A stretch of 64,000 nt of DNA from assembly GCF_002208115.1 (NCBI RefSeq), contig NZ_CP020946.1, forward strand, positions 2,356,001 to 2,420,000, written 5' to 3'. Positions 1 through 64,000 of the stretch are shown one piece after another. The position numbers were made by a program, and so were the translations under genes. The notes beneath the pieces were generated by a model. The model was given only the letters and a program-made list of their open reading frames with translations, searched no databases and was not told the DNA's origin. Position 1 is the first letter of the stretch. Each line of letters begins with the position of its first letter. The stretch comes from Bdellovibrio bacteriovorus (GTDB lineage: Bacteria; Bdellovibrionota; Bdellovibrionia; Bdellovibrionales; Bdellovibrionaceae).

Positions 1-119
1 AATTCACTGACCGTTTCAAACTGCCAGTCCCAGCCCTTTTCACTGGCCAAAGACTGCATAAAACGCATGAACTGTCCTGGTGTGCCGTCCGGCCGGATCT
101 CACGAATGAGGGTGCTCAT
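1..119 (-). CDS. N-terminal fragment of an unidentified protein (cut by left edge)
   Basis: The minus-strand frame opens with ATG at 117-119 and runs off the left edge, giving about 39 residues beginning MSTLIREIRPDGTPG. It overlaps the 3' end of ribF by 20 bp in another frame, so it is probably translationally coupled to ribF as the next gene of the same transcript. The visible part is hydrophilic, with no signal peptide and no family motif that I recognise. Function unknown; only the start is in view. Confidence 0.55.
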   Translation of the reverse strand, partial: MSTLIREIRPDGTPGQFMRFMQSLASEKGWDWQFETVSE

Positions 120-1044
120 CAAAATACTTTCTGGCGTCGGCCATGTCGTTTTGAATCTGGTTTTTCAGCTCTTCAATGCCCGAGAATTTTTTTTCATCGC
201 GCAGGAATTTCAGCAGATAAACCTCCACTTCAATTCCGTAAAGCTGAGCATCAAAATCGAACAAATGCGTTTCGATTTTCACCGGCCCCTTGCCGTTTTC
301 CTGGAAGGTGGGATTCACTCCGATGTTGGTGATGGAAGGATGCAGATGCGCTCCGATTTTGGTTAGAGTGCAGTATACACCCTGACGCGGAATAAACTCG
401 ACATCCGGGTGAACATTGGCTGTCGGAACACCGATGGTGCGCCCGCGCTGAAAGCCTTTTTCCACATGACCACGCAAATAGTAAGTGCGTGCCAAAAGAT
501 CATTGGCCTTTTCCACCTCACCGTTTTTCAGGTGTTCACGGATGCGCGTGGAAGACACCACCGCCCCTTCAAACTGGAACGGCGGAATGATGATCAGGCG
601 AATGCCTTTTTCAGCGCAGTATCTTTCCAGGAACGGGATGTTGCCGGCGCGGTCAGCTCCAAAGTTAAAATCATGCCCCACCACCAGGGTTTTGGGATTC
701 AGTTGCTTCAGGACATAATTATCCAAAAACTGCTGCGGAGTGACCTTGGCAAAGTCCCGGGTGAATTCCTCGATAATGACGTTTTCGATGCCGCGTTTTT
801 CAAACTGTTCCTGCTGGTCTTTCAGGTCGAAAAGACGATAAGTGGCCCTTTCAGGGTGAAGAACCTTCACGGGGTGAGGATGGAAAGTATACACGACCGA
901 CGGGACCCCGAAATACTGAGCCTCTCGCACGACATTTTCAATAAGCTGCTGGTGGCCCAGATGGACCCCGTCAAAATTCCCTATAGTGACGACAGACGCC
1001 GCCAAGGGAGCGCTCAGATGTTTGGCACCTTGATAAACCTGCAT
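100..1044 (-). CDS. ribF: Bifunctional riboflavin kinase / FAD synthetase
   Basis: RibF phosphorylates riboflavin to FMN and adenylylates FMN to FAD in the cytoplasm. The N-terminal nucleotidyltransferase domain shows the GNFDGVHLGH signature near residues 22-31 (HxGH ATP-binding motif) and the downstream SSTRIR motif. The C-terminal flavokinase domain has GRTIGVPTANV. From this start the product is 314 aa, a normal family length. I chose ATG at 1044; an in-frame TTG three codons upstream (1053) is possible, and neither has a strong Shine-Dalgarno. The gene is divergent from the CHASE2 kinase and overlaps the partial gene downstream. Confidence 0.95.
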   Translation of the reverse strand: MQVYQGAKHLSAPLAASVVTIGNFDGVHLGHQQLIENVVREAQYFGVPSVVYTFHPHPVKVLHPERATYRLFDLKDQQEQFEKRGIENVIIEEFTRDFAKVTPQQFLDNYVLKQLNPKTLVVGHDFNFGADRAGNIPFLERYCAEKGIRLIIIPPFQFEGAVVSSTRIREHLKNGEVEKANDLLARTYYLRGHVEKGFQRGRTIGVPTANVHPDVEFIPRQGVYCTLTKIGAHLHPSITNIGVNPTFQENGKGPVKIETHLFDFDAQLYGIEVEVYLLKFLRDEKKFSGIEELKNQIQNDMADARKYFDEHPHS

Positions 1045-1116
1045 ATTTTTCAATATACCCGTTTCTACGCCTCCCGGTAAGAGCTTTTAATCGTTGAATT
1101 TTTCAATAAATTTGCT

Positions 1117-2985
1117 ATGTTGCGACGCGTGCAAAAGGGCCTCATTCCTCACCTCTTATACCGACTCGAAGTCCTGCTTCGATTCTTCTCCCGTCGCCGG
1201 GGTTTTTGGCTGCGTTGCCTTTTGTGCTGGCTTATCGGTTGCCTGGCTTTGTCCAACGATGAAATCACGTCTTACGACCAGCGCTTCCAACTGCGCGGAG
1301 ACCAAAAAACCTCCCCGCAGATCGTTCTGATCACCATCAAACAATCAGATTTTGCGATGATCTATGATGCCCGAACAAACTTCCTCGACAACATGAGCGA
1401 AGTCACCGACATCACCGACAGCTTCTTCTGGAACAAACCCCTTTGGTCCGAACTGCTTTTGCGTATCCTGCGCCAAAATCCCCAGTCTGTGGGCGTGACC
1501 CTGTACTTTGGCGATAACATCGGCACGGTTCGCATGACGCCGGAGGATCAGCGCATCTTCCTGGATCCGCGCATCGTGTGGGCTTCAACCACCAATTCCC
1601 TGGAACGCATCCTGACCCCGGTCTTTACCAACCGGGACCACAACAACCTGGGAAGCAACGAACTTCGTCGTGACGAAGACGGCGTGGTCCGTCGTGTGTT
1701 CCCTCAGCGGGCGGAAATGCCCCACTTGGTGGAAAAAATCACCGGTAAGAAGTTCCCGACCCAATTGGCGGGCCTGGCGATCAACTATCGCGGCTCAGCG
1801 CGAGTCTTCAAACAGTACTCTTTAAGTGAAATCATCTATGACGAACTTCCGGCCAATGCCTTCACTGACAAAATCATTTTGATCGGGGCCGAGACTTCGT
1901 CCGCTCCGGTGTACATGACCCCGATGGGGACTTTGTCGCGCACAGAAATCCTGGCGCATATCACCGACACGGTTTTAGGCGACAAGTGGATTAAGCGCCT
2001 CAGCTTTGCCTGGTACGCTGCCGGTTTCTTTGTGCTGATGCTGATGGCGGTCTTTGTGATCACCACCTATCCGCAGTCCGTGGCCCTGTTCTTTATTCTT
2101 TGGATCGGCACTTTGCTTGCGGCCCTGTCGGCGTGGGTTTTTGACACGTTCTATTTCTGGTCCCCGGCGTTTTCTCCGTTCGTACTGCTGGCCACAAGCT
2201 GGATCATCTTCATCGGTTATCAGGCCACCAAAATTGAACGCCAGAACTTCCATTTGCAGCAGGAACAGGAATATCTGGCACAGCTGGAACAGTTGAAAAA
2301 CAACTTCGTCAGTCTGATTTCCCATGACCTGAAAACGCCGATTGCAAAAATTCAGGCCATCGTCGACCGCCTGATGACCCAGCATGCGCACGAAACGGAA
2401 TTGGGACAGGATCTGAAATCCCTGCGCCTTTTCAGTGATGAACTGAATCGTTATATCCAGTCCATCCTCAAGGTTCTTCGTGTCGAGTCCCGTGATTTCA
2501 AAATCAACAAGGAAGTTGCCGACATCAACGAGATCATCGAAGAGGCCCTGCAGCACCTGCGCCCGCTGGCCCGGGAAAGAGGCATCCAGATCCACACGGC
2601 TTTGGAGCCGATGTTCTCGGTGGAATTTGATACGACTCTGCTGAAAGAGGTTGTGATCAATCTGATTGAAAATGCGATTAAGTACACGCCCAGCGGCGGT
2701 CAGATCGAAGTGATCTCGCACGAGTCCGAAGAATTCGTGCACGTCCTGGTGAAGGACACCGGAGAAGGGATCAAGCCCGAAGACATGGAAAAGGTCTGGG
2801 GTAAATTCACGCGCGGTTCCGATCAGGATCTGCGCACCAAGGGAACCGGCCTTGGACTTTATCTGGTTAAATATTTTATTGAACTGCATGGCGGTAAAGT
2901 AACGATGGAAAGTAAACTGGGACTTGGGACCACGGTTGCTTTCACCCTGCCGCTGGATGCTGAAGAAGACGAGGTGTTAGTATGA
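1117..2985 (+). CDS. CHASE2-domain sensor histidine kinase
   Basis: Membrane histidine kinase of 622 aa. Residues about 35-300 form an extracytoplasmic CHASE2-type sensor after a first hydrophobic segment (about 25-45). Three closely spaced membrane segments follow at about 295-375. Then come a short coiled coil and a HisKA domain with SHDLKTP (phospho-acceptor His403). The HATPase domain carries NLIENAIKY (N box), DTGEGI (G1) and GTGLGLYLVK (G2). Its TGA stop overlaps the ATG of the downstream response regulator (ATGA), so the two form a cognate pair. The ligand is unknown. The ATG at 1117 has no clear Shine-Dalgarno. Confidence 0.92.
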   Translation: MLRRVQKGLIPHLLYRLEVLLRFFSRRRGFWLRCLLCWLIGCLALSNDEITSYDQRFQLRGDQKTSPQIVLITIKQSDFAMIYDARTNFLDNMSEVTDITDSFFWNKPLWSELLLRILRQNPQSVGVTLYFGDNIGTVRMTPEDQRIFLDPRIVWASTTNSLERILTPVFTNRDHNNLGSNELRRDEDGVVRRVFPQRAEMPHLVEKITGKKFPTQLAGLAINYRGSARVFKQYSLSEIIYDELPANAFTDKIILIGAETSSAPVYMTPMGTLSRTEILAHITDTVLGDKWIKRLSFAWYAAGFFVLMLMAVFVITTYPQSVALFFILWIGTLLAALSAWVFDTFYFWSPAFSPFVLLATSWIIFIGYQATKIERQNFHLQQEQEYLAQLEQLKNNFVSLISHDLKTPIAKIQAIVDRLMTQHAHETELGQDLKSLRLFSDELNRYIQSILKVLRVESRDFKINKEVADINEIIEEALQHLRPLARERGIQIHTALEPMFSVEFDTTLLKEVVINLIENAIKYTPSGGQIEVISHESEEFVHVLVKDTGEGIKPEDMEKVWGKFTRGSDQDLRTKGTGLGLYLVKYFIELHGGKVTMESKLGLGTTVAFTLPLDAEEDEVLV

Positions 2986-4394
2986 TCAATAAGCTCCACA
3001 CACTGATTGTTGATGACGAGGCCGAACTGCGCCGTTCGGTGATTTCGATCCTGAAATCCACCATGCCCGAAATTGAATTCACCATCGAGGAAGCCGCGAC
3101 GGGCCGCGAAGCCCTGGACAAGGTGAAACAACAGCAATGGGATCTGGTTCTGATGGACGTGAAGATGCCGGAAATGAACGGCCTTGAAGCGTTGACCGCG
3201 ATTAAGGAACACGACCCCCGCACTTTCGTCGTTTTGATGACGGCGCATTCAAATCTTCATGACGCTGTCGTGGCGATCAAAGAAGGTGCTTACGACTACG
3301 TCGAAAAACCGGTGCAGCCACAACAACTGGCCGAAATCGTGCGTAAAAGCCTTGAGGCGCGCGATCTGATTTCGTCTTTGGCGATGTCCAATCCCGTGTT
3401 TGACGACGACATTGAATCCGAGATCGTGGGCGGCTCTTCCAAAATGAAAGAGGTCTTCAACCTGATCTACCGTCTGTGCAAAGTCGACACGACGGTTCTG
3501 GTGCGTGGTGAAAACGGAACCGGCAAAGAGCTTGTGGCCCGCGCCATTCACTTCAACTCCCCTCGAAAATCCGGTGCCTTTGTGGCCATCAACTGCGGGG
3601 CGATCCCGGAAAATCTGATGGAAAGCGAATTGTTCGGCCACGAAAAAGGCGCTTTCACCGGCGCGGTGGAACGCAAGATCGGGAAATTCCAACTGGCGAA
3701 CAACGGAACCTTGTTCCTGGATGAAATCGGCGAGCTTCGCCCGGACATGCAGGTAAAACTTTTGCGCGTTTTGCAAGAGCGCAAGTTCACCCCGGTGGGC
3801 AGCAACCGTGAAGTCAAAACCACGACGCGTATTATTGCCGCCACCAACCGCAATCTGGAAAAGATGATGGAAGAAGGCGAATTCCGCGAAGACTTGTTCT
3901 ATCGCCTGAATGTCATGCCGATCTTCCTGCCTCCTTTGCGTGAGCGTTCTGATGACATCGAGGCCCTGGCTGGAAACTTCATCAAGAAGTTCTCAAAGCA
4001 ACACGGCCGTCAGATCACGGGCATCACCCCGGAAGCTTTGGACATGCTGAAATCCTATCGCTGGCCCGGAAACATCCGCGAGCTTGAGAACATCATCGAG
4101 CGTTCTTTCATCGTGGAAAACAGTCACCAGATCACCGTGGATTCACTGCCTGATTCCATCAAACTTGCGCCGAAAGACGGCACTGACAAAACAGCGAGCG
4201 TTGGTTATTCCGGCCCGCTGGACTTTGATGCCTTCAAAGAAGAGATGGAAAAGGAATTTATCGTCAGCGCTTTGAAAGCCAACAACGGTCGTATCAACCA
4301 GACGGTGGCTCAGGCGAACATTCCGAAGAACACCCTGCTGCGCAAGATCCGCAAGTACGGCATCAATGTGAAGGAATACACTAACGAAGAATAA
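2982..4394 (+). CDS. NtrC-family sigma-54-dependent response regulator
   Basis: 470 aa with three domains in order: receiver (phospho-acceptor Asp59 in LMDVKMPEMNG), AAA+ sigma-54 activation domain (Walker A GENGTGKE, GAFTGA loop in GHEKGAFTGAVE, Walker B LFLDEIGEL), and a C-terminal Fis-type helix-turn-helix. It should activate sigma-54 promoters when phosphorylated by the kinase encoded immediately upstream (4-bp ATGA overlap). Targets cannot be read from the sequence. The last 14 bp overlap the 3' end of a convergent glycosyltransferase gene. Confidence 0.94.
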   Translation: MINKLHTLIVDDEAELRRSVISILKSTMPEIEFTIEEAATGREALDKVKQQQWDLVLMDVKMPEMNGLEALTAIKEHDPRTFVVLMTAHSNLHDAVVAIKEGAYDYVEKPVQPQQLAEIVRKSLEARDLISSLAMSNPVFDDDIESEIVGGSSKMKEVFNLIYRLCKVDTTVLVRGENGTGKELVARAIHFNSPRKSGAFVAINCGAIPENLMESELFGHEKGAFTGAVERKIGKFQLANNGTLFLDEIGELRPDMQVKLLRVLQERKFTPVGSNREVKTTTRIIAATNRNLEKMMEEGEFREDLFYRLNVMPIFLPPLRERSDDIEALAGNFIKKFSKQHGRQITGITPEALDMLKSYRWPGNIRELENIIERSFIVENSHQITVDSLPDSIKLAPKDGTDKTASVGYSGPLDFDAFKEEMEKEFIVSALKANNGRINQTVAQANIPKNTLLRKIRKYGINVKEYTNEE

Positions 4395-5472
4395 ACCCGG
4401 CCGTGCGAAGGACTTCCTCTGCCGGGATGTCCTTCATGCACACATGGGTTTTGATCGGACAGACCTTGTGGCCATGCTTGCCGCAAGGTCGACAGCGCAA
4501 GTCCTCTTTCTGGACGACATAAGATTGTGCTGACCACGGGCGATAGCCAAATTCCAAAATCGTGGGACCAAACACCGCAATCAAAGGTGTTTCACAGACC
4601 GCCGCCAAGTGTGTCGACGCACTGTCGTTTCCAACCAGCAATGCGGCACGGGCGATCAACTGGGCTGACTCAATGATCTTGGTTTTGCCCGCCAAGGACA
4701 CAGAACCCGCAATGCCCTCTGCCACTCGTTCTGACAGTGTTTCTTCCCCGGGACCACCCATCACGTAGACTTCATAGCCCTGATCTTTCAGCGCCTTGCC
4801 AACGCCGATAAAACCCTCCTCCGTCCAGCGTTTGGTGGCCCACACGCTGCCTGGGAAGATCAACACGGCTTTTCCGTTTTCAAACCCCTGAAGGTTGAAT
4901 TTGGTCTTTAGCTGCTGAAACAATTCAGAATGCGCCAGCACTTTTTCACGCTGGCTCATGGACGCCCACTCAGGAGGCGCTGGTAACAAACCATGATCTG
5001 CCGGCAAATAGGGTTTTGCCCGGGTGACATAGTCTTCGATGTTCTTTTTCAGTTCGGGATCAAACGGCGCCAAAAGACTGAGCTGTCTCATCGCATCCGG
5101 CAGACGCACATCGCGTTTTACGCGGGTTTGGAAAGCCAGAAAGTTCCAGGCATTTTTGTAAGAGACTTTATGAGCGGCCTTGATTTGCATACAGAACAAA
5201 ACCGTACGCATGGATTCATGCGGAGAAATCAGATGATCGACATTTTCTGACCGCAGGGATTCAATGATGCGGGCGTATGTGTCTTTCTTGCCCTTTTCGA
5301 TTTCATAGACGTGATCAACAATACCGGCTTTGACAAAGAAGTCGCCCAAACCTTTGCGGCAAACCAACCCCAGCTTGTGGTCAGGCCACAAGGCCCGGCA
5401 TTTTTTAAGGAGCGGGATTGAGAGCAGTAGATCGCCCAGAAAGGCGGTTTGCACAACAAGATTCAAGGGCAT
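4381..5472 (-). CDS. Glycosyltransferase family 9 (heptosyltransferase-like)
   Basis: 363 aa. The start MPLNLVVQTAFLGDLLLSIPLL and the C-terminal NDSASTHLAAVCETPLIAVFGPT segment are typical of the WaaF/WaaC heptosyltransferase fold (GT9), which transfers sugars from nucleotide-activated donors during LPS core assembly at the inner-membrane face. A C-terminal cysteine cluster (CRPC and CPIKTHVC) is also usual for this family. It overlaps the upstream GT9 gene by 68 bp, implying co-expression. Donor and acceptor sugar are not predictable. Confidence 0.85.
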   Translation of the reverse strand: MPLNLVVQTAFLGDLLLSIPLLKKCRALWPDHKLGLVCRKGLGDFFVKAGIVDHVYEIEKGKKDTYARIIESLRSENVDHLISPHESMRTVLFCMQIKAAHKVSYKNAWNFLAFQTRVKRDVRLPDAMRQLSLLAPFDPELKKNIEDYVTRAKPYLPADHGLLPAPPEWASMSQREKVLAHSELFQQLKTKFNLQGFENGKAVLIFPGSVWATKRWTEEGFIGVGKALKDQGYEVYVMGGPGEETLSERVAEGIAGSVSLAGKTKIIESAQLIARAALLVGNDSASTHLAAVCETPLIAVFGPTILEFGYRPWSAQSYVVQKEDLRCRPCGKHGHKVCPIKTHVCMKDIPAEEVLRTAGFILR

Positions 5473-6562
5473 CGATAACTTCCTCTAACGAGACCTGATC
5501 GTAGCACATAATGGCTTTTTCACAAGTCCTCTTCCAGCAAGGGCTGCAGGGGCTTTTTGTCAAAAGCTTAAATCCTCTGTCATAAATGTCGATCTCGTGA
5601 GCACAAGTCGGACCAAACCAGGCCACCACTTGTTTTTTCTGAGAGATCGCCATGTGCATGCCCAGACTGTCCCCGGTCACAACCACATCACAGGCGGCAA
5701 CACTGATCAGGCCGTCACGAAGCCCCGACTCGGTTTCCGAAGAAATCACGGAATAACCTTCCTGAATAAGACCGTTACGAATGGTGTCTTCAGGACCGCC
5801 CAGCAGCGCAATTTCAGCATACGGAAACTTTGCCTGAATGCGCTCAATCAGCAGACGATGATAGTCCACCGTCAGTTTTTTATAAGGAATCACCGGACTG
5901 CATCCAGTGTTCAAACCAATCACCAGGGATTTATTATTTTCAGCAAGCCACATGTCTTTACGACGACGAGCTTCTCGGTCTTCACTTTCAGTCAGTGGCA
6001 ACCAATAGTCATCGCGCTGGTATTCACCCAACTCCAAAGCCTCAATCATCAACTGGGTTTCAGGCTTTTGATTGACGAAGAATTTTTTATGATTGTCCAA
6101 ACCCAGTTCCCACAGCTCTTGAGCCGCGTCCGTGGCCGGAACAATCGCGCCGTTGGATCCTTGAACCGTGAAGCCATAAATTTGATCCACTTGAGTGCGC
6201 TTCACAACCCCACAGGCCTTCAGGGACTTATCAATCACAAAACCCACTTCAAATTCCAAAGTCGACAGTTGCAAAAGGTCCGCTTCGCTGGTGGTCAGGA
6301 CACGATCAAGGGCAGGATGATTTTTCAGCAGATGGTGAGCCGGCGCATCAGTCACCCAGGTGATCATGGAACCGGGGTATTTCCGCTTGATGGCTTTCAG
6401 CAGACTGGTGCTGCGAACCACGGCCCCCAAGGCGCCCAGATGAACAATCAAAACAGAGCATGTCGGCACATCTTTTTGCGCGCAGGAAGAGTCACACACC
6501 GTATTTTTGGAGCAGGGTTTGTAACCGGAAAAGTGTCTGCAATTGATCATCGCCATCTTCAT
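5405..6562 (-). CDS. Glycosyltransferase family 9 with Cys-rich N-terminal extension
   Basis: 385 aa. Residues about 38 onward are GT9-like (VLIVHLGALGAVVRSTSLL; later TGDSLGMHMAI). Before that lies a short extension with five cysteines in NCRHFSGYKPC, VCDSSC and a following PTC; another cluster (CSPCWKRTC) lies near the C-terminus. The extension resembles a small metal-binding module, which is inference. It is the first gene of a two-gene unit with the 363-aa GT9. ATG codons at 6556 and 6550 are alternative starts. Probably acts in LPS or surface-glycan synthesis. Confidence 0.82.
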   Translation of the reverse strand: MKMAMINCRHFSGYKPCSKNTVCDSSCAQKDVPTCSVLIVHLGALGAVVRSTSLLKAIKRKYPGSMITWVTDAPAHHLLKNHPALDRVLTTSEADLLQLSTLEFEVGFVIDKSLKACGVVKRTQVDQIYGFTVQGSNGAIVPATDAAQELWELGLDNHKKFFVNQKPETQLMIEALELGEYQRDDYWLPLTESEDREARRRKDMWLAENNKSLVIGLNTGCSPVIPYKKLTVDYHRLLIERIQAKFPYAEIALLGGPEDTIRNGLIQEGYSVISSETESGLRDGLISVAACDVVVTGDSLGMHMAISQKKQVVAWFGPTCAHEIDIYDRGFKLLTKSPCSPCWKRTCEKAIMCYDQVSLEEVIDALESCCANRLSGRSTALNPAP

Positions 6563-6575
6563 ATTCTATGTCAGT

Positions 6576-6650
6576 TGCCCGCCGATGGCGCAGATCCAGA
6601 CCGGCTTTTCAGGACCTTCGTATTGTTGAAAGCCGGCTGAAATATTCCGA
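6576..6650. repeat. Imperfect inverted repeat between divergent genes
   Basis: The gap between the GT9 and cyclic-nucleotide-binding genes holds CCGGCTTT and AAAGCCGG arms about 20 bases apart. It could be a stem-loop or an operator-like dyad shared by the two divergent promoters; no clear -35/-10 was found. Confidence 0.35.
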
Positions 6651-6661
6651 TAAGCCCTCGA

Positions 6662-7783
6662 ATGAGAATCGAGAAAGAACCCCTGCAAATCCCCGCCCTG
6701 CAAATGCAGCCTTCCGCTGATGGCGGCAGCTTTACGGTTCTTTCCACGCGCAAAAGCTATCGCCTGAATCCCCTGCAGTACTCATATCTGGATGTGCTTA
6801 AAAACGGCAGCTCCATCGAGGGCCTGGTTCAGTTCTTTCTGGGACAGGGCTGGCTGGTCAGCTTTCGCGAATTGTCTGCTTTGCTGGAATTCCTGATTCA
6901 GGAAGGCCTTTTGCAGAACCCGAATGTTCAGGCTTACTTCAACCGCGCCCAACAGGCCATGCACGAACAAGGGCATTTAAGCGGACCAGGCCAGCAAGTG
7001 ACCTCGCTAAATCCGTCGCAACTGCCCTTCTTCCGTTCTTTGGATTCGCGGCTTGCGCAGCACCTGATGCAAAACTCTGAACGCTTCCAGGTCCCGGCCA
7101 ACATCAAAGTCATTCAATCCGGAAAAAATGACCGGGATCTGTTCATTCTGTTAAAAGGCCAGGCCGGCATTTACCGTGTGTTCGGCAATCAACAGCGCCA
7201 GATGGTGGCGGCACTTCATTCCGGGGCCCTGTTTGGTGAAAGCGGATTCCTGTTAAATCACCCGCGCACCGCGGACGTTATCACTCTGGCTCCCAGTGAA
7301 ATTCTGCGTGTTCGCCATTTGCCAGAGTTCGATCAACTGATCAAAAGCGACAAAGCCCAAAGCCTGCAACAACGCTTCTGGATTCTGCAGGCCCTGCAGT
7401 CTTCCAACATATTTAAGAATTTACCCGGTGATTGCCTGGACAGTTTGATCTTCTCAGGCCGTTTGGTTAAGTCCCCGGCCCATCAAAGACTTTTCAATGA
7501 GGGCCAACCCGCCAATACCTGCTACATCGTCGTCCAAGGCAGCGTTGTGATCAGCCAACAGGGCCGCAACATCAACGTCATGGCCCAAGGCGCCTGTTTC
7601 GGCGAAATTTCCCTGCTAATGAGTGGCGGCCAGCGCACAGCCACCGCCACCACCCAACAAGAAACCATCCTGCTGGAAATCCAGCAAAACAATTTCTATC
7701 AAGTTCTGTCTCAAAATTTATTCTTAGCAAAAGAAATCGAAACCCTGGCCGCACAAAGACTCGAAGCCGACCGCCAACGCTAA
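6662..7783 (+). CDS. Protein with two cyclic-nucleotide-binding domains
   Basis: 373 aa, no signal peptide or membrane segment. Residues about 1-100 resemble a PqqD-like or winged-helix fold (weak inference). Two CAP_ED-type domains follow at about 135-240 and 255-370. Both keep a phosphate-binding-cassette pattern: FGESGFLLNHPRTADV in the first and FGEISLLMSGGQRTATAT in the second, each with the Arg that contacts the cyclic phosphate in active family members. There is no output domain such as a C-terminal HTH, so it probably acts through a partner. It ends one base before a convergent gene. Confidence 0.8.
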   Translation: MRIEKEPLQIPALQMQPSADGGSFTVLSTRKSYRLNPLQYSYLDVLKNGSSIEGLVQFFLGQGWLVSFRELSALLEFLIQEGLLQNPNVQAYFNRAQQAMHEQGHLSGPGQQVTSLNPSQLPFFRSLDSRLAQHLMQNSERFQVPANIKVIQSGKNDRDLFILLKGQAGIYRVFGNQQRQMVAALHSGALFGESGFLLNHPRTADVITLAPSEILRVRHLPEFDQLIKSDKAQSLQQRFWILQALQSSNIFKNLPGDCLDSLIFSGRLVKSPAHQRLFNEGQPANTCYIVVQGSVVISQQGRNINVMAQGACFGEISLLMSGGQRTATATTQQETILLEIQQNNFYQVLSQNLFLAKEIETLAAQRLEADRQR

Positions 7784-8941
7784 TTACTTGCCGGGTTTAA
7801 TTTCTACGACTTCGGAAACAAGTGTTCCGATTTTGATTTTGGATTCAATTCTCAGGATAAATTTACGATCATCGTCAGACAACCAGATGAAGTTGTCGCC
7901 GATCGGATTTAATTTGCCCTTCAAAGTGATTTTGGGCTGAACCACGATGGCTTTAATCGGACCCAGCTTGGTATTCAGAACTTCACGGCGCAGGGCTTTG
8001 CCAGAGAAGACCAGGTTCTCATTGTCATTCCCGACGCGGAAAGAATACTCTTTGCCCGTTTCCCATTTGAAATTTCGCATATAGTAAATCGCGCTGTACA
8101 CGTTTTGCGTGTAAGGCAGGATTTCCCAGTTCTGTTTTTTCTCTTCTTCCCCGTGATCCTTGGTCACCTTCTTTTCCCAGAAGGTCGCCGTGTTTTTCTC
8201 GACGTCAAAGAGCATCTTGGCTTCACGCAATTGACCGGATTCCTTCACGTGCAACTGGAACACACGAGGCACAAGGTCCTCGTAATCCACGAATGTCTCA
8301 ACGCGGTCTTCAACACTATAGAAGGAACTGAACAAGGAACTGGTACGAATCTCCACCGCAAACGTGTAAGACTTGCGGTTATTGACCATGGCAAAAGGCT
8401 CCACCTTCATGCGAAGCTCCCCGGCAGAGACCTTGAAATAATGCACATCGTGCACCACTTCCTCACCCACCCGGAATGGATCATTCACCGGACGACGGCC
8501 GTTGAATCCTTCGGAATCTTCGATATCAGGCTGGCGGGCCGCAGGCTCGGACGCAGCCGTTTCTGTTTTAGCCGACTTGGTGGTTTTTGCAGCCGGCTTG
8601 CCTGCGGGTGCGGCGGCTGTCTTTGCGGAAGCTTTTACATCCGTTTTTTCAGCGGCCTTCCCTGTTGGTTTTGCAGAAGTTTTGCCGGGGGCTTTGGCAG
8701 AAGTTTTGGCGGCTGACTTATCCGCCGTCCCTGGAGTTTCGGATTTCGCCGCGGCCGGTTCTGCCGCAGTCGATTCCGCAGCGCCCTCTGGTGGGGCTTC
8801 CGTCTGCGGTTTTACAATCGTGACGGCTCCTTCGAACTCCTCGTTTTTTTTCAGTTGATCGGCCTTTTCGTACTTCAAAAATGAAGTCGAACAAGAAACC
8901 AAAAACAATGAAACGAGAGCACCAAGAAGCAGCTTATTCAC
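7784..8941 (-). CDS. DUF3108 family lipoprotein with Ala/Lys/Pro-rich linker
   Basis: 385 aa from a GTG start at 8941, chosen because it gives a GTGA overlap with the upstream acyltransferase stop and puts a lipoprotein signal (LVSLFLVSC) at the N-terminus. Residues about 45-150 are low-complexity repeats of Ala, Lys, Pro and Thr. From about 160 a DUF3108-type domain follows (VGEEVVHDVHYFKVSAGELRM onward), a family of periplasmic or outer-membrane-associated proteins of unknown biochemistry. It is the last gene of the lipid A operon and may serve envelope assembly. Confidence 0.85.
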   Translation of the reverse strand: MNKLLLGALVSLFLVSCSTSFLKYEKADQLKKNEEFEGAVTIVKPQTEAPPEGAAESTAAEPAAAKSETPGTADKSAAKTSAKAPGKTSAKPTGKAAEKTDVKASAKTAAAPAGKPAAKTTKSAKTETAASEPAARQPDIEDSEGFNGRRPVNDPFRVGEEVVHDVHYFKVSAGELRMKVEPFAMVNNRKSYTFAVEIRTSSLFSSFYSVEDRVETFVDYEDLVPRVFQLHVKESGQLREAKMLFDVEKNTATFWEKKVTKDHGEEEKKQNWEILPYTQNVYSAIYYMRNFKWETGKEYSFRVGNDNENLVFSGKALRREVLNTKLGPIKAIVVQPKITLKGKLNPIGDNFIWLSDDDRKFILRIESKIKIGTLVSEVVEIKPGK

Positions 8942-9822
8942 CGGAAGTCCTTCCACCGTCGATGCACCCACATCCATTGTTCAGGGTGCTTTCTGACAAT
9001 CTCTTCAAGCTTGTCGCAATAACTTTGCGTCAAATTCAGAGTCGTCTGGTCTTTATCATCAGTCACACACGAAGCCGTGTCCATCGCTGGCTCCACAACA
9101 ACATGAAGTTTTTTGTCTTCCCCCTCGTAGGTATAGATGGGAAGGACCGGAGCCTTGGTTTTTTGCACGAACAGAGCTAGACCATAGGCTGTGCCTGTCT
9201 TTTTTCCAAAGAAGGAGGTCTCAATACCGAAGGGGCGACCCATAAACTGGTCCAGGACAAAGACCACCGCCGAGTTCTTTTTTAAGGCCTTCAAAATTTC
9301 AAAAGCGTTGTTAGGCGCGTGCGCATCGATGTACTGAACACCTTTCGCCCCGCGAATGGAAAACCACAGATCATCAAACCATTTGGTTTTAAATCTTTTC
9401 GTGATCAGGTTCACGCTCTGCCCGTTTAACACAATCGTGTTACAGGCAAGATCCCCATTCCCCAGGTGCAAAGTCAGGAAGAACATTCCTTTCCCGGCAG
9501 CCCGGGCATTTTCAACGTGCTCCCAGCCGTGAAACACCACATTCTTGGTGATCCACTCAGGCGTCACAGACGGAATGAAAAAGAATTCTGCAAAGTTATA
9601 TCCCAATTGATAAACTGACTCACGCCCCACAGCTTTTCTTTGTTTGTCAGTCCATTCGGGGAAAGCCAGCTTCAGATTGTCCAGCACGATTTTTTTGCGG
9701 AAACCAAAGACATCAAACCACAAGAATCCCACCCAGGATCCGGATTTGCGCAGCCAGCGGCGCGGCACCAGCGAGCTGAAAAAAACCATCAGATTAACGA
9801 AGAACTTGAGTAATAATCTCAT
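8938..9822 (-). CDS. LpxL/HtrB-family lipid A late acyltransferase
   Basis: 294 aa lysophospholipid acyltransferase family member expected to add a secondary acyl chain to the lipid A precursor at the inner membrane. It has one N-terminal hydrophobic segment and the catalytic HX4D motif (HLGNGD in LTLHLGNGDLA). I chose the ATG at 9822 because AAGGGA lies 8-9 bases upstream; a TTG nine codons earlier is also in frame. It overlaps lpxK by 29 bp and the DUF3108 gene by 4 bp. Assignment as LpxL or LpxM cannot be separated by eye. Confidence 0.87.
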   Translation of the reverse strand: MRLLLKFFVNLMVFFSSLVPRRWLRKSGSWVGFLWFDVFGFRKKIVLDNLKLAFPEWTDKQRKAVGRESVYQLGYNFAEFFFIPSVTPEWITKNVVFHGWEHVENARAAGKGMFFLTLHLGNGDLACNTIVLNGQSVNLITKRFKTKWFDDLWFSIRGAKGVQYIDAHAPNNAFEILKALKKNSAVVFVLDQFMGRPFGIETSFFGKKTGTAYGLALFVQKTKAPVLPIYTYEGEDKKLHVVVEPAMDTASCVTDDKDQTTLNLTQSYCDKLEEIVRKHPEQWMWVHRRWKDFR

Positions 9823-10810
9823 GAAGGCGTCCCTTCTTTCCTGCTTCAACCACTTCCAAAGAGGTGCTCCACAGGATGGAGGAGTCGTTGAACAAATGAC
9901 GAAGTTTCACGGCATCTTTGCCGGTGGTCACCAGCATATCCGCCCCTGAAAGTTCGAAGGCTTCGGTGATGTTTTTCACATCCTGAGCCGTGTACTGATG
10001 ATGATCGCGATAGTGCAGGCTCTGTTTGGAGACCTCTCCGATTTCGCCCATCATCTTTTCGAAAACATCGGGTCTTGCAATGGCTGAAACCAGGAACAGT
10101 TTTTTACCCTGAATTTCGCTGCGATTCAAAACCTGTCCGGTTTTGACGTTCTGGCACTTCTGAATCTCGTATCCGAAATAAAGTACTTCCTTGTCTTTGG
10201 GAAGTTTGGCCTCCAAAGCCTTCAAAGCATCCTCTGTGGCCAGATTGCATTTGGATAAAATCAAAACATCCGCACGCTGTATCCCCGCCCACGATTCACG
10301 GGCACGGCCTTCCGGCAGAACCTCGTAATTCGCCAGGCTTTCGGTCGCATCCAGAATGACGATATTCAAATCACGATGCAGGCGGCGGTGCTGGAATCCA
10401 TCATCCACAATCAGCACATCATATTTATGAACTTCCGTGGAATAACGGGCCGTGCGCCATTTGCTGGGGCCCACGTACACTTTCACCTGGGGGTTGGCCT
10501 GAGCCAGCAACACCGGCTCGTCACCGAAGTAACGTGCGGCAAAGGGGTGATCCACATCCACCAGACAAGGCGAATCGGCATCCGCACGATAAGAGCGACT
10601 GATCACCGCCACTTTCTTGCCGTCAGCCACCAGCGACTTCAGACAATAATCAGTGATCGGTGTTTTTCCGGTCCCGCCCACTGTCAGATTTCCGATACTG
10701 ATCACCGGCACCGGCGCCTTGTAGATGCCGAATACACCGCGGTCAAAGAGGCTGTTTTTAACCCCCACGACCTGATCATACAAAAATGACAGTGGACGAA
10801 GATATCTCAT
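9794..10810 (-). CDS. lpxK: Tetraacyldisaccharide 4'-kinase
   Basis: 338 aa. LpxK phosphorylates the 4' position of the tetraacyl disaccharide precursor of lipid A at the inner membrane. The P-loop is visible in SIGNLTVGGTGKTP (about residues 36-49), after the N-terminal membrane-associated helix. Its ATG overlaps the lpxB stop as TGATG. Notable because published chemistry of B. bacteriovorus lipid A reports mannose in place of phosphates; see findings. Confidence 0.95.
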   Translation of the reverse strand: MRYLRPLSFLYDQVVGVKNSLFDRGVFGIYKAPVPVISIGNLTVGGTGKTPITDYCLKSLVADGKKVAVISRSYRADADSPCLVDVDHPFAARYFGDEPVLLAQANPQVKVYVGPSKWRTARYSTEVHKYDVLIVDDGFQHRRLHRDLNIVILDATESLANYEVLPEGRARESWAGIQRADVLILSKCNLATEDALKALEAKLPKDKEVLYFGYEIQKCQNVKTGQVLNRSEIQGKKLFLVSAIARPDVFEKMMGEIGEVSKQSLHYRDHHQYTAQDVKNITEAFELSGADMLVTTGKDAVKLRHLFNDSSILWSTSLEVVEAGKKGRLHEIITQVLR

Positions 10811-11958
10811 CAGACGAAGTACTCTTCCAGGGCTTTGACCACGCGTTCGGTCGCACCCTTGTCACCAAGATACTGACGAACCTGTCCCAGATCCGCGACG
10901 ACAGAGTCGTGATACTTCTTATCCAGAACATAACGTTCCAGCTCAGCCGCCAAATTCTCGGCGGTCACTTCACTTTGGAACAGCTCTGGAACCGCTTCTT
11001 TGTTCAGAATCAAATTCACCAGACCAAAATACTTGGTCCCACGAACGAAGAGCTTCGCAAAAATACCCGTCAGCCACTTCATCTTGTACATGATGACCAT
11101 GGGTTTTTTCAGCAAGCCCACTTGCAGGGTCGCTGTTCCTGAAGCCACCAGCATCATGTCCACCAGATGAATCATTCTAAACGGCTCATCCTTCAGCAAC
11201 ATATAAGGCAGTCGGAAATTTTCCAGACGGTCCTGCATGTACTCTTTCGTGAAGGTCGGAGCAGTCAGGATCAAAACTTTCAGATTCGGGAATTTCTTGG
11301 ACAAAATCCGAGCCGCATCCAATTGAATGTCCAGATGCTGCTTCACTTCCAGACGACGGCTGCCCGGCATCAAGCCCAGCACGATTTCGTTGTCACGAAT
11401 GCCGCACTGGTTGCGGTGAGTTTTGCGGTAATCAAGATCATCAATCAAACGCTCGTCCAATTCATCCAGAAGCGGATGACCGACGAACTCCACCGGCACC
11501 CCGTGCTCTTCATAGAAAGGCACTTCAAACGGGAACAAAACGAATACTTTTTTGCAGTACTTTTTGATCGTCTTCACACGGCCTTTGCGCCATGCCCACA
11601 CCTGCGGGGAAATGTAGTAAACAACCGGGATTCCCAATGCGTGCAGTTTTTTTGCCAGCATCAGGTTGAATTCCGGATAGTCCATCACGATCGCCACTTT
11701 CGGACGGCGCTTTTCAGCCTCCGCCACCAGGCTGTCAAAAACACTTTTCAGATGAGAATAAGCACTGATGATTTCGGCGGCACCGACCACGGCCATCTCT
11801 TCGGATTTACCCAGGCGTTCAAAGCCGATGTCTTCCATATCCTGGCTGCCCACGCCGAAAGCATGAACCTTGCGGCCTTTGCGCTTCCAGGCTTCCAGAA
11901 TTCTTTGGGCATAGGTCACACTGGAGGCTTCCGCCGCCACAATCAGAACCTGATCCAT
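10810..11958 (-). CDS. lpxB: Lipid-A-disaccharide synthase
   Basis: 382 aa GT19 enzyme joining UDP-2,3-diacyl sugar and lipid X into the lipid A disaccharide. Family features: N-terminal VLIVAAEASS, the YYISPQVWAWRKGR segment, VPVEFVGHPLLDE, and the C-terminal GTATLQVGLLKKPMVIMYKM donor-binding region. The length matches LpxB (about 380 aa). It sits directly between the Gfo/Idh/MocA oxidoreductase and lpxK with TGATG junctions on both sides. Confidence 0.97.
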   Translation of the reverse strand: MDQVLIVAAEASSVTYAQRILEAWKRKGRKVHAFGVGSQDMEDIGFERLGKSEEMAVVGAAEIISAYSHLKSVFDSLVAEAEKRRPKVAIVMDYPEFNLMLAKKLHALGIPVVYYISPQVWAWRKGRVKTIKKYCKKVFVLFPFEVPFYEEHGVPVEFVGHPLLDELDERLIDDLDYRKTHRNQCGIRDNEIVLGLMPGSRRLEVKQHLDIQLDAARILSKKFPNLKVLILTAPTFTKEYMQDRLENFRLPYMLLKDEPFRMIHLVDMMLVASGTATLQVGLLKKPMVIMYKMKWLTGIFAKLFVRGTKYFGLVNLILNKEAVPELFQSEVTAENLAAELERYVLDKKYHDSVVADLGQVRQYLGDKGATERVVKALEEYFV

Positions 11959-12884
11959 CAGCCCTCAATCATTCTCTGCACGTCTTCGATGGCTTTCAGG
12001 GCCTTCAACCCGTCAAGACCTGTGACCACAGGTTTTTTATTATTCAAAACACAGTCGATGAAAGCATCCGTTTCCCTTTGCAGGGCATCGGCTTTTTCAA
12101 CGGACCACTTGGTGACCGTCAGGAACTCATCACCACCCGGACCCGGAACCACTTTTTCAAGTTCCAAAGTGCCAGTCTGGGCAAACAGGGTGCAATCATC
12201 CTGCAAAACGCGAATGGATCGCTGGGCCACCGGAGACACACGGCTGACATTGATCATCACCTGCATGCCATTTTTCATTTTGAAAGACACAGAGGCGGTA
12301 TCCAGCTCTTTGGAAATAAGCTTGGTGCCGGTGCCGTTCATGGACTCAATTTCAGAACCCGTCAGCCAGAACAACAGATCCATGTCGTGGATCATCAGGT
12401 CGTGCAAAACGCTGACATCGGAACCGCGCTTGTTGTAAGGCGCCATGCGGTTCAGCTCGATGAATTTTGGATTCTTCAGATGCTTTTGCAGATCATTGAT
12501 CGCCGGGTTGAATCTTTCGATATGCCCGACGGCCACTTTCACATTCTTTTTTTCAGCCAAAGCCAGAAGCTCTTCAGCCTGCTGAACGGTGGCGGTGATC
12601 GGCTTTTCAACGTTCACATGAACGCCGTTTTCCACGAACAACTTTGCCAGTTCAAAGTGACTCAGCGTACTTGCCGCAATGGTCACCAGATCCACATGAC
12701 CAATCAAATCCTGGGGCTTGTGGAAGCTTTTTACCCCCAGCTCCATGGCGATTTTATCAGCCTGTGCCGGGAAGTGATCACACACCCCGACCAGTTCCAC
12801 GTTCGGATTGTTTTTGTATTTCTGAGCGTGGAATTTACCCAGGTAACCAACCCCGATAACCGCGCCACGAAGTTTATTACTCAT
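11958..12884 (-). CDS. Gfo/Idh/MocA oxidoreductase, probable UDP-GlcNAc 3-dehydrogenase (GnnA-like)
   Basis: 308 aa NAD(P)-dependent oxidoreductase: Rossmann motif GVGYLGKFHAQKY at the N-terminus, the family EKP motif in NVEKPITAT, and a conserved HDMDLLFWL helix. Its position between lpxA (8-bp overlap) and lpxB (TGATG) points to lipid A. In Acidithiobacillus, GnnA of this family oxidises UDP-GlcNAc at C3 before transamination by GnnB to the 2,3-diamino sugar. B. bacteriovorus lipid A is reported to have a 2,3-diamino-2,3-dideoxyglucose backbone, which fits. No GnnB-like aminotransferase is adjacent. Family assignment is firm; the substrate is inference. Confidence 0.85.
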   Translation of the reverse strand: MSNKLRGAVIGVGYLGKFHAQKYKNNPNVELVGVCDHFPAQADKIAMELGVKSFHKPQDLIGHVDLVTIAASTLSHFELAKLFVENGVHVNVEKPITATVQQAEELLALAEKKNVKVAVGHIERFNPAINDLQKHLKNPKFIELNRMAPYNKRGSDVSVLHDLMIHDMDLLFWLTGSEIESMNGTGTKLISKELDTASVSFKMKNGMQVMINVSRVSPVAQRSIRVLQDDCTLFAQTGTLELEKVVPGPGGDEFLTVTKWSVEKADALQRETDAFIDCVLNNKKPVVTGLDGLKALKAIEDVQRMIEG

Positions 12885-13701
12885 CGTCCTGCCATCCTTT
12901 AGGGCTTCTGTCCACGGCGATACCGCGTTTGGAAGAGCGAATGAAGTTCACGAAGTACTCAATGTTCGGGCTCATCGTGCACTCGTTCAGGATGCGTTCA
13001 ATGCCTTCCTCAACGGTGTGAGAACCCATGATGATGATACGGATGGCTTTGTGCACGTTTGCGATTTCTTCACGTGGGAAGCCTTTGCGCGCCAGACCGA
13101 TCTTGTTGGTCGCGCGGATTGTCGCGTAAGTGCCCTGAGCACGACAGAACGGCAGGATGTCCTTGTTCACGATGGAAGAACCCGCCACGAAAGCACCACG
13201 GCCCACTTTGGTGAACTGGTTGAAGGCGCACACGCCCCCGATGGTCACACCGTCTTCAATTTCACAGTGTCCGCCCAAATGGGAGTTGTTGGCGATGGTG
13301 ACATTGTTGCCGACTTTGCAGTCATGCCCGATGTGCGTGTAAGCCATGAAGTAGCCGTTGTTGCCGATTTCTGTTTTGCCGTCACCCTTGCTGGTCGCAA
13401 GATTGGCGGTGGAGAATTCACGGAACGTGTTGTTGTTACCGATAATCAATTTGGTTGGTTCACCTTTGTAGGAAAGGTCCTGAGGAGCCCCTCCGATTAC
13501 AGCACCGGGACAGAAATGATTGTTTTCGCCGATTTCGATAATGCCGTGACGGGAACCCAGTGTCACATGACCTTCGACGAATGTGCCTTTGCCAATAAAA
13601 CCTTTGCCTTGAATCAAACAGTAAGGGCCGATTTCAACATCGTCGGCGATTTGGATGTCCGGAGAAATAACACTGCTTGAATGAATCTTATAATTTGCCA
13701 T
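12877..13701 (-). CDS. lpxA: Acyl-ACP:UDP-sugar acyltransferase (LpxA)
   Basis: 274 aa left-handed beta-helix acyltransferase. Hexapeptide repeats cover residues about 1-190 (for example IGENNHFCPGAVIGGAPQDL and VGNNVTIANNSHLGGHCEI). The catalytic-His region reads YTHIGHDCKVGN, matching HIAHDC of E. coli LpxA. A helical C-terminal domain follows. It catalyses the first acylation of the lipid A sugar. Given the adjacent GnnA-like gene, the enzyme may N-acylate UDP-GlcNAc3N instead of O-acylating UDP-GlcNAc. AGGA lies about 9 bases before the ATG. Confidence 0.95.
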   Translation of the reverse strand: MANYKIHSSSVISPDIQIADDVEIGPYCLIQGKGFIGKGTFVEGHVTLGSRHGIIEIGENNHFCPGAVIGGAPQDLSYKGEPTKLIIGNNNTFREFSTANLATSKGDGKTEIGNNGYFMAYTHIGHDCKVGNNVTIANNSHLGGHCEIEDGVTIGGVCAFNQFTKVGRGAFVAGSSIVNKDILPFCRAQGTYATIRATNKIGLARKGFPREEIANVHKAIRIIIMGSHTVEEGIERILNECTMSPNIEYFVNFIRSSKRGIAVDRSPKGWQDDE

Positions 13702-13720
13702 GAACTTCTATTCCTAAACT

Positions 13721-13745
13721 AAAAAAGGGCCTTTGCAGGCCCTTT
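13721..13745 (-). terminator. Rho-independent terminator downstream of skp
   Basis: Perfect 9-bp stem (AAAGGGCCT / AGGCCCTTT) with a 4-base loop. On the minus strand it is followed by a run of six T. It lies between skp and lpxA, separating the bamA-skp unit from the lpxA operon, or attenuating read-through into it. Confidence 0.85.
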
Positions 13746-13759
13746 CGTTTTCTTATCAA

Positions 13760-14260
13760 CTACTTTTCTTTTTCGAAGGCCGCGATTACTTCAGTTGTCA
13801 GGTCCGCATCCGCAGTTGCGTAAAGAACCATTTGAGAGTTCTCCAGCACCAGAGTGTAACCTTTGTCTTTCGCAAGTTTCGCGATCACTTTTTTCATTTT
13901 CTCAAGAATCGGAGCTGTCAGCTCGCGCTCTTTTTTCTGAATTTCGATCTGGCTTTTACCAACCACATCACGATACTTCAGCATTTCTTCCTGGAATTCA
14001 GCTTGTTTTTTACCAAGCGCTTCTTCAGAAAGAACAGACTTTTTCTTTTCCAGGTCTTCACCCATCTTTTTCAAGTCTGCTTCTTTTTTCTCCAGCTCTT
14101 TTTTCTTTTTGTTGAACTCTGTTTCAAGTTCCGTTTTTGCTTTCTTACCCGCAGAAGTGGACTGAATAGCTTTTTGCATATCAACAAATCCAACTTTTGC
14201 CTGAGCTTGTGCCAAAGATGCCGTCAGTAGCATGCTCAACACGATCAACATTTTCTTCAT
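13760..14260 (-). CDS. skp: Skp/OmpH periplasmic chaperone
   Basis: 166 aa with a signal peptide (MKKMLIVLSMLLTASLAQAQA) and VGFVDMQKAI at the mature N-terminus, as in Skp. A long, highly charged coiled-coil hairpin covers residues about 40-120, and the family C-terminal strand AKDKGYTLVLENS follows. Skp escorts unfolded outer-membrane proteins to the BAM complex. It lies directly downstream of bamA. AAGGAGG is well placed before the ATG. Confidence 0.93.
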   Translation of the reverse strand: MKKMLIVLSMLLTASLAQAQAKVGFVDMQKAIQSTSAGKKAKTELETEFNKKKKELEKKEADLKKMGEDLEKKKSVLSEEALGKKQAEFQEEMLKYRDVVGKSQIEIQKKERELTAPILEKMKKVIAKLAKDKGYTLVLENSQMVLYATADADLTTEVIAAFEKEK

Positions 14261-14312
14261 TCCAAATCCTCCTTAAAAGGTTTTAAAAATAATTTTGTAC
14301 TGGTTCAGCTAC

Positions 14313-14402
14313 GCGGGCAAAGCCCGCTGCGCTCTCCCGGCCCAGCCGGCTAAGTCTAGCTACGGCGCCCAGAGGGCGCCTGCGCTTCCTGCGCCCGGGC
14401 GC
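14313..14402. repeat. GC-rich multi-hairpin element between bamA and skp
   Basis: Three perfect dyads are packed in 90 bp: GCGGGC-AAA-GCCCGC (14313-14327), GGCGCCC-AGA-GGGCGCC (14364-14380) and the palindrome GCGCCCGGGCGC (14391-14402). No long T run follows, so it is not a classical terminator. It may stabilise the bamA 3' end or be a dispersed REP-like repeat. The core GGGCAAAGCCC recurs at 48551-48561. Confidence 0.65.
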
Positions 14403-14404
14403 GC

Positions 14405-16804
14405 TTAGAAACTAGGCCCGATGGAGAATTCGAAGACGGTGGCGTCTTGGTAAGCTGGGTTGCGGTTCAGTGGGAAGCCCCATTCGAAGCGCAATACACC
14501 AATTGGTGAATACCAGCGAATACCGAAGCCGACGTCCGCGAAGAAGTTATTGTCTGAAAGGACATCATCCGCGGCACCGATATCGAAGAATCCAGCACCC
14601 ATGATGCCAGCTTCTTTAACCAAAGGGAACTGTAATTCCGTCTGGTACATGGCCTGCTGAACGCCCCCGTAGAAACGCCAAGCTTTCTCACGAGCTTCCG
14701 CCTCGGACTTACCCTCGGCGATCAGATCGTTATAGATCATCTCAGAGAACTTCATTTTACCCACGCGATAGGATCTATAACCACGCAAAGAGTATGGTCC
14801 ACCCAGAAGGTACAATTCAGAGAACGGAACTTCCTGACCATCCAACCCGTCGATACGGGAATATTGGATGTTATTTCGCCACACTACGTCCCAGAACAGG
14901 TTCTTATAGTATCTGAAGTTGGCGTTACCGCGAGTATACTTCAGATCTCCACCCAGACCGGCGTATTCATAAGACGCGCTGGAATAGATCCCTTTGGTCG
15001 GCATCTGACGGTCATTACGCGTGTCATATTCAACAGTTCCAGTCATGGAGCTGGTCACACCGGAAGCCGATTCCAACGGGAACAGATCCGGATCCGTGAT
15101 CAACTTGCCTTCACTGTCGTATTTTTTAGACAGTTTGGTGTCGTCATATTTGTACTTCAGGAAACCACGCGTGTACTCAGCCAGCGGGTGACCCAAACGA
15201 ATTGCACCACCTGTGTGATTTTCGTCATAGTCCACACGTCCAGTGTTCGCGCTTTGATAAAGATCCGCCCCCAAAGACCAAAGGGTGTCTCGGAAGTACG
15301 GCTCAGTGAAGGACAAGCTGTAGTAACTGCCCGTGTTGCTCAAATTCAAGGACGCGCCCAGATTCTGACCTTTACCCAGGAAGTTCGCCTGACTGATGGA
15401 ACCCTGCAAAGTGAAACCCTGGGAAGTACCGTACCCGGCACCCAACTGGATCTGACCGGTGTTACGCTCTTTCACGGAAATGTCCACGTTCATAACTTCC
15501 GTGCGTTCCGGATCGATGGAGGTCTTGAAGTTCACCTCCTCAAAGAAGCCCAGACGCTGGATGTTTTCCAAAGACTGACGACGGCGCGTTTCGTTGTACA
15601 GCTCGCCCTCATGAACTTTCAACTCACGACGGATGACCTTGTCACGGGTCTTGGAGTTGCCGACCATGTTGATCTTACCGAAGTAAACTTTGTTACCCTT
15701 GTCGAATTCAAACACCAGATCCACGCGACGTTCTTTGTCGTTGAAACGAGTGCGCGGAATAACGTTGGCATAGGCATAGCCCAAGTCACCATACTTCGCC
15801 GTCAGATCACTGATGTCTTTTTGCAACACATCGTAAGCAAAAACGCCGTTGTCATCGATCTTGATCACTTCGCGCAATTCGGATTTCGGGAACAAAAGAT
15901 CGCCGGCAAAATCCACGTCGCCGACATTGTACTGCTCACCCTCTTCAATTCGGATGGTGATATAAATGTTCTTTTTATCCGGTGTCACCGTCACCTGCGG
16001 ACGATCAACCTTGGCTTGAACATAACCCTGATTCCAGTAAAGGAAGCGAAGGATCTGAACATCACGTTCAAACATCTCCTGCTTGTACTGACCAGAGCCG
16101 CTGATGCCAGAGAAGAAGCCGCCCTCTTGAGTCAGCATCTTGCTTTTCAGCGAGCTGTCACCCATGTGGTTGTTACCCAGGAAGGTGATCTTTTTAACTT
16201 TTACTTTATCATTTTCACGGATCTTAAAGACCAGACGGACAGTTTCGTCTTTGGTGACCTCTTGAACTTCTGAATCAATCTTGGCCAGGAAGAAACCCTT
16301 GTCTTCATAAAGCTTTTGGATTTTCTCCACCGCTTCTTTAACTTTGGCCATATTCAAAAGCTGGTAAGGCTTGATGCCTGTGGCATCGGCAATATCTTCA
16401 GACTTTACTTCACTGTTGCCTTCATAAGTGATTTCAACTACAGAAGGTTTTTCCAAAACAGTGTACGTCAGCGTGACGTCTTTGCCGGTGGTCTTGCGAT
16501 CCACTTGGATGTCGTTGAAGAAGCCCAGATTGAACAACGCCTGCACATCTTCACGGATGTGCTGAGTGCTGTACTGCTCGCCCACTTTGGTGGTGATCTT
16601 TGCAAGAATGGCGTCTTTTTCAATTTTACGATTGCCGGCAACTTCGATGGTTTTAACGATCAAACCGGATGTCGCATCCGATGCTTCCGCAGCCGCAACA
16701 GGAGCTTTGGCCTTGGCGTTTTTCTTTTTGGCAGGCTGAGCTACCACCGTCGAAGTCATGAATGTGATTAACAGTGCACAAAGAAGCTTACTCAAAGTTC
16801 CCAT
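14405..16804 (-). CDS. bamA: Outer-membrane protein assembly factor BamA
   Basis: 799 aa Omp85 protein, the core of the BAM complex inserting beta-barrels into the outer membrane. A signal peptide ends near VVAQPAKKK. Five POTRA-like domains cover about 45-445; the C-terminal barrel from about 450 includes the conserved loop-6 motif as LRGYRSYRVG and ends in EFSIGPSF, with the terminal Phe expected of barrel proteins. The N-terminus after the signal is Lys/Ala-rich. It is followed by skp. GGGG precedes the ATG. Confidence 0.97.
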   Translation of the reverse strand: MGTLSKLLCALLITFMTSTVVAQPAKKKNAKAKAPVAAAEASDATSGLIVKTIEVAGNRKIEKDAILAKITTKVGEQYSTQHIREDVQALFNLGFFNDIQVDRKTTGKDVTLTYTVLEKPSVVEITYEGNSEVKSEDIADATGIKPYQLLNMAKVKEAVEKIQKLYEDKGFFLAKIDSEVQEVTKDETVRLVFKIRENDKVKVKKITFLGNNHMGDSSLKSKMLTQEGGFFSGISGSGQYKQEMFERDVQILRFLYWNQGYVQAKVDRPQVTVTPDKKNIYITIRIEEGEQYNVGDVDFAGDLLFPKSELREVIKIDDNGVFAYDVLQKDISDLTAKYGDLGYAYANVIPRTRFNDKERRVDLVFEFDKGNKVYFGKINMVGNSKTRDKVIRRELKVHEGELYNETRRRQSLENIQRLGFFEEVNFKTSIDPERTEVMNVDISVKERNTGQIQLGAGYGTSQGFTLQGSISQANFLGKGQNLGASLNLSNTGSYYSLSFTEPYFRDTLWSLGADLYQSANTGRVDYDENHTGGAIRLGHPLAEYTRGFLKYKYDDTKLSKKYDSEGKLITDPDLFPLESASGVTSSMTGTVEYDTRNDRQMPTKGIYSSASYEYAGLGGDLKYTRGNANFRYYKNLFWDVVWRNNIQYSRIDGLDGQEVPFSELYLLGGPYSLRGYRSYRVGKMKFSEMIYNDLIAEGKSEAEAREKAWRFYGGVQQAMYQTELQFPLVKEAGIMGAGFFDIGAADDVLSDNNFFADVGFGIRWYSPIGVLRFEWGFPLNRNPAYQDATVFEFSIGPSF

Positions 16805-16817
16805 TCCCCGTTATTTT

Positions 16818-16840
16818 TTAAAAATCTATAAGATTTTTAA
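16818..16840 (-). promoter_or_regulatory. AT-rich hairpin in the bamA leader
   Basis: TTAAAAATCT / AGATTTTTAA form a perfect 10-bp stem with a 3-base loop in the predicted bamA 5' UTR, ending 13 bases before the ATG. Its role is unknown; it might affect mRNA stability or ribosome access. Confidence 0.45.
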
Positions 16841-16862
16841 GTACTTACAATTTAGACAAGGA

Positions 16863-16891
16863 ATCGTAACTTAAGACCAAGGTCCTGTCAA
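16863..16891 (-). promoter_or_regulatory. Promoter of bamA
   Basis: On the minus strand TTGACA (16886-16891) and TACGAT (16863-16868) are separated by exactly 17 bp, upstream of bamA, a near-consensus housekeeping promoter. Confidence 0.75.
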
Positions 16892-16962
16892 AGCCACCAG
16901 ACAAGCAAATCGACTTTTTTAGCCGCAAAGCACAAGCAAATCATGAAGATAGCCCCAGGGCC

Positions 16963-17646
16963 TTAAGACTGCCATTGACCGTCTTTCATTCTGTACACCT
17001 TCGGAAACCTGGTGGCGAAGGTCAGATCGTGAGTCACGATAACCAGGGCCAATTTCATTTCTTCCTTCAGACGGAAGAACAGCTCCTGAATCTTTCCACT
17101 GGTGTGGGAATCCAAATTCCCTGTCGGCTCATCGGCGAACAGAATCTTTGGATGGCGCACCAAGGCACGAGCAATGGCTACGCGCTGCAACTCACCCCCA
17201 GAAAGCTGGTTCGGATGATGGTCGGCGCGGTCCGCAAGGCCCATGAAATTCAAAAGGTGCAGCGCCTTTTCTTTGGCCACCTTGATAGACTCCCCACCCA
17301 CACGACAGGGGATCATGACGTTTTCAAGAGCATTGAATTCACTTAAGAGATGGTGGAACTGAAAGACGAAGCCCATCTCCGAGTTGCGGAAGCGGGACAG
17401 CTCATCATCACTCATCGCCAGAAGATCGCGACCTTCACAATACAGCTCGCCCTTATTCGGACGATCCAAAGTTCCCATGATCTGCAACAAAGTCGATTTG
17501 CCAGCACCGGAAGCCCCAAGAATCGCAAACGCCTCGCCCTCGCGGATATCCAGACTGACACCACGAAGAATTTCAAGCTCACCGACCCCTTGGGTATAGG
17601 ATTTGTGAATGTCCACGGCACGCAAAAGAATATTTTCGCTATTCAC
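16963..17646 (-). CDS. lolD: Lipoprotein-releasing ABC transporter ATPase
   Basis: 227 aa from a GTG at 17646, chosen because it gives the usual LolD length and an 8-bp overlap with the permease gene. Walker A is GASGAGKST, the ABC signature [15 protein letters not shown], Walker [13 protein letters not shown] and the H-loop VIVTHD. LolD powers release of lipoproteins from the inner membrane to LolA with the LolC/E permease. Other MacB-type exporters share these motifs; the adjacent LolC/E-type permease supports LolD. Confidence 0.9.
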
Positions 17647-18868
17647 TTCGAAGTCCCTCCACCGGTTCCAGCTTCGCCCCGCGACGTGCCGGCGCAATTG
17701 TGGCAATCAAACAGATCACAAGTGTTGCAATACAGATGGCCACGCCATCCACGAAACGGATTTGCAGTTCGATATTTTCCAGACGATAGACCTCGCCGGA
17801 AATCAGACTTAAACGCCCCTGCATAAATTCAAACAAATAGGCGATACCGACACCCAGGACAAACCCCAGCACCAGCCCCACCACGCCCATGAACAGCCCC
17901 TGACAGACAAAGATCTTCATGATGTCTTTTTGTGACAGGCCCACGGTTTTAAGAATGGCGATATCTTTGAAGCGACGAACGACATTTACAAACAAAGTTG
18001 CCGACACATTGAACGCCGCCACGATGGTGATCACCAGCACAACAAAGAAGATCCCCGGACGCTCGACATTGATGGCTTCAAAAAGGTTTTCATTGGCATC
18101 ACGCCAGTCACGCACCCAGTAAGGAGCCCCCAACACACCGCTTAAGTTGAAGGCAGCTTCACGGGCATGATCCACGTCCTGAAACTTCAACAACAGGCCC
18201 GAATAACGGTCTCCAATATCAGCCAGATCCTGGGTGGCTTTTAAATCAGACAAAATAAAACGTTCGTTCCAGTCGTGTTTTCCCAGATCCAAAACACCCT
18301 GCACCTTGAAGGCCCCCACCCGGCGCTGGAATTTTGACGGATCCACAGAATCCGCCACTGGCACCACCACACGGAAGGTGTCGCCGACATTGAGGTTCAT
18401 TTTTTTGGCAAGATTCTTACCCACCAGCGCCAAAGGCACATCCGTGGCCACATTTAAATCATCAGACCCGCTGACAATACGGCGTTTGAAGTTCAAAACC
18501 TCATTCACCCTTTGTGTGTCCACACCCTGAATCAAAACACCCGAAATCTGGCCTTTGTTGGCCAAAACCGCTTCAATAAAAACAAAGCGGCTGGTGCTGA
18601 CCAAGGTGGGTTCGGCCTTGCGAATGCGCTCTTCCAGCTCTTTCCAGTCATCAGGAAAACGTGAACGCTTCACCACTTGTGCATGACCGGAAACTTCCGC
18701 CATGGCGGTTTTCAGAGTGTTTTCAAAACCACTCATCACCGCCATCGAGGCCACCAGCGCCGCCACCCCCAAAACCAGTCCCAACAAGGCCAAAGGAGCC
18801 GAGCCGCCAAACATGGTTTTGCGCGAGAAAAGCAGTCGCCAGGAAAGCCAAGGCAATGACGACTTCAC
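17639..18868 (-). CDS. LolC/LolE-type lipoprotein-releasing permease
   Basis: 409 aa with the family topology: one N-terminal membrane helix (PLALLGLVLGVAALVASMAV) and MSGFENTLK after it, a large periplasmic domain (about 50-265), then three helices at about 275-395. Only one permease gene accompanies lolD, so the complex is probably a homodimer or LolF-like; a second lolE could lie elsewhere. Its ATG overlaps the prfB stop (ATGA). Confidence 0.9.
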   Translation of the reverse strand: MKSSLPWLSWRLLFSRKTMFGGSAPLALLGLVLGVAALVASMAVMSGFENTLKTAMAEVSGHAQVVKRSRFPDDWKELEERIRKAEPTLVSTSRFVFIEAVLANKGQISGVLIQGVDTQRVNEVLNFKRRIVSGSDDLNVATDVPLALVGKNLAKKMNLNVGDTFRVVVPVADSVDPSKFQRRVGAFKVQGVLDLGKHDWNERFILSDLKATQDLADIGDRYSGLLLKFQDVDHAREAAFNLSGVLGAPYWVRDWRDANENLFEAINVERPGIFFVVLVITIVAAFNVSATLFVNVVRRFKDIAILKTVGLSQKDIMKIFVCQGLFMGVVGLVLGFVLGVGIAYLFEFMQGRLSLISGEVYRLENIELQIRFVDGVAICIATLVICLIATIAPARRGAKLEPVEGLRSE

Positions 18869-19996
18869 GAAGGCTGACTTTCCGCCGTCAAAGTGGACTT
18901 CAGATAAGACATGATAAACCCATCCAAATCCCCGTCCATCACGTCATCGACCTGATTGGTCTCATGATCGGTGCGGTGGTCTTTGACCATCTGATAGGGA
19001 TGCATCACGTAAGAGCGAATTTGCGAACCCCATTCATTGGCTTTTTTCTGGGAATTCATCGCGTCTTTTTCTGCATTGCGCTTTTCGATTTCCATTTCAT
19101 AAAGGCGCGCTTTCAACATCTTCAGGGCTTTTTCACGGTTCTGGATCTGGGATCTTTCCACCTGACAGGTCACAATAACCCCGGTCGGAATATGTGTCAT
19201 ACGAACCGCCGAATCCGTTCTGTTGACGTGCTGACCACCGGCCCCGCTGGCGCGGAAGGTGTCAACTTTCAAGTCTTCCGGACGAACCTCGATATTGATG
19301 TCGTCATCCACTTCCGCCCAGGCAAAAACGGACGCAAACGAAGTGTGGCGACGGGCATTGGAATCAAATGGAGAAATGCGCACCAGACGATGCACACCGG
19401 ATTCAGCTTTCAGATATCCATAGGCATACGGACCTTCAATCAAAAGCGTGCAGGATTTAATCCCGGCACCCTCGCCCTCGGTCATCTCGATGATTTGAAC
19501 TTTGAAGTCATGCTTGTCAGCATAGCGGGTATACATACGCAGAAGCATCGAAGCCCAGTCGCAGGACTCAGTACCGCCCGCCCCGGAGTTGATGGAAAGG
19601 TAGGCGCTGTTGCTGTCCAGCTCGCCATTCAGAACTCGTTTCAACTCAAGTTCTTCACCCAGTTTTTCCAGGGCCACGACTTCACCTTTGGCTTCGCTGA
19701 AGCTGCCTTCATCCTGGGCTTCTTCCGCCATTTCCAGCAGAACTTTGGCGTCGCTCAAACGGCCTGCAAAAGTGTCGAATTCACCCACCGCCTTTTCAAG
19801 CAGGGCTTTTTCTTTGTTCAGCTTTTGCATTTCAGCAGGTTTTTCCCAGATGGCCGGGTTTTCAGCCTGAATGGAGATCTCTTCCAGGCGTTTTTTCTTG
19901 CGATCTAAGTCAAAGATACCCCCGAAGCTCCTTCGAGAAGGCTTCGAGAGACACGATTTTACTTTTAATTTCAGAGGCTTCAGTAACGATAGACAT
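18865..19996 (-). CDS. prfB: Peptide chain release factor 2, programmed +1 frameshift
   Basis: RF2 ends translation at UGA and UAA. Translation starts at ATG 19996 (MSIVTEASEIK) and reaches in-frame TGA (19910-19912) after 28 codons. The context CGGGGGTATCTTTGAC matches the E. coli prfB site: purine-rich Shine-Dalgarno-like stretch, CTT slippery codon, TGA, C. A +1 shift continues as LDLDRKKKR and gives a 376-aa product with the SPF stop-recognition tripeptide (RISPFDS) and the catalytic GGQ (GAGGQHVN). Frame 1 upstream of the shift has no homology and is not the true N-terminus. The shift gives autoregulation by RF2 level. Confidence 0.96.
19909..19925 (-). promoter_or_regulatory. prfB +1 frameshift (recoding) site
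   Basis: On the minus strand: GGGGG, 3-base spacer TAT, slippery CTT (19913-19915), stop TGA (19910-19912) and 3' C. All elements of the canonical RF2 autoregulatory site are intact. Confidence 0.95.
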
Positions 19997-20002
19997 AGGC
20001 CC

Positions 20003-20030
20003 AGTGTAATCACAGGGCCCAGTCTGTCAA
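20003..20030 (-). promoter_or_regulatory. prfB promoter, apparently giving a leaderless mRNA
   Basis: TTGACA (20025-20030) and TACACT (20003-20008) are 16 bp apart on the minus strand. The -10 ends only six bases before the prfB ATG (19996), so the expected start site coincides with the A of ATG, and there is no Shine-Dalgarno. Confidence 0.65.
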
Positions 20031-20075
20031 GAAAAACGCCTCCGAGAGAAGGGAGGGGAAAATCTCTCGGAGGCG
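20031..20075 (-). terminator. Terminator of the pgpH-ybeY transcript
   Basis: Perfect 13-bp inverted repeat CGCCTCCGAGAGA / TCTCTCGGAGGCG (20037-20049 and 20063-20075), followed on the minus strand by GTTTTTCTT. The T tract abuts the -35 box of the prfB promoter. The ~215 bp between it and ybeY hold no convincing gene. Confidence 0.85.
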
Positions 20076-20290
20076 ACAGTATGGGAGAAACACACATCTG
20101 CCTATTACAAAGGCGATGCCAACCGGGTCTCTTCTGACTATTTGCGAAATGAATGCAGGAAAGCGCCGAAAACACGGGCCGCGCGAAGGAATCGTTCAAA
20201 CTTTAGACAAAACCACGGACGCAAAAGGTCCCTTTGGGGTCTTTCTGCGAGGTTTCGATTGTCTTGTCGATTTTAGAGGGAAAAGAGGCC

Positions 20291-20749
20291 TTATTTACCA
20301 GAAACTTTTTTCAAAAGGACTTCGAAAGCCGCATCCTGAATGCCGAACATTTCAAGAGCGTCGGCCTCACTGGTTTCGTGATCGTACCCCAGCAAATGAA
20401 GCACCCCATGCAAAAGCATGTAACCCAGCTCCTGCTGATAAGTAAGCCCATGCTCTTTGGATTGCCGCTTTAAAACCTCGGGGCATAAAACAAGCTCCCC
20501 TAAAGAACCCGGATCCATCGAGTCAAAACTCAGCACATCCGTGGCGTAGTTCTTACCGCGAAACTCCATGTTGATTTTCTGAGCGGGTTTTTTATCCAAA
20601 AAGACCAGCGTCAGTTCGCGACGGGCCTGATCCGCTTTCAGCACTTTTTTGCGCTTTAACTCAGTCACCACAAGATCCATCCAGCTTTGAATGAATTTGC
20701 GAGGCGCCGCGTGTTTGGATTCATTGACGATCAAAACTTCCATGATCAA
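20291..20749 (-). CDS. ybeY: Endoribonuclease YbeY (16S rRNA maturation)
   Basis: 152 aa UPF0054 metalloprotein involved in 16S rRNA 3' processing and ribosome quality control. The zinc-binding H3xH5xH motif is present as HGVLHLLGYDH. ATDVLSFD is the other family signature. Its ATG overlaps the stop of the upstream HD phosphodiesterase (ATGA), as in many bacteria where the two are neighbours. Confidence 0.95.
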   Translation of the reverse strand: MIMEVLIVNESKHAAPRKFIQSWMDLVVTELKRKKVLKADQARRELTLVFLDKKPAQKINMEFRGKNYATDVLSFDSMDPGSLGELVLCPEVLKRQSKEHGLTYQQELGYMLLHGVLHLLGYDHETSEADALEMFGIQDAAFEVLLKKVSGK

Positions 20750-23157
20750 CCCTGTGATGGCGTGTGACCGACATCCCCCAAGCCGCCACCGGCACTGCGA
20801 GGATAATCAATACGCTGGTGATAGATCCCCAGAAGAATGCGGATGAACGCGGCTTCGACCTTGGAGATGTCTTTCAGGGTCAGATTACATTCATCCAACT
20901 GCCCGTCAGAGAACTTTCTTTGCGTGATGTTTTTAACGATGTTCTGCAGACGTGCCGGAGTCGGCTCATCCAAAGATCGAGCCGCCGCTTCGATACTGTC
21001 GGCAAGCATACACAATGCAGCTTCGCGGAACTGCGGTTTCGGCCCCGGATAACGGAAGTCCTCTTCCCCGATCTCCGGACCGTCTTCTTTTTTCAGATCC
21101 AGAGCCTTGTTGTAGAAATAAGAAATCAGCGTGGTTCCATGGTGCTGCAAAACCCCGTCAATGATCGGTTTACCCAGTTTGTAGGCCATGCCCATTTCCA
21201 CCCCGTCTTTTACGTGAGCGATCAAAAGGGTCTTACTCATAAACGGAGAAATATGATCATGCGGGTTGTGGCCCGGCTTCTGATTTTCAATAAAGTAATT
21301 GGCGTGCTCCATTTTACCGATGTCGTGGTAATAGCACATCACTTTACCCAGCAATGGATTGGCGCCGATTTCTTCCGCGGCCGCTTCCACCATCGAACCC
21401 ACCATCATAGAGTGGTGATAAGTTCCCGGGGCTTTAACGATCATTTCTTTTAGCAGCGGGTGATTCAGGTTGCTCAATTCAAGCAGTTTGACGTCCGTGG
21501 TGTAGTTGAAGACCGACTCCAGAAGTGGAACAAACATCATCGCCACCAGGGCCGAGAAAATACCCCCCAGGAAGCCCGCGGGGATTGAAAGCAGAATTTC
21601 TTTTACGCCGCCCTCTTGATCGAACTTGGTCATGGTCAGAATGAAGGCAATCATCGCTGCATTCACTAATCCCGTGCGCACACCGGCATAATAAACGTCG
21701 TTACGGGTTTTGCAGTTATAAACCCCGCGCGCCGCCGCGATACCGCCCACCAGGGACACGAACATAAAGGCGAAGTTGTAATCCACCATGATGCCCAGGC
21801 ACACGGACAGGAAGGCCGTGAACAACCACACGATTTCACCGTAAGTGATCAGCAGCCCCACCAGCATCGGACCTGCCGCCACCGGAGCCGCATACAGGAA
21901 GATCGCCGGAGGCAGGAAGTGGCCCAGTTTTGAAGCAAACGCCGCATCCGTGATGAACATGTAAATCTTGGTGAAGAAGATAATGCCAAAAGCAATCAGC
22001 ATCATGACGGAAACGTCTTTGAATTCGATTTTCACTTTATTGATGGTGAAACGCTTCAGGTAAGAGAAAAACACCAAAATCGCCACCGACAGCATCAGCG
22101 CCATGGAAAGCGACATGATGTCTTTGCCCTTGTCCGCGCGGATGTTTTCAATCTGCTTGATCACCGCCATCTGGAACGGCTGAACCACCGAACCTTGCGC
22201 GATGATGCTCTGATTCTTTTTAATCGTGATGGTCACCGGAATCACCGCATCACGCGCGGCCTGACGGCGGCTGGCGGTTTCCTGCTTGTTCAGGGTCATG
22301 TTCGGAACAACCAAAGAACGGGCAAAGTAAAGGATATTGGCCTGATCCGATTCCGAGAAACGATTCAGGTCTTTTTTCAGCTCCAGTTCGAAGTTTTCCG
22401 GGGACTGCAGATCCAGGATTTCTTCACGCGGGATCGGGAATTCTTTCCCCAGATTGTTTTTGTGCACCACCCGACCCAAAACAGCAGCCTGGCTGGCCGG
22501 AATGAAGCGGTCCGGCGCTTCAGCCACTTTGCGGTCGTACCAGTTTTCAAGGTTGCGGATAACGATGGCTTCAATGCGCGGATTGAATCGAAGATCAATC
22601 AGCCACTCGAACATAAAGTCCGAAACCCCCACACCCAGCTCTTTTTCAAACTGCTTTTTGTACTGGAAGAAATCCTTCACCGCGATCCGGTACTGGGCCG
22701 GGGCCGTCGGCCACTTGGTTTCGCGGTAATAAGCACGCATGGTGCGGAAAGAGTGAATCAGGTTGACCGACACACGTTCAAAGACGCTGGTGTCATAGTC
22801 GTAAACGATCGGCACCGCGTATTCCGCCTTCAGGCGTTTTTCCTCGGTGGTGACCTCGTCGGTCATTTCAAAGCCGATGGGCGACGTGACATCGTACTTC
22901 GCCACATCACCGACATTGAAGTTGTATGGAATATCGAACTGATAGAAGATCGTGTAAGAAAGCAGTACGCAATACAGGAAGATCAAAGCCGCGCGACGGA
23001 TGAAGAATTTTTCCTCCATGAGTTGCACAATACGACCCAGGAATGTCTTCTCCAAACCGATGGAATCCACCCAGTCCAAAAACTTCAGACTGTGATCCTC
23101 ATAGTTGACCCGCTTGGCTGGGCTTTCGCCCTTTTTTGGATTCTTACCTCGTTGCAT
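20746..23157 (-). CDS. 7TM-HD phosphodiesterase, PgpH family
   Basis: 803 aa from ATG 23157. After a cytoplasmic N-terminus and one membrane helix (about 55-75) comes a large extracytoplasmic 7TMR-HDED domain to about 345, then seven helices (about 355-565). The cytosolic HD domain has HHSMMVGSMVEAAA and the metal-binding YYHDIGKMEHANYF, with further His ligands (HNPHDHISP, LQHHGTT). Characterised PgpH proteins hydrolyse cyclic di-AMP; activity here is inferred. It is co-transcribed with ybeY and divergent from mazG. Confidence 0.9.
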   Translation of the reverse strand: MQRGKNPKKGESPAKRVNYEDHSLKFLDWVDSIGLEKTFLGRIVQLMEEKFFIRRAALIFLYCVLLSYTIFYQFDIPYNFNVGDVAKYDVTSPIGFEMTDEVTTEEKRLKAEYAVPIVYDYDTSVFERVSVNLIHSFRTMRAYYRETKWPTAPAQYRIAVKDFFQYKKQFEKELGVGVSDFMFEWLIDLRFNPRIEAIVIRNLENWYDRKVAEAPDRFIPASQAAVLGRVVHKNNLGKEFPIPREEILDLQSPENFELELKKDLNRFSESDQANILYFARSLVVPNMTLNKQETASRRQAARDAVIPVTITIKKNQSIIAQGSVVQPFQMAVIKQIENIRADKGKDIMSLSMALMLSVAILVFFSYLKRFTINKVKIEFKDVSVMMLIAFGIIFFTKIYMFITDAAFASKLGHFLPPAIFLYAAPVAAGPMLVGLLITYGEIVWLFTAFLSVCLGIMVDYNFAFMFVSLVGGIAAARGVYNCKTRNDVYYAGVRTGLVNAAMIAFILTMTKFDQEGGVKEILLSIPAGFLGGIFSALVAMMFVPLLESVFNYTTDVKLLELSNLNHPLLKEMIVKAPGTYHHSMMVGSMVEAAAEEIGANPLLGKVMCYYHDIGKMEHANYFIENQKPGHNPHDHISPFMSKTLLIAHVKDGVEMGMAYKLGKPIIDGVLQHHGTTLISYFYNKALDLKKEDGPEIGEEDFRYPGPKPQFREAALCMLADSIEAAARSLDEPTPARLQNIVKNITQRKFSDGQLDECNLTLKDISKVEAAFIRILLGIYHQRIDYPRSAGGGLGDVGHTPSQG

Positions 23158-23258
23158 ATCTAGTTTTTCTACGGTAACCCATATTGCAAAAATTGTCGAA
23201 ATCACTATGCATTTGTGTTAGCAATAAAGAGATTCCATCAGAAAGTCGAGGAGTCCCG

Positions 23259-24077
23259 ATGCCACACATTCCCTCCAACTTACGTCATATTGAGTCCTTA
23301 GTCGAGATCGTTGCTTCCTTGCGCGGCCCGGGAGGTTGCCCCTGGGACAAAGAACAGACTCACGAGTCTTTGACTCAATACGCAATTGAAGAGACTCACG
23401 AACTGGTCGAAGCCCTGGAACTGCCCGCTTCCGATACGGCGAAAGATCTGAAAATGAAAGAGGAACTGGGGGATGTCCTCTTTCAAGTGGTTCTGCACGC
23501 TCAGCTTGCCGCCGAACGTGGAGCTTTTACTCTGGAAGATGTGATTGCCGGAATCAGCGAAAAACTGGTACGCCGCCACCCGCATGTCTTCGCGGACACC
23601 CAGGTTGCCGACACCGCCGAGGTCATCCGCAACTGGGAAGAAATCAAGAAACAAGAGAAGGCTTCTTCTGCCGCACCGTCGCCATACGCACTGAATGTGC
23701 CTCCCCTGCCGGCTTTACAGAAAGCCTACAAAATCGGCAAACGCACTGAAAAGTTGAAATTCGACTGGGAAGACATGGATGGTGTCCTTGCCAAAGTCGA
23801 AGAGGAATATCAGGAGCTGCGCGAAGCTTTGGATGAAGGCACTGACAGCGAGATCGAACACGAGTTGGGAGACGCCCTGTTTTCGCTCGCCCAGTTGGGA
23901 CGTCATGTGCAGATGGAACCCGAGCAGGTTTTGCGCAAAGCAAATCAGCGTTTTGAAAATCGCTTCAACACCATGGTGGAACTTGTCGCGAAAGATCACA
24001 AAGATTTTTCAGCAATGACCCTTGAGCAAAAAGAAGAGTACTGGCAGAAAGCCAAATTACTTTTGAAGAAGAAATAA
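23259..24077 (+). CDS. mazG: MazG nucleoside triphosphate pyrophosphohydrolase
   Basis: 272 aa with two MazG domains. Each has the EExxE and ELGD elements: EETHELVEAL with EELGDVLFQV, and EEYQELREAL with HELGDALFSL. The invariant CPWDKEQTHESL start region is present. It hydrolyses NTPs to NMP and PPi for pool sanitation and may affect (p)ppGpp. I chose ATG 23259 for the GAGGAG at 23248-23253; an in-frame upstream extension to 23184 lacks family similarity. Confidence 0.95.
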   Translation: MPHIPSNLRHIESLVEIVASLRGPGGCPWDKEQTHESLTQYAIEETHELVEALELPASDTAKDLKMKEELGDVLFQVVLHAQLAAERGAFTLEDVIAGISEKLVRRHPHVFADTQVADTAEVIRNWEEIKKQEKASSAAPSPYALNVPPLPALQKAYKIGKRTEKLKFDWEDMDGVLAKVEEEYQELREALDEGTDSEIEHELGDALFSLAQLGRHVQMEPEQVLRKANQRFENRFNTMVELVAKDHKDFSAMTLEQKEEYWQKAKLLLKKK

Positions 24078-24080
24078 TCC

Positions 24081-24113
24081 AAGGGACCTTCCATCGAAGG
24101 TCCCTTTTCTTTT
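24081..24113 (+). terminator. Terminator of mazG
   Basis: Perfect 11-bp stem AAGGGACCTTC / GAAGGTCCCTT (24081-24091, 24096-24106) with loop CATC, then TTCTTTT. Confidence 0.92.
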
Positions 24114-24442
24114 AAGCCTCGTAATAAAAGAGGACATTGGTTGTGACGACAAGTTCGACAGTTCCGAGTATCTTCTAATTTCGACGCGCACTTAGCCTGG
24201 AAAACGAGACGGAAAGCCTGACAAACTGGCTATAGGTTTTACACAAGAAAATATTTTGGAAAATGATTGATTTAACAACACCCTGTTATTTCACACACTT
24301 AGCGTGTCTCAATTCTAGACCAATTAAAAAATAAAAAACGAATTCATGCAGTTACCTGAAACCTGAAATTTCAGTTTTGGGTTGTTTTAAACGAAACTGA
24401 ATCCATCAAGAAGCATGGTGGGGCTCAGGAGGGCATAACCGT
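24114..24442 (+). promoter_or_regulatory. AT-rich leader region of the gliding-type operon
   Basis: About 330 bp without a coding frame, markedly AT-rich. It must hold the promoter of the operon starting at 24443, but I see no convincing -35/-10 pair. A perfect 12-bp palindrome CTGAAATTTCAG lies at 24363-24374 and is a candidate operator. AGGAGGG precedes the first ATG. Confidence 0.5.
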
Positions 24443-25504
24443 ATGAAAAAAACAGTCGCTAGCAAAGCACTAATGATGGCTTCAGCAGTGGCACTGGTAG
24501 CTGGTTGCAGCAAGGGGACTGGTTCTTACTCCCTCTTGAATGATGCAGAAGACTACAAGCAACAAGCAGTCTTCATTCCGAAGCAGATCGACATCCTTTG
24601 GGTGATCGACAACTCCGGCTCCATGAAAACCTCTCAGGACAATCTGGCGGCTAACTTCCAGTCTTTCATCTCGCGCTTCCAACAGTACAACTATGATTTC
24701 CACATGGCCGTAACGACAACTGAGGCCTGGGAAAAACAATTCAATTCAGGCAGTGATAAAGCCCGCATCAAGGACGGTGCGGTACTACAGACAAATCCAA
24801 GAATCGAAACTCACTCGGGCGTGTTCATTATGGACAAGAACACCGCGAATCTGAGTGATGTATTCTCTACCAACGCCAAGCAGGGAACGCTGGGTAATGG
24901 TGATGAACGTGCGTTCTCAAGCTTCAAGGAAGCTTTGCTTGAGCCGCAAAATGCAGGATTCCGCCGCAGCGAAGCCTTCCTGGCGGTGATCATCGTCAGT
25001 GACGAAGAGGACTTCTCGTCTTCCTCTGCGGCTTTCAACGAAAGTTACAGCAACGCCAACCTTCACACAGTTCAAAGCTATGTGGACTTCCTGGATGGAT
25101 ATGTTGGCAGCCGCAACTATTCCGTCAGCACCATCACGGTTCCTGACGACGCCTGCAAAACCACTCTGTCCACAGACGGTTTTGCGCGCAAGATCTCTAC
25201 TCGCCTGCCAGAACTGGCAACTTTAACTGCGGGCGTGAAAGGGTCTTTGTGCTCTAACTTTGGTTCTACTCTGGAGCTCATCTCTGATTCCATCATCCAG
25301 CTTTCCAGCGTCTTTAAACTGAATCGTGAACCACAAGAGGACACGATCGTGATCACGGTAAACGGAGTTTCCGTGCCTAACGACGCAGTCAACGGATGGA
25401 CTTACGATGCATCCAACCTGACCATCACCTTCCACGGAAGTTCGGTGCCGGCAGCGGATGCAAATATCACGATCGACTTCTATCCTAAGTCGATTAAACT
25501 GTAA
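24443..25504 (+). CDS. VWA-domain lipoprotein (CglB-like adhesin candidate)
   Basis: 353 aa. A lipoprotein signal ends VALVAGC (lipidated Cys22). A von Willebrand A domain follows with the MIDAS metal-site motif DNSGSM (Asp56, Ser58, Ser60) and the strand VIIVSDEEDFSS. The C-terminal ~70 residues form a separate beta-rich Ig-like unit (VITVNGVSVPNDAVNGW). It heads an operon with an AglR/Q/S-like motor. In Myxococcus the gliding adhesin CglB is a VWA outer-membrane lipoprotein, so an equivalent role is plausible but unproven. AGGAGGG precedes the ATG. Confidence 0.82.
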   Translation: MKKTVASKALMMASAVALVAGCSKGTGSYSLLNDAEDYKQQAVFIPKQIDILWVIDNSGSMKTSQDNLAANFQSFISRFQQYNYDFHMAVTTTEAWEKQFNSGSDKARIKDGAVLQTNPRIETHSGVFIMDKNTANLSDVFSTNAKQGTLGNGDERAFSSFKEALLEPQNAGFRRSEAFLAVIIVSDEEDFSSSSAAFNESYSNANLHTVQSYVDFLDGYVGSRNYSVSTITVPDDACKTTLSTDGFARKISTRLPELATLTAGVKGSLCSNFGSTLELISDSIIQLSSVFKLNREPQEDTIVITVNGVSVPNDAVNGWTYDASNLTITFHGSSVPAADANITIDFYPKSIKL

Positions 25505-25515
25505 AAGGATGTTGT

Positions 25516-26136
25516 ATGGGTGGGGTACAGACAGCAACTAATCAGCAGCAGTGGTATATTCTGCGCGGGGAAATGAAATACGGTCCCTACGAGTACAGAT
25601 CACTGATCACGATGATCCAAAATGGCGAGCTCTACGATTACAACTTCGTGTGGGCTTCGCACCTGGAAAATTGGACTTTGCTGGGCGATCTTCAGGAATT
25701 TTCCAAAGACCGTCTGTGCAGACTGATTGAAACCAAGGATCATATCGCAGGCTCATTCAAAGACAGAAAGTGTCCACGCGTGGATCTGGAAACTCCGGTC
25801 TATGCGCACAACGATCACAACTTTTTTGACGGCCACACCTTGAGTGTGAGTGAAAACGGGGCGTTGGTTCTTTTGAACGATCCCCTGCTTCTGCCCGGCC
25901 AAAAGATTCTGCTCAACTTTAGAACCTCTGAGGTGAACCCTCAGACATTCAACGTGCTTTGTGAGATTATTCGCAAGAATTACTCCAAGCAGAGACTCAA
26001 CGTTAAATCCGGTTTGCATTACGCTGTTCGTTTCCTCTCAGTGCAAGAAACCGGTATGGCTCAATTAACAAAATGGACACGCGGTGGCGTTTCCAAGGAG
26101 GAAACAAATGATGGCATTCTTAAAGTTCATGAATGA
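25516..26136 (+). CDS. GYF-PilZ fusion protein, candidate c-di-GMP effector of the motor operon
   Basis: 206 aa, cytoplasmic. Residues about 10-65 match a GYF_2-type domain (WYILRGEMKYGPYEYRSLI ... VWASHLENW). The C-terminal part looks like PilZ: the RxxxR element as RKCPR, followed by SVSENGALV in place of the (D/N)xSxxG motif. c-di-GMP binding is therefore plausible, though the D/N is Ser. In Myxococcus, gliding proteins such as AgmX/GltJ also carry GYF domains. It overlaps the downstream TolQ-like gene by 29 bp. Confidence 0.78.
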   Translation: MGGVQTATNQQQWYILRGEMKYGPYEYRSLITMIQNGELYDYNFVWASHLENWTLLGDLQEFSKDRLCRLIETKDHIAGSFKDRKCPRVDLETPVYAHNDHNFFDGHTLSVSENGALVLLNDPLLLPGQKILLNFRTSEVNPQTFNVLCEIIRKNYSKQRLNVKSGLHYAVRFLSVQETGMAQLTKWTRGGVSKEETNDGILKVHE

Positions 26137-26818
26137 TTCCGGTGTTGTCGGCTGGTTTATTCTGCTGGTGGGCGTGGGCTCTCTGGTACTTGTGGCCGAA
26201 CGCGCAAAAGCTCTTTACAAAGAATACGGAATGAATGTGGATGAATTCATGGGCAAAGTTCAGAACCTGGTTCTGGCTAAAAAGCTCGATGAAGCTCTGC
26301 TTCTTTGTGCCCAACTTGAGAAAAAGCCATTGGCTTCTGCCTTCAAGACCATTCTTGAAAAAGCCGACCGTGATGACGACACAATCTTCCAGGCACACGA
26401 CATCGCCTTGAGCGAAAACGTGCCTTTGTACACCAAGCGCCTGCACTACCTTTCCATGCTTGCCAACGTGGCGACATTGTTGGGTCTGTTGGGTACGATC
26501 CATGGTCTGATCCTTTCGTTCCAGGCGGTTGCATCTGCTGACCCGGCACAAAAACAAGCCCTGTTGGCACACGGTATCTCTGTGTCCATGTATACGACGG
26601 CTTTGGGTCTGGCAGTAGCGATTCCGGCGATGGTGTTCTTCTCGATTCTGACTGCCCGTCAAAATGAGCTGATCGAAGATATGTCTGAAAAGTGCTCCAA
26701 ACTTACAGAGCTTCTGACCAGCGCCCATATCCCTAACCTGACTCGCCAGAACGTGTTCCCGGATCACGTGACGGCACCAAGTGTGACGCCTCCGTCCCCA
26801 GGCCAGAAGGTCTCCTAA
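26108..26818 (+). CDS. MotA/TolQ/ExbB proton channel, AglR-like
   Basis: 236 aa with three membrane segments (about 10-30, 115-140, 155-180). The channel signature is present in TLLGLLGTIHGLILSFQAVA and YTTALGLAVAIPAMVFF, which carries the Thr residues lining the TolQ/ExbB proton path. The ATG at 26108 has AAGGAGG 6-7 bases upstream. With the two ExbD-like proteins encoded next it should form a proton-driven motor like AglRQS, the gliding stator of Myxococcus. Confidence 0.9.
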   Translation: MMAFLKFMNDSGVVGWFILLVGVGSLVLVAERAKALYKEYGMNVDEFMGKVQNLVLAKKLDEALLLCAQLEKKPLASAFKTILEKADRDDDTIFQAHDIALSENVPLYTKRLHYLSMLANVATLLGLLGTIHGLILSFQAVASADPAQKQALLAHGISVSMYTTALGLAVAIPAMVFFSILTARQNELIEDMSEKCSKLTELLTSAHIPNLTRQNVFPDHVTAPSVTPPSPGQKVS

Positions 26819-26830
26819 CGGAGGCCTTTT
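26807..26830 (+). terminator. Intra-operon hairpin after the TolQ-like gene (attenuator candidate)
   Basis: AAGGTCTCC / GGAGGCCTT pair over 9 bp with one G-T wobble; the loop TAAC contains the TAA stop, and the 3' arm runs into TTTT. The short T tract suggests partial termination between the channel and the ExbD genes. Confidence 0.5.
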
Positions 26831-26873
26831 CCCGGAGCGGTGGACCTTACATAACTAAGGATGGGACAATTTT

Positions 26874-27419
26874 ATGAGACGCGCACGCAAGATCAAAGTT
26901 GATCATAACAGTGAGTTCGAGCTGGATTTGGCGCCATTGCTGGCCGTGATGGTGAAGCTGGTTCCGGTTCTGCTTGTATCATCCGCCTTTGTGCAGATGA
27001 TGGTCATTGAAACTGAACTGCCGCAGGTGGTAAGCGAAGCTATCCAGCGCCAGGAAAATCAGAATACTCCGACCAATGTGGCGATGGAAATCGATGCCAA
27101 AGACGGCATCCGTATCATCATCACCGAAAAAGGCCAGGAAAAAGTCGAGACCATTCCATTGAAGGACGGCGCTTTCGACATGAACACCCTCCATCAGAAA
27201 CTGGTGGCGGTAAAAAAGGCCCATCCGGAAGTATTCAAGCTTGAATTGAATCCCGACGGCAAAGTCCCTTACGACACCATTGTGAAAATCATGGACGCTG
27301 CCCGACAGGCCCGCGACAACACGGTCAAGTTCCCGGTGTTTGACACCAAACAGGGCAAGAACGTGGAAACCAATTACATGTTCCCAGAGATCATCTTTGC
27401 GAACACCATGGAGGGCTAA
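26874..27419 (+). CDS. ExbD/TolR-family motor protein lacking the conserved Asp
   Basis: 181 aa: short cytoplasmic N-terminus, one membrane helix, periplasmic domain. The family pattern of TolR (NIVPLLDVLLVL) aligns with LDLAPLLAVMVKLVPVLL. The proton-carrying Asp is Ala24 and a Lys (Lys28) sits four residues later in the helix. The periplasmic part keeps the fold, with HPEVFKLELNPDGKVPYDTIVKIMDAAR near the end. It probably pairs with the following Asp-containing paralogue. AGGATGGG precedes the ATG. Confidence 0.88.
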   Translation: MRRARKIKVDHNSEFELDLAPLLAVMVKLVPVLLVSSAFVQMMVIETELPQVVSEAIQRQENQNTPTNVAMEIDAKDGIRIIITEKGQEKVETIPLKDGAFDMNTLHQKLVAVKKAHPEVFKLELNPDGKVPYDTIVKIMDAARQARDNTVKFPVFDTKQGKNVETNYMFPEIIFANTMEG

Positions 27420-27422
27420 GCC

Positions 27423-27926
27423 ATGTCACGTCGTCGCAGATATGAACCAAAAACAAAAAAGAACTCCACATTTGGTCTGAATATCACGTCTATGACTGAT
27501 ATGTTCACAATCATGCTGGTGTTCCTGCTGCAAAGCTATTCAACATCGGAAGTTCAGCTGAATCCCGAGAAGGACATCCGCCTTCCATCTTCGGCTTCAA
27601 TGACGAATGCAACAGAGTCGATCAAGCTTTCTTTGAGCGGAAACGAGCTGAAGATCGACCAGACAAAGATTGCTGATGTGAAAAATGCCGACTTCCTTCC
27701 GCAGGATCTGGAAGACAAAGACAGTAACTTCATCAAGCCCCTGTTCCAGGAGCTGGATAAGATCGCCAAGTCCGAAACCGAGAAGGATAAAGCTCATGTG
27801 AAAGAGGGCCGTATCCTTCTGCAGGCAGACAAGGATCTGCCGTACGCGACGCTGAGAAAAGTGATGTACACCGCTTCAATGGCGGGGTTCCCTCAGTTGA
27901 AGCTTGTCACCATGGTTGGAGAATAA
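27423..27926 (+). CDS. ExbD/TolR-family motor protein with intact Asp
   Basis: 167 aa. The basic N-terminus (MSRRRRYEPKTKK) and the helix LNITSMTDMFTIMLVFLL keep the proton-relay Asp as Asp26. The periplasmic C-terminal ExbD domain has LLQADKDLPYATLRKVMYTA. It starts 4 bases after its paralogue. AglQ and AglS of Myxococcus are likewise two TolR-like proteins working with AglR; by its Asp this one is the energised member. Confidence 0.9.
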   Translation: MSRRRRYEPKTKKNSTFGLNITSMTDMFTIMLVFLLQSYSTSEVQLNPEKDIRLPSSASMTNATESIKLSLSGNELKIDQTKIADVKNADFLPQDLEDKDSNFIKPLFQELDKIAKSETEKDKAHVKEGRILLQADKDLPYATLRKVMYTASMAGFPQLKLVTMVGE

Positions 27927-27930
27927 GTTT

Positions 27931-30900
27931 ATGATTCGCACAATAGTTCTGCTTCTAGCATTTCATCTGTTCTCACATTACTGCTTTGCTGCCGACAAAA
28001 ACACCAAAGGGCTTCTTCCTGAAGTCAGCATGACCCAGGGCAGTGAAAGCGATAACGAGAAAAAGGCTTTCAGCAGCGAGATCATGATCACTCGCTCTGA
28101 AAACAGAGCTATTGAGTCCCTGCAAGTTATCATCAAAAAAAACAAAGGTGCCAAGAACGAAGCTGATCTGTGGTACCGCCTGGCGGAGCTGTACATGAGA
28201 CGCTCCAAGTCCGGCCGCTTCTTTGACCTTCATCAGGACACTCCCCTGATGAAGCTTTCGCCGTTCCCGGTGCCAAACGAACGTGGCGCTGAGGCCATTA
28301 AACGTGCGATCAAGATTTACACCAAAATCGAAATGGACTTCCCGCATTTCAAACAAATGGATGCGGTTTTGTTCAATAACGCCTTCGCCAATCAGCAGAT
28401 TGCGCAGTACAAGGTGTCTGAACTGCTTTACCACAAACTTTTGACTCAATTCCCTAAATCCCCGCTGATCGCCGATGGTACTTTGGCGGTGGGTGAACTG
28501 CTTTATGACCAGGGTAAATTCTCTCAGGCTCTGGAGCACTTCCTGCGCGTGGAAAAATTCCCGAACAGCCGTGTTTATTCCTACGGCATGTACAAGGCCG
28601 CCTGGGCTTACTACAACATGCGTGACAGTGAAAACGGCATCAAGAAACTGGTACAGGTTGTAAAAACGAACCCACCGTTGCAGGACGGCGAGGTGCCAAC
28701 CAACCGCCACAACCTGCGTCGTGAGGCCATGCGTGACCTGACGGTGTTCATCGGTGACTCTTATCCAGCCAACAAGCTTTATTCTTTCTTTGAAGATCTC
28801 GCCACAGAAGAAGAACTGGGTCAGTCCATGATTGACCTGGCGAAACTTTACGAATCCCATTCCCGCCAGAAAGAGATGAATATCTTCCTGGAAGAATACA
28901 TCGACAAACGTTCGATGGGTCCGGACGTGGTGCGCTCTCACCTGTTCCTGGTCGAAGCCAACGAAACTTTGAAGAAACGCGACAAGGTTATCAACCACCT
29001 GCAATACGCATCGGACCTTTGTAAAAAGGACTCCGCTTGGAGAGGCATGCAGAAAGTGGACGTTTTGGAATCTTCCTGCGTGGAAGGATTCCGTCACACC
29101 AGCCTCGACATGGCCAAAAAATGGTGGGAGATCTGGCTTAAGAACAAACAAAACATGGAATTCTCGGATTTGACCCAGCAGTTGTTCAAACTGATTCTGG
29201 AAAACGAGGACCCGACCAAACCAGACCTGAAAACCCGTTTTGCTTACGCGGAACTGCTGTTCCAACTGCAAAAGTATGACGAAGCCAGCGTTCAGTATAA
29301 AATGGTCGGCGACAAATCCGCAGAACCAGTCATGAAACACGATGCGAACTATGCGGCCCTGTATGCCAAAGAAAAAAGCATCGAAAAGAAAAAAGACCCA
29401 CTCAAAGAAGCTGAACGCAAAGAACTTGCTGCCAACTATCTTTCCAAGCATCCAACTGGCAAGTTTGCGACTTTGATCAAATTCAAAATCGGTCACATTG
29501 CATACGAGGAAGCCAATTATCCGGAAGCGGAAAAATGGCTGATGCCACTGACATCCCTGAAAGGGGCTGACAACGCCGACATCAAGAAAAAATCCGAGGA
29601 TCTGATCCTGGATATGATGAACCTGCGCAAAGATTACGCAGGCATCAAGGACTTCTCAAAGAAAGTCATGGCATCCAGTGCTGACGACGGCCGCAAGAAA
29701 AGCATGAATAAAATCATGGAAGAGGCGCATTTCACTGAAATCCAGGAGTTTGCCAAGACTGGCGACAAAAACCAGGCATCTGAAAAGCTGATGTCCTTCG
29801 CCAAAGAACACGAAGGCTCAAAACTGGCACAGGATGCTCTGTGGCAGGCCCTGAGTCTGCAATACAGCGAAGGCCGTGTATATGACGCTGCAGAAGCTTC
29901 TGTGAAATTCGTGCAGAAACATCCTGATGACAAACGCAACCTGGATGCTTTGAAAGAAGCGGCCAAGGCTTACGCGGATGTCGGTCAGATCTCTAAATCC
30001 GCAGAGACTCTTTTGAAGATTGCGGATCTGGACAAGAAAAACCGCAACACTCACCTGGAACTTGCGGCGGACATTTATATCCTTGAAAAGAAAAACAAGG
30101 AAGCCCGTGCCGCGTACATGGGCATCCTGAATGGCGCTGATAACAAAACCCTGCAGCGTATTTATGGCAAATTGATGGATTCCTACAAGTCCGAACCACG
30201 CTCTGGCGAACTTGAGAAAATCCAGAACCAGGTTCTGGCAAAGGGGCTTGAACCTTACACAACTCAGATCATGATTGACCGCGCGAAGGCCTTGCTGGAT
30301 TCCGGCAAAACGACCGCAGCCTTTGATCTGGCGATGAAAGCCAACGGTCGTGACGTGGCGCCGGAAATACGTGCGGAAGCCCGTCTGATTCAGGCCCGTA
30401 TTCTGGAAAAAGAGCTGGTCGCACAAAGTGTGAAAGCCCGCGAGGAAAAATTCGCGATGGTGCTTTCCATGAAAACCGAGAAACTGGACAAGGCGCACAC
30501 GGCTTACTACACCACTCTGAAGATGTCGAAGGATCCATTCCAGCAGTTGGAAGCCATGCGCGGTATTGACCGTTGCTACGACAACTTCATCTCAAGCCTG
30601 ACAAACATGCCATTGCCGGCATCACTGACTCCGGCCGATCAGGAAGCTTTGCGTGGTGAGATCGCAAAACTGACAGCGCCGATCCAGGAAAAGAAAAATG
30701 AAAACGAAGCCAAACTGAAAGTTCTGGCTGCCGCCAAAGGACAGGCCGCAACGAATGAGCGCAGCTTTGCCTCCATCCGTGTGGATCAGACAGTTCCACC
30801 GGTGGCCCAATACCCTGCCGCTGACAAAATGACAGCTTATCTTCCAGCCTCCTCGGACATGACCATCGGCAAGGTGTCCCGTTTTGAGACCCGCACTCCG

Positions 30901-31644
30901 AAAGCTTGTAACAGAAGTGCCATCCTGACCGGCCAACTGGCGAATGTGAACACTTTGGAAGTTGCAGGAAATTGTTATTATTCTAGACAGTACGAGATGG
31001 TTGAAAAACTGGGTCTGGAACTTGCGAAGTCCAAAGACACGCGTGCCTTAGGTCTGTTCTATGCCAGCGTTGGTGCGGATGCCCGCGGTTATAACGACAA
31101 GGCGATGTGGATGATCGATGCCGCCCTGAAAGTTCAGCCGGAAGCAGCACCATACGTGTATCAGAAAGCCCGTCTGCTTTACAAAGAAGACGGTATGAAT
31201 TCCGCGATGCCGTTTTTCGATAAAGTTTTAGACATGCAAATGGCTTCGACGGAAATGAAAACTTTCGCTGGAGTGAAGGCATTCTCAGAGGGAGATTTTA
31301 CGAAGGCAATTGAAAATTTCTCTGCAATCTCTAAAGAACAATTGTATACTTTGAACGTGGGCACTCTGATGAGTGAAGCTTACGCCCAGAAGGGTGAAGT
31401 CGACAAAGCACTGAGCGTGGTGAAAGACCTGCTTGGCAGCAAGAAAGACAACACTGATTTCCTTCTGCAGCAGGCTCACTTGTTTGAGACCTACAAACAG
31501 AGTCCAACGCTTGCGCTGGATTCTTATGAAAGAGCATTTAAAGCCAGTCAGCAATTGGAAATGCGCGACTGGTTGGGTAAGAAAATACAGTATTTGAAAA
31601 ATCAAAACAAAGTCGGTCAGCACGTTATCTCGGGAGACTTGTAG
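27931..31644 (+). CDS. Large periplasmic TPR protein (GltD/AgmU-like by size and context)
   Basis: 1237 aa from ATG 27931, giving a signal peptide (MIRTIVLLLAFHLFSHYCFA). The mature part is helical with many degenerate TPR units (for example LWYRLAELYMRRSKSG, TRFAYAELLFQLQKYDEASVQYKMVG, AYAQKGEVDKALSVVKDLL). Family identity is uncertain: Myxococcus GltD/AgmU is a TPR protein of similar size encoded with the gliding motor. It probably scaffolds or couples the inner-membrane motor to outer-membrane parts. It starts 4 bases after the ExbD gene. Confidence 0.8.
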   Translation: MIRTIVLLLAFHLFSHYCFAADKNTKGLLPEVSMTQGSESDNEKKAFSSEIMITRSENRAIESLQVIIKKNKGAKNEADLWYRLAELYMRRSKSGRFFDLHQDTPLMKLSPFPVPNERGAEAIKRAIKIYTKIEMDFPHFKQMDAVLFNNAFANQQIAQYKVSELLYHKLLTQFPKSPLIADGTLAVGELLYDQGKFSQALEHFLRVEKFPNSRVYSYGMYKAAWAYYNMRDSENGIKKLVQVVKTNPPLQDGEVPTNRHNLRREAMRDLTVFIGDSYPANKLYSFFEDLATEEELGQSMIDLAKLYESHSRQKEMNIFLEEYIDKRSMGPDVVRSHLFLVEANETLKKRDKVINHLQYASDLCKKDSAWRGMQKVDVLESSCVEGFRHTSLDMAKKWWEIWLKNKQNMEFSDLTQQLFKLILENEDPTKPDLKTRFAYAELLFQLQKYDEASVQYKMVGDKSAEPVMKHDANYAALYAKEKSIEKKKDPLKEAERKELAANYLSKHPTGKFATLIKFKIGHIAYEEANYPEAEKWLMPLTSLKGADNADIKKKSEDLILDMMNLRKDYAGIKDFSKKVMASSADDGRKKSMNKIMEEAHFTEIQEFAKTGDKNQASEKLMSFAKEHEGSKLAQDALWQALSLQYSEGRVYDAAEASVKFVQKHPDDKRNLDALKEAAKAYADVGQISKSAETLLKIADLDKKNRNTHLELAADIYILEKKNKEARAAYMGILNGADNKTLQRIYGKLMDSYKSEPRSGELEKIQNQVLAKGLEPYTTQIMIDRAKALLDSGKTTAAFDLAMKANGRDVAPEIRAEARLIQARILEKELVAQSVKAREEKFAMVLSMKTEKLDKAHTAYYTTLKMSKDPFQQLEAMRGIDRCYDNFISSLTNMPLPASLTPADQEALRGEIAKLTAPIQEKKNENEAKLKVLAAAKGQAATNERSFASIRVDQTVPPVAQYPAADKMTAYLPASSDMTIGKVSRFETRTPKACNRSAILTGQLANVNTLEVAGNCYYSRQYEMVEKLGLELAKSKDTRALGLFYASVGADARGYNDKAMWMIDAALKVQPEAAPYVYQKARLLYKEDGMNSAMPFFDKVLDMQMASTEMKTFAGVKAFSEGDFTKAIENFSAISKEQLYTLNVGTLMSEAYAQKGEVDKALSVVKDLLGSKKDNTDFLLQQAHLFETYKQSPTLALDSYERAFKASQQLEMRDWLGKKIQYLKNQNKVGQHVISGDL

Positions 31645-31658
31645 TATGGAGGGTACAA

Positions 31659-31907
31659 GTGAAATCTATCATCACAGCGATGGTTGCTTTCATTCTCTTG
31701 GGAGCATCGGCTGGCTTTGCCAAACAAAGAACAGTCCGTAAAGTCCAGGAAGTCAATTTCGGTGACATGAACCTTAAGGGAACGATTCGGAACCCTGACG
31801 GCGCCTATCTTGTGCAAAAAAGAGGCATCAAGTTTATGCCTCTTTACGATGTGCAGAAAGATATGGATGGCCGTATCCGCGAATCAGCTCTCTACTTGAA
31901 CAACTAG
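31659..31907 (+). CDS. Small exported protein of the gliding-type operon
   Basis: 82 aa from a GTG start preceded by GGAGG at 31648-31652. A signal peptide (ITAMVAFILLGASAGFA) is followed by a ~60-residue mature protein with VNFGDMNLKGTIRNPDG and YDVQKDMDGRIRESALYL. I do not recognise a family. Its fixed place between the TPR and transducer genes suggests a small periplasmic subunit. Confidence 0.72.
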   Translation: MKSIITAMVAFILLGASAGFAKQRTVRKVQEVNFGDMNLKGTIRNPDGAYLVQKRGIKFMPLYDVQKDMDGRIRESALYLNN

Positions 31908-31923
31908 TTTCATGAGGTGTCAC

Positions 31924-33390
31924 ATGCTCACGTTGATTGTGCGTCAATCCCTGAAAAACGGGACGGCGAAAACTTGGAAGTTAAGATCCAATAACAAAAC
32001 CCACACCTTCGGGTCCTCCCGTCTGGCCGATGTGATTTCTATCGCACCGGATTCCAAGGGCATCCAGGGTCTTTTTGAATACCGTGACGGAGCCTGGTGG
32101 TATGTCGATCTGGACATGAACACCAGCGCTTCCGCTAAGGGCTCTCCGGCTTTGCGCCTGGATGAGGAAAAGTCCCTGACTATCGGCGACTGTACATTGC
32201 AGTTCACTCCGGTGGTGAAAGAAGCGGATTTGTATCTGCGCCTGGAAAAGGCCGGCAAAGAACAGCGTGAAGCCGGAAAGCAGTTCCAGCTTTACATCGT
32301 AAAACATAACGATCAGGTTCTTGAAACCAAGATCCTGCCTATGAACAAAAAATTCAAACCTTCCATGGCGATGACTCCAACAACAGTCGCTTGTGTCCCT
32401 TCCCAGGAATGGCACAAACAAATGGTCGGTGAACTTGAAGTGAAACAAAGAACCGTTTCTTTGGAAGACGCCGCCCGCATGGCCCGCCTTTCCACAGACC
32501 AGTTGATGGATGAAGACTCCAAAAAAGGTGTATTTATCGTTCTTGGTGCGGCTTTGTTCCTGGTGACAGTGGGATTGTTCTCGCCAAAATCCCAGGATCT
32601 TGAAGTGGTTGCAGCTCCGCCAAAAGCGGCGCAGAAAATCATTGTTAAAACTGAGATCAAACCCAAACGCAAAAAAGCCGAAGCCGCCCCTACCCAACAG
32701 GTGGTCGTGAAAGAACAAGCTCCGGCAGCCAATCAGAAAACGGCGGAGATGCCTACTGGTGGCAGCAAAGTTTCCAAAATGATGAAGTCCATTTCCGGCG
32801 GTCGTATTTCCCAGCTTCTGGGTAAAGTTTCCGCTCAAGCCGCTCGTTCCGGCAACGTCGTTATCGCCACAGGCGTGAAAGCAGGTTCCGGCGCTTCCGG
32901 TCGTGCCCTAGCGGCTGTCGGCAGCATGGAGCGCTCCGGCCGTGACTGGGGTAACGAAGGTGCTGGTTCCGGTGGTGGTGTCGGCACTGTCGGCCGTGGC
33001 GGTGGCAACAGTGCCACAGGTATGGGCGGTCTGGCAGCGGGCGGCACCGGTTCCGGTGGCGTGGGCCTGATCGAAGAGGAAGGCGAAATTACTGGCGGTC
33101 TGGACAGAGAGATCATCGCCCAGTACATCAAATCCAAACTGGGTCAGATTCTGTATTGCTATGAAAGACAACTGAGTGCCAAACCGGATCTGTTCGGTAA
33201 GGTCGCTGTGAAATTCACGATCGGTCCATCCGGTCAGGTGGAACAGCAGCTCATTGGGGACACAACACTTAAGAACGCAACCGTTGAGGGATGTATATTG
33301 AATAGGGTTGCCGCGTGGAAGTTTCCTGCTCCACAGGGGGGAACACGCGTGCTAGTGACTTATCCATTCTTATTCAAAAGTACAAACTAA
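31924..33390 (+). CDS. FHA-like / TonB-like transducer with AgmX/PglI-type C-terminal domain
   Basis: 488 aa from ATG 31924 (GAGGTG upstream). Residues about 1-105 look like an FHA-type beta-sandwich. One membrane helix at about 205-222 (VFIVLGAALFLVTVGLF) is followed by a Lys/Pro/Ala linker and a Gly-rich stretch (about 335-385). The last ~100 residues carry an AgmX/PglI-type tail: LGQILYCYERQLSAKPDLFG, VKFTIGPSGQVEQQL and VAAWKFPAPQGG. It resembles GltG/GltJ of Myxococcus, which carry motor force across the periplasm. Confidence 0.85.
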   Translation: MLTLIVRQSLKNGTAKTWKLRSNNKTHTFGSSRLADVISIAPDSKGIQGLFEYRDGAWWYVDLDMNTSASAKGSPALRLDEEKSLTIGDCTLQFTPVVKEADLYLRLEKAGKEQREAGKQFQLYIVKHNDQVLETKILPMNKKFKPSMAMTPTTVACVPSQEWHKQMVGELEVKQRTVSLEDAARMARLSTDQLMDEDSKKGVFIVLGAALFLVTVGLFSPKSQDLEVVAAPPKAAQKIIVKTEIKPKRKKAEAAPTQQVVVKEQAPAANQKTAEMPTGGSKVSKMMKSISGGRISQLLGKVSAQAARSGNVVIATGVKAGSGASGRALAAVGSMERSGRDWGNEGAGSGGGVGTVGRGGGNSATGMGGLAAGGTGSGGVGLIEEEGEITGGLDREIIAQYIKSKLGQILYCYERQLSAKPDLFGKVAVKFTIGPSGQVEQQLIGDTTLKNATVEGCILNRVAAWKFPAPQGGTRVLVTYPFLFKSTN

Positions 33391-33405
33391 GGCGGGGGTT
33401 ATATC

Positions 33406-34170
33406 ATGTTGAAGAAGACAATTCTAATGTTCATCCTGACGGCATCTCAGGCATTTGCACAGCAGGCGGCAGACAGCAAAGCTGATCAACGCGGCAGCGA
33501 CAAGCTGGACATCAAAAAGCTGGAGCAGAAATACTGGGCAGCCAAAGACGACGACTTCAGTGTCGTTCAGAACAGACGTTACGTGAAAGCGGAACGTTTC
33601 TATCTGACCGGTGCTGCGGGTATTCCGTTCAATGACCCCTACAGCACAGGAACTATCGCTGGCGGAAGCCTGGGGTATTTCTTCAATGAACGCTGGGGTC
33701 TTGAAGGCAGCTACAACTCTGCAAGCCTGAAAGACAACGATGCGGTAAAACAATTCGTTGATACCTACGGCGCGATTCCGGACCACAACGTTTTGAAGTC
33801 ATCCTATTTCCTTTCCGGTATCTGGGTCCCTTTCTATGCGAAAATGAGTGTGGTTGACAAAGCCATCATCTATTTCGACATGGGTATCTCGTTCGGTGTG
33901 GGGTCACTGAACTATGAAATCACCCAGGCCGAAGGCAACGTCTCCAAAGACACCATGGCCTACAAACTGGGCGTGTTCCAGCAGATCTTCTTCTCTGAGC
34001 ATTTTGCCATCAGAGCGGATTTGGTCAACACCTGGTCCACTCAGGAAAAGATGAAGTACTATGCTCCGGGCACAAACGTGGGCGGTACTGTCGTGGGTGG
34101 TCAGCGTGATCTGGGCAGTGAAACGATCAACGATACATCACTGATGATTGGTATCACGTACTGGCATTAA
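33406..34170 (+). CDS. Outer-membrane beta-barrel protein (GltA/GltB-like by context)
   Basis: 254 aa with a signal peptide ending AFAQQ. An N-terminal charged segment (SDKLDIKKLEQKYWAAKDDDF) precedes an eight-stranded-barrel-like region with alternating aromatics (GSLGYFFNERWGLEGSYNS, FFSEHFAIRADLVNTW) and a final ITYWH. Small barrels of this type (GltA/B) anchor the Myxococcus gliding complex in the outer membrane. GGCGGGGG precedes the ATG. Confidence 0.82.
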   Translation: MLKKTILMFILTASQAFAQQAADSKADQRGSDKLDIKKLEQKYWAAKDDDFSVVQNRRYVKAERFYLTGAAGIPFNDPYSTGTIAGGSLGYFFNERWGLEGSYNSASLKDNDAVKQFVDTYGAIPDHNVLKSSYFLSGIWVPFYAKMSVVDKAIIYFDMGISFGVGSLNYEITQAEGNVSKDTMAYKLGVFQQIFFSEHFAIRADLVNTWSTQEKMKYYAPGTNVGGTVVGGQRDLGSETINDTSLMIGITYWH

Positions 34171-34193
34171 TTTTCTCCAGGGTGGGGGGATTT

Positions 34194-36323
34194 ATGAACA
34201 AGTCATTAAGCATTCTGATTACTATTCCATTTCTGTGCGGCACGGCTTTGGCTGAGCCCGCACTGAAAGTCAAAAAAGGCGGCCGTCCAGCGGCTGCCAG
34301 CCTGAAGGTCAAATCCAGCCTGGTTCCGACTTTTGATGTCTATCAAAAGAAAGTGGTGAAAGGCAAAGTCGAGGTCTTCAAGGTTAAAAACATTCCTTTG
34401 CTGGATGTCGGTGAAGAGCGCGAACTCGAGGCCTCTGAAATGAGCCCGCTGCGCCTCCCCGCCTCCCGCGAAGTCACTTTGAAAGAAACCCGCCGTCGTG
34501 AATCTCCAGTGGCCATTGATTTTGTCCTGAAGCCTTACACGGACGTGGTAAACCCGGCCAAATCCCTGACCACAGCGGATGCCTTCAACAAAATTCCGGA
34601 TGTCAAAATCCTGAATCCGGTGGCAGAACCTGTGACCAAGGATCCTCTGGTGCAACTGGCGAAGCTTGAAGACATGCAGCCGAATGACTACAAACTGCTG
34701 CAGGCTTTGATCTTCCTGGAAATCCAGAAGAACTACGAACTGGCGATGGGTCTGTTCTCGGAACTGATCGAGGACCCGGAACACCGGATTGAGGCTTTGT
34801 ACCACTATGCCATGACAGCCAAGGGCCTGGGTCTGCACTCCGAGTTCCGCCAGTACATGATTCAGGTGGCGCAGGAAACCAAATCCAAAGAGTGGCAGCA
34901 AAAAGCAACTGAAGCCCTGGTTCAGAACATCAACACACTGGAAACGTCCGACATCGCTTTGATCGACCCTTTGGTGATCAAGCATGAAATGGACATCACC
35001 AAGAATGATGACTACCAGATCACCCGTGCCAAATACTATTCAGACAAGGGCCAACTGGGCCTGATGGAAGACGCTTTGATCTTTATCGGCGAAAAGTCCC
35101 CGCGTTATCCGGAGGCTTTGCTGCTGAATGCCCTGTTCAACTATCGTCAGGGTAAAGTCGAAGAAGCCACCATCTATCTGGAAAAGCTGATGACTGCGAC
35201 CGAGGCCGACAAAACATCCCAACTGCGTTCTGTGGGTGCTTTGACTCTGGCGCGCATGCAGTTCCAGAAGTCCCAGTATAAAGAGGCCTTCCAGTCTTAT
35301 CTGAAAGTCGATAAATCCAATCCTCTGTGGCTGCAGGCTATGGTGGAAAGCGCGTGGACTCAGATTTTGGGTGAGGACTATGAAGGGGCTGCGGGGAACA
35401 TGTTCTCTCTGCACACGGACTTCTTCAAAAACGCGTTCTCTCCGGAATCCTATGTGGTGCGCACTGTGGGTTACCTGAACCTGTGCCAATACGGTGACGG
35501 TGTGCAGGTGCTGAATGAAATGAAAAAGAAGTATGCCCCTTGGAAGCAGAAGCTGGCTGCCTACAGCTCTTCCCACAAGGATTCTTCCGCATACTATGAA
35601 ACTGTGAAGGGCTGGTTGAAAAACTCAGACCTTAAGGAAGTTGACGGTCTGCCACGTTCCTTCATTGTGGAACTGGCGCGCCACCCTGCTTACATGAGCG
35701 TGCAAAAGCAGATCAACGCCTATGAGGACGAGATCGTGAAATTCAACCGCATCGCGCTGACTTTGGTGAAAAAAGAGCGCGAGCTGATTGCCAAACAAAA
35801 CGAGGCCAACAAAGAACTGGCTGACGCGAAAAAAGGACTCAAAGGCGACAGCCCTTCTGAATCCACCGTGGCGGCAGTGCAAAGAGCCGAGCAGAAACTG
35901 CTGAGCTATCGCATCCAGTTCCACATTGCCAAGAAAGCCCGCACGTCCATCAAGAATCTGCGCGCAACTGGCATGGCCCGTATTGAAAAAGAAAAAACAG
36001 TGCTGCGTGCCCAGGCATCCCAGGCTTTGAAAGGCCGCTTTGACGAGATGCTGGCAGGTCTGGACAAGGTCCTGGATCAGAACGATGTTCTGCAGTACGA
36101 GCTGTACTCTGGCGCCGGTGAGCACATCCGCTATCAAATGGCTGGTGGTGAGATCAACGAAAAAGAACGTCCGGAGCTGAAGGTTCAGAAGGAAAAATCC
36201 CTGAACTGGAAATTCAAAGGTGAAATCTGGGAGGACGAAGTGGGTCACTATCGTTCTTCTTTGAAAAATGTTTGTGCCCAAGAAGGTCAGGACGGCAGTG
36301 TGGCCGGCTTGTCTGAACAATAA
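34194..36323 (+). CDS. Periplasmic TPR protein with C-terminal coiled coil (GltC/GltE-like by context)
   Basis: 709 aa from ATG 34194 (GGTGGGGGG upstream). Signal peptide LSILITIPFLCGTALAEP; a disordered basic segment to about 125; helical repeats about 145-475 (LLQALIFLEIQKNYELAMGLFSEL, LLLNALFNYRQGKVEEATIYLEKL). A long coiled coil follows at about 520-610 (IALTLVKKERELIAKQNEANKEL). TPR proteins are recurrent partners in Agl/Glt systems. Precise orthology cannot be decided by eye. Confidence 0.78.
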   Translation: MNKSLSILITIPFLCGTALAEPALKVKKGGRPAAASLKVKSSLVPTFDVYQKKVVKGKVEVFKVKNIPLLDVGEERELEASEMSPLRLPASREVTLKETRRRESPVAIDFVLKPYTDVVNPAKSLTTADAFNKIPDVKILNPVAEPVTKDPLVQLAKLEDMQPNDYKLLQALIFLEIQKNYELAMGLFSELIEDPEHRIEALYHYAMTAKGLGLHSEFRQYMIQVAQETKSKEWQQKATEALVQNINTLETSDIALIDPLVIKHEMDITKNDDYQITRAKYYSDKGQLGLMEDALIFIGEKSPRYPEALLLNALFNYRQGKVEEATIYLEKLMTATEADKTSQLRSVGALTLARMQFQKSQYKEAFQSYLKVDKSNPLWLQAMVESAWTQILGEDYEGAAGNMFSLHTDFFKNAFSPESYVVRTVGYLNLCQYGDGVQVLNEMKKKYAPWKQKLAAYSSSHKDSSAYYETVKGWLKNSDLKEVDGLPRSFIVELARHPAYMSVQKQINAYEDEIVKFNRIALTLVKKERELIAKQNEANKELADAKKGLKGDSPSESTVAAVQRAEQKLLSYRIQFHIAKKARTSIKNLRATGMARIEKEKTVLRAQASQALKGRFDEMLAGLDKVLDQNDVLQYELYSGAGEHIRYQMAGGEINEKERPELKVQKEKSLNWKFKGEIWEDEVGHYRSSLKNVCAQEGQDGSVAGLSEQ

Positions 36324-36339
36324 GGAAAGGATTTTCAAG

Positions 36340-36993
36340 ATGAAATTCGCTAAAGCAATGACGACTTTGTCCCTAGGTGTTTTGATGAGTCTTGGCACAA
36401 CCGCAATGGCGCAGAATTCCGCCAAAGAGGGCCTGGAGAAAATCAAAGGCAATCTGAACAATTCAAAAACCAACCTTCAGGAGTATGAAAAGAACCTGAA
36501 AACCGTGGAAGGAAATCTGTCGGAAGTGGCCAAAGCCAAGTCCCAGGTTGAAAACCAGCAAAAGCAGGTTCATCAGCAGGCTGAAGAAAACAACCAGGCC
36601 ATGGGCCGCATCGGTGGTCAGGAAAAGGAAATTCAGGGTCTGATCAACGAAGAAAAAAACAAGATGGCGCAGGAATCCCAGAAGATCGCGGAACTGGAAG
36701 CCATGATTGCAAAGATCAAAGAAAACCAGAAAAAGCGCGAGCTGAACATCAACGACTATCAGTTGCAGATGTCCCAGTTGACGGAAGAAAAGAAAATCTG
36801 GAATTCACGTGCGGCAACTTTGAAAGAACAGAACGAACAGGTGAACCAGAAGCTTCGCGGCCTGGCCAGCGAAGAGAACGAATGGAAAGCCAAACAGCGC
36901 GGCTATCAGGGCGAAGTCAAACGCTGGAGCAAAGAGGTTGAAAGACAGCAAAAGATCAGCGACAGCTACAACTCTTTGGCTGAAGTGAAGTAA
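36340..36993 (+). CDS. Periplasmic coiled-coil protein, last gene of the gliding-type operon
   Basis: 218 aa from ATG 36340 (AAGGAAAGG upstream). Signal peptide ends AMAQN. The mature chain is almost entirely a Gln/Lys/Glu-rich coiled coil (EYEKNLKTVEGNLSEVAKAK, IAELEAMIAKIKENQKKREL). No known family recognised. A strong terminator follows, marking the end of the operon. Confidence 0.8.
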   Translation: MKFAKAMTTLSLGVLMSLGTTAMAQNSAKEGLEKIKGNLNNSKTNLQEYEKNLKTVEGNLSEVAKAKSQVENQQKQVHQQAEENNQAMGRIGGQEKEIQGLINEEKNKMAQESQKIAELEAMIAKIKENQKKRELNINDYQLQMSQLTEEKKIWNSRAATLKEQNEQVNQKLRGLASEENEWKAKQRGYQGEVKRWSKEVERQQKISDSYNSLAEVK

Positions 36994-37019
36994 ACCCTCG
37001 CTTTTAAATAGAACCACCC

Positions 37020-37058
37020 AGGGACTTCTTCCGCCCGCGGAAGAGTCCCTTTTTTTTG
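37020..37058 (+). terminator. Terminator of the gliding-type operon
   Basis: AGGGACTTCTTCCGC / GCGGAAGAGTCCCT stem with one bulged base and a 2-base loop, followed by eight T. Confidence 0.92.
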
Positions 37059-37110
37059 CCCGACGTTCATCTACATTCATTGCAAGAATTTAATCTTACG
37101 AGGAGAAAAC

Positions 37111-38760
37111 ATGAACGCCACCGGAATCGGATCCTGGTTCAGAGGGATCAAAGGAAAGCTACTTCTAGCCGCAGCATTGCCCGTCATCGGCTTTAGCATC
37201 GTCTATGCAATTTCAAATCAGGGAATGAAAGGCTTTGAAGCCTATCTGGAAAACTCCCACAAAAATATCATTCCGAATCTGCAGGCCCTGGCAGAGATGC
37301 GACAGGCCCGCAACAAATACGGCTATCAGGTCTTTGCAGCGATGAGTGTAAAGACAGCCGAAAAGCGCGAACAACGCCTGAACATCGCCAAAGAAGCTGT
37401 TAAAGAATTCACAACAGCCATGGACCAGTATGCCTCCACCCCGTTCACTCCGGAAATGGAAAAGGCCTTTGAACCGGCCAAACAAGTGCGCGCAGAGTAT
37501 GAAAAACTGCTGACACTGGTTATTGAAGAGATCGCCACGGGCACGCCTGAAGGTTTCGCTAAAGCAGAAGGACAACTGGATGGCCGTCTGTGGGAAATCG
37601 GAACGATCATGCATAAAATGAGTTCTGATTCCATGGCTTATTATAATAAAGCGGCAGCCGATGACGACAAAGCGGCCGAAGAAGCCTCTGTTCGCATCAA
37701 CAACTTGACGCTGTTTGTGACATTAGCATCCACATTCTCCATCCTGGCAATTCTGCTGTGGATTGCAGCACGCATTTCAAACTCTGTCAGCTCCATCGCC
37801 AATCGCCTGTCCACGGCTGGTGGCCAAGTGGCTTCTGCAGTTGAGCAGTTGAATGAAGCTGGGAATTCATTGTCCCAGTCTTCAACCGAAGCCGCAGCTT
37901 CCTTGGAAGAAACCGTCGCAGCATTGGAAGAAATGAGCTCTATGGTTCAGATGAACTCGGACAACGCTAAACAGGCGGCAGCTTTGTCTGCAAGCTCTCG
38001 TGATTCCGCTGAACAGGGTGAAAAAGAAATCCAGTCTTTGATTCATTCCATGACTGAGATTTCCCAGTCCTCCAAAAAGATCGAAGAAATTATCTCTGTG
38101 ATTGATGATATCGCCTTCCAGACCAACCTGCTGGCATTGAATGCCGCAGTGGAAGCGGCTCGTGCCGGGGAACAAGGAAAAGGCTTTGCCGTTGTTGCCG
38201 AAGCGGTTCGCGCCCTGGCACAAAGAAGTGCGGCTTCTGCCAAAGACATTTCCTCTTTGATCAAAGACTCCGTTTCTCAGATCGAGAGCGGCAGTGAGAT
38301 CGCTGACAAGTCCGGCGCCGTTCTGACGAATATCGTGAACTCGATCAAAAAGGTTTCAGATCTGAACAACGAAATCGCCGCGGCCAGCTCTGAGCAGACC
38401 ACCGGGATTCAACAGATCAGCAAAGCCATGAACCAGTTGGATCAGGCAGCACAAAGCAATGCCGCTTCTGCTGAAGAAATTGCCGCCACCAGCGGTGAAA
38501 TCAATGGCCTGGCAGCAACCAATCAGAACCTGACCGTGGAACTGAACACGATCATTCTGGGCGGCGCCAGCGTGATGACCGAAGTTCCAACTGAAACCAC
38601 AGCGAAAACCACCAAGAAAGTGCCCCCCTTCGCCAAACCAGCAGCGAAGAAAAGCAATGTGATTCCGATGAAGGCCACCCCGGCTCGTAAAGAATCCCAG
38701 GACATGATCCCGTTTGATGAAGATGACCGGGCAAAGGTCGGAACAACAGACGGATTCTAG
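37111..38760 (+). CDS. Methyl-accepting chemotaxis protein (MCP-1 of tandem pair)
   Basis: 549 aa. TM1 at about 15-35, a four-helix-bundle-type periplasmic sensor (about 36-200), and TM2 at about 203-222. The signalling domain has the tip [22 protein letters not shown]. There is no obvious full HAMP between TM2 and the first signalling helix. The tail ends [17 protein letters not shown], shared with the next MCP. GAGGAG lies before the ATG. It should signal to CheA/CheW; the ligand is unknown. Confidence 0.93.
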
Positions 38761-38790
38761 TCCCGCAAACACATCAAGATTTGTTAACAG

Positions 38791-38813
38791 AACCCCACGA
38801 CCAACGTGGGGTT
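38791..38813 (+). terminator. Terminator after MCP-1
   Basis: AACCCCACG / CGTGGGGTT, a 9-bp perfect stem with a 5-base loop, then TATTAATTTTT. It separates the two MCP transcripts. Confidence 0.75.
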
Positions 38814-38929
38814 TATTAATTTTTCTCCCCCATTATTCGTATTGTTAATTCTGGACTGCTAAGCACTCTTTTAAATTCCGAATAATTATCTGTTAAAAAC
38901 CCATAAAGACTTTTACGGAGACTCAACTT

Positions 38930-40579
38930 ATGTCGGAATTTAAAATATCAAGCTGGTTCAAAGGGATTAAAGGCAAATTGCTCGTGGCCGCATTTCTGCC
39001 AATGGTGGGCTTTGCCATTCTTGGATCCATCGCTCTTAACGGGATCTCAAGCGTGGTCAACCTTTTGGATATCGCCAACGAACAGGTAATTCCAACATTT
39101 GATATGGTTGGTGAAATGCGCCAAGCGCGCAATAAGTTTCAATATGGTGCCTGGGCAGCCATGGAACACACTGATGAGCCTGAAAAACTGGCGTCCTATC
39201 TAAAGACCGCCACCGACGGTATGAACGAGTTCCGCAAGGCTCAGGAAACCTACGATCCAATTCCTAGAACACCGGAAGAGGACAAGGCTTACCAAATGGC
39301 GAAGCCTCTTTTTCCGGAATATTACGCCTCGATGGAAAAAATCATCAGTCTGATCGGTTCTTCAGATCCGGCAAAATCCAAAGAAGCTGAGGTTCTGCTG
39401 GATGGCCGCTACAATGAAATAGGCAAAACGGTTAGCGCCTGGAACGGTGCCGTCACCGATATCTATGCCAAGATGGCCAAAGACGGTGTGACAGAGGCCG
39501 CCTCCACCGAAGCTTATGTAAAAAATCTGATTTATCTGGTTTCTGCAGCGACGGGTGTCACAGTGTTTGCCGTCCTTCTGTGGATCGCAGCAAAGATCGC
39601 ATCCTCTGTAGGTTCCGTTGCAGACCGTCTGACAACAGCCGGTGGCCAAGTGGCTTCTGCGGTTGAGCAGTTGAACGAAGCTGGTAACTCTTTGTCTCAG
39701 TCTTCTACGGAAGCTGCAGCCTCCCTGGAAGAAACGGTGGCGGCTCTGGAAGAAATGACTTCCATGGTTCAGATGAACTCGGACAACGCCAAACAGGCAG
39801 CCGCTTTGTCTGCAAGCTCCCGCGATTCTGCTGAACAGGGCGAAAAAGAAATTCAGAACCTGATCATGTCCATGACTTCAATTTCTCAGTCTTCCAAAAA
39901 GATCGAAGAAATCATTCATGTCATCGACGACATCGCCTTCCAGACAAACTTGCTGGCACTGAATGCCGCAGTGGAAGCAGCCCGCGCCGGTGAACAAGGC
40001 AAAGGCTTTGCGGTGGTGGCGGAAGCTGTCAGAACTTTGGCGCAAAGAAGTGCCGCTTCTGCCAAAGACATCTCCTCCCTGATCAAAGACTCTGTGTCTC
40101 AGATCGAAGAAGGCAGTGCCATTGCCGACAAGTCCGGTGCTGTCTTGACGAACATCGTGACCTCAATCAAAAAAGTTTCTGACCTGAACAATGAAATCGC
40201 AGCAGCAAGCTCTGAGCAGACCACCGGTATTCAACAAATCGGTAAAGCCATGAACCAGTTGGATCAGGCAGCCCAAAGCAACGCTGCTTCCGCAGAGGAA
40301 ATCGCGGCGACCAGTGGCGAGATCAACAACCTGGCGGCCACTTCCCTGAATCTGACCGTGGAACTGAATGAAGTGATCCTGGGCAGCAATGAAGTTTCTA
40401 AAGCTTCTGCATCGTCAGAAGCTCCGGTCAAAGCGAAGGCCAAAATACCTTCGCCAATGCCGAAGAAATCCAATGTCATTCCGATGAAGGCCGCGGCTCC
40501 GAAAAAGTCCGCGTCCCAGGATGTGATTCCATTTGATGACGACGAAAGAGCTAAGGTTGGGACGACCGACGGATTCTAG
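38930..40579 (+). CDS. Methyl-accepting chemotaxis protein (MCP-2 of tandem pair)
   Basis: Also 549 aa and clearly a paralogue of the preceding gene: N-terminus [14 protein letters not shown], almost identical signalling domain from [20 protein letters not shown] on, and the same C-terminal tail ([17 protein letters not shown]). The periplasmic sensor (about 36-195) diverges, implying a different ligand. GGAG precedes the ATG. Its 3' end overlaps the convergent murJ by 29 bp. Confidence 0.93.
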
Positions 40580-42122
40580 AAATCTGCTCGCAACCCAAAA
40601 CATAAGCCAGACCGAAATAGGCGACAACCGCCAACAGGATCGTGATAAAGAGGGCCAGCATCTGCAGCCCTCTTCCTGTTTGAGCCATCAGCAGTTCATA
40701 CGTCTGCAGCGAAACCACCATCCCCGCCCCGGCCAGCACGAACTTCACCGCCGGACGAAGCAACACCGACATTCTGATTCCCGGAGAATACTTCTTAAGC
40801 AATCCCATCAGCAAAACCGCATTTAAAAACGCCCCGGCCACACCCGAAATCATCAGCCCCTCAAGCCCCCACTGCCGCATTAGCACCGGCGCCAGCGACA
40901 CATGCACCGCCAATGAAACCACCGCCAGCACCATGGGAACTTTCGTATTTTTAACGGAATAATAAAGCGGCATCAAAACGCGACTGCAGGACACCAGCAA
41001 CAAACTGACAGCATAGATGCGCAAAATCGCCGCCGTCATCTGCACATCCTGCGCGGTGAACTTGCCCCGCAAGAAAAGAACCTCAATAATCGGCTCGGCC
41101 AGAACATAAAGCCCCAATGCCGCCGGCCACGCCAGAAACAGATTCATCAGGAAGCTTTCTTCAGCGGTTTCCTGGAATTTTTCTTTCAGTCCCCGACTGG
41201 CAAAGTCACTTAAACTAGGCAGCAGTGCCGCCCCGATGCTGACTGAAATCAACGACAGCGGAAGCTCCAGCAAACGGTCGGCCCAATAGATATAAGAAAT
41301 CGAACCTTCAGGAAGGGAGCTGGCAAAATACAGATTCACCAAAGTGGAAAACTGCAATAGCCCCATACCGATCAGCCCCGGAATCATGCCTTTCACAACC
41401 GCGCGCACTTCCGGGGTCCACATCATCGTCTGCAGTCGCGGCAGACAGTTTCGCTGCCTTAAAGCTACCGCCAACAGCAGCGCCTGCAACAGCCCCCCGA
41501 TCAGGACTCCCCACGCCAATCCATCCCCGTGCACGGGAAACCACTGCGGCGGCATAAAGGTGAAAACCAACATCGAGACATTTAAAAGCGCTGGCGCCAC
41601 AGCCGGCAGTCCGAAACTGCCCAGGGCATTTAAAATCCCCATATAGAAGGCATAGGTGCAGACAAAGAACACAAACCCAAACATGATCCGCCCCATGCGC
41701 AGGGTCAGTTCCCACTTGGCGGCATCCAGAGCGTACTCAGAAGAAAGAATCAGACGGAAAACAGGCTCGACATAAATGATCCCCAGCAGGGTCAAAACCC
41801 CTAAAATCACCAAAAGCAGCGAATAAAAGGCATTGGCCAGGTTTCGGGCGCGCTGGCCGGTGGGATCTTCCGATTGTGTTTGCATGAAAACGGGAATAAA
41901 ACTCACAGCCAGGGAGCCTTCCCCGAACAGACGGCGGAACAGATTGGGGATGCGGAAAGCGGCAGTCCAAGCATCAGTGACCGCCCGGTCAAACAAAGCC
42001 CCCAGGGCAATATCCCGGAAAAGCCCCAGGATGCGGCTAGTTAACGTCCCGGAGGCCATTAAAAAGGCGCTTTTGAGGACCTTTTTGCGATCTTCTTTTA
42101 ATCCACTTGCTTCGTGAGACAC
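40551..42122 (-). CDS. murJ: Lipid II flippase MurJ
   Basis: 523 aa polytopic membrane protein of the MATE-like MVF family with about 14 helices, flipping lipid II across the inner membrane for peptidoglycan synthesis. Family motifs: [17 protein letters not shown] at the N-terminus, [21 protein letters not shown], and [21 protein letters not shown]. It starts at GTG 42122 and is divergent from rpsT. The stop lies inside the MCP-2 coding region on the other strand. Confidence 0.95.
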
Positions 42123-42174
42123 CCTATGTTAATCCCTTTGGTTCGTCTATAAAAGTTACTGTGGAGGTTATCCC

Positions 42175-42438
42175 TTGGCAAATCATAAGTCTGCAGCAAA
42201 AAGAGCTCGTCAGTCTATCCGTAAAACTGCTGTTAACAACGCTCGTAAAAGCACTGTTAAAACAGCTGAGAAAAAACTTGTTAAAGCTATCGAAGCTAAA
42301 GATCTGAAAGCTCTTCCTGAATTGTTGAAGAACTTCTCTTCTCAAGTAATGAAAGCTGCAAAAACTGGCGTTATCAAGAAAGAAACTGCATCCCGCAAGA
42401 TCAGCCGTCTTTCTACTCGCGCTTCTGCAACGAAGTAA
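42175..42438 (+). CDS. rpsT: 30S ribosomal protein S20, TTG start
   Basis: 87 aa, very basic. MANHKSAAKRARQSIRKTAVN is the canonical S20 N-terminus. The start codon is TTG (42175) with GGAGG at 42163-42167. The E. coli rpsT also begins with UUG, where the weak start serves translational autoregulation, so a similar control is possible here. Confidence 0.97.
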   Translation: MANHKSAAKRARQSIRKTAVNNARKSTVKTAEKKLVKAIEAKDLKALPELLKNFSSQVMKAAKTGVIKKETASRKISRLSTRASATK

Positions 42439-42444
42439 TTGGGT

Positions 42445-42813
42445 TTAATTCAACTCTGATTCGGTTCGCGCTGATACAAAGGCGCGAATTTGTCGTTTTG
42501 TAGAGAACGCAATCTGATTGAAGCTCAGTCCGTGGGTGACTTTATGGTCACCCTCTTTTTTTTGCGTCGAACGAACCACGCCGCGAAGGAAGACAAAGTC
42601 CCCGGCGGGCACTTGGAAGCTGACCACCACTTCGTGGCCCTCGGTCAGAACATAATCGGTGACAATGGACATACCACCCTCGCCGATTTCTCCGGATTCA
42701 CAGACAAAGTAAGTCCCATCGCACAGGATACCGATCTTGCGTTTCATCGCACGACGCGGGTACTGGCGGCGGAAATAACCTTTATCTTCAAATGCAGGAT
42801 TGGCTTTGTTCAT
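42445..42813 (-). CDS. Single-domain PilZ protein
   Basis: 122 aa from ATG 42813 (GTG 42816 is one codon upstream). PilZ-type: an RxxxR-like element in RRQYPRR, then SGEIGEGGMSIVTD in place of (D/N)xSxxG, and VSFQVPAGDFVFLRGVVRST as the barrel strand. The second motif is degenerate (EIGEGG), so c-di-GMP binding is uncertain. Convergent with rpsT, 6 bp apart; downstream of holA on the same strand. Confidence 0.78.
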   Translation of the reverse strand: MNKANPAFEDKGYFRRQYPRRAMKRKIGILCDGTYFVCESGEIGEGGMSIVTDYVLTEGHEVVVSFQVPAGDFVFLRGVVRSTQKKEGDHKVTHGLSFNQIAFSTKRQIRAFVSARTESELN

Positions 42814-42881
42814 CACAAAGCTTATCGGTCTATTCAGCTATCAACTTGAAAATGTCTGCACTCCAGCTTCGCTGGAGTGGT

Positions 42882-43892
42882 TCACATGGCGTATTGAGTG
42901 CCGCAGGTCTTTAAAACCAGGTTTTCCAGCCAGATGTGACTGGACAATGGTGAGGACTTCAAAGCCTTGTCTGTCTCAGACAGAACCACCAGGGTTTGTT
43001 CCAGCTTTTTAGCAGTCCAAAGTCGGGCTTGATCCAGGTAGCTTTCCAGGAAATAAGGCGGCACCTGGGCAAAATGCGCGAGCTTCGCGCCATGCAGGCC
43101 TTCTTCCATTCCCCGCTTTAAAGTCAGCAGGATACGCACGTGACGGGCCACCAAAGACACGATCCCGATCTCGTTCTGCCCCTGATCCAGCAGGTGAACC
43201 AAAAGCTCCAAAGCCTTCACACGGTCGTTTTCGCCGATGGCCTTGGTGAAATCAAAAACGTTCTCTTCCTTGGAGCGGGACACGGCCTGAGCCACATCCG
43301 CCACTTCAATACGGCGCTCGCCGACGAACTCACCGAGCTTTTTAAGCTCCCCTTCGATTTCGGTCAGGTGATGACCCACCAGCTTGTGCAAAAGCAGGAT
43401 GGCATCATTACTGATCGTCAAACCCAGGGACTGGGCGATGTAGTTGATCCAGGATGGAATCTGATTTTCGTAAGGTTTTTTGAATTCAACACAGTCGGCT
43501 TTGTCGAGCAAAAGACGGATCTGTTTTTTGCGCTTGTCCACGCGGGACGCCAAAAGCACGAACACGGTGCTGTCCACCGGAGTTTCAAACAGCGTTTCAA
43601 GCTCGGCCCATTCTTTGTCCGTAAGTTCCTGGGCCTCTTTCAGGATCACCAGACGGCGCTGAGCCATCATCGGCAAAGTTTCAACGGCATCACGCACCGA
43701 CACCACGTCAGCGTCAGAAGCATAGAACAGGCTGTAGTTAAAATCCACGGCCCCTTCAGTCAAAACAGAATACTTGAAACGTTCAACGGACTGGTTCAAC
43801 AGGTAGGGTTCTTCACCGAACAGGAAATACAACGGCGCAGTCTGACCTTTTTCAAGATCGCGATAAAATTTCTGCGCATCGATGAGTGCCAC
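42882..43892 (-). CDS. holA: DNA polymerase III subunit delta
   Basis: 336 aa clamp-loader subunit. Recognisable as HolA by PLYFLFGEEPYLLNQSVERFK at the N-terminus, an AAA+-like fold without Walker motifs, and the C-terminal collar domain. It begins at GTG 43892, with AAGGA just after the lptE stop. The lptE-holA order is the same as in E. coli, supporting both assignments. Confidence 0.93.
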   Translation of the reverse strand: MALIDAQKFYRDLEKGQTAPLYFLFGEEPYLLNQSVERFKYSVLTEGAVDFNYSLFYASDADVVSVRDAVETLPMMAQRRLVILKEAQELTDKEWAELETLFETPVDSTVFVLLASRVDKRKKQIRLLLDKADCVEFKKPYENQIPSWINYIAQSLGLTISNDAILLLHKLVGHHLTEIEGELKKLGEFVGERRIEVADVAQAVSRSKEENVFDFTKAIGENDRVKALELLVHLLDQGQNEIGIVSLVARHVRILLTLKRGMEEGLHGAKLAHFAQVPPYFLESYLDQARLWTAKKLEQTLVVLSETDKALKSSPLSSHIWLENLVLKTCGTQYAM

Positions 43893-43907
43893 GAGTTGAA
43901 TATCCTT

Positions 43908-44489
43908 TTAGAAATTTTCGGTAATACGATCATGTGCCTCGGACATAATGTCATAAGCCATGAGGTCAATGTTCTGCCTTCGCGCAGAAAGATTGTAAAG
44001 CGGATTTATGGAGTTAACACCGGCCAGCGTTACCTGAGGTGCTGCGTAAGTTCTTTCTCCACTGAAGGACCCACTCCAAAGCTCCGTTCCATCCGCCTGG
44101 CGCACGACTTTCACCGTCACGGTCAGCAGAATACGATACTCTGACGCAACGACAGTTCCATTGGGCAAATAAGGCGCTGAAGAGTCCCCGGCCACACGTT
44201 TTGCACCCGGTAAATACTGAACAGAATCAATCTGCCCGATCACTGCCACTTCCGACAAGGAATTGTCCACAATTCGGGCAACTCGGGAGCGCTGGAATTC
44301 CTGAATCAGTGTGTTTGTGAACGCCACTTCGATCCCGGTTTCCTGTGTTTTGTTTTTGAAAATCGGCACAGAAATCTGCTTATAACCGCCAGGAATACTG
44401 CGCGTGCCGCTGCCCAGACGATAGGCACATCCCGAGAGGAATAGCGACAGAATCAGAGTGATGCGAAAAGCTTTAAATATTGCGTCCAC
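43908..44489 (-). CDS. lptE: LPS-assembly lipoprotein LptE
   Basis: 193 aa from GTG 44489, which gives a lipoprotein signal ending SLFLSGC at about residue 20. The mature protein begins AYRLGSGTRSIPGGYKQISVPIF, typical of the LptE/RlpB fold, which plugs the LptD barrel and helps insert LPS in the outer leaflet. In-frame upstream codons to 44657 overlap the divergent aminotransferase region and give no signal peptide. Stop lies 15 bp before holA. Confidence 0.88.
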   Translation of the reverse strand: MDAIFKAFRITLILSLFLSGCAYRLGSGTRSIPGGYKQISVPIFKNKTQETGIEVAFTNTLIQEFQRSRVARIVDNSLSEVAVIGQIDSVQYLPGAKRVAGDSSAPYLPNGTVVASEYRILLTVTVKVVRQADGTELWSGSFSGERTYAAPQVTLAGVNSINPLYNLSARRQNIDLMAYDIMSEAHDRITENF

Positions 44490-44564
44490 GGCCCCAGTTG
44501 AGTATAAAATTAGCAGGAAGTCATCACAGAAATGGTGACTGCGCGACGCAATCAAGGAAGAAAT

Positions 44565-45725
44565 ATGGCAACTCAAGATTACAGTTTGCTGGCTCCGGGC
44601 CCCGTCAATATCCATCCTGAGGTGCGCAAAGCGCTGGCACTGCCGATGATTCACCATCGCACTCCGGAATTCGATAAAATTCTTAAGAAAGTTCTGACCC
44701 AGATCAAAACTGTTTTTCAGACCCAGGAAGATGTTTATCTTCTGACCTCCACCGGCTCTGGCGGGATGGAAGCTTTACTGGTCAACACCTTGTCACCGGG
44801 CGACAAAGTTATTGCCATTGTTTCAGGCAAATTTGGCGAGCGCTGGGCTGATATGGCCGCGCATTTTGGCGCCTCAGTTCTGACCATCAACGTTCCTTGG
44901 GGTGAAGCCGTCAAAGTTTCTGACGTTGAAGAACTGCTGCAGAAAAATCCTGACACCCGCGCCGTGCTTTGCCAGGCGTGCGAAACCAGCACCGCTGTGG
45001 CCCACCCGATTGAGGCTTTGGGTAAAATCATTCAAAAATATCCCGACACCTTGTTCCTGGTGGATGCCATCACTGCACTGGGGGCGTACCCTCTGCCGAT
45101 GGATGCCTGGGGTATTGACGGCATTGTCGCCGGATCGCAAAAAGCCTTTATGCTGCCGACAGGTTTGTCGCTGCTGTCCTTTTCGAAAAAGGCCTGGAGA
45201 TTCATCCCCGACGCCAAATGCCCCAGATATTATTTTGACATCCGCAAAGAGAAAAAAGCCAACGCTGCCGGCGAGACTTTCTATTCTTCCAACGTCGCTT
45301 TGATCCGCGCTTTGGATGTGGTGCTAACGCTGATTTCCCAGCAGGGCTTGGAAAAACTTTTCCACGACATTCATCGCCGCGCGGAATTCACCCGCATCTT
45401 TGGTCTGAAGCTGGGCTTCACTTTGTATGCACAATCCCCCAGCAACTCGGTGACTGCGTTGCTGGTGCCACCACAGATGGACGGACAAAAAATCCGCCTG
45501 CACCTGGAAGAAGTTCACAACATCACCATCATGGGCGGACAGGATCAGGCCAAGGGCCGAATCATTCGTGTGGGACACATGGGTTACATTCAGGATCACG
45601 AACTGATTCGTCTGGTGGAGTGCTTGGGGCACACCCTGCGCCACTTTGATTCAGATTTTATGTCGTTGGAGCATATTTCCAACATCACGACCGAGGCGAA
45701 AAACTGGCTGGAGCAAAATCCGTGA
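44565..45725 (+). CDS. Class V aminotransferase (serine-pyruvate / phosphoserine type)
   Basis: 386 aa PLP enzyme of the alanine-glyoxylate / serine-pyruvate aminotransferase group: LLAPGPVNIHPEVRKAL start, MIHHRTPEF, TSTGSGGMEA, and the PLP lysine in GIVAGSQKAFMLPTGL. I chose ATG 44565 (AAGGAAG upstream). The downstream dehydrogenase starts within its stop codon (GTGA). Together they could perform the first two steps of serine biosynthesis (SerA then SerC-like), though other 2-oxo acid substrates are possible. Confidence 0.88.
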   Translation: MATQDYSLLAPGPVNIHPEVRKALALPMIHHRTPEFDKILKKVLTQIKTVFQTQEDVYLLTSTGSGGMEALLVNTLSPGDKVIAIVSGKFGERWADMAAHFGASVLTINVPWGEAVKVSDVEELLQKNPDTRAVLCQACETSTAVAHPIEALGKIIQKYPDTLFLVDAITALGAYPLPMDAWGIDGIVAGSQKAFMLPTGLSLLSFSKKAWRFIPDAKCPRYYFDIRKEKKANAAGETFYSSNVALIRALDVVLTLISQQGLEKLFHDIHRRAEFTRIFGLKLGFTLYAQSPSNSVTALLVPPQMDGQKIRLHLEEVHNITIMGGQDQAKGRIIRVGHMGYIQDHELIRLVECLGHTLRHFDSDFMSLEHISNITTEAKNWLEQNP

Positions 45726-46708
45726 AGAAAAAAATCCTGATCACCGACCGCTTTGCGCAAGACAGTTTTTTGTACCTGCAACAACACAGTCAGTTTGACG
45801 TCGTTCGCAGCGACAACCCCCAGCACCTGCCATTGGAACATCTGGTCAGCGCCAACGCCCTGATCATTCGCAGTCGCACGCGCATTGACGAAGAGCTTTT
45901 GAAAAAAGCCCGTCAACTGCAACTGATTGTGACTTGCACCAGCGGGTTTGACCATATCGATTTGGATGCCACCCAAAAATGGGGTGTCACGGTCATGCAT
46001 ACTCCCACGGCCAATATCGAATCGGCCGCACAGTTAACGTGGGGCTTGGTTTTGTCCTGCGTGAATAACATTCAGGCCGCACACAAAATGGTGAAAGCCG
46101 GCGAATGGAACCGCGATCAAATCACGGGCATTGAACTGGCTGGCAGAAACTATGGCATTGTGGGCTTGGGACGTATCGGATCCCGCGTGGCAGAATTGGC
46201 GCAAGCCTTCGGCATGAATGTGGTCGCCTACGACCCGTATCAAGAAGACGACGTCTTTGAACGCCTGCACATTCCCCGTCTCAGTTACGAAGAGGTTCTG
46301 AAAACCGCCGACGTGATCAGCTTCCACGTGCCAAAAACCCTGGAAACCGAGCACATGCTGAACCGCTCGCAGTTTGAATACATCCACAGAGGCATCGTCC
46401 TGATCAATACGTCGCGTGGTTCGGTCATCAACGAAAACGACCTGTGCGAAGCCCTGGAAAAAGGCTGGCTGCGTTCGGTGGGTTTGGACGTTTATGAAAA
46501 AGAGCCCTTGAACAGAAACTCTAATTTGCTGAAATACCCGAACCTGGTTTTGACTCCGCACATTGGAGCCAATACAGAAGACGCGTTCTTTAAAGCCTCC
46601 CAGATTGCAGCTAATAAGCTTATGGCGTTTTTTGTGGACGGATCGACCTCTGACACCCTCCCGCCAAGGGCGCCTTGGTATGGAGCGGCTCCATTTAAGG
46701 GCGAATAA
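45722..46708 (+). CDS. D-2-hydroxyacid dehydrogenase, SerA-like
   Basis: 328 aa from GTG 45722 (4-bp overlap). NAD-binding motif GLGRIGSRVAELAQAFGM, catalytic Arg in INTSRGSVINE, Glu in DVYEKEPL and His in LTPHIGANT, all expected for this family. There is no ACT regulatory domain, so it matches the short form of phosphoglycerate dehydrogenase. Context with a class V aminotransferase favours 3-phosphoglycerate, but hydroxypyruvate or glyoxylate reduction cannot be excluded. Confidence 0.88.
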   Translation: MKKKILITDRFAQDSFLYLQQHSQFDVVRSDNPQHLPLEHLVSANALIIRSRTRIDEELLKKARQLQLIVTCTSGFDHIDLDATQKWGVTVMHTPTANIESAAQLTWGLVLSCVNNIQAAHKMVKAGEWNRDQITGIELAGRNYGIVGLGRIGSRVAELAQAFGMNVVAYDPYQEDDVFERLHIPRLSYEEVLKTADVISFHVPKTLETEHMLNRSQFEYIHRGIVLINTSRGSVINENDLCEALEKGWLRSVGLDVYEKEPLNRNSNLLKYPNLVLTPHIGANTEDAFFKASQIAANKLMAFFVDGSTSDTLPPRAPWYGAAPFKGE

Positions 46709-46757
46709 ACTTGCCTGATATCCCCTCTTTGAGAGACAGTTCTAGGGTCTGTTTTAA

Positions 46758-48068
<1,311 letters not shown>

Positions 48069-48108
48069 GCAGAGTTAGCAGGAGTTAGCAGTTTTTATAG
48101 AATTTTCG

Positions 48109-48148
48109 AAGGCCTTTGCCCACACCTTGAGCAAAGGCCTTTTTTTTA
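48109..48148 (+). terminator. Terminator of purA
   Basis: Perfect 11-bp stem AAGGCCTTTGC / GCAAAGGCCTT with an 11-base loop, followed by six further T. Confidence 0.93.
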
Positions 48149-48191
48149 TCAAAAAATCGCAAAAATTTTTAAAAAACTGCAAGAAAGTGTA

Positions 48192-48218
48192 TTGACTTTG
48201 GACCCCTCTTACTACAAA
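48192..48218 (+). promoter_or_regulatory. Candidate promoter of the tRNA pair
   Basis: TTGACT (48192-48197) and TACAAA (48213-48218), 15 bp apart, lie 25 bp upstream of tRNA-Lys. The spacing is short of the ideal 17. Confidence 0.45.
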
Positions 48219-48242
48219 TTAGCACTTCCTCAAACGGACAGT

Positions 48243-48318
48243 GGTTCGCTAGCTCAGCTGGTAGAGCACTTCACTTTTAATGAAGGGGTCGATGGTTCGA
48301 ATCCATCGCGAGCCACCA
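48243..48318 (+). tRNA. tRNA-Lys (anticodon UUU)
   Basis: 76 nt including encoded CCA. Acceptor GGTTCGC pairs with GCGAGCC (one G-U); anticodon stem CTTCA/TGAAG with loop CTTTTAA (anticodon TTT); T arm with GGTTCGAATCC. Confidence 0.96.
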
Positions 48319-48345
48319 TTTTTAGTTCGTTTGTTTTTCCTAAAC

Positions 48346-48418
48346 GTTCCCATCGTCTAGGGGCCTAGGACACCTCCCTTTCACGGAGGATACAGGGGTT
48401 CAAATCCCCTTGGGGCTT
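48346..48418 (+). tRNA. tRNA-Glu (anticodon UUC) with disrupted 3' acceptor strand
   Basis: D arm, anticodon arm (CCTCC-CTTTCAC-GGAGG, anticodon TTC at 48380-48382) and T arm (AGGGG-TTCAAAT-CCCCT) are intact. The 5' acceptor is GTTCCCA, so the 3' strand should read TGGGAAC, but the sequence is TGGGGCT followed by TGG, with a mismatch, two wobbles and no CCA. It diverges after 48414. It is probably inactivated or is the edge of an insertion. Confidence 0.7.
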
Positions 48419-48602
48419 GGTTTTCCCAAGGGGCTTTGAACTTAGAGCGCCGGCGCAAAACAATCCTACAAAGCTCGCGGCACGCGGCGAACGCCGGCAC
48501 AGGGGTTCATCGACGTCGCAGGATGCGACCTCGAGGGTGCGCAAAGCGCAGGGCAAAGCCCCGAGGAGCGTGATGCGACGAGCCCCAATCCCCACCGCAA
48601 AC
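48419..48602. repeat. GC-rich structured non-coding segment after tRNA-Glu
   Basis: No coding frame supported. It contains GTCGCA-GGA-TGCGAC (48515-48529), TGCGC-AAA-GCGCA (48538-48550) and GGGC-AAA-GCCC (48551-48561), the last two enclosed by CCTCG/CGAGG (48529-48533, 48562-48566). Similar in style to the element at 14313-14402. Confidence 0.6.
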
Positions 48603-49190
48603 CTAAGACCACATTCTTAACAGTTTATCTGAAAGATCGCTTCGAACAACAGACCGCTCTCTCATTGATAGACCATCAATTACGATCCAACCAATTGAAC
48701 CAGTTTCTCTATGCACAAACTTTGGCATTATGTGTGAACGTTTACTATCCTGCGAGTCATAGAAAATTGGTTCATCTTCAGGTCGAGGATTTACCCTAAT
48801 AAATGGGTGAGGTTCTTTTATTTTTCTATCTTTTGAAATTTCAAGCTTCTCTATAGTCACCCTAAGAGGCTCAATATCTTCAAAGATCTCATTGAACAGG
48901 GGAGTCTGATCAACGAGCTTTCGCGCTCTAAGCAAACGCAAAATCTCATACATGCCGCCTACCCAATAATCCGACAGAATCGACTGGATATCGAACGCAA
49001 TGACGTCGTTGGTGCTTGTATCCAGCCGACTAGTTTCCATCTCCATGCTTCTCAATATAATACCCACCTTGCCTTGATTCTGGATATTTACAAAAAGCAT
49101 AGACTGCGGCATAGCACCACCACCAACTTTATGTGAGGCAGAAATCCATTTCTTATAAATTTCTTGATTACTAGCACTGGCAAGATTCAT
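48603..49190 (-). CDS. Hypothetical protein, probably horizontally acquired
   Basis: 195 aa starting MNLASASNQEIYKKWISASHK, with no signal peptide or membrane helix and no family I recognise. It is alpha/beta-like and ends with SIGWIVIDGLSMRERSV. Two sampled 60-base lines inside it are about 37-38 % GC, below the surrounding DNA. It lies between a damaged tRNA-Glu and an adapter-like junction, so its true upstream context is missing. It has no good Shine-Dalgarno at this start and could be truncated. Confidence 0.6.
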   Translation of the reverse strand: MNLASASNQEIYKKWISASHKVGGGAMPQSMLFVNIQNQGKVGIILRSMEMETSRLDTSTNDVIAFDIQSILSDYWVGGMYEILRLLRARKLVDQTPLFNEIFEDIEPLRVTIEKLEISKDRKIKEPHPFIRVNPRPEDEPIFYDSQDSKRSHIMPKFVHRETGSIGWIVIDGLSMRERSVVRSDLSDKLLRMWS

Positions 49191-49251
49191 TGGCCATTTC
49201 AGTTGCCGATTCGCCGACCGGGAACCTTTTTAAATCAAAATTCTCCTGGGA

Positions 49252-49284
49252 CTGACTCTTTTTTTTAGATTGTATAAGAGACAG
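49252..49284. other. Tn5 mosaic-end / Nextera adapter-like inverted junction
   Basis: 49267-49284 reads AGATTGTATAAGAGACAG, the 19-base Tn5 mosaic end (AGATGTGTATAAGAGACAG) with one G missing. 49252-49260 is CTGACTCTT, inverted relative to AAGAGACAG at 49276-49284 (8 of 9 pair). This is the layout of two adapters back to back. Translated, it reads YKRQ, a known adapter signature in predicted proteins. Most simply an assembly artefact; a Tn5-type scar is less likely. Confidence 0.85.
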
Positions 49285-49896
49285 CTTTATGAATGGGAAC
49301 AGGCCCAGAATCTGGCAAATCCTGAGTCCGGCCTGATTCAGGGAAGTTATACCATCGCGGTTCACCCTTCGGTCGCCCTCTATACTCTGGGGGCATTCAT
49401 GCCGAGTCTTCAATCAGACTTTGCGGGCCTTGATTTCAATTTTATCCATGGTCTTTCCCGAGAAATGACTGAAAAGGTCATCAGCTGGGAAGCCGATTTT
49501 GGCATTGTCGTGAATCCCATCAGGCACCCGGACCTTGTTATTAACAAGCTGTGCACGGATGAGGTCACCATCTTCCACACGAAAAATGCCCAGGATAAAT
49601 TGATTTATGATCAGAACCTGTCCCAGTCCCAGTACATTCTGAAAAAAATCAGCAAAAGAACCAGCTTCAGCGGCGTGCTGAGTTCAGGAAACCTTGAAGT
49701 GGTGGCGAAACTGACGTCCTTGGGTTTTGGATATGGTCTTTTGCCAACCAGAGTCGCCGCCCAATACAAGCAGCTTGAAAAACTAAAAGACGCCCCTGTA
49801 TTCAAGGACGAAATCTGTCTGGTTTACCGCCCCGAAAAGCACAACAACGCCGTCAGCAAAAAAATTATTCAGACTATCAAGTCATCGAATTTTTAA
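49285..49896 (+). pseudogene. LysR-family regulator, 5'-truncated
   Basis: About 203 codons of a LysR substrate-binding domain: GSYTIAVHPSVALYTLGAFMP, HGLSREMTEKVISWEADFGIV, and SLGFGYGLLPTRVAAQYKQL near the end. The N-terminal winged helix-turn-helix (about 60-90 residues) is missing because the frame is interrupted by the adapter-like sequence at 49267-49284. In the real genome the gene is probably intact elsewhere; here it lacks a DNA-binding domain and a proper start. Confidence 0.8.
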
Positions 49897-50003
49897 GCAA
49901 GGGCATCACCTTTCATAAACTCCAACCTCTCCAACAACCGAATCGCCGGCTTCGGCACCGTATTGCCTCCCAGATACAAACGAGGTCTCACATAACCCCA
50001 GGT
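49893..50003 (-). pseudogene. Possible C-terminal remnant of an HTH (XRE-type) regulator
   Basis: A 36-codon minus-strand frame closed by stops ends LYLGGNTVPKPAIRLLERLE followed by about ten residues. The TVPKPAIRLLERL stretch resembles the end of helix-turn-helix domains of the XRE/Cro type. No start or N-terminal half is present, so it would be a decayed fragment. It overlaps the LysR stop by four bases. Weakly supported. Confidence 0.3.
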
Positions 50004-50100
50004 TCACATTCACAATCGTACTAAACCTCAGAAAAGACTGGACTATTTCTGGCAAAAATCACTTAACAATTCAACCAAATCTGCCGAAAAGAAGCTTAAG

Positions 50101-53100
50101 ATGTTTGACGCCCGTACGTTCCTAACACACATCTCAACGTCATTCTTTGCGCTCTTTCTTACGAGTTGCATGGATGCTTCGCTATCCCCTCTGCTCAGCG
50201 AAAATCAGGTACTACGTAAAATCACAGTTGAATCCGGCAAAACCGTCGTGCTGGAAGAAGGCATCGGTCATCAAATCACCTTGGGAGTCGAAACCCCAAG
50301 CGTACCGGGCGTGACCGTGAAGCCCGAAGACCTGGGCTGGACCTTAAACGATGAAGATGGCGATTTTGAAGCTTCCAACGGCACTCTGCTGGTTCAGCCG
50401 GGGATCACTTCTGTCAGCTTCATCATCAAAGCCACTCGCGATGCGGTTATTGAAAACGATGAAACATTCGAACTTCGTTTTACCGGCGAAAAATTCGAGG
50501 GCCTGGACAGCAACGTTATTTCTTTTGTCGTGAAAGACAAAACCACCCGCGCCAAAGTGACGGCAGCGGCGACTTTGGATTTTGGTCCGCAGATGAAAGA
50601 CACGGTCATTGAAAAATCCGTGAGCTTCCAGAATACCGGCGATGCTCCAGCCCAAGGCCTGACTTTGAGCACCTTGTCGGCACCCTTTGCCTTTAAAGGC
50701 GGATCATTCCCAGGAAACGGCGGCACCTGTTCCACCACTTTGAACGGTCACTCTTCCTGTTCGGTCGTGATCACTTACAGCCCAACCGAGGTCAACACGC
50801 ACTCGCAAACGTTGACTTGGAATTACACCAATCCTGATATCGCGGATAACGGTTCCTTGGGAATTTCAGGCTTGGGCGTGGAAGTGGCTGCCGTGCTGGG
50901 TGGTCGCCCGGCGAATCCAAGCAATGTCGAAGATCTGGACATTACGGTCTCTGGCACGAACGTCACACATTATCGCTACAAGGTGGGCCCGCAAGGCTCA
51001 ACAGATTGCACAGTGTCTTCGGGCTATTCGACAGAAACGGCCGTGGGCGCAAAAATCACTGACGACCTTGCTGCTTTGGCCAATCAAAGCCTGAAAATCT
51101 GCGTGGTCGGGAAGGATTCAAACAACTTCTGGCAGCCTTTCACTGCGGCGACAGTTTACACTTGGAATTACGACACCCTTCGCCCGTCCGTGGTGATCAG
51201 CCAAAAAACAGGACAGGCTGATCCAACAAACACCCTGCCCGTTCGTTTTAGTCTGGTGTTCAGCGAAGCGCTGGCGGAAAGCTCATTGACCGATGGCGAT
51301 GTGAGCTTCGCCGGCTCCGCTTTGGTCAATACGCACACTCTGACGAAGATCGACAGCACTCACTATGAGCTGACAGTTTCTGGTGTGGATAACAACGGCG
51401 TGATTCAGCCGGTAATCAATGCAGACAAATTCTCGGACCTTGCTGGGAATCTGAATACCGTTTCTACAAGCTCTGACAACCAAGTGACTTATGACACCAG
51501 CGCCCCGTCTTTACCGACGTCTTTAAGCTGGATTCAAACATCACCAACCAAGGTCACTCCGGCTGCCGCCAGTTGGACTTTGTCAGATTCATCCGACATC
51601 GCTGAGCAAAAAATCCAGTTCTATAAAGATGCATCCTGCCTGCTCTTGGAAGGCACGGCCATTTCACTTTCCACTTCGGCGGTCACGCGAAGCTTTGCCG
51701 GGGCTGATGGCGAAACGTACACTTATAATCTGACGGTGATCGACACTTCCGGAAACGTCTCGGTTTCTGGCTGTTCGACGGCGCTGACCATGGACCGCAC
51801 AGCGCCCAGTCTGGCTTCTTTCAATCCTGCGACCAGTGTTCGCGCAAGTCTTCCGGCTTCAGTAACGGTCACTTTCAGTGAAGCCATGCTGCAATCCGCA
51901 GTTGAAACTGAAAGCAACTGGGGTATCACCTGCTCTGGCGGCGCGAATGTTTCAATTGCTGGTGTGTCAGCTTCCAGTGCGACAGCGGCCGTTGTGAATT
52001 TGACGGTAACGACATTGCCTGCCAATGCCGAAGTTTGCACCCTGACTGCAAAAACAACCCTGACTGATGTGGCGGGTAACGCCCTGCCTGCTGCCGGCAC
52101 GGTTCAATACACCCTGGATCTTCCGGGCACTGTTGTGTCTGTGACATCGTCTTTGGCCAATGGCTCTTACAAAGCTTCCCAGGTCGTGCCTGTCTCTGTC
52201 CAATTTACCGAAAACGTGACGATAGCTGGCGGCACGCCAGAACTTTTAATTGAAACTGGATCTACCGATCGTGTTGCGGCCTACGTCAGTGGCTCCGGTA
52301 CGAACACTCTGGTGTTCCAATACACTGTCCAGGCAGGCGATAACTCTGCGGATCTTGATTATGAGTCCGTCAATGCGTTGACACTGGCAGGCGCCACAAT
52401 CAAAGACAGCTTTGGCAATGACATGATTCTGACTTTGCCAGCGCCAGGCGCTGCAGGTTCACTTTCCGCCAACAAGAATATCATCATCGATACCCAAGCA
52501 CCCGAAGCCTTCGTGATCGCGGGTGTGACTGGCGGCACCGACTCGACTCAGGATGAATGGCTGACCAATGGTTCCACGGGAACGATCCATTGGGCTGCGG
52601 CACCTGGCAGCACTCAGTATTTGGTAGAAATCCGTAACAGCGATGCTTCCGCTCCCGTTTGTGCCCAGCAAACAGTGACAACAACGTCTCACACCTCCAC
52701 TGGGTGCGCCCTTTCCAATGGCACCCAATACACGGCGCGAATCTCTGCCCAGGATGCCGTGGGGAACTCCACCGCAGCCACTAATAACGACTTTGTGTTC
52801 ACGGTGAACACTTCCGCAGTGATTGCCACCATTACGGGTCAACCTACGGGCAAAACCAATCAGACCACACTGAATATCGATGTCGCCGGTGCTGACGTTC
52901 AGACCTATCGCTACAAAATAGGTCCTGCAGCTTCCACAAACTGCGCGGTTGCAACCGACTATTCCGGTGACATCGCCATTGCCACCCACATCACGGATTC
53001 CATCAGCGGCTTGGGTAACACTGATATCAAAGTCTGCGTGATCGGTAAAAACTCGGCCAGTGTCGAACAAGCCCTGACCTCGGCGACCACGGCGACGTGG

Positions 53101-56100
53101 ACACAGGATTTGGCAGCCCCGACTTTGACCATCAATCAAAAAGCCGGTCAGGCTGATCCGACCAACGCCGTCCCGGTGGAATTCACCATCGTGGCCAGCG
53201 AAGCCATTGCCAACTTCGCAGTCGCAGACATTACGCAATCCGGAACCGCTTCTGGCATCACCTGGAGTCTGACGACGTCTGATAATATCACTTGGTCCCT
53301 GAAGGCCACGGCCATCACGGGGGCCGGCACCCTGATCCCATCCATCACCGCCAATAAAGTGACGGATGCGGCTGGCAATAACAACACCGCCAGCACCAGC
53401 ACTGACAATCAAATCACTTACGAGACGACCAAGCCGTCTTTGACCATCAATCAAAAAGCCGGTCAGACCGATCCAACCAACACCCTGCCAGTGGAATTCA
53501 CGGTGGTCTTCACCGAGGCTGTCAATGCCAGCACCTTTACCGCGGCTGACATCACCCAAGGTGGAACGGCTTCCGGTATCACGTGGAATCTTTCGACTTC
53601 TGACAATATCACATGGACCCTGCAGGCCACCGCCATCACAACAGCCGGAACTTTGATTCCGTCCATCACAGCGGGGAAAGTCAGCGATCCGGCCGGCAAT
53701 ACGAACAATGCCTCGACCACGACGGATTCTACGGTGACCTATGATATTACGGCTCCGGTGAATGCAACGTCCCTGGCCTGGCAGCAGACGTCCCCGACGA
53801 ATACCACCAGCCTTGTGGCTTCTTGGAGCAAATCCACCAGCACGGATCTGGCTTCACAAAAAGTCCGTTTCTATACAGGGGCTTCTTGTGACACGTACAC
53901 CGGAACAGAAAACGCTGCGACCAGTTCTGCGACCACATCAAACTTCACAGGTGTGAATGGCACGACTTACACTTATCAGGTCATTTCTTTGGATGCTGCC
54001 GGGAACTCGATCACTTCGGTTTGTTCCAGCGCGATCGTTATTGACACCACGGTTCCCACTGTCACCAATGTTACATCCAACAAGGCCAATGGAGCATATA
54101 CTGTCGGTGATGTCATTGATGTGCGCATCACGTTCTCTGAAAACGTGACTGTCACTGGAACTCCGTTGATTGCCCTGAACACAACCCCTGCCCGTTCTGC
54201 ATCTTACGCTTCGGGCACCGGGACGAACACCCTTGTCTTTAACTATACAGTTCAAGCCACGGACACCGCGGCAGACCTGAATTATGCCGCCACCACGTCC
54301 CTGACAGTGGCTTCTGCCACCATTCGCGATGCCGCGGCCAACAATGCGACTCTGACCTTGCCGGCAACGGGGGCCGCGGGCTCTTTGGGCACGAACAAAA
54401 ATATCGTGATCGACACGACCGCCCCAAGCATCACCACCTTCACGGTGACAAACACGACCCCGACGAACAGCACAACATTTAATATCACTTCGGCCGTCAG
54501 TGGCAGCCCGGCTACTTATTGTATTATGGAAAACAACACAGCCGTGGCATCGTGCACGTGGACAGCCGGAGCTTCACTACCAGCCACATTCACGGTAACG
54601 ACTGTGAATGAAGCCAAAACACTTTATGCCTGGGTGAAAGATGCTGCCGGCAACGTCAGTGCAATGGCTAGTTCAGCATCGATTACATTCGATAACACTC
54701 CACCGACCGCAACCCTGTCCGGCCAGCCCACGGGGTCCAGTGCAAAGTATGCACTGAATATTGATGTCAATGGCAGTGATGTTGTCGCTTATAAATACAA
54801 ATTGGGTGTCGCTGGTTCCACGGACTGTACTGTGGCAACCGGATACTCGGCCTCTGAAATATCCAGCTCAACAAATATCACTGACAACATTTCCGCACTG
54901 GCTAACGGAAGCATCAAAGTGTGCGTGGTCGGCAAAGACACCGCTGGAAACTGGCAGACCTATGCGACTGCAACCGCTGTGACCTGGACTAAAAATTCTC
55001 CGGCTATTCAGTTTAGCGCTACGACATCCAGTGTTTCTGAATACAACGATCCGACGCATACCGTGGCCGTCAGCATCCCGTCCGCCGTCGATATCGCCGT
55101 CAGTGTCAGCTATACATATTCCAATGGTTCCGCACCTTCTGCAACAATGGGATCTGACTATACCGCCACCAACGGCACGGCAACAATTGCGGCTGGCAGC
55201 ACTTCCGTGAATATTTCAATTCCGATTCTTGATAACAGCACTGAAGAGTATGACGAAACATTCAAAATCACCCTGAGCGGCCCGGTGGGTGGTTCTTTGG
55301 GGGCTAACACCGTTCACACCGTGACTATCACGGATGACGAAGCTCCACCGCTGGTCACGATTCAGGACGTTTACGTTGTTGAAGGTTCTTCCACCAGCCT
55401 GATGGCGACACTATCGCATCCAACAGACAAAGGATCTGTCTCCATCAACTGGACGCGTGACACCTGCACCGGCACTGACTGTGCCACAGTTGGCACGGAC
55501 TATACGATGGCAACCACTTCGGGCACTGCTTCTGTTGCGTCGGGGGCAACTTCGGTCACATTTGGCAGTCTGACAACAATCAACAACGCGGCTGACGAAC
55601 TTTACAAACGCATTCCAATCAAAATCACCGGTATCACCGGCGGTACATCTTATATTTCCAACGCCGATATCTTTATCAACGACAATGACAGCCCGGCCGG
55701 AAAGGATGCCGTGGATGTTGTTGCCGGTGACAACCACACCTGCGCCCTGACCAGTAACGGTAACGTCTATTGTTGGGGCCACAATGGGGCCGCGCCCCTG
55801 GGACAAGGACACTACTATCCTAGTTCTTCACCACTGCTGGTTCCGTTGGCCGCCCCGGCCGTGGGGATAGCTTCTCTCTATAATAACGTCTGTGCTGTGT
55901 TAAACACCGGGGCGCTTTACTGTTGGGGTCAGGGAAGTCATGGTACTTATCCGGGGGGTGGTTTTACCGGAACCAGCTCGATAAGCACTCGTTTGACACC
56001 AACACTTGTAACCGGAATGAATTCGGGTGTCACCCAAGTCAGCATTGGCTGGGGTAACTCTTGCGCCATTCAAAACGGGGCCGTTTATTGCTGGGGTATC

Positions 56101-57831
56101 AAAGAAGGTGGCATTCTCGGGGATCCAGCAACCGCCTCCCCGACAACAGCACCCGTCGCTATTGCGAGCTTGAATTCGGGCGTAACAAAAATCTCAAGTG
56201 GCCAGTTCCATGCTTGTGCCATTAAATCCGGAGCATTGTACTGCTGGGGGCAAAACTCCAACGGCGAAGTGGGTGTTGGCAGCACCACTCTGGTGGGCAC
56301 GCCGACGGCGATCAACGGCCTGGGAACTGTCACTGATGTTTGGACGGGATATTATGGCACCTGTGCGAAAAACAATTCCAATCAGGTCTATTGCTGGGGT
56401 AACAATTCCGACAACCAGCTTTTAAGCAATACCACTGCGGATGTCACCTCGCCGCTTTTGATGGCGGAACTTGCCGGAGCCACAGATATTTACTTTGGTA
56501 TCCAGTTCTGCGCGGCTTTAGCCGGCGATTTGCATTGTAAAGGCAGAAACTATTTTGGCGAAGCCGGCATCAATCAGCCGACAGGAACCTCGGTGATTCC
56601 TTTGACCCCCGTTGTTGGAGGCTCTGGCGGTGTCACTGCCGTTGCGGGCTCTACAGGGGCTCACACCTGTTTCGTGCGCAGTGGCCAGGTTTATTGCACA
56701 GGATTCTCGGGATTCGGCCAGCACGGCGATCAGCAACCTCTGCAGTCCAATGCCCACGTTCTCAGCCCGAAATTCAGCGGTGCCAGCACCATTTCCATCT
56801 TCACTGAGCATGCTTGCGGCATCTTCAGCGGGGCCGTGAAATGTCTGGGTGACAGCTACTATAGCAAAACCGGAAATCTGCTGACAGATCGTATTTATCA
56901 GGCTCCGACCCAGGTGAAAAATCTGACCTCTGGAGCCACCAAGCTTGTCAGTTCCAGCACCGGCACATGTGCCGTTGTGTCAGGCGGGGTTCAATGCTGG
57001 GGTCGCAACTTTATTCGCGCTTCGGGAAGCACTTCGGGAAATCCGAATATTCCGACAGGACTGTCTTCAGGAGCTACGGACTTGGCAATGAGTTTTGGCA
57101 GCACTGTGTGCGCCATTAAGGCGGGCAAACTTTACTGTTGGGGTCAGGTTGATATCATCCCTTACTTGGACCTTGCTGTTGATTTCTATTATGCGCCCGT
57201 CGAAATCACCGCCGCTGGTTCCAATAACGTGTCCGTCACCTTGGGCCGCCATCATGCTTGCGTGTTGAAAACAGACAAAACCGTCTGGTGCACCGGCTAC
57301 AATGCCCACGGTCAGTTGGGCCAAGGGGACACCTCTGACCGAATCAGTCTGCATCAGGTGCCGGGTCTGACGAATGTCGATGAATTGCAGGCTTCCAGCT
57401 ATGGAACTTGTGCCCGCATCGGAACAACGTCCATCAAGTGTTGGGGGCAAATAACAGGAAATGGAACCAACACCAACCAAAAGACGCCGGTTGATATTGG
57501 AAGCTTCACCAACGTGACCCGACTGATCAGCGGTTACACCAACCACTGCGCGATCAACAACGGCGCCGCCTATTGCTGGGGCTTTAATCGCTATGACCAA
57601 CACGGCTTGAATGACTATCAGACAAATGAATACCATTTTTCTCCGACGGCTTTGACGACTCTTAACGCCATCGGCACTGTGACTGATCTGGAAGTTCGTG
57701 GCGCTTATGGTATTTGCGGTAAAATTGGCACAAACTGGTACTGTTCGGGTATCGACACGAACAGCGAGCTGGGAACAAACAGAAAGCCGTTCCGTCTGGC
57801 GCCGGTTTCCATGGGGCCTTTCCCTAACTAA
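50101..57831 (+). CDS. Giant lipoprotein: Calx-beta, Ig-like domains and 14 RCC1 repeats
   Basis: 2576 aa. The N-terminus THISTSFFALFLTSC is a lipoprotein signal. In order: a Calx-beta-like domain (about 40-145), an ASPM/choice-of-anchor-like beta domain (about 155-260), about ten bacterial Ig-like units (about 265-1630; motifs such as TFSEAM, DLAGN, DTTVPTVTNVT), two more Calx-beta domains (about 1640-1870), then 14 RCC1-type repeats to the C-terminus. Most repeats read CAxxxGxxYCWGxN, with a Cys pair about 8-10 residues apart; 14 blades would make two seven-bladed propellers. Probably a surface-exposed adhesin or binding protein; partner unknown. The start has only a weak Shine-Dalgarno. 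Confidence 0.87.
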   Translation: MFDARTFLTHISTSFFALFLTSCMDASLSPLLSENQVLRKITVESGKTVVLEEGIGHQITLGVETPSVPGVTVKPEDLGWTLNDEDGDFEASNGTLLVQPGITSVSFIIKATRDAVIENDETFELRFTGEKFEGLDSNVISFVVKDKTTRAKVTAAATLDFGPQMKDTVIEKSVSFQNTGDAPAQGLTLSTLSAPFAFKGGSFPGNGGTCSTTLNGHSSCSVVITYSPTEVNTHSQTLTWNYTNPDIADNGSLGISGLGVEVAAVLGGRPANPSNVEDLDITVSGTNVTHYRYKVGPQGSTDCTVSSGYSTETAVGAKITDDLAALANQSLKICVVGKDSNNFWQPFTAATVYTWNYDTLRPSVVISQKTGQADPTNTLPVRFSLVFSEALAESSLTDGDVSFAGSALVNTHTLTKIDSTHYELTVSGVDNNGVIQPVINADKFSDLAGNLNTVSTSSDNQVTYDTSAPSLPTSLSWIQTSPTKVTPAAASWTLSDSSDIAEQKIQFYKDASCLLLEGTAISLSTSAVTRSFAGADGETYTYNLTVIDTSGNVSVSGCSTALTMDRTAPSLASFNPATSVRASLPASVTVTFSEAMLQSAVETESNWGITCSGGANVSIAGVSASSATAAVVNLTVTTLPANAEVCTLTAKTTLTDVAGNALPAAGTVQYTLDLPGTVVSVTSSLANGSYKASQVVPVSVQFTENVTIAGGTPELLIETGSTDRVAAYVSGSGTNTLVFQYTVQAGDNSADLDYESVNALTLAGATIKDSFGNDMILTLPAPGAAGSLSANKNIIIDTQAPEAFVIAGVTGGTDSTQDEWLTNGSTGTIHWAAAPGSTQYLVEIRNSDASAPVCAQQTVTTTSHTSTGCALSNGTQYTARISAQDAVGNSTAATNNDFVFTVNTSAVIATITGQPTGKTNQTTLNIDVAGADVQTYRYKIGPAASTNCAVATDYSGDIAIATHITDSISGLGNTDIKVCVIGKNSASVEQALTSATTATWTQDLAAPTLTINQKAGQADPTNAVPVEFTIVASEAIANFAVADITQSGTASGITWSLTTSDNITWSLKATAITGAGTLIPSITANKVTDAAGNNNTASTSTDNQITYETTKPSLTINQKAGQTDPTNTLPVEFTVVFTEAVNASTFTAADITQGGTASGITWNLSTSDNITWTLQATAITTAGTLIPSITAGKVSDPAGNTNNASTTTDSTVTYDITAPVNATSLAWQQTSPTNTTSLVASWSKSTSTDLASQKVRFYTGASCDTYTGTENAATSSATTSNFTGVNGTTYTYQVISLDAAGNSITSVCSSAIVIDTTVPTVTNVTSNKANGAYTVGDVIDVRITFSENVTVTGTPLIALNTTPARSASYASGTGTNTLVFNYTVQATDTAADLNYAATTSLTVASATIRDAAANNATLTLPATGAAGSLGTNKNIVIDTTAPSITTFTVTNTTPTNSTTFNITSAVSGSPATYCIMENNTAVASCTWTAGASLPATFTVTTVNEAKTLYAWVKDAAGNVSAMASSASITFDNTPPTATLSGQPTGSSAKYALNIDVNGSDVVAYKYKLGVAGSTDCTVATGYSASEISSSTNITDNISALANGSIKVCVVGKDTAGNWQTYATATAVTWTKNSPAIQFSATTSSVSEYNDPTHTVAVSIPSAVDIAVSVSYTYSNGSAPSATMGSDYTATNGTATIAAGSTSVNISIPILDNSTEEYDETFKITLSGPVGGSLGANTVHTVTITDDEAPPLVTIQDVYVVEGSSTSLMATLSHPTDKGSVSINWTRDTCTGTDCATVGTDYTMATTSGTASVASGATSVTFGSLTTINNAADELYKRIPIKITGITGGTSYISNADIFINDNDSPAGKDAVDVVAGDNHTCALTSNGNVYCWGHNGAAPLGQGHYYPSSSPLLVPLAAPAVGIASLYNNVCAVLNTGALYCWGQGSHGTYPGGGFTGTSSISTRLTPTLVTGMNSGVTQVSIGWGNSCAIQNGAVYCWGIKEGGILGDPATASPTTAPVAIASLNSGVTKISSGQFHACAIKSGALYCWGQNSNGEVGVGSTTLVGTPTAINGLGTVTDVWTGYYGTCAKNNSNQVYCWGNNSDNQLLSNTTADVTSPLLMAELAGATDIYFGIQFCAALAGDLHCKGRNYFGEAGINQPTGTSVIPLTPVVGGSGGVTAVAGSTGAHTCFVRSGQVYCTGFSGFGQHGDQQPLQSNAHVLSPKFSGASTISIFTEHACGIFSGAVKCLGDSYYSKTGNLLTDRIYQAPTQVKNLTSGATKLVSSSTGTCAVVSGGVQCWGRNFIRASGSTSGNPNIPTGLSSGATDLAMSFGSTVCAIKAGKLYCWGQVDIIPYLDLAVDFYYAPVEITAAGSNNVSVTLGRHHACVLKTDKTVWCTGYNAHGQLGQGDTSDRISLHQVPGLTNVDELQASSYGTCARIGTTSIKCWGQITGNGTNTNQKTPVDIGSFTNVTRLISGYTNHCAINNGAAYCWGFNRYDQHGLNDYQTNEYHFSPTALTTLNAIGTVTDLEVRGAYGICGKIGTNWYCSGIDTNSELGTNRKPFRLAPVSMGPFPN

Positions 57832-57864
57832 ACCAAATCACTGCTTGATTAACCCTCTGCGTTT

Positions 57865-57884
57865 CCCCTAAATTTTAGGGGTTT
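57865..57884 (+). terminator. Short hairpin after the giant lipoprotein gene
   Basis: CCCCTAA / TTAGGGG with a 3-base loop, followed by TTTAC. A weak terminator; the next gene begins 19 bases downstream with GAGGA before its ATG. Confidence 0.5.
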
Positions 57885-57902
57885 ACTAAACAGAGGATCC
57901 TC

Positions 57903-60734
57903 ATGAAGAAACTACTTTTGTCCTTAATGGCCGGCCTTTTGGCGCCGACCATAGCCATGTCTCAATCCGAAGTAATCGACAACTCACAAAGCCCGCCCCG
58001 CCAGTGGAAGACGATTGAAAACGAATACGTTAAAGTCATCTATCCTGAAGCCTTCCGTCCCAAAGCGGTGTATGTGGCGAATCTCATCAAACACAACGCC
58101 GCCGTTGTGGGCCTGAGCTATGGAATCAGCAAACCGAAGAAAATCACCCTTATTATCCGCAATGAGGTGGCTCTTCCCAATGGTTTTGTAGCTCGCGCTC
58201 CCCGCCGCACAGAGTGGTTCAATGCCGGTGCCTACAGCCCCATGGTGGGATCTCTGGAATGGCTGCAGATTCTTTCCATCCACGAATACCGTCACGTACA
58301 GCAGATGGATGACTTCAATAAAAACACGGTTCGCTATTTCGATTACCTCTTCGGGGATCTGGGGCTGAATCTGGCCGATGTGATCTCTAAAAAACCATGG
58401 ATGGCGGAAGGTGATGCCGTCTATGCCGAAACAAAATACACGGATGGTGGCCGGGGCCGGTCCCCGCGTTTCCTGACGCGTCTTAAAGGTATTTTGCTGG
58501 GGGGCGAAACCCCGACTTACGATCAATTTGTGAATGGGACCTATCGTGACGCTTTGGTGAATCAGTATGTTTACGGTTACGTGCTGATTTCCCGCGCGTA
58601 TCAAAAATATGGTGATGATTTCTGGGAAAAACTGACCGACAAAATCACCCGCGGTCCCCACCCGTTCCGTCTGGAATCCGCGTTCAGGGAACTGACCGGC
58701 GTTGAGTTCCAGAGCTTCTACTATGAGACTTTCAACGAACTGCGCGAGGCATGGAAGAAAGACGCCTTCACCGACGCTCCCAAAACCGACTACACGGTAA
58801 GATTCAATCCCAAGGTTTCCAATAACAGTCTGTACTATGTGAAGTTTGACCTCAATACGGTCCCGGCCATCTACAAATCCACAGCACAGGGTGAAGAAAA
58901 AATCGCCGAAGTGCCGTATTCAGAAGACTTAAGCCGCATTGACTATTCCGGCACCCATGCTGTGTACACGGATTATGTGCCTCACCCGCGCTATGGATTT
59001 GAGGGCTCGGCAAATCTTGTTCTGGTGGATCTGACCGGTGGATCGAAGTCCTACATCACTTCAGGACGCCGCCTTTACAATCCGAAATTCAGCGCCAGCG
59101 GTAAATCCATTCTGGCAGCGGAGTTCAATGACAAGATGACCTGGGACATTCAAGAAATTGGTTTTGATGGAAAGAACCTGCGCACTCTGTCCCTTAAAGA
59201 CCTTGATCTGATGGAGGCCGCTTCGCTGAACGGGGATGAAATTATCGCCGTGGCTTCCAACAACACCGGACACAAGGCCTTGATTCAGGCGCGCTTCGGT
59301 TCGGATCAATATAAGGTGCTTTTGCCGTTTTCCCGCAACAATATCTTCTGGCTGCAGACAAACTCAAACCAAGAAATTCTGTTCGAGGCACAGTACAAAG
59401 GCGCCAACGAAATCTTCCACGGAAACACCCTGGGTGAATTCAGGCAATGCACCCAGAGCAAAATTTCTGCTTACGCTCCAACCTTTGATGGAACAAGCCT
59501 GGTTTACACCGAAGAAACCCCCTACGGAGCCCGTACCAAGAAAGCGGAGTTGAGCTCATGCGCGGCCCTGCCGGCTTCCCAACTGGTTGACTTCAACTAT
59601 CTGGGCGACAACCCCAGTGATAATTACAACAAGTTCCAGCCGGTACCACTGAGCGGCCAGGAAACCTTCTACACGGCGGATTCTGCCAAATACACCGAAT
59701 CAGACTATGGGATGTTTGATGCGCGGGGTTTCACTCCGCACACCTGGAGCTTCTTTGGCGGTCGCGGCTTGGCTTTGACGGTGATCACGGACAACTATCT
59801 TCGCGATTTCGGTTCCGCCATCACGGTCGGTTCTGATGGCGAGGAAAACACCCCATTTACTTCCGTCAAGATCGACTTTAAACGGTACTGGCCGGTCTTC
59901 AGCATTCTGGGCGACATCCGCAACCGTGCTGCCGATGTGAATCTGAACACGCAGGAACTAACCTGGCGCGAGGGCTCTTACGGTTTGGGCGTGGCCTTGC
60001 CGTATGCCTTTAAACACCACCTGTACAACGGATACCTGCAGGTTGATTACTCTGCGAAGCTTTTAAAAACGGAAAGCTTCCGACTGGACAAGGTGTCTGT
60101 GCCGGGATCTCAAGCTTCCACTTACGCGGATCAAAAAGTGGGCCTTTTGTTCTCTTACACCAAATCCGCGCAGCACCGTGCGATTCTGCCTCCGCTGGGG
60201 GTCGACGTTCAGGCGTTCTATGAAGACGTGGATGGAGTGTCCAACGAAGAAGCTCCGGGTTCTTACCGAACTTACGGACAGGTTCGTCTGTACCTGCCAG
60301 GCTTCCTTGCTAATAATGGCATTCGTCTGACTGGGAATGGACAGGAGAACCGCGAAGGCACCGGCAATTACATCTTCCCGACTCCGGCATTCAATCCGGT
60401 GGGTTACATCTATTCCCGTGGCTTTGATTACCTGCCGGCAGATCGTTTTGTAAAGGGCAGCTTCGAGTACATGTTCCCGCTGTCTTATCCGGACTACAAC
60501 CTGGGGGCGTGGATCTATTTCAAACGTCTTTATGGAAATCTGTACATGGATCACACCAAAGTCATCCTTGGCAACAACAACGCCAACCTGAACAGTTATG
60601 GTGCAGAGTTGATCGCACAATCTGTGATCTTCCGCTTCCTGCCAATCGACTTTGGCTTCCGCTATATTCAGAAAGTGGAACCGGCCGAGGGTGAAGGTGA
60701 AATCTTCCTGGGCACGAACTTAGCTGTGTTCTAA
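57903..60734 (+). CDS. Predicted outer-membrane zinc metalloprotease with beta-propeller and beta-barrel
   Basis: 943 aa. Signal peptide (MKKLLLSLMAGLLAPTIAMSQ). The N-terminal domain is zincin-like with HEYRH (His127, Glu128, His131) and a likely third ligand Glu169 in PWMAEGDAVYAE. Residues about 270-560 look like a TolB/WD40-type propeller (YNPKFSASGKSILAAEFND). From about 600 alternating hydrophobic strands and a terminal FLGTNLAVF suggest an outer-membrane barrel. Peptidase activity is inferred from HExxH only. The architecture suggests a surface- or periplasm-facing protease useful in predation. Confidence 0.8.
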   Translation: MKKLLLSLMAGLLAPTIAMSQSEVIDNSQSPPRQWKTIENEYVKVIYPEAFRPKAVYVANLIKHNAAVVGLSYGISKPKKITLIIRNEVALPNGFVARAPRRTEWFNAGAYSPMVGSLEWLQILSIHEYRHVQQMDDFNKNTVRYFDYLFGDLGLNLADVISKKPWMAEGDAVYAETKYTDGGRGRSPRFLTRLKGILLGGETPTYDQFVNGTYRDALVNQYVYGYVLISRAYQKYGDDFWEKLTDKITRGPHPFRLESAFRELTGVEFQSFYYETFNELREAWKKDAFTDAPKTDYTVRFNPKVSNNSLYYVKFDLNTVPAIYKSTAQGEEKIAEVPYSEDLSRIDYSGTHAVYTDYVPHPRYGFEGSANLVLVDLTGGSKSYITSGRRLYNPKFSASGKSILAAEFNDKMTWDIQEIGFDGKNLRTLSLKDLDLMEAASLNGDEIIAVASNNTGHKALIQARFGSDQYKVLLPFSRNNIFWLQTNSNQEILFEAQYKGANEIFHGNTLGEFRQCTQSKISAYAPTFDGTSLVYTEETPYGARTKKAELSSCAALPASQLVDFNYLGDNPSDNYNKFQPVPLSGQETFYTADSAKYTESDYGMFDARGFTPHTWSFFGGRGLALTVITDNYLRDFGSAITVGSDGEENTPFTSVKIDFKRYWPVFSILGDIRNRAADVNLNTQELTWREGSYGLGVALPYAFKHHLYNGYLQVDYSAKLLKTESFRLDKVSVPGSQASTYADQKVGLLFSYTKSAQHRAILPPLGVDVQAFYEDVDGVSNEEAPGSYRTYGQVRLYLPGFLANNGIRLTGNGQENREGTGNYIFPTPAFNPVGYIYSRGFDYLPADRFVKGSFEYMFPLSYPDYNLGAWIYFKRLYGNLYMDHTKVILGNNNANLNSYGAELIAQSVIFRFLPIDFGFRYIQKVEPAEGEGEIFLGTNLAVF

Positions 60735-60738
60735 ATAA

Positions 60739-60765
60739 AAAAGGCCTGCGCAATGCAGGCCTTTT
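60739..60765. terminator. Bidirectional terminator between convergent genes
   Basis: Perfect 11-bp stem AAAAGGCCTGC / GCAGGCCTTTT with a 5-base loop. T runs follow on both strands, serving the metalloprotease gene (plus) and the outer-membrane protein gene (minus). Confidence 0.9.
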
Positions 60766-60776
60766 GTTTTTCGATC

Positions 60777-61451
60777 TTAGCGACCGACAGTTCCGGGAAT
60801 CCCGTCAAACATGATCCCCACCGTAAAGTAAGAACCCGACAGATCCAGAGAGTTCACACTGGTGCTGACCGAACCGGAGCGCTTCAGGTCATCCACCTTG
60901 TTGTGCTCAATAGCGCCTTCAAATACAAAATAGAATCGCTTGTAACCCAAAGCCAAAGAGACTCCCGCCGCAGCGTAAGGGGATGCGTACCAGCTCTCTC
61001 CGACACTCTTGGTGTAGTCACCGTTTTGTGCCAGAGTCTTCATCGTGACTTTCGTATTGGTGCCGCCAACACCAGCAAAGGCATCGACGCGATAGAAGTC
61101 CTCACGAACAATGGGGACACGTGCAATCAGCAGGAACGCATCCTGATCAATTTTGGCAGAATAGTCGGTATTAGGGTCGGCCGGATTTTCTTCACTGTCA
61201 GCGAGCTTCTTGGCATAACGAGCGCCCACATCCAGATATTTCATCACAGGATAGGTAATTTCCAGGCCCAACTGCGTGACGCCTTCAATTTTTTTCATGG
61301 ATTGAGCTTCCAGACTGTCATTCAGTTCATCAAGCTTCACACCCGTCATTCCCGCAAAGAAGCGGGCCTGAACCGGAATCTCAACCGCCGCAGAGGCTGT
61401 TGCCGATACGATTAAAGAAAACAAACCAACGACGACAGGGAACTTCATCAT
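60777..61451 (-). CDS. Outer-membrane beta-barrel protein
   Basis: 224 aa from ATG 61451 (61448 also possible); GAGGTGAT lies immediately upstream. Signal peptide ends TASAAVEIP. Alternating strands such as QLGLEITYPVMKYLDVGARYAKKL and FYFVFEGAIEHNKVD, plus a closing SYFTVGIMFDG, indicate a small barrel of the OmpA/OmpW kind. No enzymatic motif. Divergently placed from no other gene; the next upstream gene, marC, is on the same strand 110 bp away. Confidence 0.75.
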   Translation of the reverse strand: MMKFPVVVGLFSLIVSATASAAVEIPVQARFFAGMTGVKLDELNDSLEAQSMKKIEGVTQLGLEITYPVMKYLDVGARYAKKLADSEENPADPNTDYSAKIDQDAFLLIARVPIVREDFYRVDAFAGVGGTNTKVTMKTLAQNGDYTKSVGESWYASPYAAAGVSLALGYKRFYFVFEGAIEHNKVDDLKRSGSVSTSVNSLDLSGSYFTVGIMFDGIPGTVGR

Positions 61452-61561
61452 AATCACCTCGTGAAGTTCCATAGTAAGTAGGACGAAGCAGTTTACTCAA
61501 GTCTGGGCCGCTGGATCCCAACAATTTCTCGACCGCAAACTGAAGATTGTTTTCAGGACTT

Positions 61562-62248
61562 TTACGGCTTCAACGAAGGGTAAATCTCAATCAGGCTGAT
61601 CACCCCGTTTACCACGATCTGAAGTCCCACGCAGAATGTGAGAAAACCCACCAGTTTATTGCAGACCTGTGCCGCCTGAGGGCTGAGCTTGGCCAGAATG
61701 GTCGGAGCAGAATAGTAGCAAACAAATACCGTCGCACACATCAGCACACTGGCCGTCAGCACGGCCACGACCTTAAACAGGTGCACCTGCGTGTCGGGAT
61801 GATAGCTGTTGGCACTTAACGCCAATAAAACCGATATCGTCCCCCCTCCCATCGTCGTTGGAAACGCCAGAGGATAGAACAGATGTGACATCAGGGACGT
61901 TTGTGGCTTTTGAGAGGACGCAATATTCTTCTCGGGGTCTTCTTCTTCAGACTTTGAAAGAATCTGCAAAGCCATACGCGCAATGATAAAGCCCCCGGCC
62001 AGTTGCACCACCGCAGTCGAGATCCCAAACAAACGGAAAAAATAAACCCCAAAAATAGAGACTACAAAACACAGGGCCAGGCAGAACACCGCAATGGACA
62101 AGGCCGCCTTACGACGAATCTCTGCGGAGTGCCCCATAAAGAAGGGCCCCACCACCAAAGAACTTCCAATCGGATTGACCGGCGGAAACAGGGCCAGAAA
62201 TGACAAAAAGACCAAATGAAAGAATGAATGAATCGAGATTGTTTCCAT
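61562..62248 (-). CDS. MarC family integral membrane protein
   Basis: 228 aa UPF0056/MarC protein with six predicted helices. Signature stretches are FPPVNPIGSSLVVGPFF near the start and YPLAFPTTMGGGTISVLLAL at about 125-145. Transport substrate unknown; despite the name, MarC is not shown to confer antibiotic resistance. Divergent from the subtilase gene across a 266-bp gap. Confidence 0.92.
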   Translation of the reverse strand: METISIHSFFHLVFLSFLALFPPVNPIGSSLVVGPFFMGHSAEIRRKAALSIAVFCLALCFVVSIFGVYFFRLFGISTAVVQLAGGFIIARMALQILSKSEEEDPEKNIASSQKPQTSLMSHLFYPLAFPTTMGGGTISVLLALSANSYHPDTQVHLFKVVAVLTASVLMCATVFVCYYSAPTILAKLSPQAAQVCNKLVGFLTFCVGLQIVVNGVISLIEIYPSLKP

Positions 62249-62514
62249 CGCTAAAATCCTGGTTGGGTTCCCTCTAAACTACTTTAAGGTCGCCCTTTCA
62301 GACAATGACAATTGATCCGGCTGCGGGCCCACAAATAGTCTTTAAATCCCCCACAATAAGCTTGCGCTAAGCCCTCCAAAGCACTAGAAAAAGTGCCGAA
62401 ACTGGTGGCATTTTTTCCGGCACGGATCTTGGAATATTTCCCACTGGATTTCCAAAAACCCGTTTTTCGGTGTCGCTATGGCACTGAAATGCGACATGAG
62501 AGCAAAGGGCGCAA

Positions 62515-64000
62515 ATGAGAACGTTTAAAACGAACACACCACCAAGATTTTTTTCATCCCTGCTGATTTCAGCTTTGCTGTTCACCGCCTGCAGCCCGAC
62601 GGCTCAAGCTCCAAAAGGGCCGATCTTCAATTCAGACTTCCTGGAAGGCCTTTACAGCAACCGCCCTACCGTTGAAGATCCGTACATCTTTATCGTCAAA
62701 CTTTCCAATCCGGCTTTGCTTGAAACCGCCCAAAGAAAAGACGGTAAACTGGTCATCGACAAGAAGCTTCTCGCTGCAATTCAGGCGGAGCAGGAAGCCA
62801 CCATTGAAGAACTTAAAAAAATCTCTGCCGACATCAAGGTGCTTATCCGCTACAAGCTGGTGCTGAATGGCTTTGCTGTTTGGGCACCTGCGAATGTCTA
62901 TGAAAAAATCAAGTCCGTTCCCAACATCACTCTTTCTGAAAAAGCCGGCTCTTTCGCCCGTCCCATGGAAGAAGATGACATCAACCTGAAAGGTTTGGTG
63001 GGTAAAAACACATCCGTGAACTTCATCGGTTCAGAAGCCGCCTATGCCCAGAATATCCGTGGTCAGGGCATGCGCGTGGGTGTGATCGACACCGGCGTCG
63101 ACTACACTCATAAAATGCTGGGTGGCGAAGGCACGGAAGAAGCTTACAAGGCCGTGAATCCCAATGAAGCCCACCCGTCTTTCCCGAATAAAAAAGTTGT
63201 GGGCGGAATTGATATCGTGGGATCTGAGTACAACTCCGGCCACACGAATCCTCTGAAACGCATTCCAGTTCCTGATGCCAATCCTTTGGATGAAGCGACT
63301 CACGGCACCCACGTGGCTGGTACGGTGGCGGGCATTGGCGATGGGATCAACACCTACAGTGGCGTTGCTCCGGATGCCGATCTTTATGCGATCAAAGTTT
63401 TTGGCGCAAAAGGTTCCACCAGTGATGAAGTGGTCATCGCCGCTTTGGAATACGCAGCGGATCCGACGGGCGATCTGACTTTCCAGAAGCAACTTGATGT
63501 TGTGAACCTGTCTTTGGGCAGCGGTTACGGCAATCCTCATATCATGTACAACCACGCCATTAAAAATCTGGTGCGCGGCGGGACTGTTGTCGTAGCGGCG
63601 GCTGGTAACAACGGTGACCTTCCCTACATCGTGGGGGCTCCGTCCGTGTCTGATGATGCTATCTCCGTAGCCAACAGCATCGACAACATGAACCAGAACG
63701 TTCTGTTCCCGGCTGCAGAGTTCACTGTGGGTGGCGAAGCATTGATTGTTGAAGCCACCGAAGGGGCCATTTCAAAACCTTTGGCAGAAATCCCGTCCCT
63801 GAAAGAGGAGCTGGTATACATCGGCACCGCTGCAAAACCACTGGATGAAGCAACCAAAGCCCGTTTGCAGGGTAAAATTGCTTTGATCGACCGCGGTGAA
63901 GTGAACTTCTCTGTTAAAATCCAAGTGGCTCAGGAAAGTGGTGCGATCGGCGTGGTTGTTGCCAACAACGCCGAGGGCGCTGCGATTGTTATGGGTGGCG
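62515..64000 (+). CDS. Subtilisin-like serine protease lipoprotein (3' end cut by window)
   Basis: 495 codons visible from ATG 62515 (AAAGGG upstream). Lipoprotein signal FFSSLLISALLFTAC; an inhibitor-I9-like propeptide (about 55-145); then a peptidase S8 domain with catalytic Asp192 (VIDTGVD), His263 (HGTHVAGTVAG) and the oxyanion Asn365 (AAAGNNG). A PA-type inserted domain starts near 405 (FTVGGEALIVEA ... VVVANNAEG). The catalytic Ser lies beyond the right edge. A secreted, membrane-anchored protease likely involved in prey digestion or surface processing. Confidence 0.93.
   Translation, partial: MRTFKTNTPPRFFSSLLISALLFTACSPTAQAPKGPIFNSDFLEGLYSNRPTVEDPYIFIVKLSNPALLETAQRKDGKLVIDKKLLAAIQAEQEATIEELKKISADIKVLIRYKLVLNGFAVWAPANVYEKIKSVPNITLSEKAGSFARPMEEDDINLKGLVGKNTSVNFIGSEAAYAQNIRGQGMRVGVIDTGVDYTHKMLGGEGTEEAYKAVNPNEAHPSFPNKKVVGGIDIVGSEYNSGHTNPLKRIPVPDANPLDEATHGTHVAGTVAGIGDGINTYSGVAPDADLYAIKVFGAKGSTSDEVVIAALEYAADPTGDLTFQKQLDVVNLSLGSGYGNPHIMYNHAIKNLVRGGTVVVAAAGNNGDLPYIVGAPSVSDDAISVANSIDNMNQNVLFPAAEFTVGGEALIVEATEGAISKPLAEIPSLKEELVYIGTAAKPLDEATKARLQGKIALIDRGEVNFSVKIQVAQESGAIGVVVANNAEGAAIVMGG

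Follow-up and report, generated by a model that had tools for sequence, protein, structure and literature searches.

The pathway to lipid A built on 2,3-diamino-2,3-dideoxyglucose (GlcN3N) is itself already known, and the closest described counterpart of the locus analyzed here is the GnnA/GnnB pair of Acidithiobacillus ferrooxidans. The backbone of Bdellovibrio bacteriovorus HD100 lipid A reportedly consists of this same sugar, a finding attributed to Schwudke 2003. Excerpts from the literature describe the lipid A of B. bacteriovorus as neutral and carrying mannose instead of phosphate, and a passage in PMC8036547 places Bacteriovorax stolpii among the GlcN3N makers. A passage in PMC5644692 describes rhizobia whose gnnA and gnnB are separated from the lpx cluster or from one another; their separation is therefore nothing new in itself. 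A review excerpt names an altered outer membrane as one proposed reason why Bdellovibrio spares itself from predation, and variation in the synthesis of this membrane within the genus is therefore of interest. The GnnA of Bdellovibrio is of the same family and fold as that of A. ferrooxidans. In contrast, its gnnB candidate lies outside the lpx cluster, belongs to a distant DegT lineage, and occurs in two mutually replacing forms. This partner swap is the new part: no description of a displaced aminotransferase tracking a kdsA switch appeared among the literature matches listed for Bdellovibrio gnn, lpx, GlcN3N, and kdsA.

The window, i.e., the whole stretch of 64,000 nucleotides of B. bacteriovorus DNA that was analyzed, carries on its minus strand two conserved neighbors of the lipid A genes, bamA (14405..16804) and a gene for an skp/OmpH-like chaperone (13760..14260). 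These are followed by lpxA (12877..13701; UDP-GlcNAc(3N) acyltransferase, 274 aa), a gnnA-like UDP-GlcNAc 3-dehydrogenase gene of the Gfo/Idh/MocA family (11958..12884; 308 aa), lpxB (10810..11958; lipid A disaccharide synthase), lpxK (9794..10810; lipid A 4′-kinase), and a gene for an LpxL-type late acyltransferase (8938..9849). Profile searches place LpxA (TIGR01852, 284 bits against a cut-off of 231) and LpxB (TIGR00215, 256 bits against a cut-off of 190) in their families. The original prediction had described a Gfo/Idh/MocA gene overlapping both lpxA and lpxB, and the overlaps indeed amount to 8 bases (ATGAGTAA) and 1 base (TGATG), respectively; the span that it gave, 11958-13701, corresponds exactly to gnnA plus lpxA. 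The Gfo/Idh/MocA gene is gnnA. Its product matches PF01408 with 101 bits, and its best PDB sequence match, at 159 bits compared with 89 bits for the next, is 7bvj, entitled UDP-N-acetylglucosamine 3-dehydrogenase GnnA from Acidithiobacillus ferrooxidans. The fold predicted for the protein (mean pLDDT 96.4) likewise retrieves 7bvj as the best Foldseek match (E 1.6e-33), and the VIA-align superposition on this entry (Z 40.3, rmsd 1.6, 296 aligned) exceeds that on the next non-GnnA entry (Z 35.7). The motifs EKP and DxMIHD, common to A. ferrooxidans GnnA, are preserved, and E93, K94, P95, D162, and M164-D167 do not vary in any of the 16 rows compared. The best NCBIfam family, NF040723 (archaeal UDP-GlcNAc 3-dehydrogenase), gave a score of 196 bits, short of the 450 that its cut-off demands. 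Only two Gfo/Idh/MocA matches occur in the genome; the second protein (L012:7734-8867) was rejected as GnnA, being of another type, nearest to Gfo6 but below cut-off, with no lpx neighbors seen. The predicted identity as a GnnA-like dehydrogenase is thus borne out by both sequence and fold, and the wider reading of a gnnA serving a 2,3-diamino lipid A route, with presumed enzyme activities, is supported.

The order lpxA-gnnA-lpxB-lpxK is kept in all 20 loci chosen across six families of the taxonomic order, and lpxA-gnnA-lpxB in all 20 further loci of the phylum outside the order, 18 of which come from one family, f12. For this reason, the arrangement is more than chance. Within the second group, 0.6 kb separates lpxA from gnnA at one locus (L291). 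Some variation was also observed around these genes. The Bdellovibrio gap between skp and lpxA (13702-13759) is devoid of the fabZ-like gene that other families carry there (FabZ above cut-off in L095, with similar ORFs in L091, L101, L285, and L304), and in family f15 the lpxB frame extends to 778 aa (L304 7063), which suggests a fusion. As had been anticipated, no gnnB adjoins gnnA in the source genome or in any of these 40 loci. Elsewhere the two genes do meet: in a set of 80 gnnA loci, kept as a subset of 588 found in named genomes, a DegT gene lies directly downstream of gnnA in 25, nearly all from other phyla, and one further DegT gene lies at a distance of 4.5 kb.

The expectation that the aminotransferase is encoded elsewhere was followed up by a GnnB search of the genome, in which two DegT proteins matched over their full length and five further matches were weak and partial. 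One full-length protein (L010:8461-9597) was rejected as GnnB, since it scores 574 bits against a WecE-type cut-off of 375 and its gene lies beside rmlA- and rmlB-like genes. By elimination, the other, a protein of 372 aa hereafter termed B and encoded outside the window (genome 1665186-1666304 on contig C1; L011:8187-9305), is the GnnB candidate of the genome. A complete lack of GnnB homologues, which the original prediction had named as its refutation, was thus not observed. B exceeds no family cut-off; its best PDB match is WbpE (177 bits). Other members of the genus carry a different DegT protein, termed C, which is about 29-30% identical to B. B keeps 48 of the 71 columns common to C, gnnA-adjacent GnnB, and WbpE, including the PLP lysine (K191), which together with the acidic PLP residue D162 is present in 33 of 33 B sequences. 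WbpE is a UDP-3-keto-GlcNAcA aminotransferase. Its residues His 213, Asn 227, and Arg 229, which we take to bind the sugar nucleotide, are shared by B and C and missing from the WecE-like protein. In a quick tree with SH-aLRT support only, in which B sits on a long branch, 25 of 26 DegT proteins from gnnA loci form one clade (SH-aLRT 99) that contains neither B nor C, so that orthology of B and C to the gnnA-adjacent GnnB was not found. Nor does B adjoin gnnA at any locus examined.

B probably performs the step after GnnA, with a presumed substrate and activity. In the proposed pathway, GnnA would oxidize the 3-hydroxyl of UDP-GlcNAc with NAD, as expected from its family. A PLP aminotransferase, B in the source genome, would then make UDP-GlcNAc3N, which the product of the overlapping lpxA would acylate on N3; the ordinary Lpx steps would come after. 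B would accordingly be the proposed aminotransferase for the unusual lipid A of the type predator. An alternative that we regard as unlikely would make B and C aminotransferases of a WbpE-like or Kdo-linked kind that supply a sugar of the core or O-antigen, the real GnnB being another enzyme, e.g., the WecE-like protein in a second job. WbpE is the top PDB match of C as well (426 bits), C lies beside kdsA throughout, as does B in G005, and C-like genes are found in sugar clusters of G009, G015, and G023. The same 3-amination chemistry is in fact proposed for WbpE and for B and C, but neither B nor C has a WbpB-type partner beside it in the loci read from the genus, and the second Gfo/Idh/MocA protein of the genome is of another type. 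The absence of the shared His, Asn, and Arg from the WecE-like protein and the tracking of GnnA by B in f12 (see below) also argue against it.

The two aminotransferases are complementary within the genus. In a search of 140 genomes of the order, B at 85-100% identity turned up in G035 and in 13 of 24 Bdellovibrio genomes, including the source genome, all other B matches listed being at most 39% identical. The remaining 11 Bdellovibrio genomes carry C, so that one or the other is present in 24 of 24. Some genomes of B type, to which G004 and G009 belong, have relatives of C in addition: one at 77% identity and without an adjoining kdsA in G015, and others at 52-54% in sugar clusters of G009 and G023. 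Across the family, C lies directly beside kdsA, forming an operon, in 28 of 30 loci; the two remaining loci are the additional C relative of G015 and one at the end of a contig. Each Bdellovibrio genome encodes one KdsA above cut-off, and these fall into two types that are 47.5% identical. The higher-scoring type 2 accompanies B in 13 of 13 genomes and the lower-scoring type 1 accompanies C in 11 of 11. The gene for B itself lies at varying distances from kdsA2, namely 78 bases in G005, 4.7 kb in the source genome, and more than 0.8 Mb in four others of the nine genomes measured. In G014, B occupies the slot of C, flanked by the same two neighbors that enclose C-kdsA elsewhere. The flanking genes of the C-kdsA operon (L105 3149-4603 and 6769-7764) encode a ManC-type GDP-mannose pyrophosphorylase and an LPG_synthase_TM membrane protein, which may contribute to decorating lipid A with mannose.

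Co-occurrence with GnnA was read by hand in 102 genomes of the order (completeness of 90% or more, contamination of 5% or less), with thresholds of E 1e-33 or better for GnnA and E 1e-80 or better for C. GnnA is present in 85 of these genomes, 83 of which carry B or C (in G079, in two pieces). The other two, G066 and G127, are nearly complete, have GnnA in the lpx cluster (L086 and L091), and lack both aminotransferases, which counts against the assignment of B and C as GnnB. Among the 17 genomes below the GnnA threshold, 13 have neither B nor C and four have C: G040, where GnnA is cut short, G128, where it is partial, G057, and G109, where a C-like gene lies beside another Gfo/Idh/MocA gene. 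Since several of the order genomes without B or C are small and may lack LPS, the co-occurrence may in part be a sign of LPS being made at all. Sugar clusters (L116-L118) likewise contain C-like proteins, and the C family is therefore not confined to GnnB. Within f12, GnnA occurs in 47 of 48 genomes with B as opposed to 57 of 81 without it, and in 16 of 24 with C-type matches as opposed to 88 of 105 without, these being related and not independent genomes; in this family, GnnA accordingly accompanies B and not the C-type matches. However, 46 of the 104 f12 genomes with GnnA have neither B nor C at the thresholds used, which again counts against B as GnnB. It is conceivable that GnnA works by itself or serves a different pathway, that lipid A contains ordinary glucosamine, and that the gene order is a relic, as the example of G127 would suggest, a genome that is 100% complete and yields no match to B or C at E 0.001 despite its GnnA. 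We consider this highly improbable given the tight overlaps and phylum-wide order of lpxA-gnnA-lpxB, the B or C found in nearly every good GnnA-bearing genome of the order, and the GlcN3N that HD100 lipid A is said to contain.

B appears, from its sequence relationships, to have come from f12, another family of the phylum, and to have replaced the native C, a substitution that the original prediction had not envisaged. Among 368 phylum genomes searched, 48 of the 129 from f12 encode relatives of B at 54-81% identity (a hand count that leaves out G190 at 39%), and family f29 adds one more at 50%. In a tree of 33 B sequences that includes 19 of the 48 f12 proteins, the Bdellovibrio proteins and that of G035 form one clade (support 94/97), which groups with one part of the f12 proteins (100/99) and is separate from the remaining f12 sequences. 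Plasmid relatives of B above 34% identity were absent from the best 20 of 823 records listed. We infer that f12 is a Bacteriovoracia-like family, the one to which Bacteriovorax stolpii belongs. Its lipid A cluster reads bamA-skp-lpxD-fabZ-like-lpxA-gnnA-lpxB-lpxK, with B apart from the cluster as in Bdellovibrio; in contrast, the Bdellovibrio cluster is without fabZ and lpxD, and B is a later arrival there. When the B or C state is laid on a DNA tree of lpxA-gnnA-lpxB (30 rows, without G020 and not counting G066), five changes are needed, at least four of which are forced by well-supported branches; the state has thus changed repeatedly.

Taken together, it seems likely that the gene in the window is gnnA and that B is the GnnB of the source genome. 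B would have reached Bdellovibrio from the f12 lineage, within the same phylum, and taken the place of C as kdsA, the operon partner of C, switched type. The implication is that in a core pathway of the outer membrane an enzyme may give way to another of about 29% identity, with the partner that acts before it being retained, and that the swap of the aminotransferase has happened repeatedly, together with the kdsA switch. Whether the gnnB-kdsA pair constitutes a recurrently exchanged cassette of predatory Bdellovibrio, with at least four changes of state on the tree and with an aminotransferase of another lineage of the phylum taking over from the native one beside an unmoved gnnA, is a more tentative matter, and we would put its chances just short of even.

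Two further features of the cluster concern its other lipid A enzymes. lpxK (9794-10810) is retained although mannose is reported to replace phosphate in HD100 lipid A, and phosphatases and mannosyltransferases should therefore exist elsewhere. LpxA keeps its catalytic histidine, and in a comparison set without any Acidithiobacillus LpxA, one pocket position may hint at a GlcN3N preference: I or V occupies the residue corresponding to E. coli position 200 in 60 of 65 GnnA-linked LpxA proteins, and V is also present in C. jejuni and Leptospira, as opposed to E in the enzymes of E. coli and Burkholderia and H in that of H. pylori. At the position of E. coli His160, the LpxA of the window has Asn, and the phylum mostly Asn, Ser, or Thr; His is found there in 19 of 23 other GnnA-linked LpxA proteins.

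Follow-up and report, generated by a model that had tools for sequence, protein, structure and literature searches.

A giant Bdellovibrio bacteriovorus lipoprotein with a predicted double RCC1-type propeller head and a cysteine pair in every blade

The window analysed here, a 64,000 nt stretch of the Bdellovibrio bacteriovorus genome (NZ_CP020946.1, positions 2,356,001 to 2,420,000), contains an open reading frame of 2576 aa (50101-57831, plus strand) encoding a giant lipoprotein, the C-terminal head of which consists of exactly 14 RCC1-type repeats with one C-x8/9-C-x-G unit in each. Its repeat count, fold, cysteine co-conservation, paralogy and the different rates of change of head and stalk make it reasonably probable that the protein is a lipid-anchored, disulfide-braced double-propeller surface adhesin or receptor, a reading in which we infer the disulfides themselves, the surface location, the binding and its target. 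The head is a well-supported variant of a known fold, with a putative function.

Architecture of the giant lipoprotein

The features of the reading frame are given below, with the cysteine pairs and the lipobox read from the sequence.

50101-57831, plus strand: giant lipoprotein, 2576 aa, with orthologs in several congeneric genomes
50101-50169, plus strand: signal peptide and lipobox (LTSC, lipid-modified Cys23)
50170-55686, plus strand: stalk, aa 24-1862, ~18 Ig-like/Calx-beta-like domains, 20 Cys (Pfam)
54997-55338, plus strand: Calx-beta domain, aa 1633-1746 (Pfam PF03160, 3.4e-14)
55342-55686, plus strand: second Calx-beta-like domain, aa 1748-1862, resembling the preceding domain in sequence
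55687-56760, plus strand: propeller 1, blades 1-7, aa 1863-2220 (Cys-pair repeats, AlphaFold2, Foldseek)
56761-57828, plus strand: propeller 2, blades 8-14, aa 2221-2576 (AlphaFold2 pLDDT 81, pTM 0.82; UVR8 TM 0.78)
55741-55773, plus strand: Cys pair 1, C1881-C1891
55891-55923, plus strand: Cys pair 2, C1931-C1941
56062-56091, plus strand: Cys pair 3, C1988-C1997
56215-56244, plus strand: Cys pair 4, C2039-C2048
56362-56394, plus strand: Cys pair 5, C2088-C2098
56509-56538, plus strand: Cys pair 6, C2137-C2146
56668-56697, plus strand: Cys pair 7, C2190-C2199
56815-56844, plus strand: Cys pair 8, C2239-C2248
56968-56997, plus strand: Cys pair 9, C2290-C2299
57109-57138, plus strand: Cys pair 10, C2337-C2346
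57259-57291, plus strand: Cys pair 11, C2387-C2397
57409-57441, plus strand: Cys pair 12, C2437-C2447
57547-57576, plus strand: Cys pair 13, C2483-C2492
57715-57744, plus strand: Cys pair 14, C2539-C2548, absent as a pair in the G005 ortholog

The signal peptide and lipobox cysteine are those of a bacterial lipoprotein, and the lipobox (FALFLTSC, Cys23) is kept in six full-length orthologs, with the pattern recurring in paralogs. Pfam matches along the stalk were to Big_5, Big_12 (just below the curated cut-off), HYDIN-like and fn3 (both weak) and Calx-beta, in agreement with the Ig-like and Calx-beta domains that the earlier note had assigned to this region, and there was also a weak NCBIfam match to a sodium/calcium exchanger at aa 1664-1784. 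The number of stalk domains (~18) is an estimate from length; at some 4 nm per domain, the stalk would reach near 70 nm if extended, which is much longer than the periplasm and thus makes exposure outside the cell likely. The lipobox and the Ig-like and Calx-beta domains fit the long surface fibre seen in this protein by the earlier note, and the fibre itself is a plausible reading of these features. Within the stalk, two adjoining stretches (53119-53390 and 53434-53707) are ~75% identical in DNA, as seen from secondary BLAST hits, and are probably a tandem Ig-domain duplication.

The 14 C-x8/9-C-x-G units of the head span aa 1881-2548 (nt 55741-57744), are spaced 46-57 residues apart and account for all 28 head cysteines. 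The number of units and the residues following the second cysteine (W in nine, T in two, and K, L and S in one each) are as previously described for the motif CxxxxxxxxC[WTKLS]G; the fixed spacing of that motif does not hold, with eight residues between the cysteines in 9/14 units and nine in the remaining 5/14. Shuffling of the head residues gave a maximum of three such units in 2000 shuffles. The RCC1 profiles of Pfam all matched the head above their curated cut-offs (PF13540, 3e-37; PF00415, 7e-32; PF25390, 2e-96).

Structure prediction with AlphaFold2 gave a mean pLDDT of 74.5 and a pTM of 0.54 for the 714-residue head, with propeller 1 being the better half, and a pLDDT of 81.2 and pTM of 0.82 for propeller 2 on its own. 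Using Foldseek, the head model matched UVR8 over ~365 aligned columns, corresponding to one propeller (TM 0.81, rmsd 2.8), while the propeller 2 model matched UVR8 over ~380 columns (TM 0.78) and also matched BLIP-II. The predicted models are thus RCC1-type seven-bladed propellers, with their mutual angle left unfixed at the full-head pTM of 0.54. The structure prediction called for in the earlier note has therefore been run, and yielded the RCC1/UVR8-like seven-bladed folds expected for two propellers of seven blades each (14 = 2 x 7).

The same blade numbers are found in related proteins. The genome encodes ten RCC1 lipoproteins including the giant lipoprotein, each with a signal peptide and lipobox, and the nine others (L021-L029) are located at unrelated sites in the genome (G000). 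Eight of the ten have 14 Cys-pair blades, in some cases with one or two of these degenerate, the exceptions being L022 with 15 pattern matches and L023 with 7, and the stalks range from ~0.13 to 2.1 thousand residues. A survey of twenty loci of congeneric species together with the G005 locus yielded 19 RCC1 proteins, 13 with 14 pairs, one with 7 and five with 12-13. The occurrence of 7 or 14 blades on stalks of very different length indicates that the 7+7 double propeller is a fixed head module.

Cysteine pairs as candidate disulfides

The earlier note also suggested a disulfide within each blade. Such bonds are very likely, because the cysteines are co-conserved, are predicted to lie on adjacent strands and occur in an organism with a VKOR-DsbA oxidase; the support is indirect, and consists of the co-occurrence, invariance and hairpin register of the cysteines together with this resident oxidase. 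In the AlphaFold2 model, 28/28 head cysteines are on neighbouring strands, and according to the AlphaFold2 strand list each of the 14 pairs flanks one short hairpin, with the first cysteine in the preceding strand and the second in the following one. Counting along this hairpin, a spacer of eight residues would correspond to a two-residue turn and a spacer of nine to a three-residue turn, which in both cases would bring the cysteines face to face at a non-hydrogen-bonded site.

We then surveyed 550 distinct blades from many species with a profile HMM, with cysteines masked to X in both the profile and the searched sequences. Both cysteines were present in 534 blades, neither in 10 and a single one in 6 at first scoring; reading the latter six by hand revealed five one-residue alignment slips with both cysteines present and one true single, resulting in final numbers of 539, 10 and 1, respectively. 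The Fisher p-value of 5e-17 obtained with the uncorrected table is indicative only, owing to the relatedness of the sequences and to the use of Cys-containing patterns in collecting part of them, but such kinship and sampling leave the near absence of single-Cys blades unexplained. Within the orthologs, 49/49 cysteines are invariant in six full-length sequences, and in the seventh (G005) C2539 and C2548 have been lost together.

Alternatively, the regular cysteines may stem from repeat amplification of one Cys-containing blade and not reflect disulfides, since single blades are known to have been amplified into propellers (PMC9218822) and the cysteines could persist by descent. We regard this as highly improbable: the blades are highly diverged from each other but still keep both cysteines, losses are pairwise (10 with neither versus 1 single, n = 550, and the double loss in G005), and the paired cysteines are on adjacent strands in the predicted model.

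With regard to the formation of disulfides, DsbB was considered as oxidase and rejected, as it is absent from the genome and VKOR is present instead. Several DsbA-family proteins are encoded in the genome, and VKOR and DsbA domains are apparently combined in one 416-residue open frame (G000:C1:1793653-1794807, minus strand), which together indicate that an oxidising pathway exists. In the architecture that we propose, the lipid anchor and the long Ig-like/Calx-beta stalk would present the double-propeller head at a probably surface-exposed position, a disulfide in each blade would link the two central strands across their hairpin, and these bridges, formed after export by the VKOR-DsbA system, would hold the shape of the head outside the cell.

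Head divergence, paralogs and putative role

Comparison of the orthologs from the window, G001, G007 and G013 showed 64-88% identity over the stalk (aa 363-1862) versus 55-62% over the head, with identity dropping in a sharp step at ~aa 1880, and among four divergent alleles variability is higher in the head than in the stalk (p 4e-22). The AB and CD loops, which are located on one face according to the strand order, are the most variable parts of the head, and strands B and C with the cysteines the least (AB/CD-loop face versus opposite face, Mann-Whitney p 0.0035). In the closest species (G002) the head is conserved at least as well as the stalk. The window sequence is 82% identical to both G002 and G001 over aa 363-1002 of the stalk, while its head is 88-89% identical to that of G002 and 59-62% to that of G001, which looks as if head alleles had been replaced or one line had changed in a burst. 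General acceleration of the head in all paralogs was considered and dismissed, as the effect is weak in L027 (65-69% for head and 73-76% for stalk versus G016) and the strong step is specific to the ortholog set of the giant lipoprotein. Positive selection on the head was not supported either, with pairwise dN/dS far below 1 where dS is measurable and saturated elsewhere. The divergence of a head with retained cysteines and a variable AB/CD face would fit a ligand-binding surface head, in which the loops of one propeller face can vary freely and most likely constitute the binding surface, as in other RCC1-type propellers.

A segment of the window (53001-61000) has ~99% nucleotide identity to the congeneric genome G006, with flanks at ~83%, and judged by this identity profile represents a recent inter-species recombination tract covering the distal stalk, head and downstream gene. 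This downstream gene (57903-60734) is shared with two close genomes only, and encodes a 943-aa exported protein without Pfam or NCBIfam match, containing an HEYRH motif (residues 127-131; HExxH at 58281) of the kind typical for zinc peptidases, with its C-terminal half resembling an outer-membrane barrel. There were no neighbours common to the ten paralogs, and gene neighbourhood was thus discarded as functional clue.

Because no RCC1_2 match was detected in two near-complete congeneric genomes (G015 and G017), whereas other species carry many, the RCC1 lipoprotein family appears to have undergone strong gain and loss within the genus. For the paralog L022, a comparison with 23 congeneric genomes gave no ortholog at 1e-150. 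Outside the genus, the Cys-pair RCC1 module is also present in Gemmatimonadetes, Acidobacteria, an Aeromicrobium and a Patescibacterium. A viral relationship was rejected, as no relative of the head was found in viral contigs; a few cyanophages and one Clostridioides phage gave matches, all of them weak. Several RCC1 lipoproteins have a loose motif following the lipid-modified cysteine (CTLKADL, CSLDAEL, CMDASL, CSIDLSL), located at 50167-50190 of the window and at the N-termini of L022, L025, L026, L029, L091, L095, L096 and L099; it was not seen in most other lipoproteins from the same loci, and is possibly a sorting or surface-export signal. Approximately 3.2 kb downstream of one RCC1 paralog is a gene (L029 11551-12714) for a protein without Pfam match that starts with APNSLTYQGRI, presumably similar to the N-terminus of MAT-type fibres.

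The RCC1 fold is often used to bind proteins, as in UVR8, RCC1-Ran and BLIP-II. The giant lipoprotein would be one of about ten paralogous tethers that differ in length and share the double-propeller head, and this ten-member set suggests that these proteins form a family of receptors or adhesins at the surface. Most likely it would act at the surface as an adhesin or receptor, with another cell or a macromolecule as its target and prey contact as one candidate, and prey binding by the head, as put forward in the earlier note, would be plausible. A prey-specific adhesin, with surface molecules of the prey being recognised by the double propeller during attack and the paralogs making up a recognition repertoire comparable to MAT fibres, is tentative: the ten paralogs with variable stalks, paralog gain and loss (such as L022), the head divergence with its apparent allele step between species and the use of families of surface fibres for prey recognition by Bdellovibrio (PMC10769870) all point this way, but the module, being present in the four non-Bdellovibrio groups listed above, is not specific to predators, and the two congeneric genomes without RCC1_2 match also speak against a prey-specific adhesin.

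Equally tentative is a self-directed or structural role, with the heads binding to one another or to envelope or matrix of the predator itself, in a surface coat, vesicle or biofilm. UVR8, the closest fold match, forms homodimers, and double propellers on long Ig stalks would suit lattice or cell-cell contacts; furthermore, an RCC1 repeat protein is listed among the outer membrane vesicle proteins of Myxococcus xanthus (PMC4158809). A pure scaffold would, however, be less expected to show a variable loop face and a divergent head. A secreted inhibitor or decoy that neutralises an enzyme or phage protein by binding to it has a precedent in BLIP-II, a secreted bacterial RCC1-fold protein inhibitor that matches the propeller 2 model, but is improbable, as BLIP-II is a soluble single propeller, a lipid anchor and very long stalk are unexpected for a soluble inhibitor, and no defence-family match was found. 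A defence system was also rejected for lack of a PADLOC match, and the RTX toxin annotation given to RCC1 proteins in two Bdellovibrio genomes was rejected since the Pfam scan gave no toxin or RTX domain. Genes annotated as RTX toxin were previously noted to carry RCC1 repeats instead of a toxin domain (PMC5941755), which was the only remark on Bdellovibrio RCC1 proteins found in the literature.

Returning to the surface adhesin or receptor, a more speculative and rather unlikely extension is that the Cys-stapled double-propeller lipoproteins constitute an undescribed repertoire of predator surface receptors beside the MAT fibres, combining a locked head scaffold, stalks of different reach, AB/CD-loop diversity and head alleles swapped between species by recombination, with the head set tuning contacts with prey or partners. 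If the heads do bind ligands, Bdellovibrio would have, in addition to the MAT fibres, a second large family for surface recognition, and this could contribute to explaining redundancy in Bdellovibrio adhesion. The constant cysteine frame and variable face make the ligand question directly testable with recombinant heads.

Comparison with known propeller and fibre proteins

The closest parallel to the cysteine arrangement is found in plants, where the extracellular RCC1-like propeller of CRINKLY4/ACR4 is seven-bladed and each of its repeats contains a regularly placed Cys pair and a CWG motif, and PDB entries 7a0j (ACR4) and 7a0k ('predicted protein', which we take to be a CR4 homologue) match the blade profile. 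The head likewise has a Cys pair with a CWG-like motif in every repeat, with 8-9 residues between the cysteines versus 10 in plants. In CRINKLY4, seven C(X10)CWG repeats have been described, for which disulfides on neighbouring antiparallel strands were proposed (PMC4617170). CRINKLY4 differs in being a plant receptor kinase with one propeller, compared to two propellers in a bacterial lipoprotein on an Ig stalk, and the Pfam scan of the giant lipoprotein gave no kinase, TNFR-type Cys-rich or comparable domain, placing it outside the CRINKLY4 family, which combines these two domains with a transmembrane segment. RCC1, UVR8 and HERC belong to the same repeat family (PF00415, PF13540, PF25390) and share the seven-bladed fold, but are intracellular, and the UVR8 and HERC2 alignments have mostly other residues at the Cys-pair positions. 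BLIP-II is similarly a secreted bacterial RCC1-fold propeller that binds a protein ligand, but is a single soluble domain without stalk or lipid anchor.

Among bacterial proteins with a Cys pair in every blade, a Myxococcota lipoprotein (L032) shares the 14 blades and extracytoplasmic location, but lacks the Ig/Calx-beta stalk. Three proteins from Gemmatimonadetes MAGs (L030, L031 and L034) differ in being kinase fusions, consisting of an N-terminal kinase, a hydrophobic segment and seven extracytoplasmic Cys-pair RCC1 blades (Pfam domains and hydrophobic segment were checked on L030 only), and as predicted from this domain order are a bacterial parallel to the plant CRINKLY4 receptor kinases. 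No description of Cys-pair RCC1 proteins of either type was found in the literature searched. Should the heads of the giant lipoprotein family be ligand-binding, this would also show the disulfide-stapled RCC1 propeller, discussed for plant CRINKLY4 receptors, to be common among exported proteins of bacteria from different phyla, with receptor-kinase-like architectures among them.

The MAT fibres are, like the RCC1 lipoproteins, a large multi-member Bdellovibrio surface family with a variable C-terminal head, but are trimeric beta-prism fibres of unrelated sequence, for which the portion of the source available to us (PMC10769870) describes no lipid anchor. The C-terminus of the giant lipoprotein consists of RCC1 propellers instead of the S74 or related C-terminal domains of such trimeric fibres. 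The idea of disulfides within RCC1-type blades is thus not new, given CRINKLY4, and what sets the Bdellovibrio proteins apart is the tandem 7+7 head, the lipid anchor, the Ig/Calx-beta stalk and the ten-member family.
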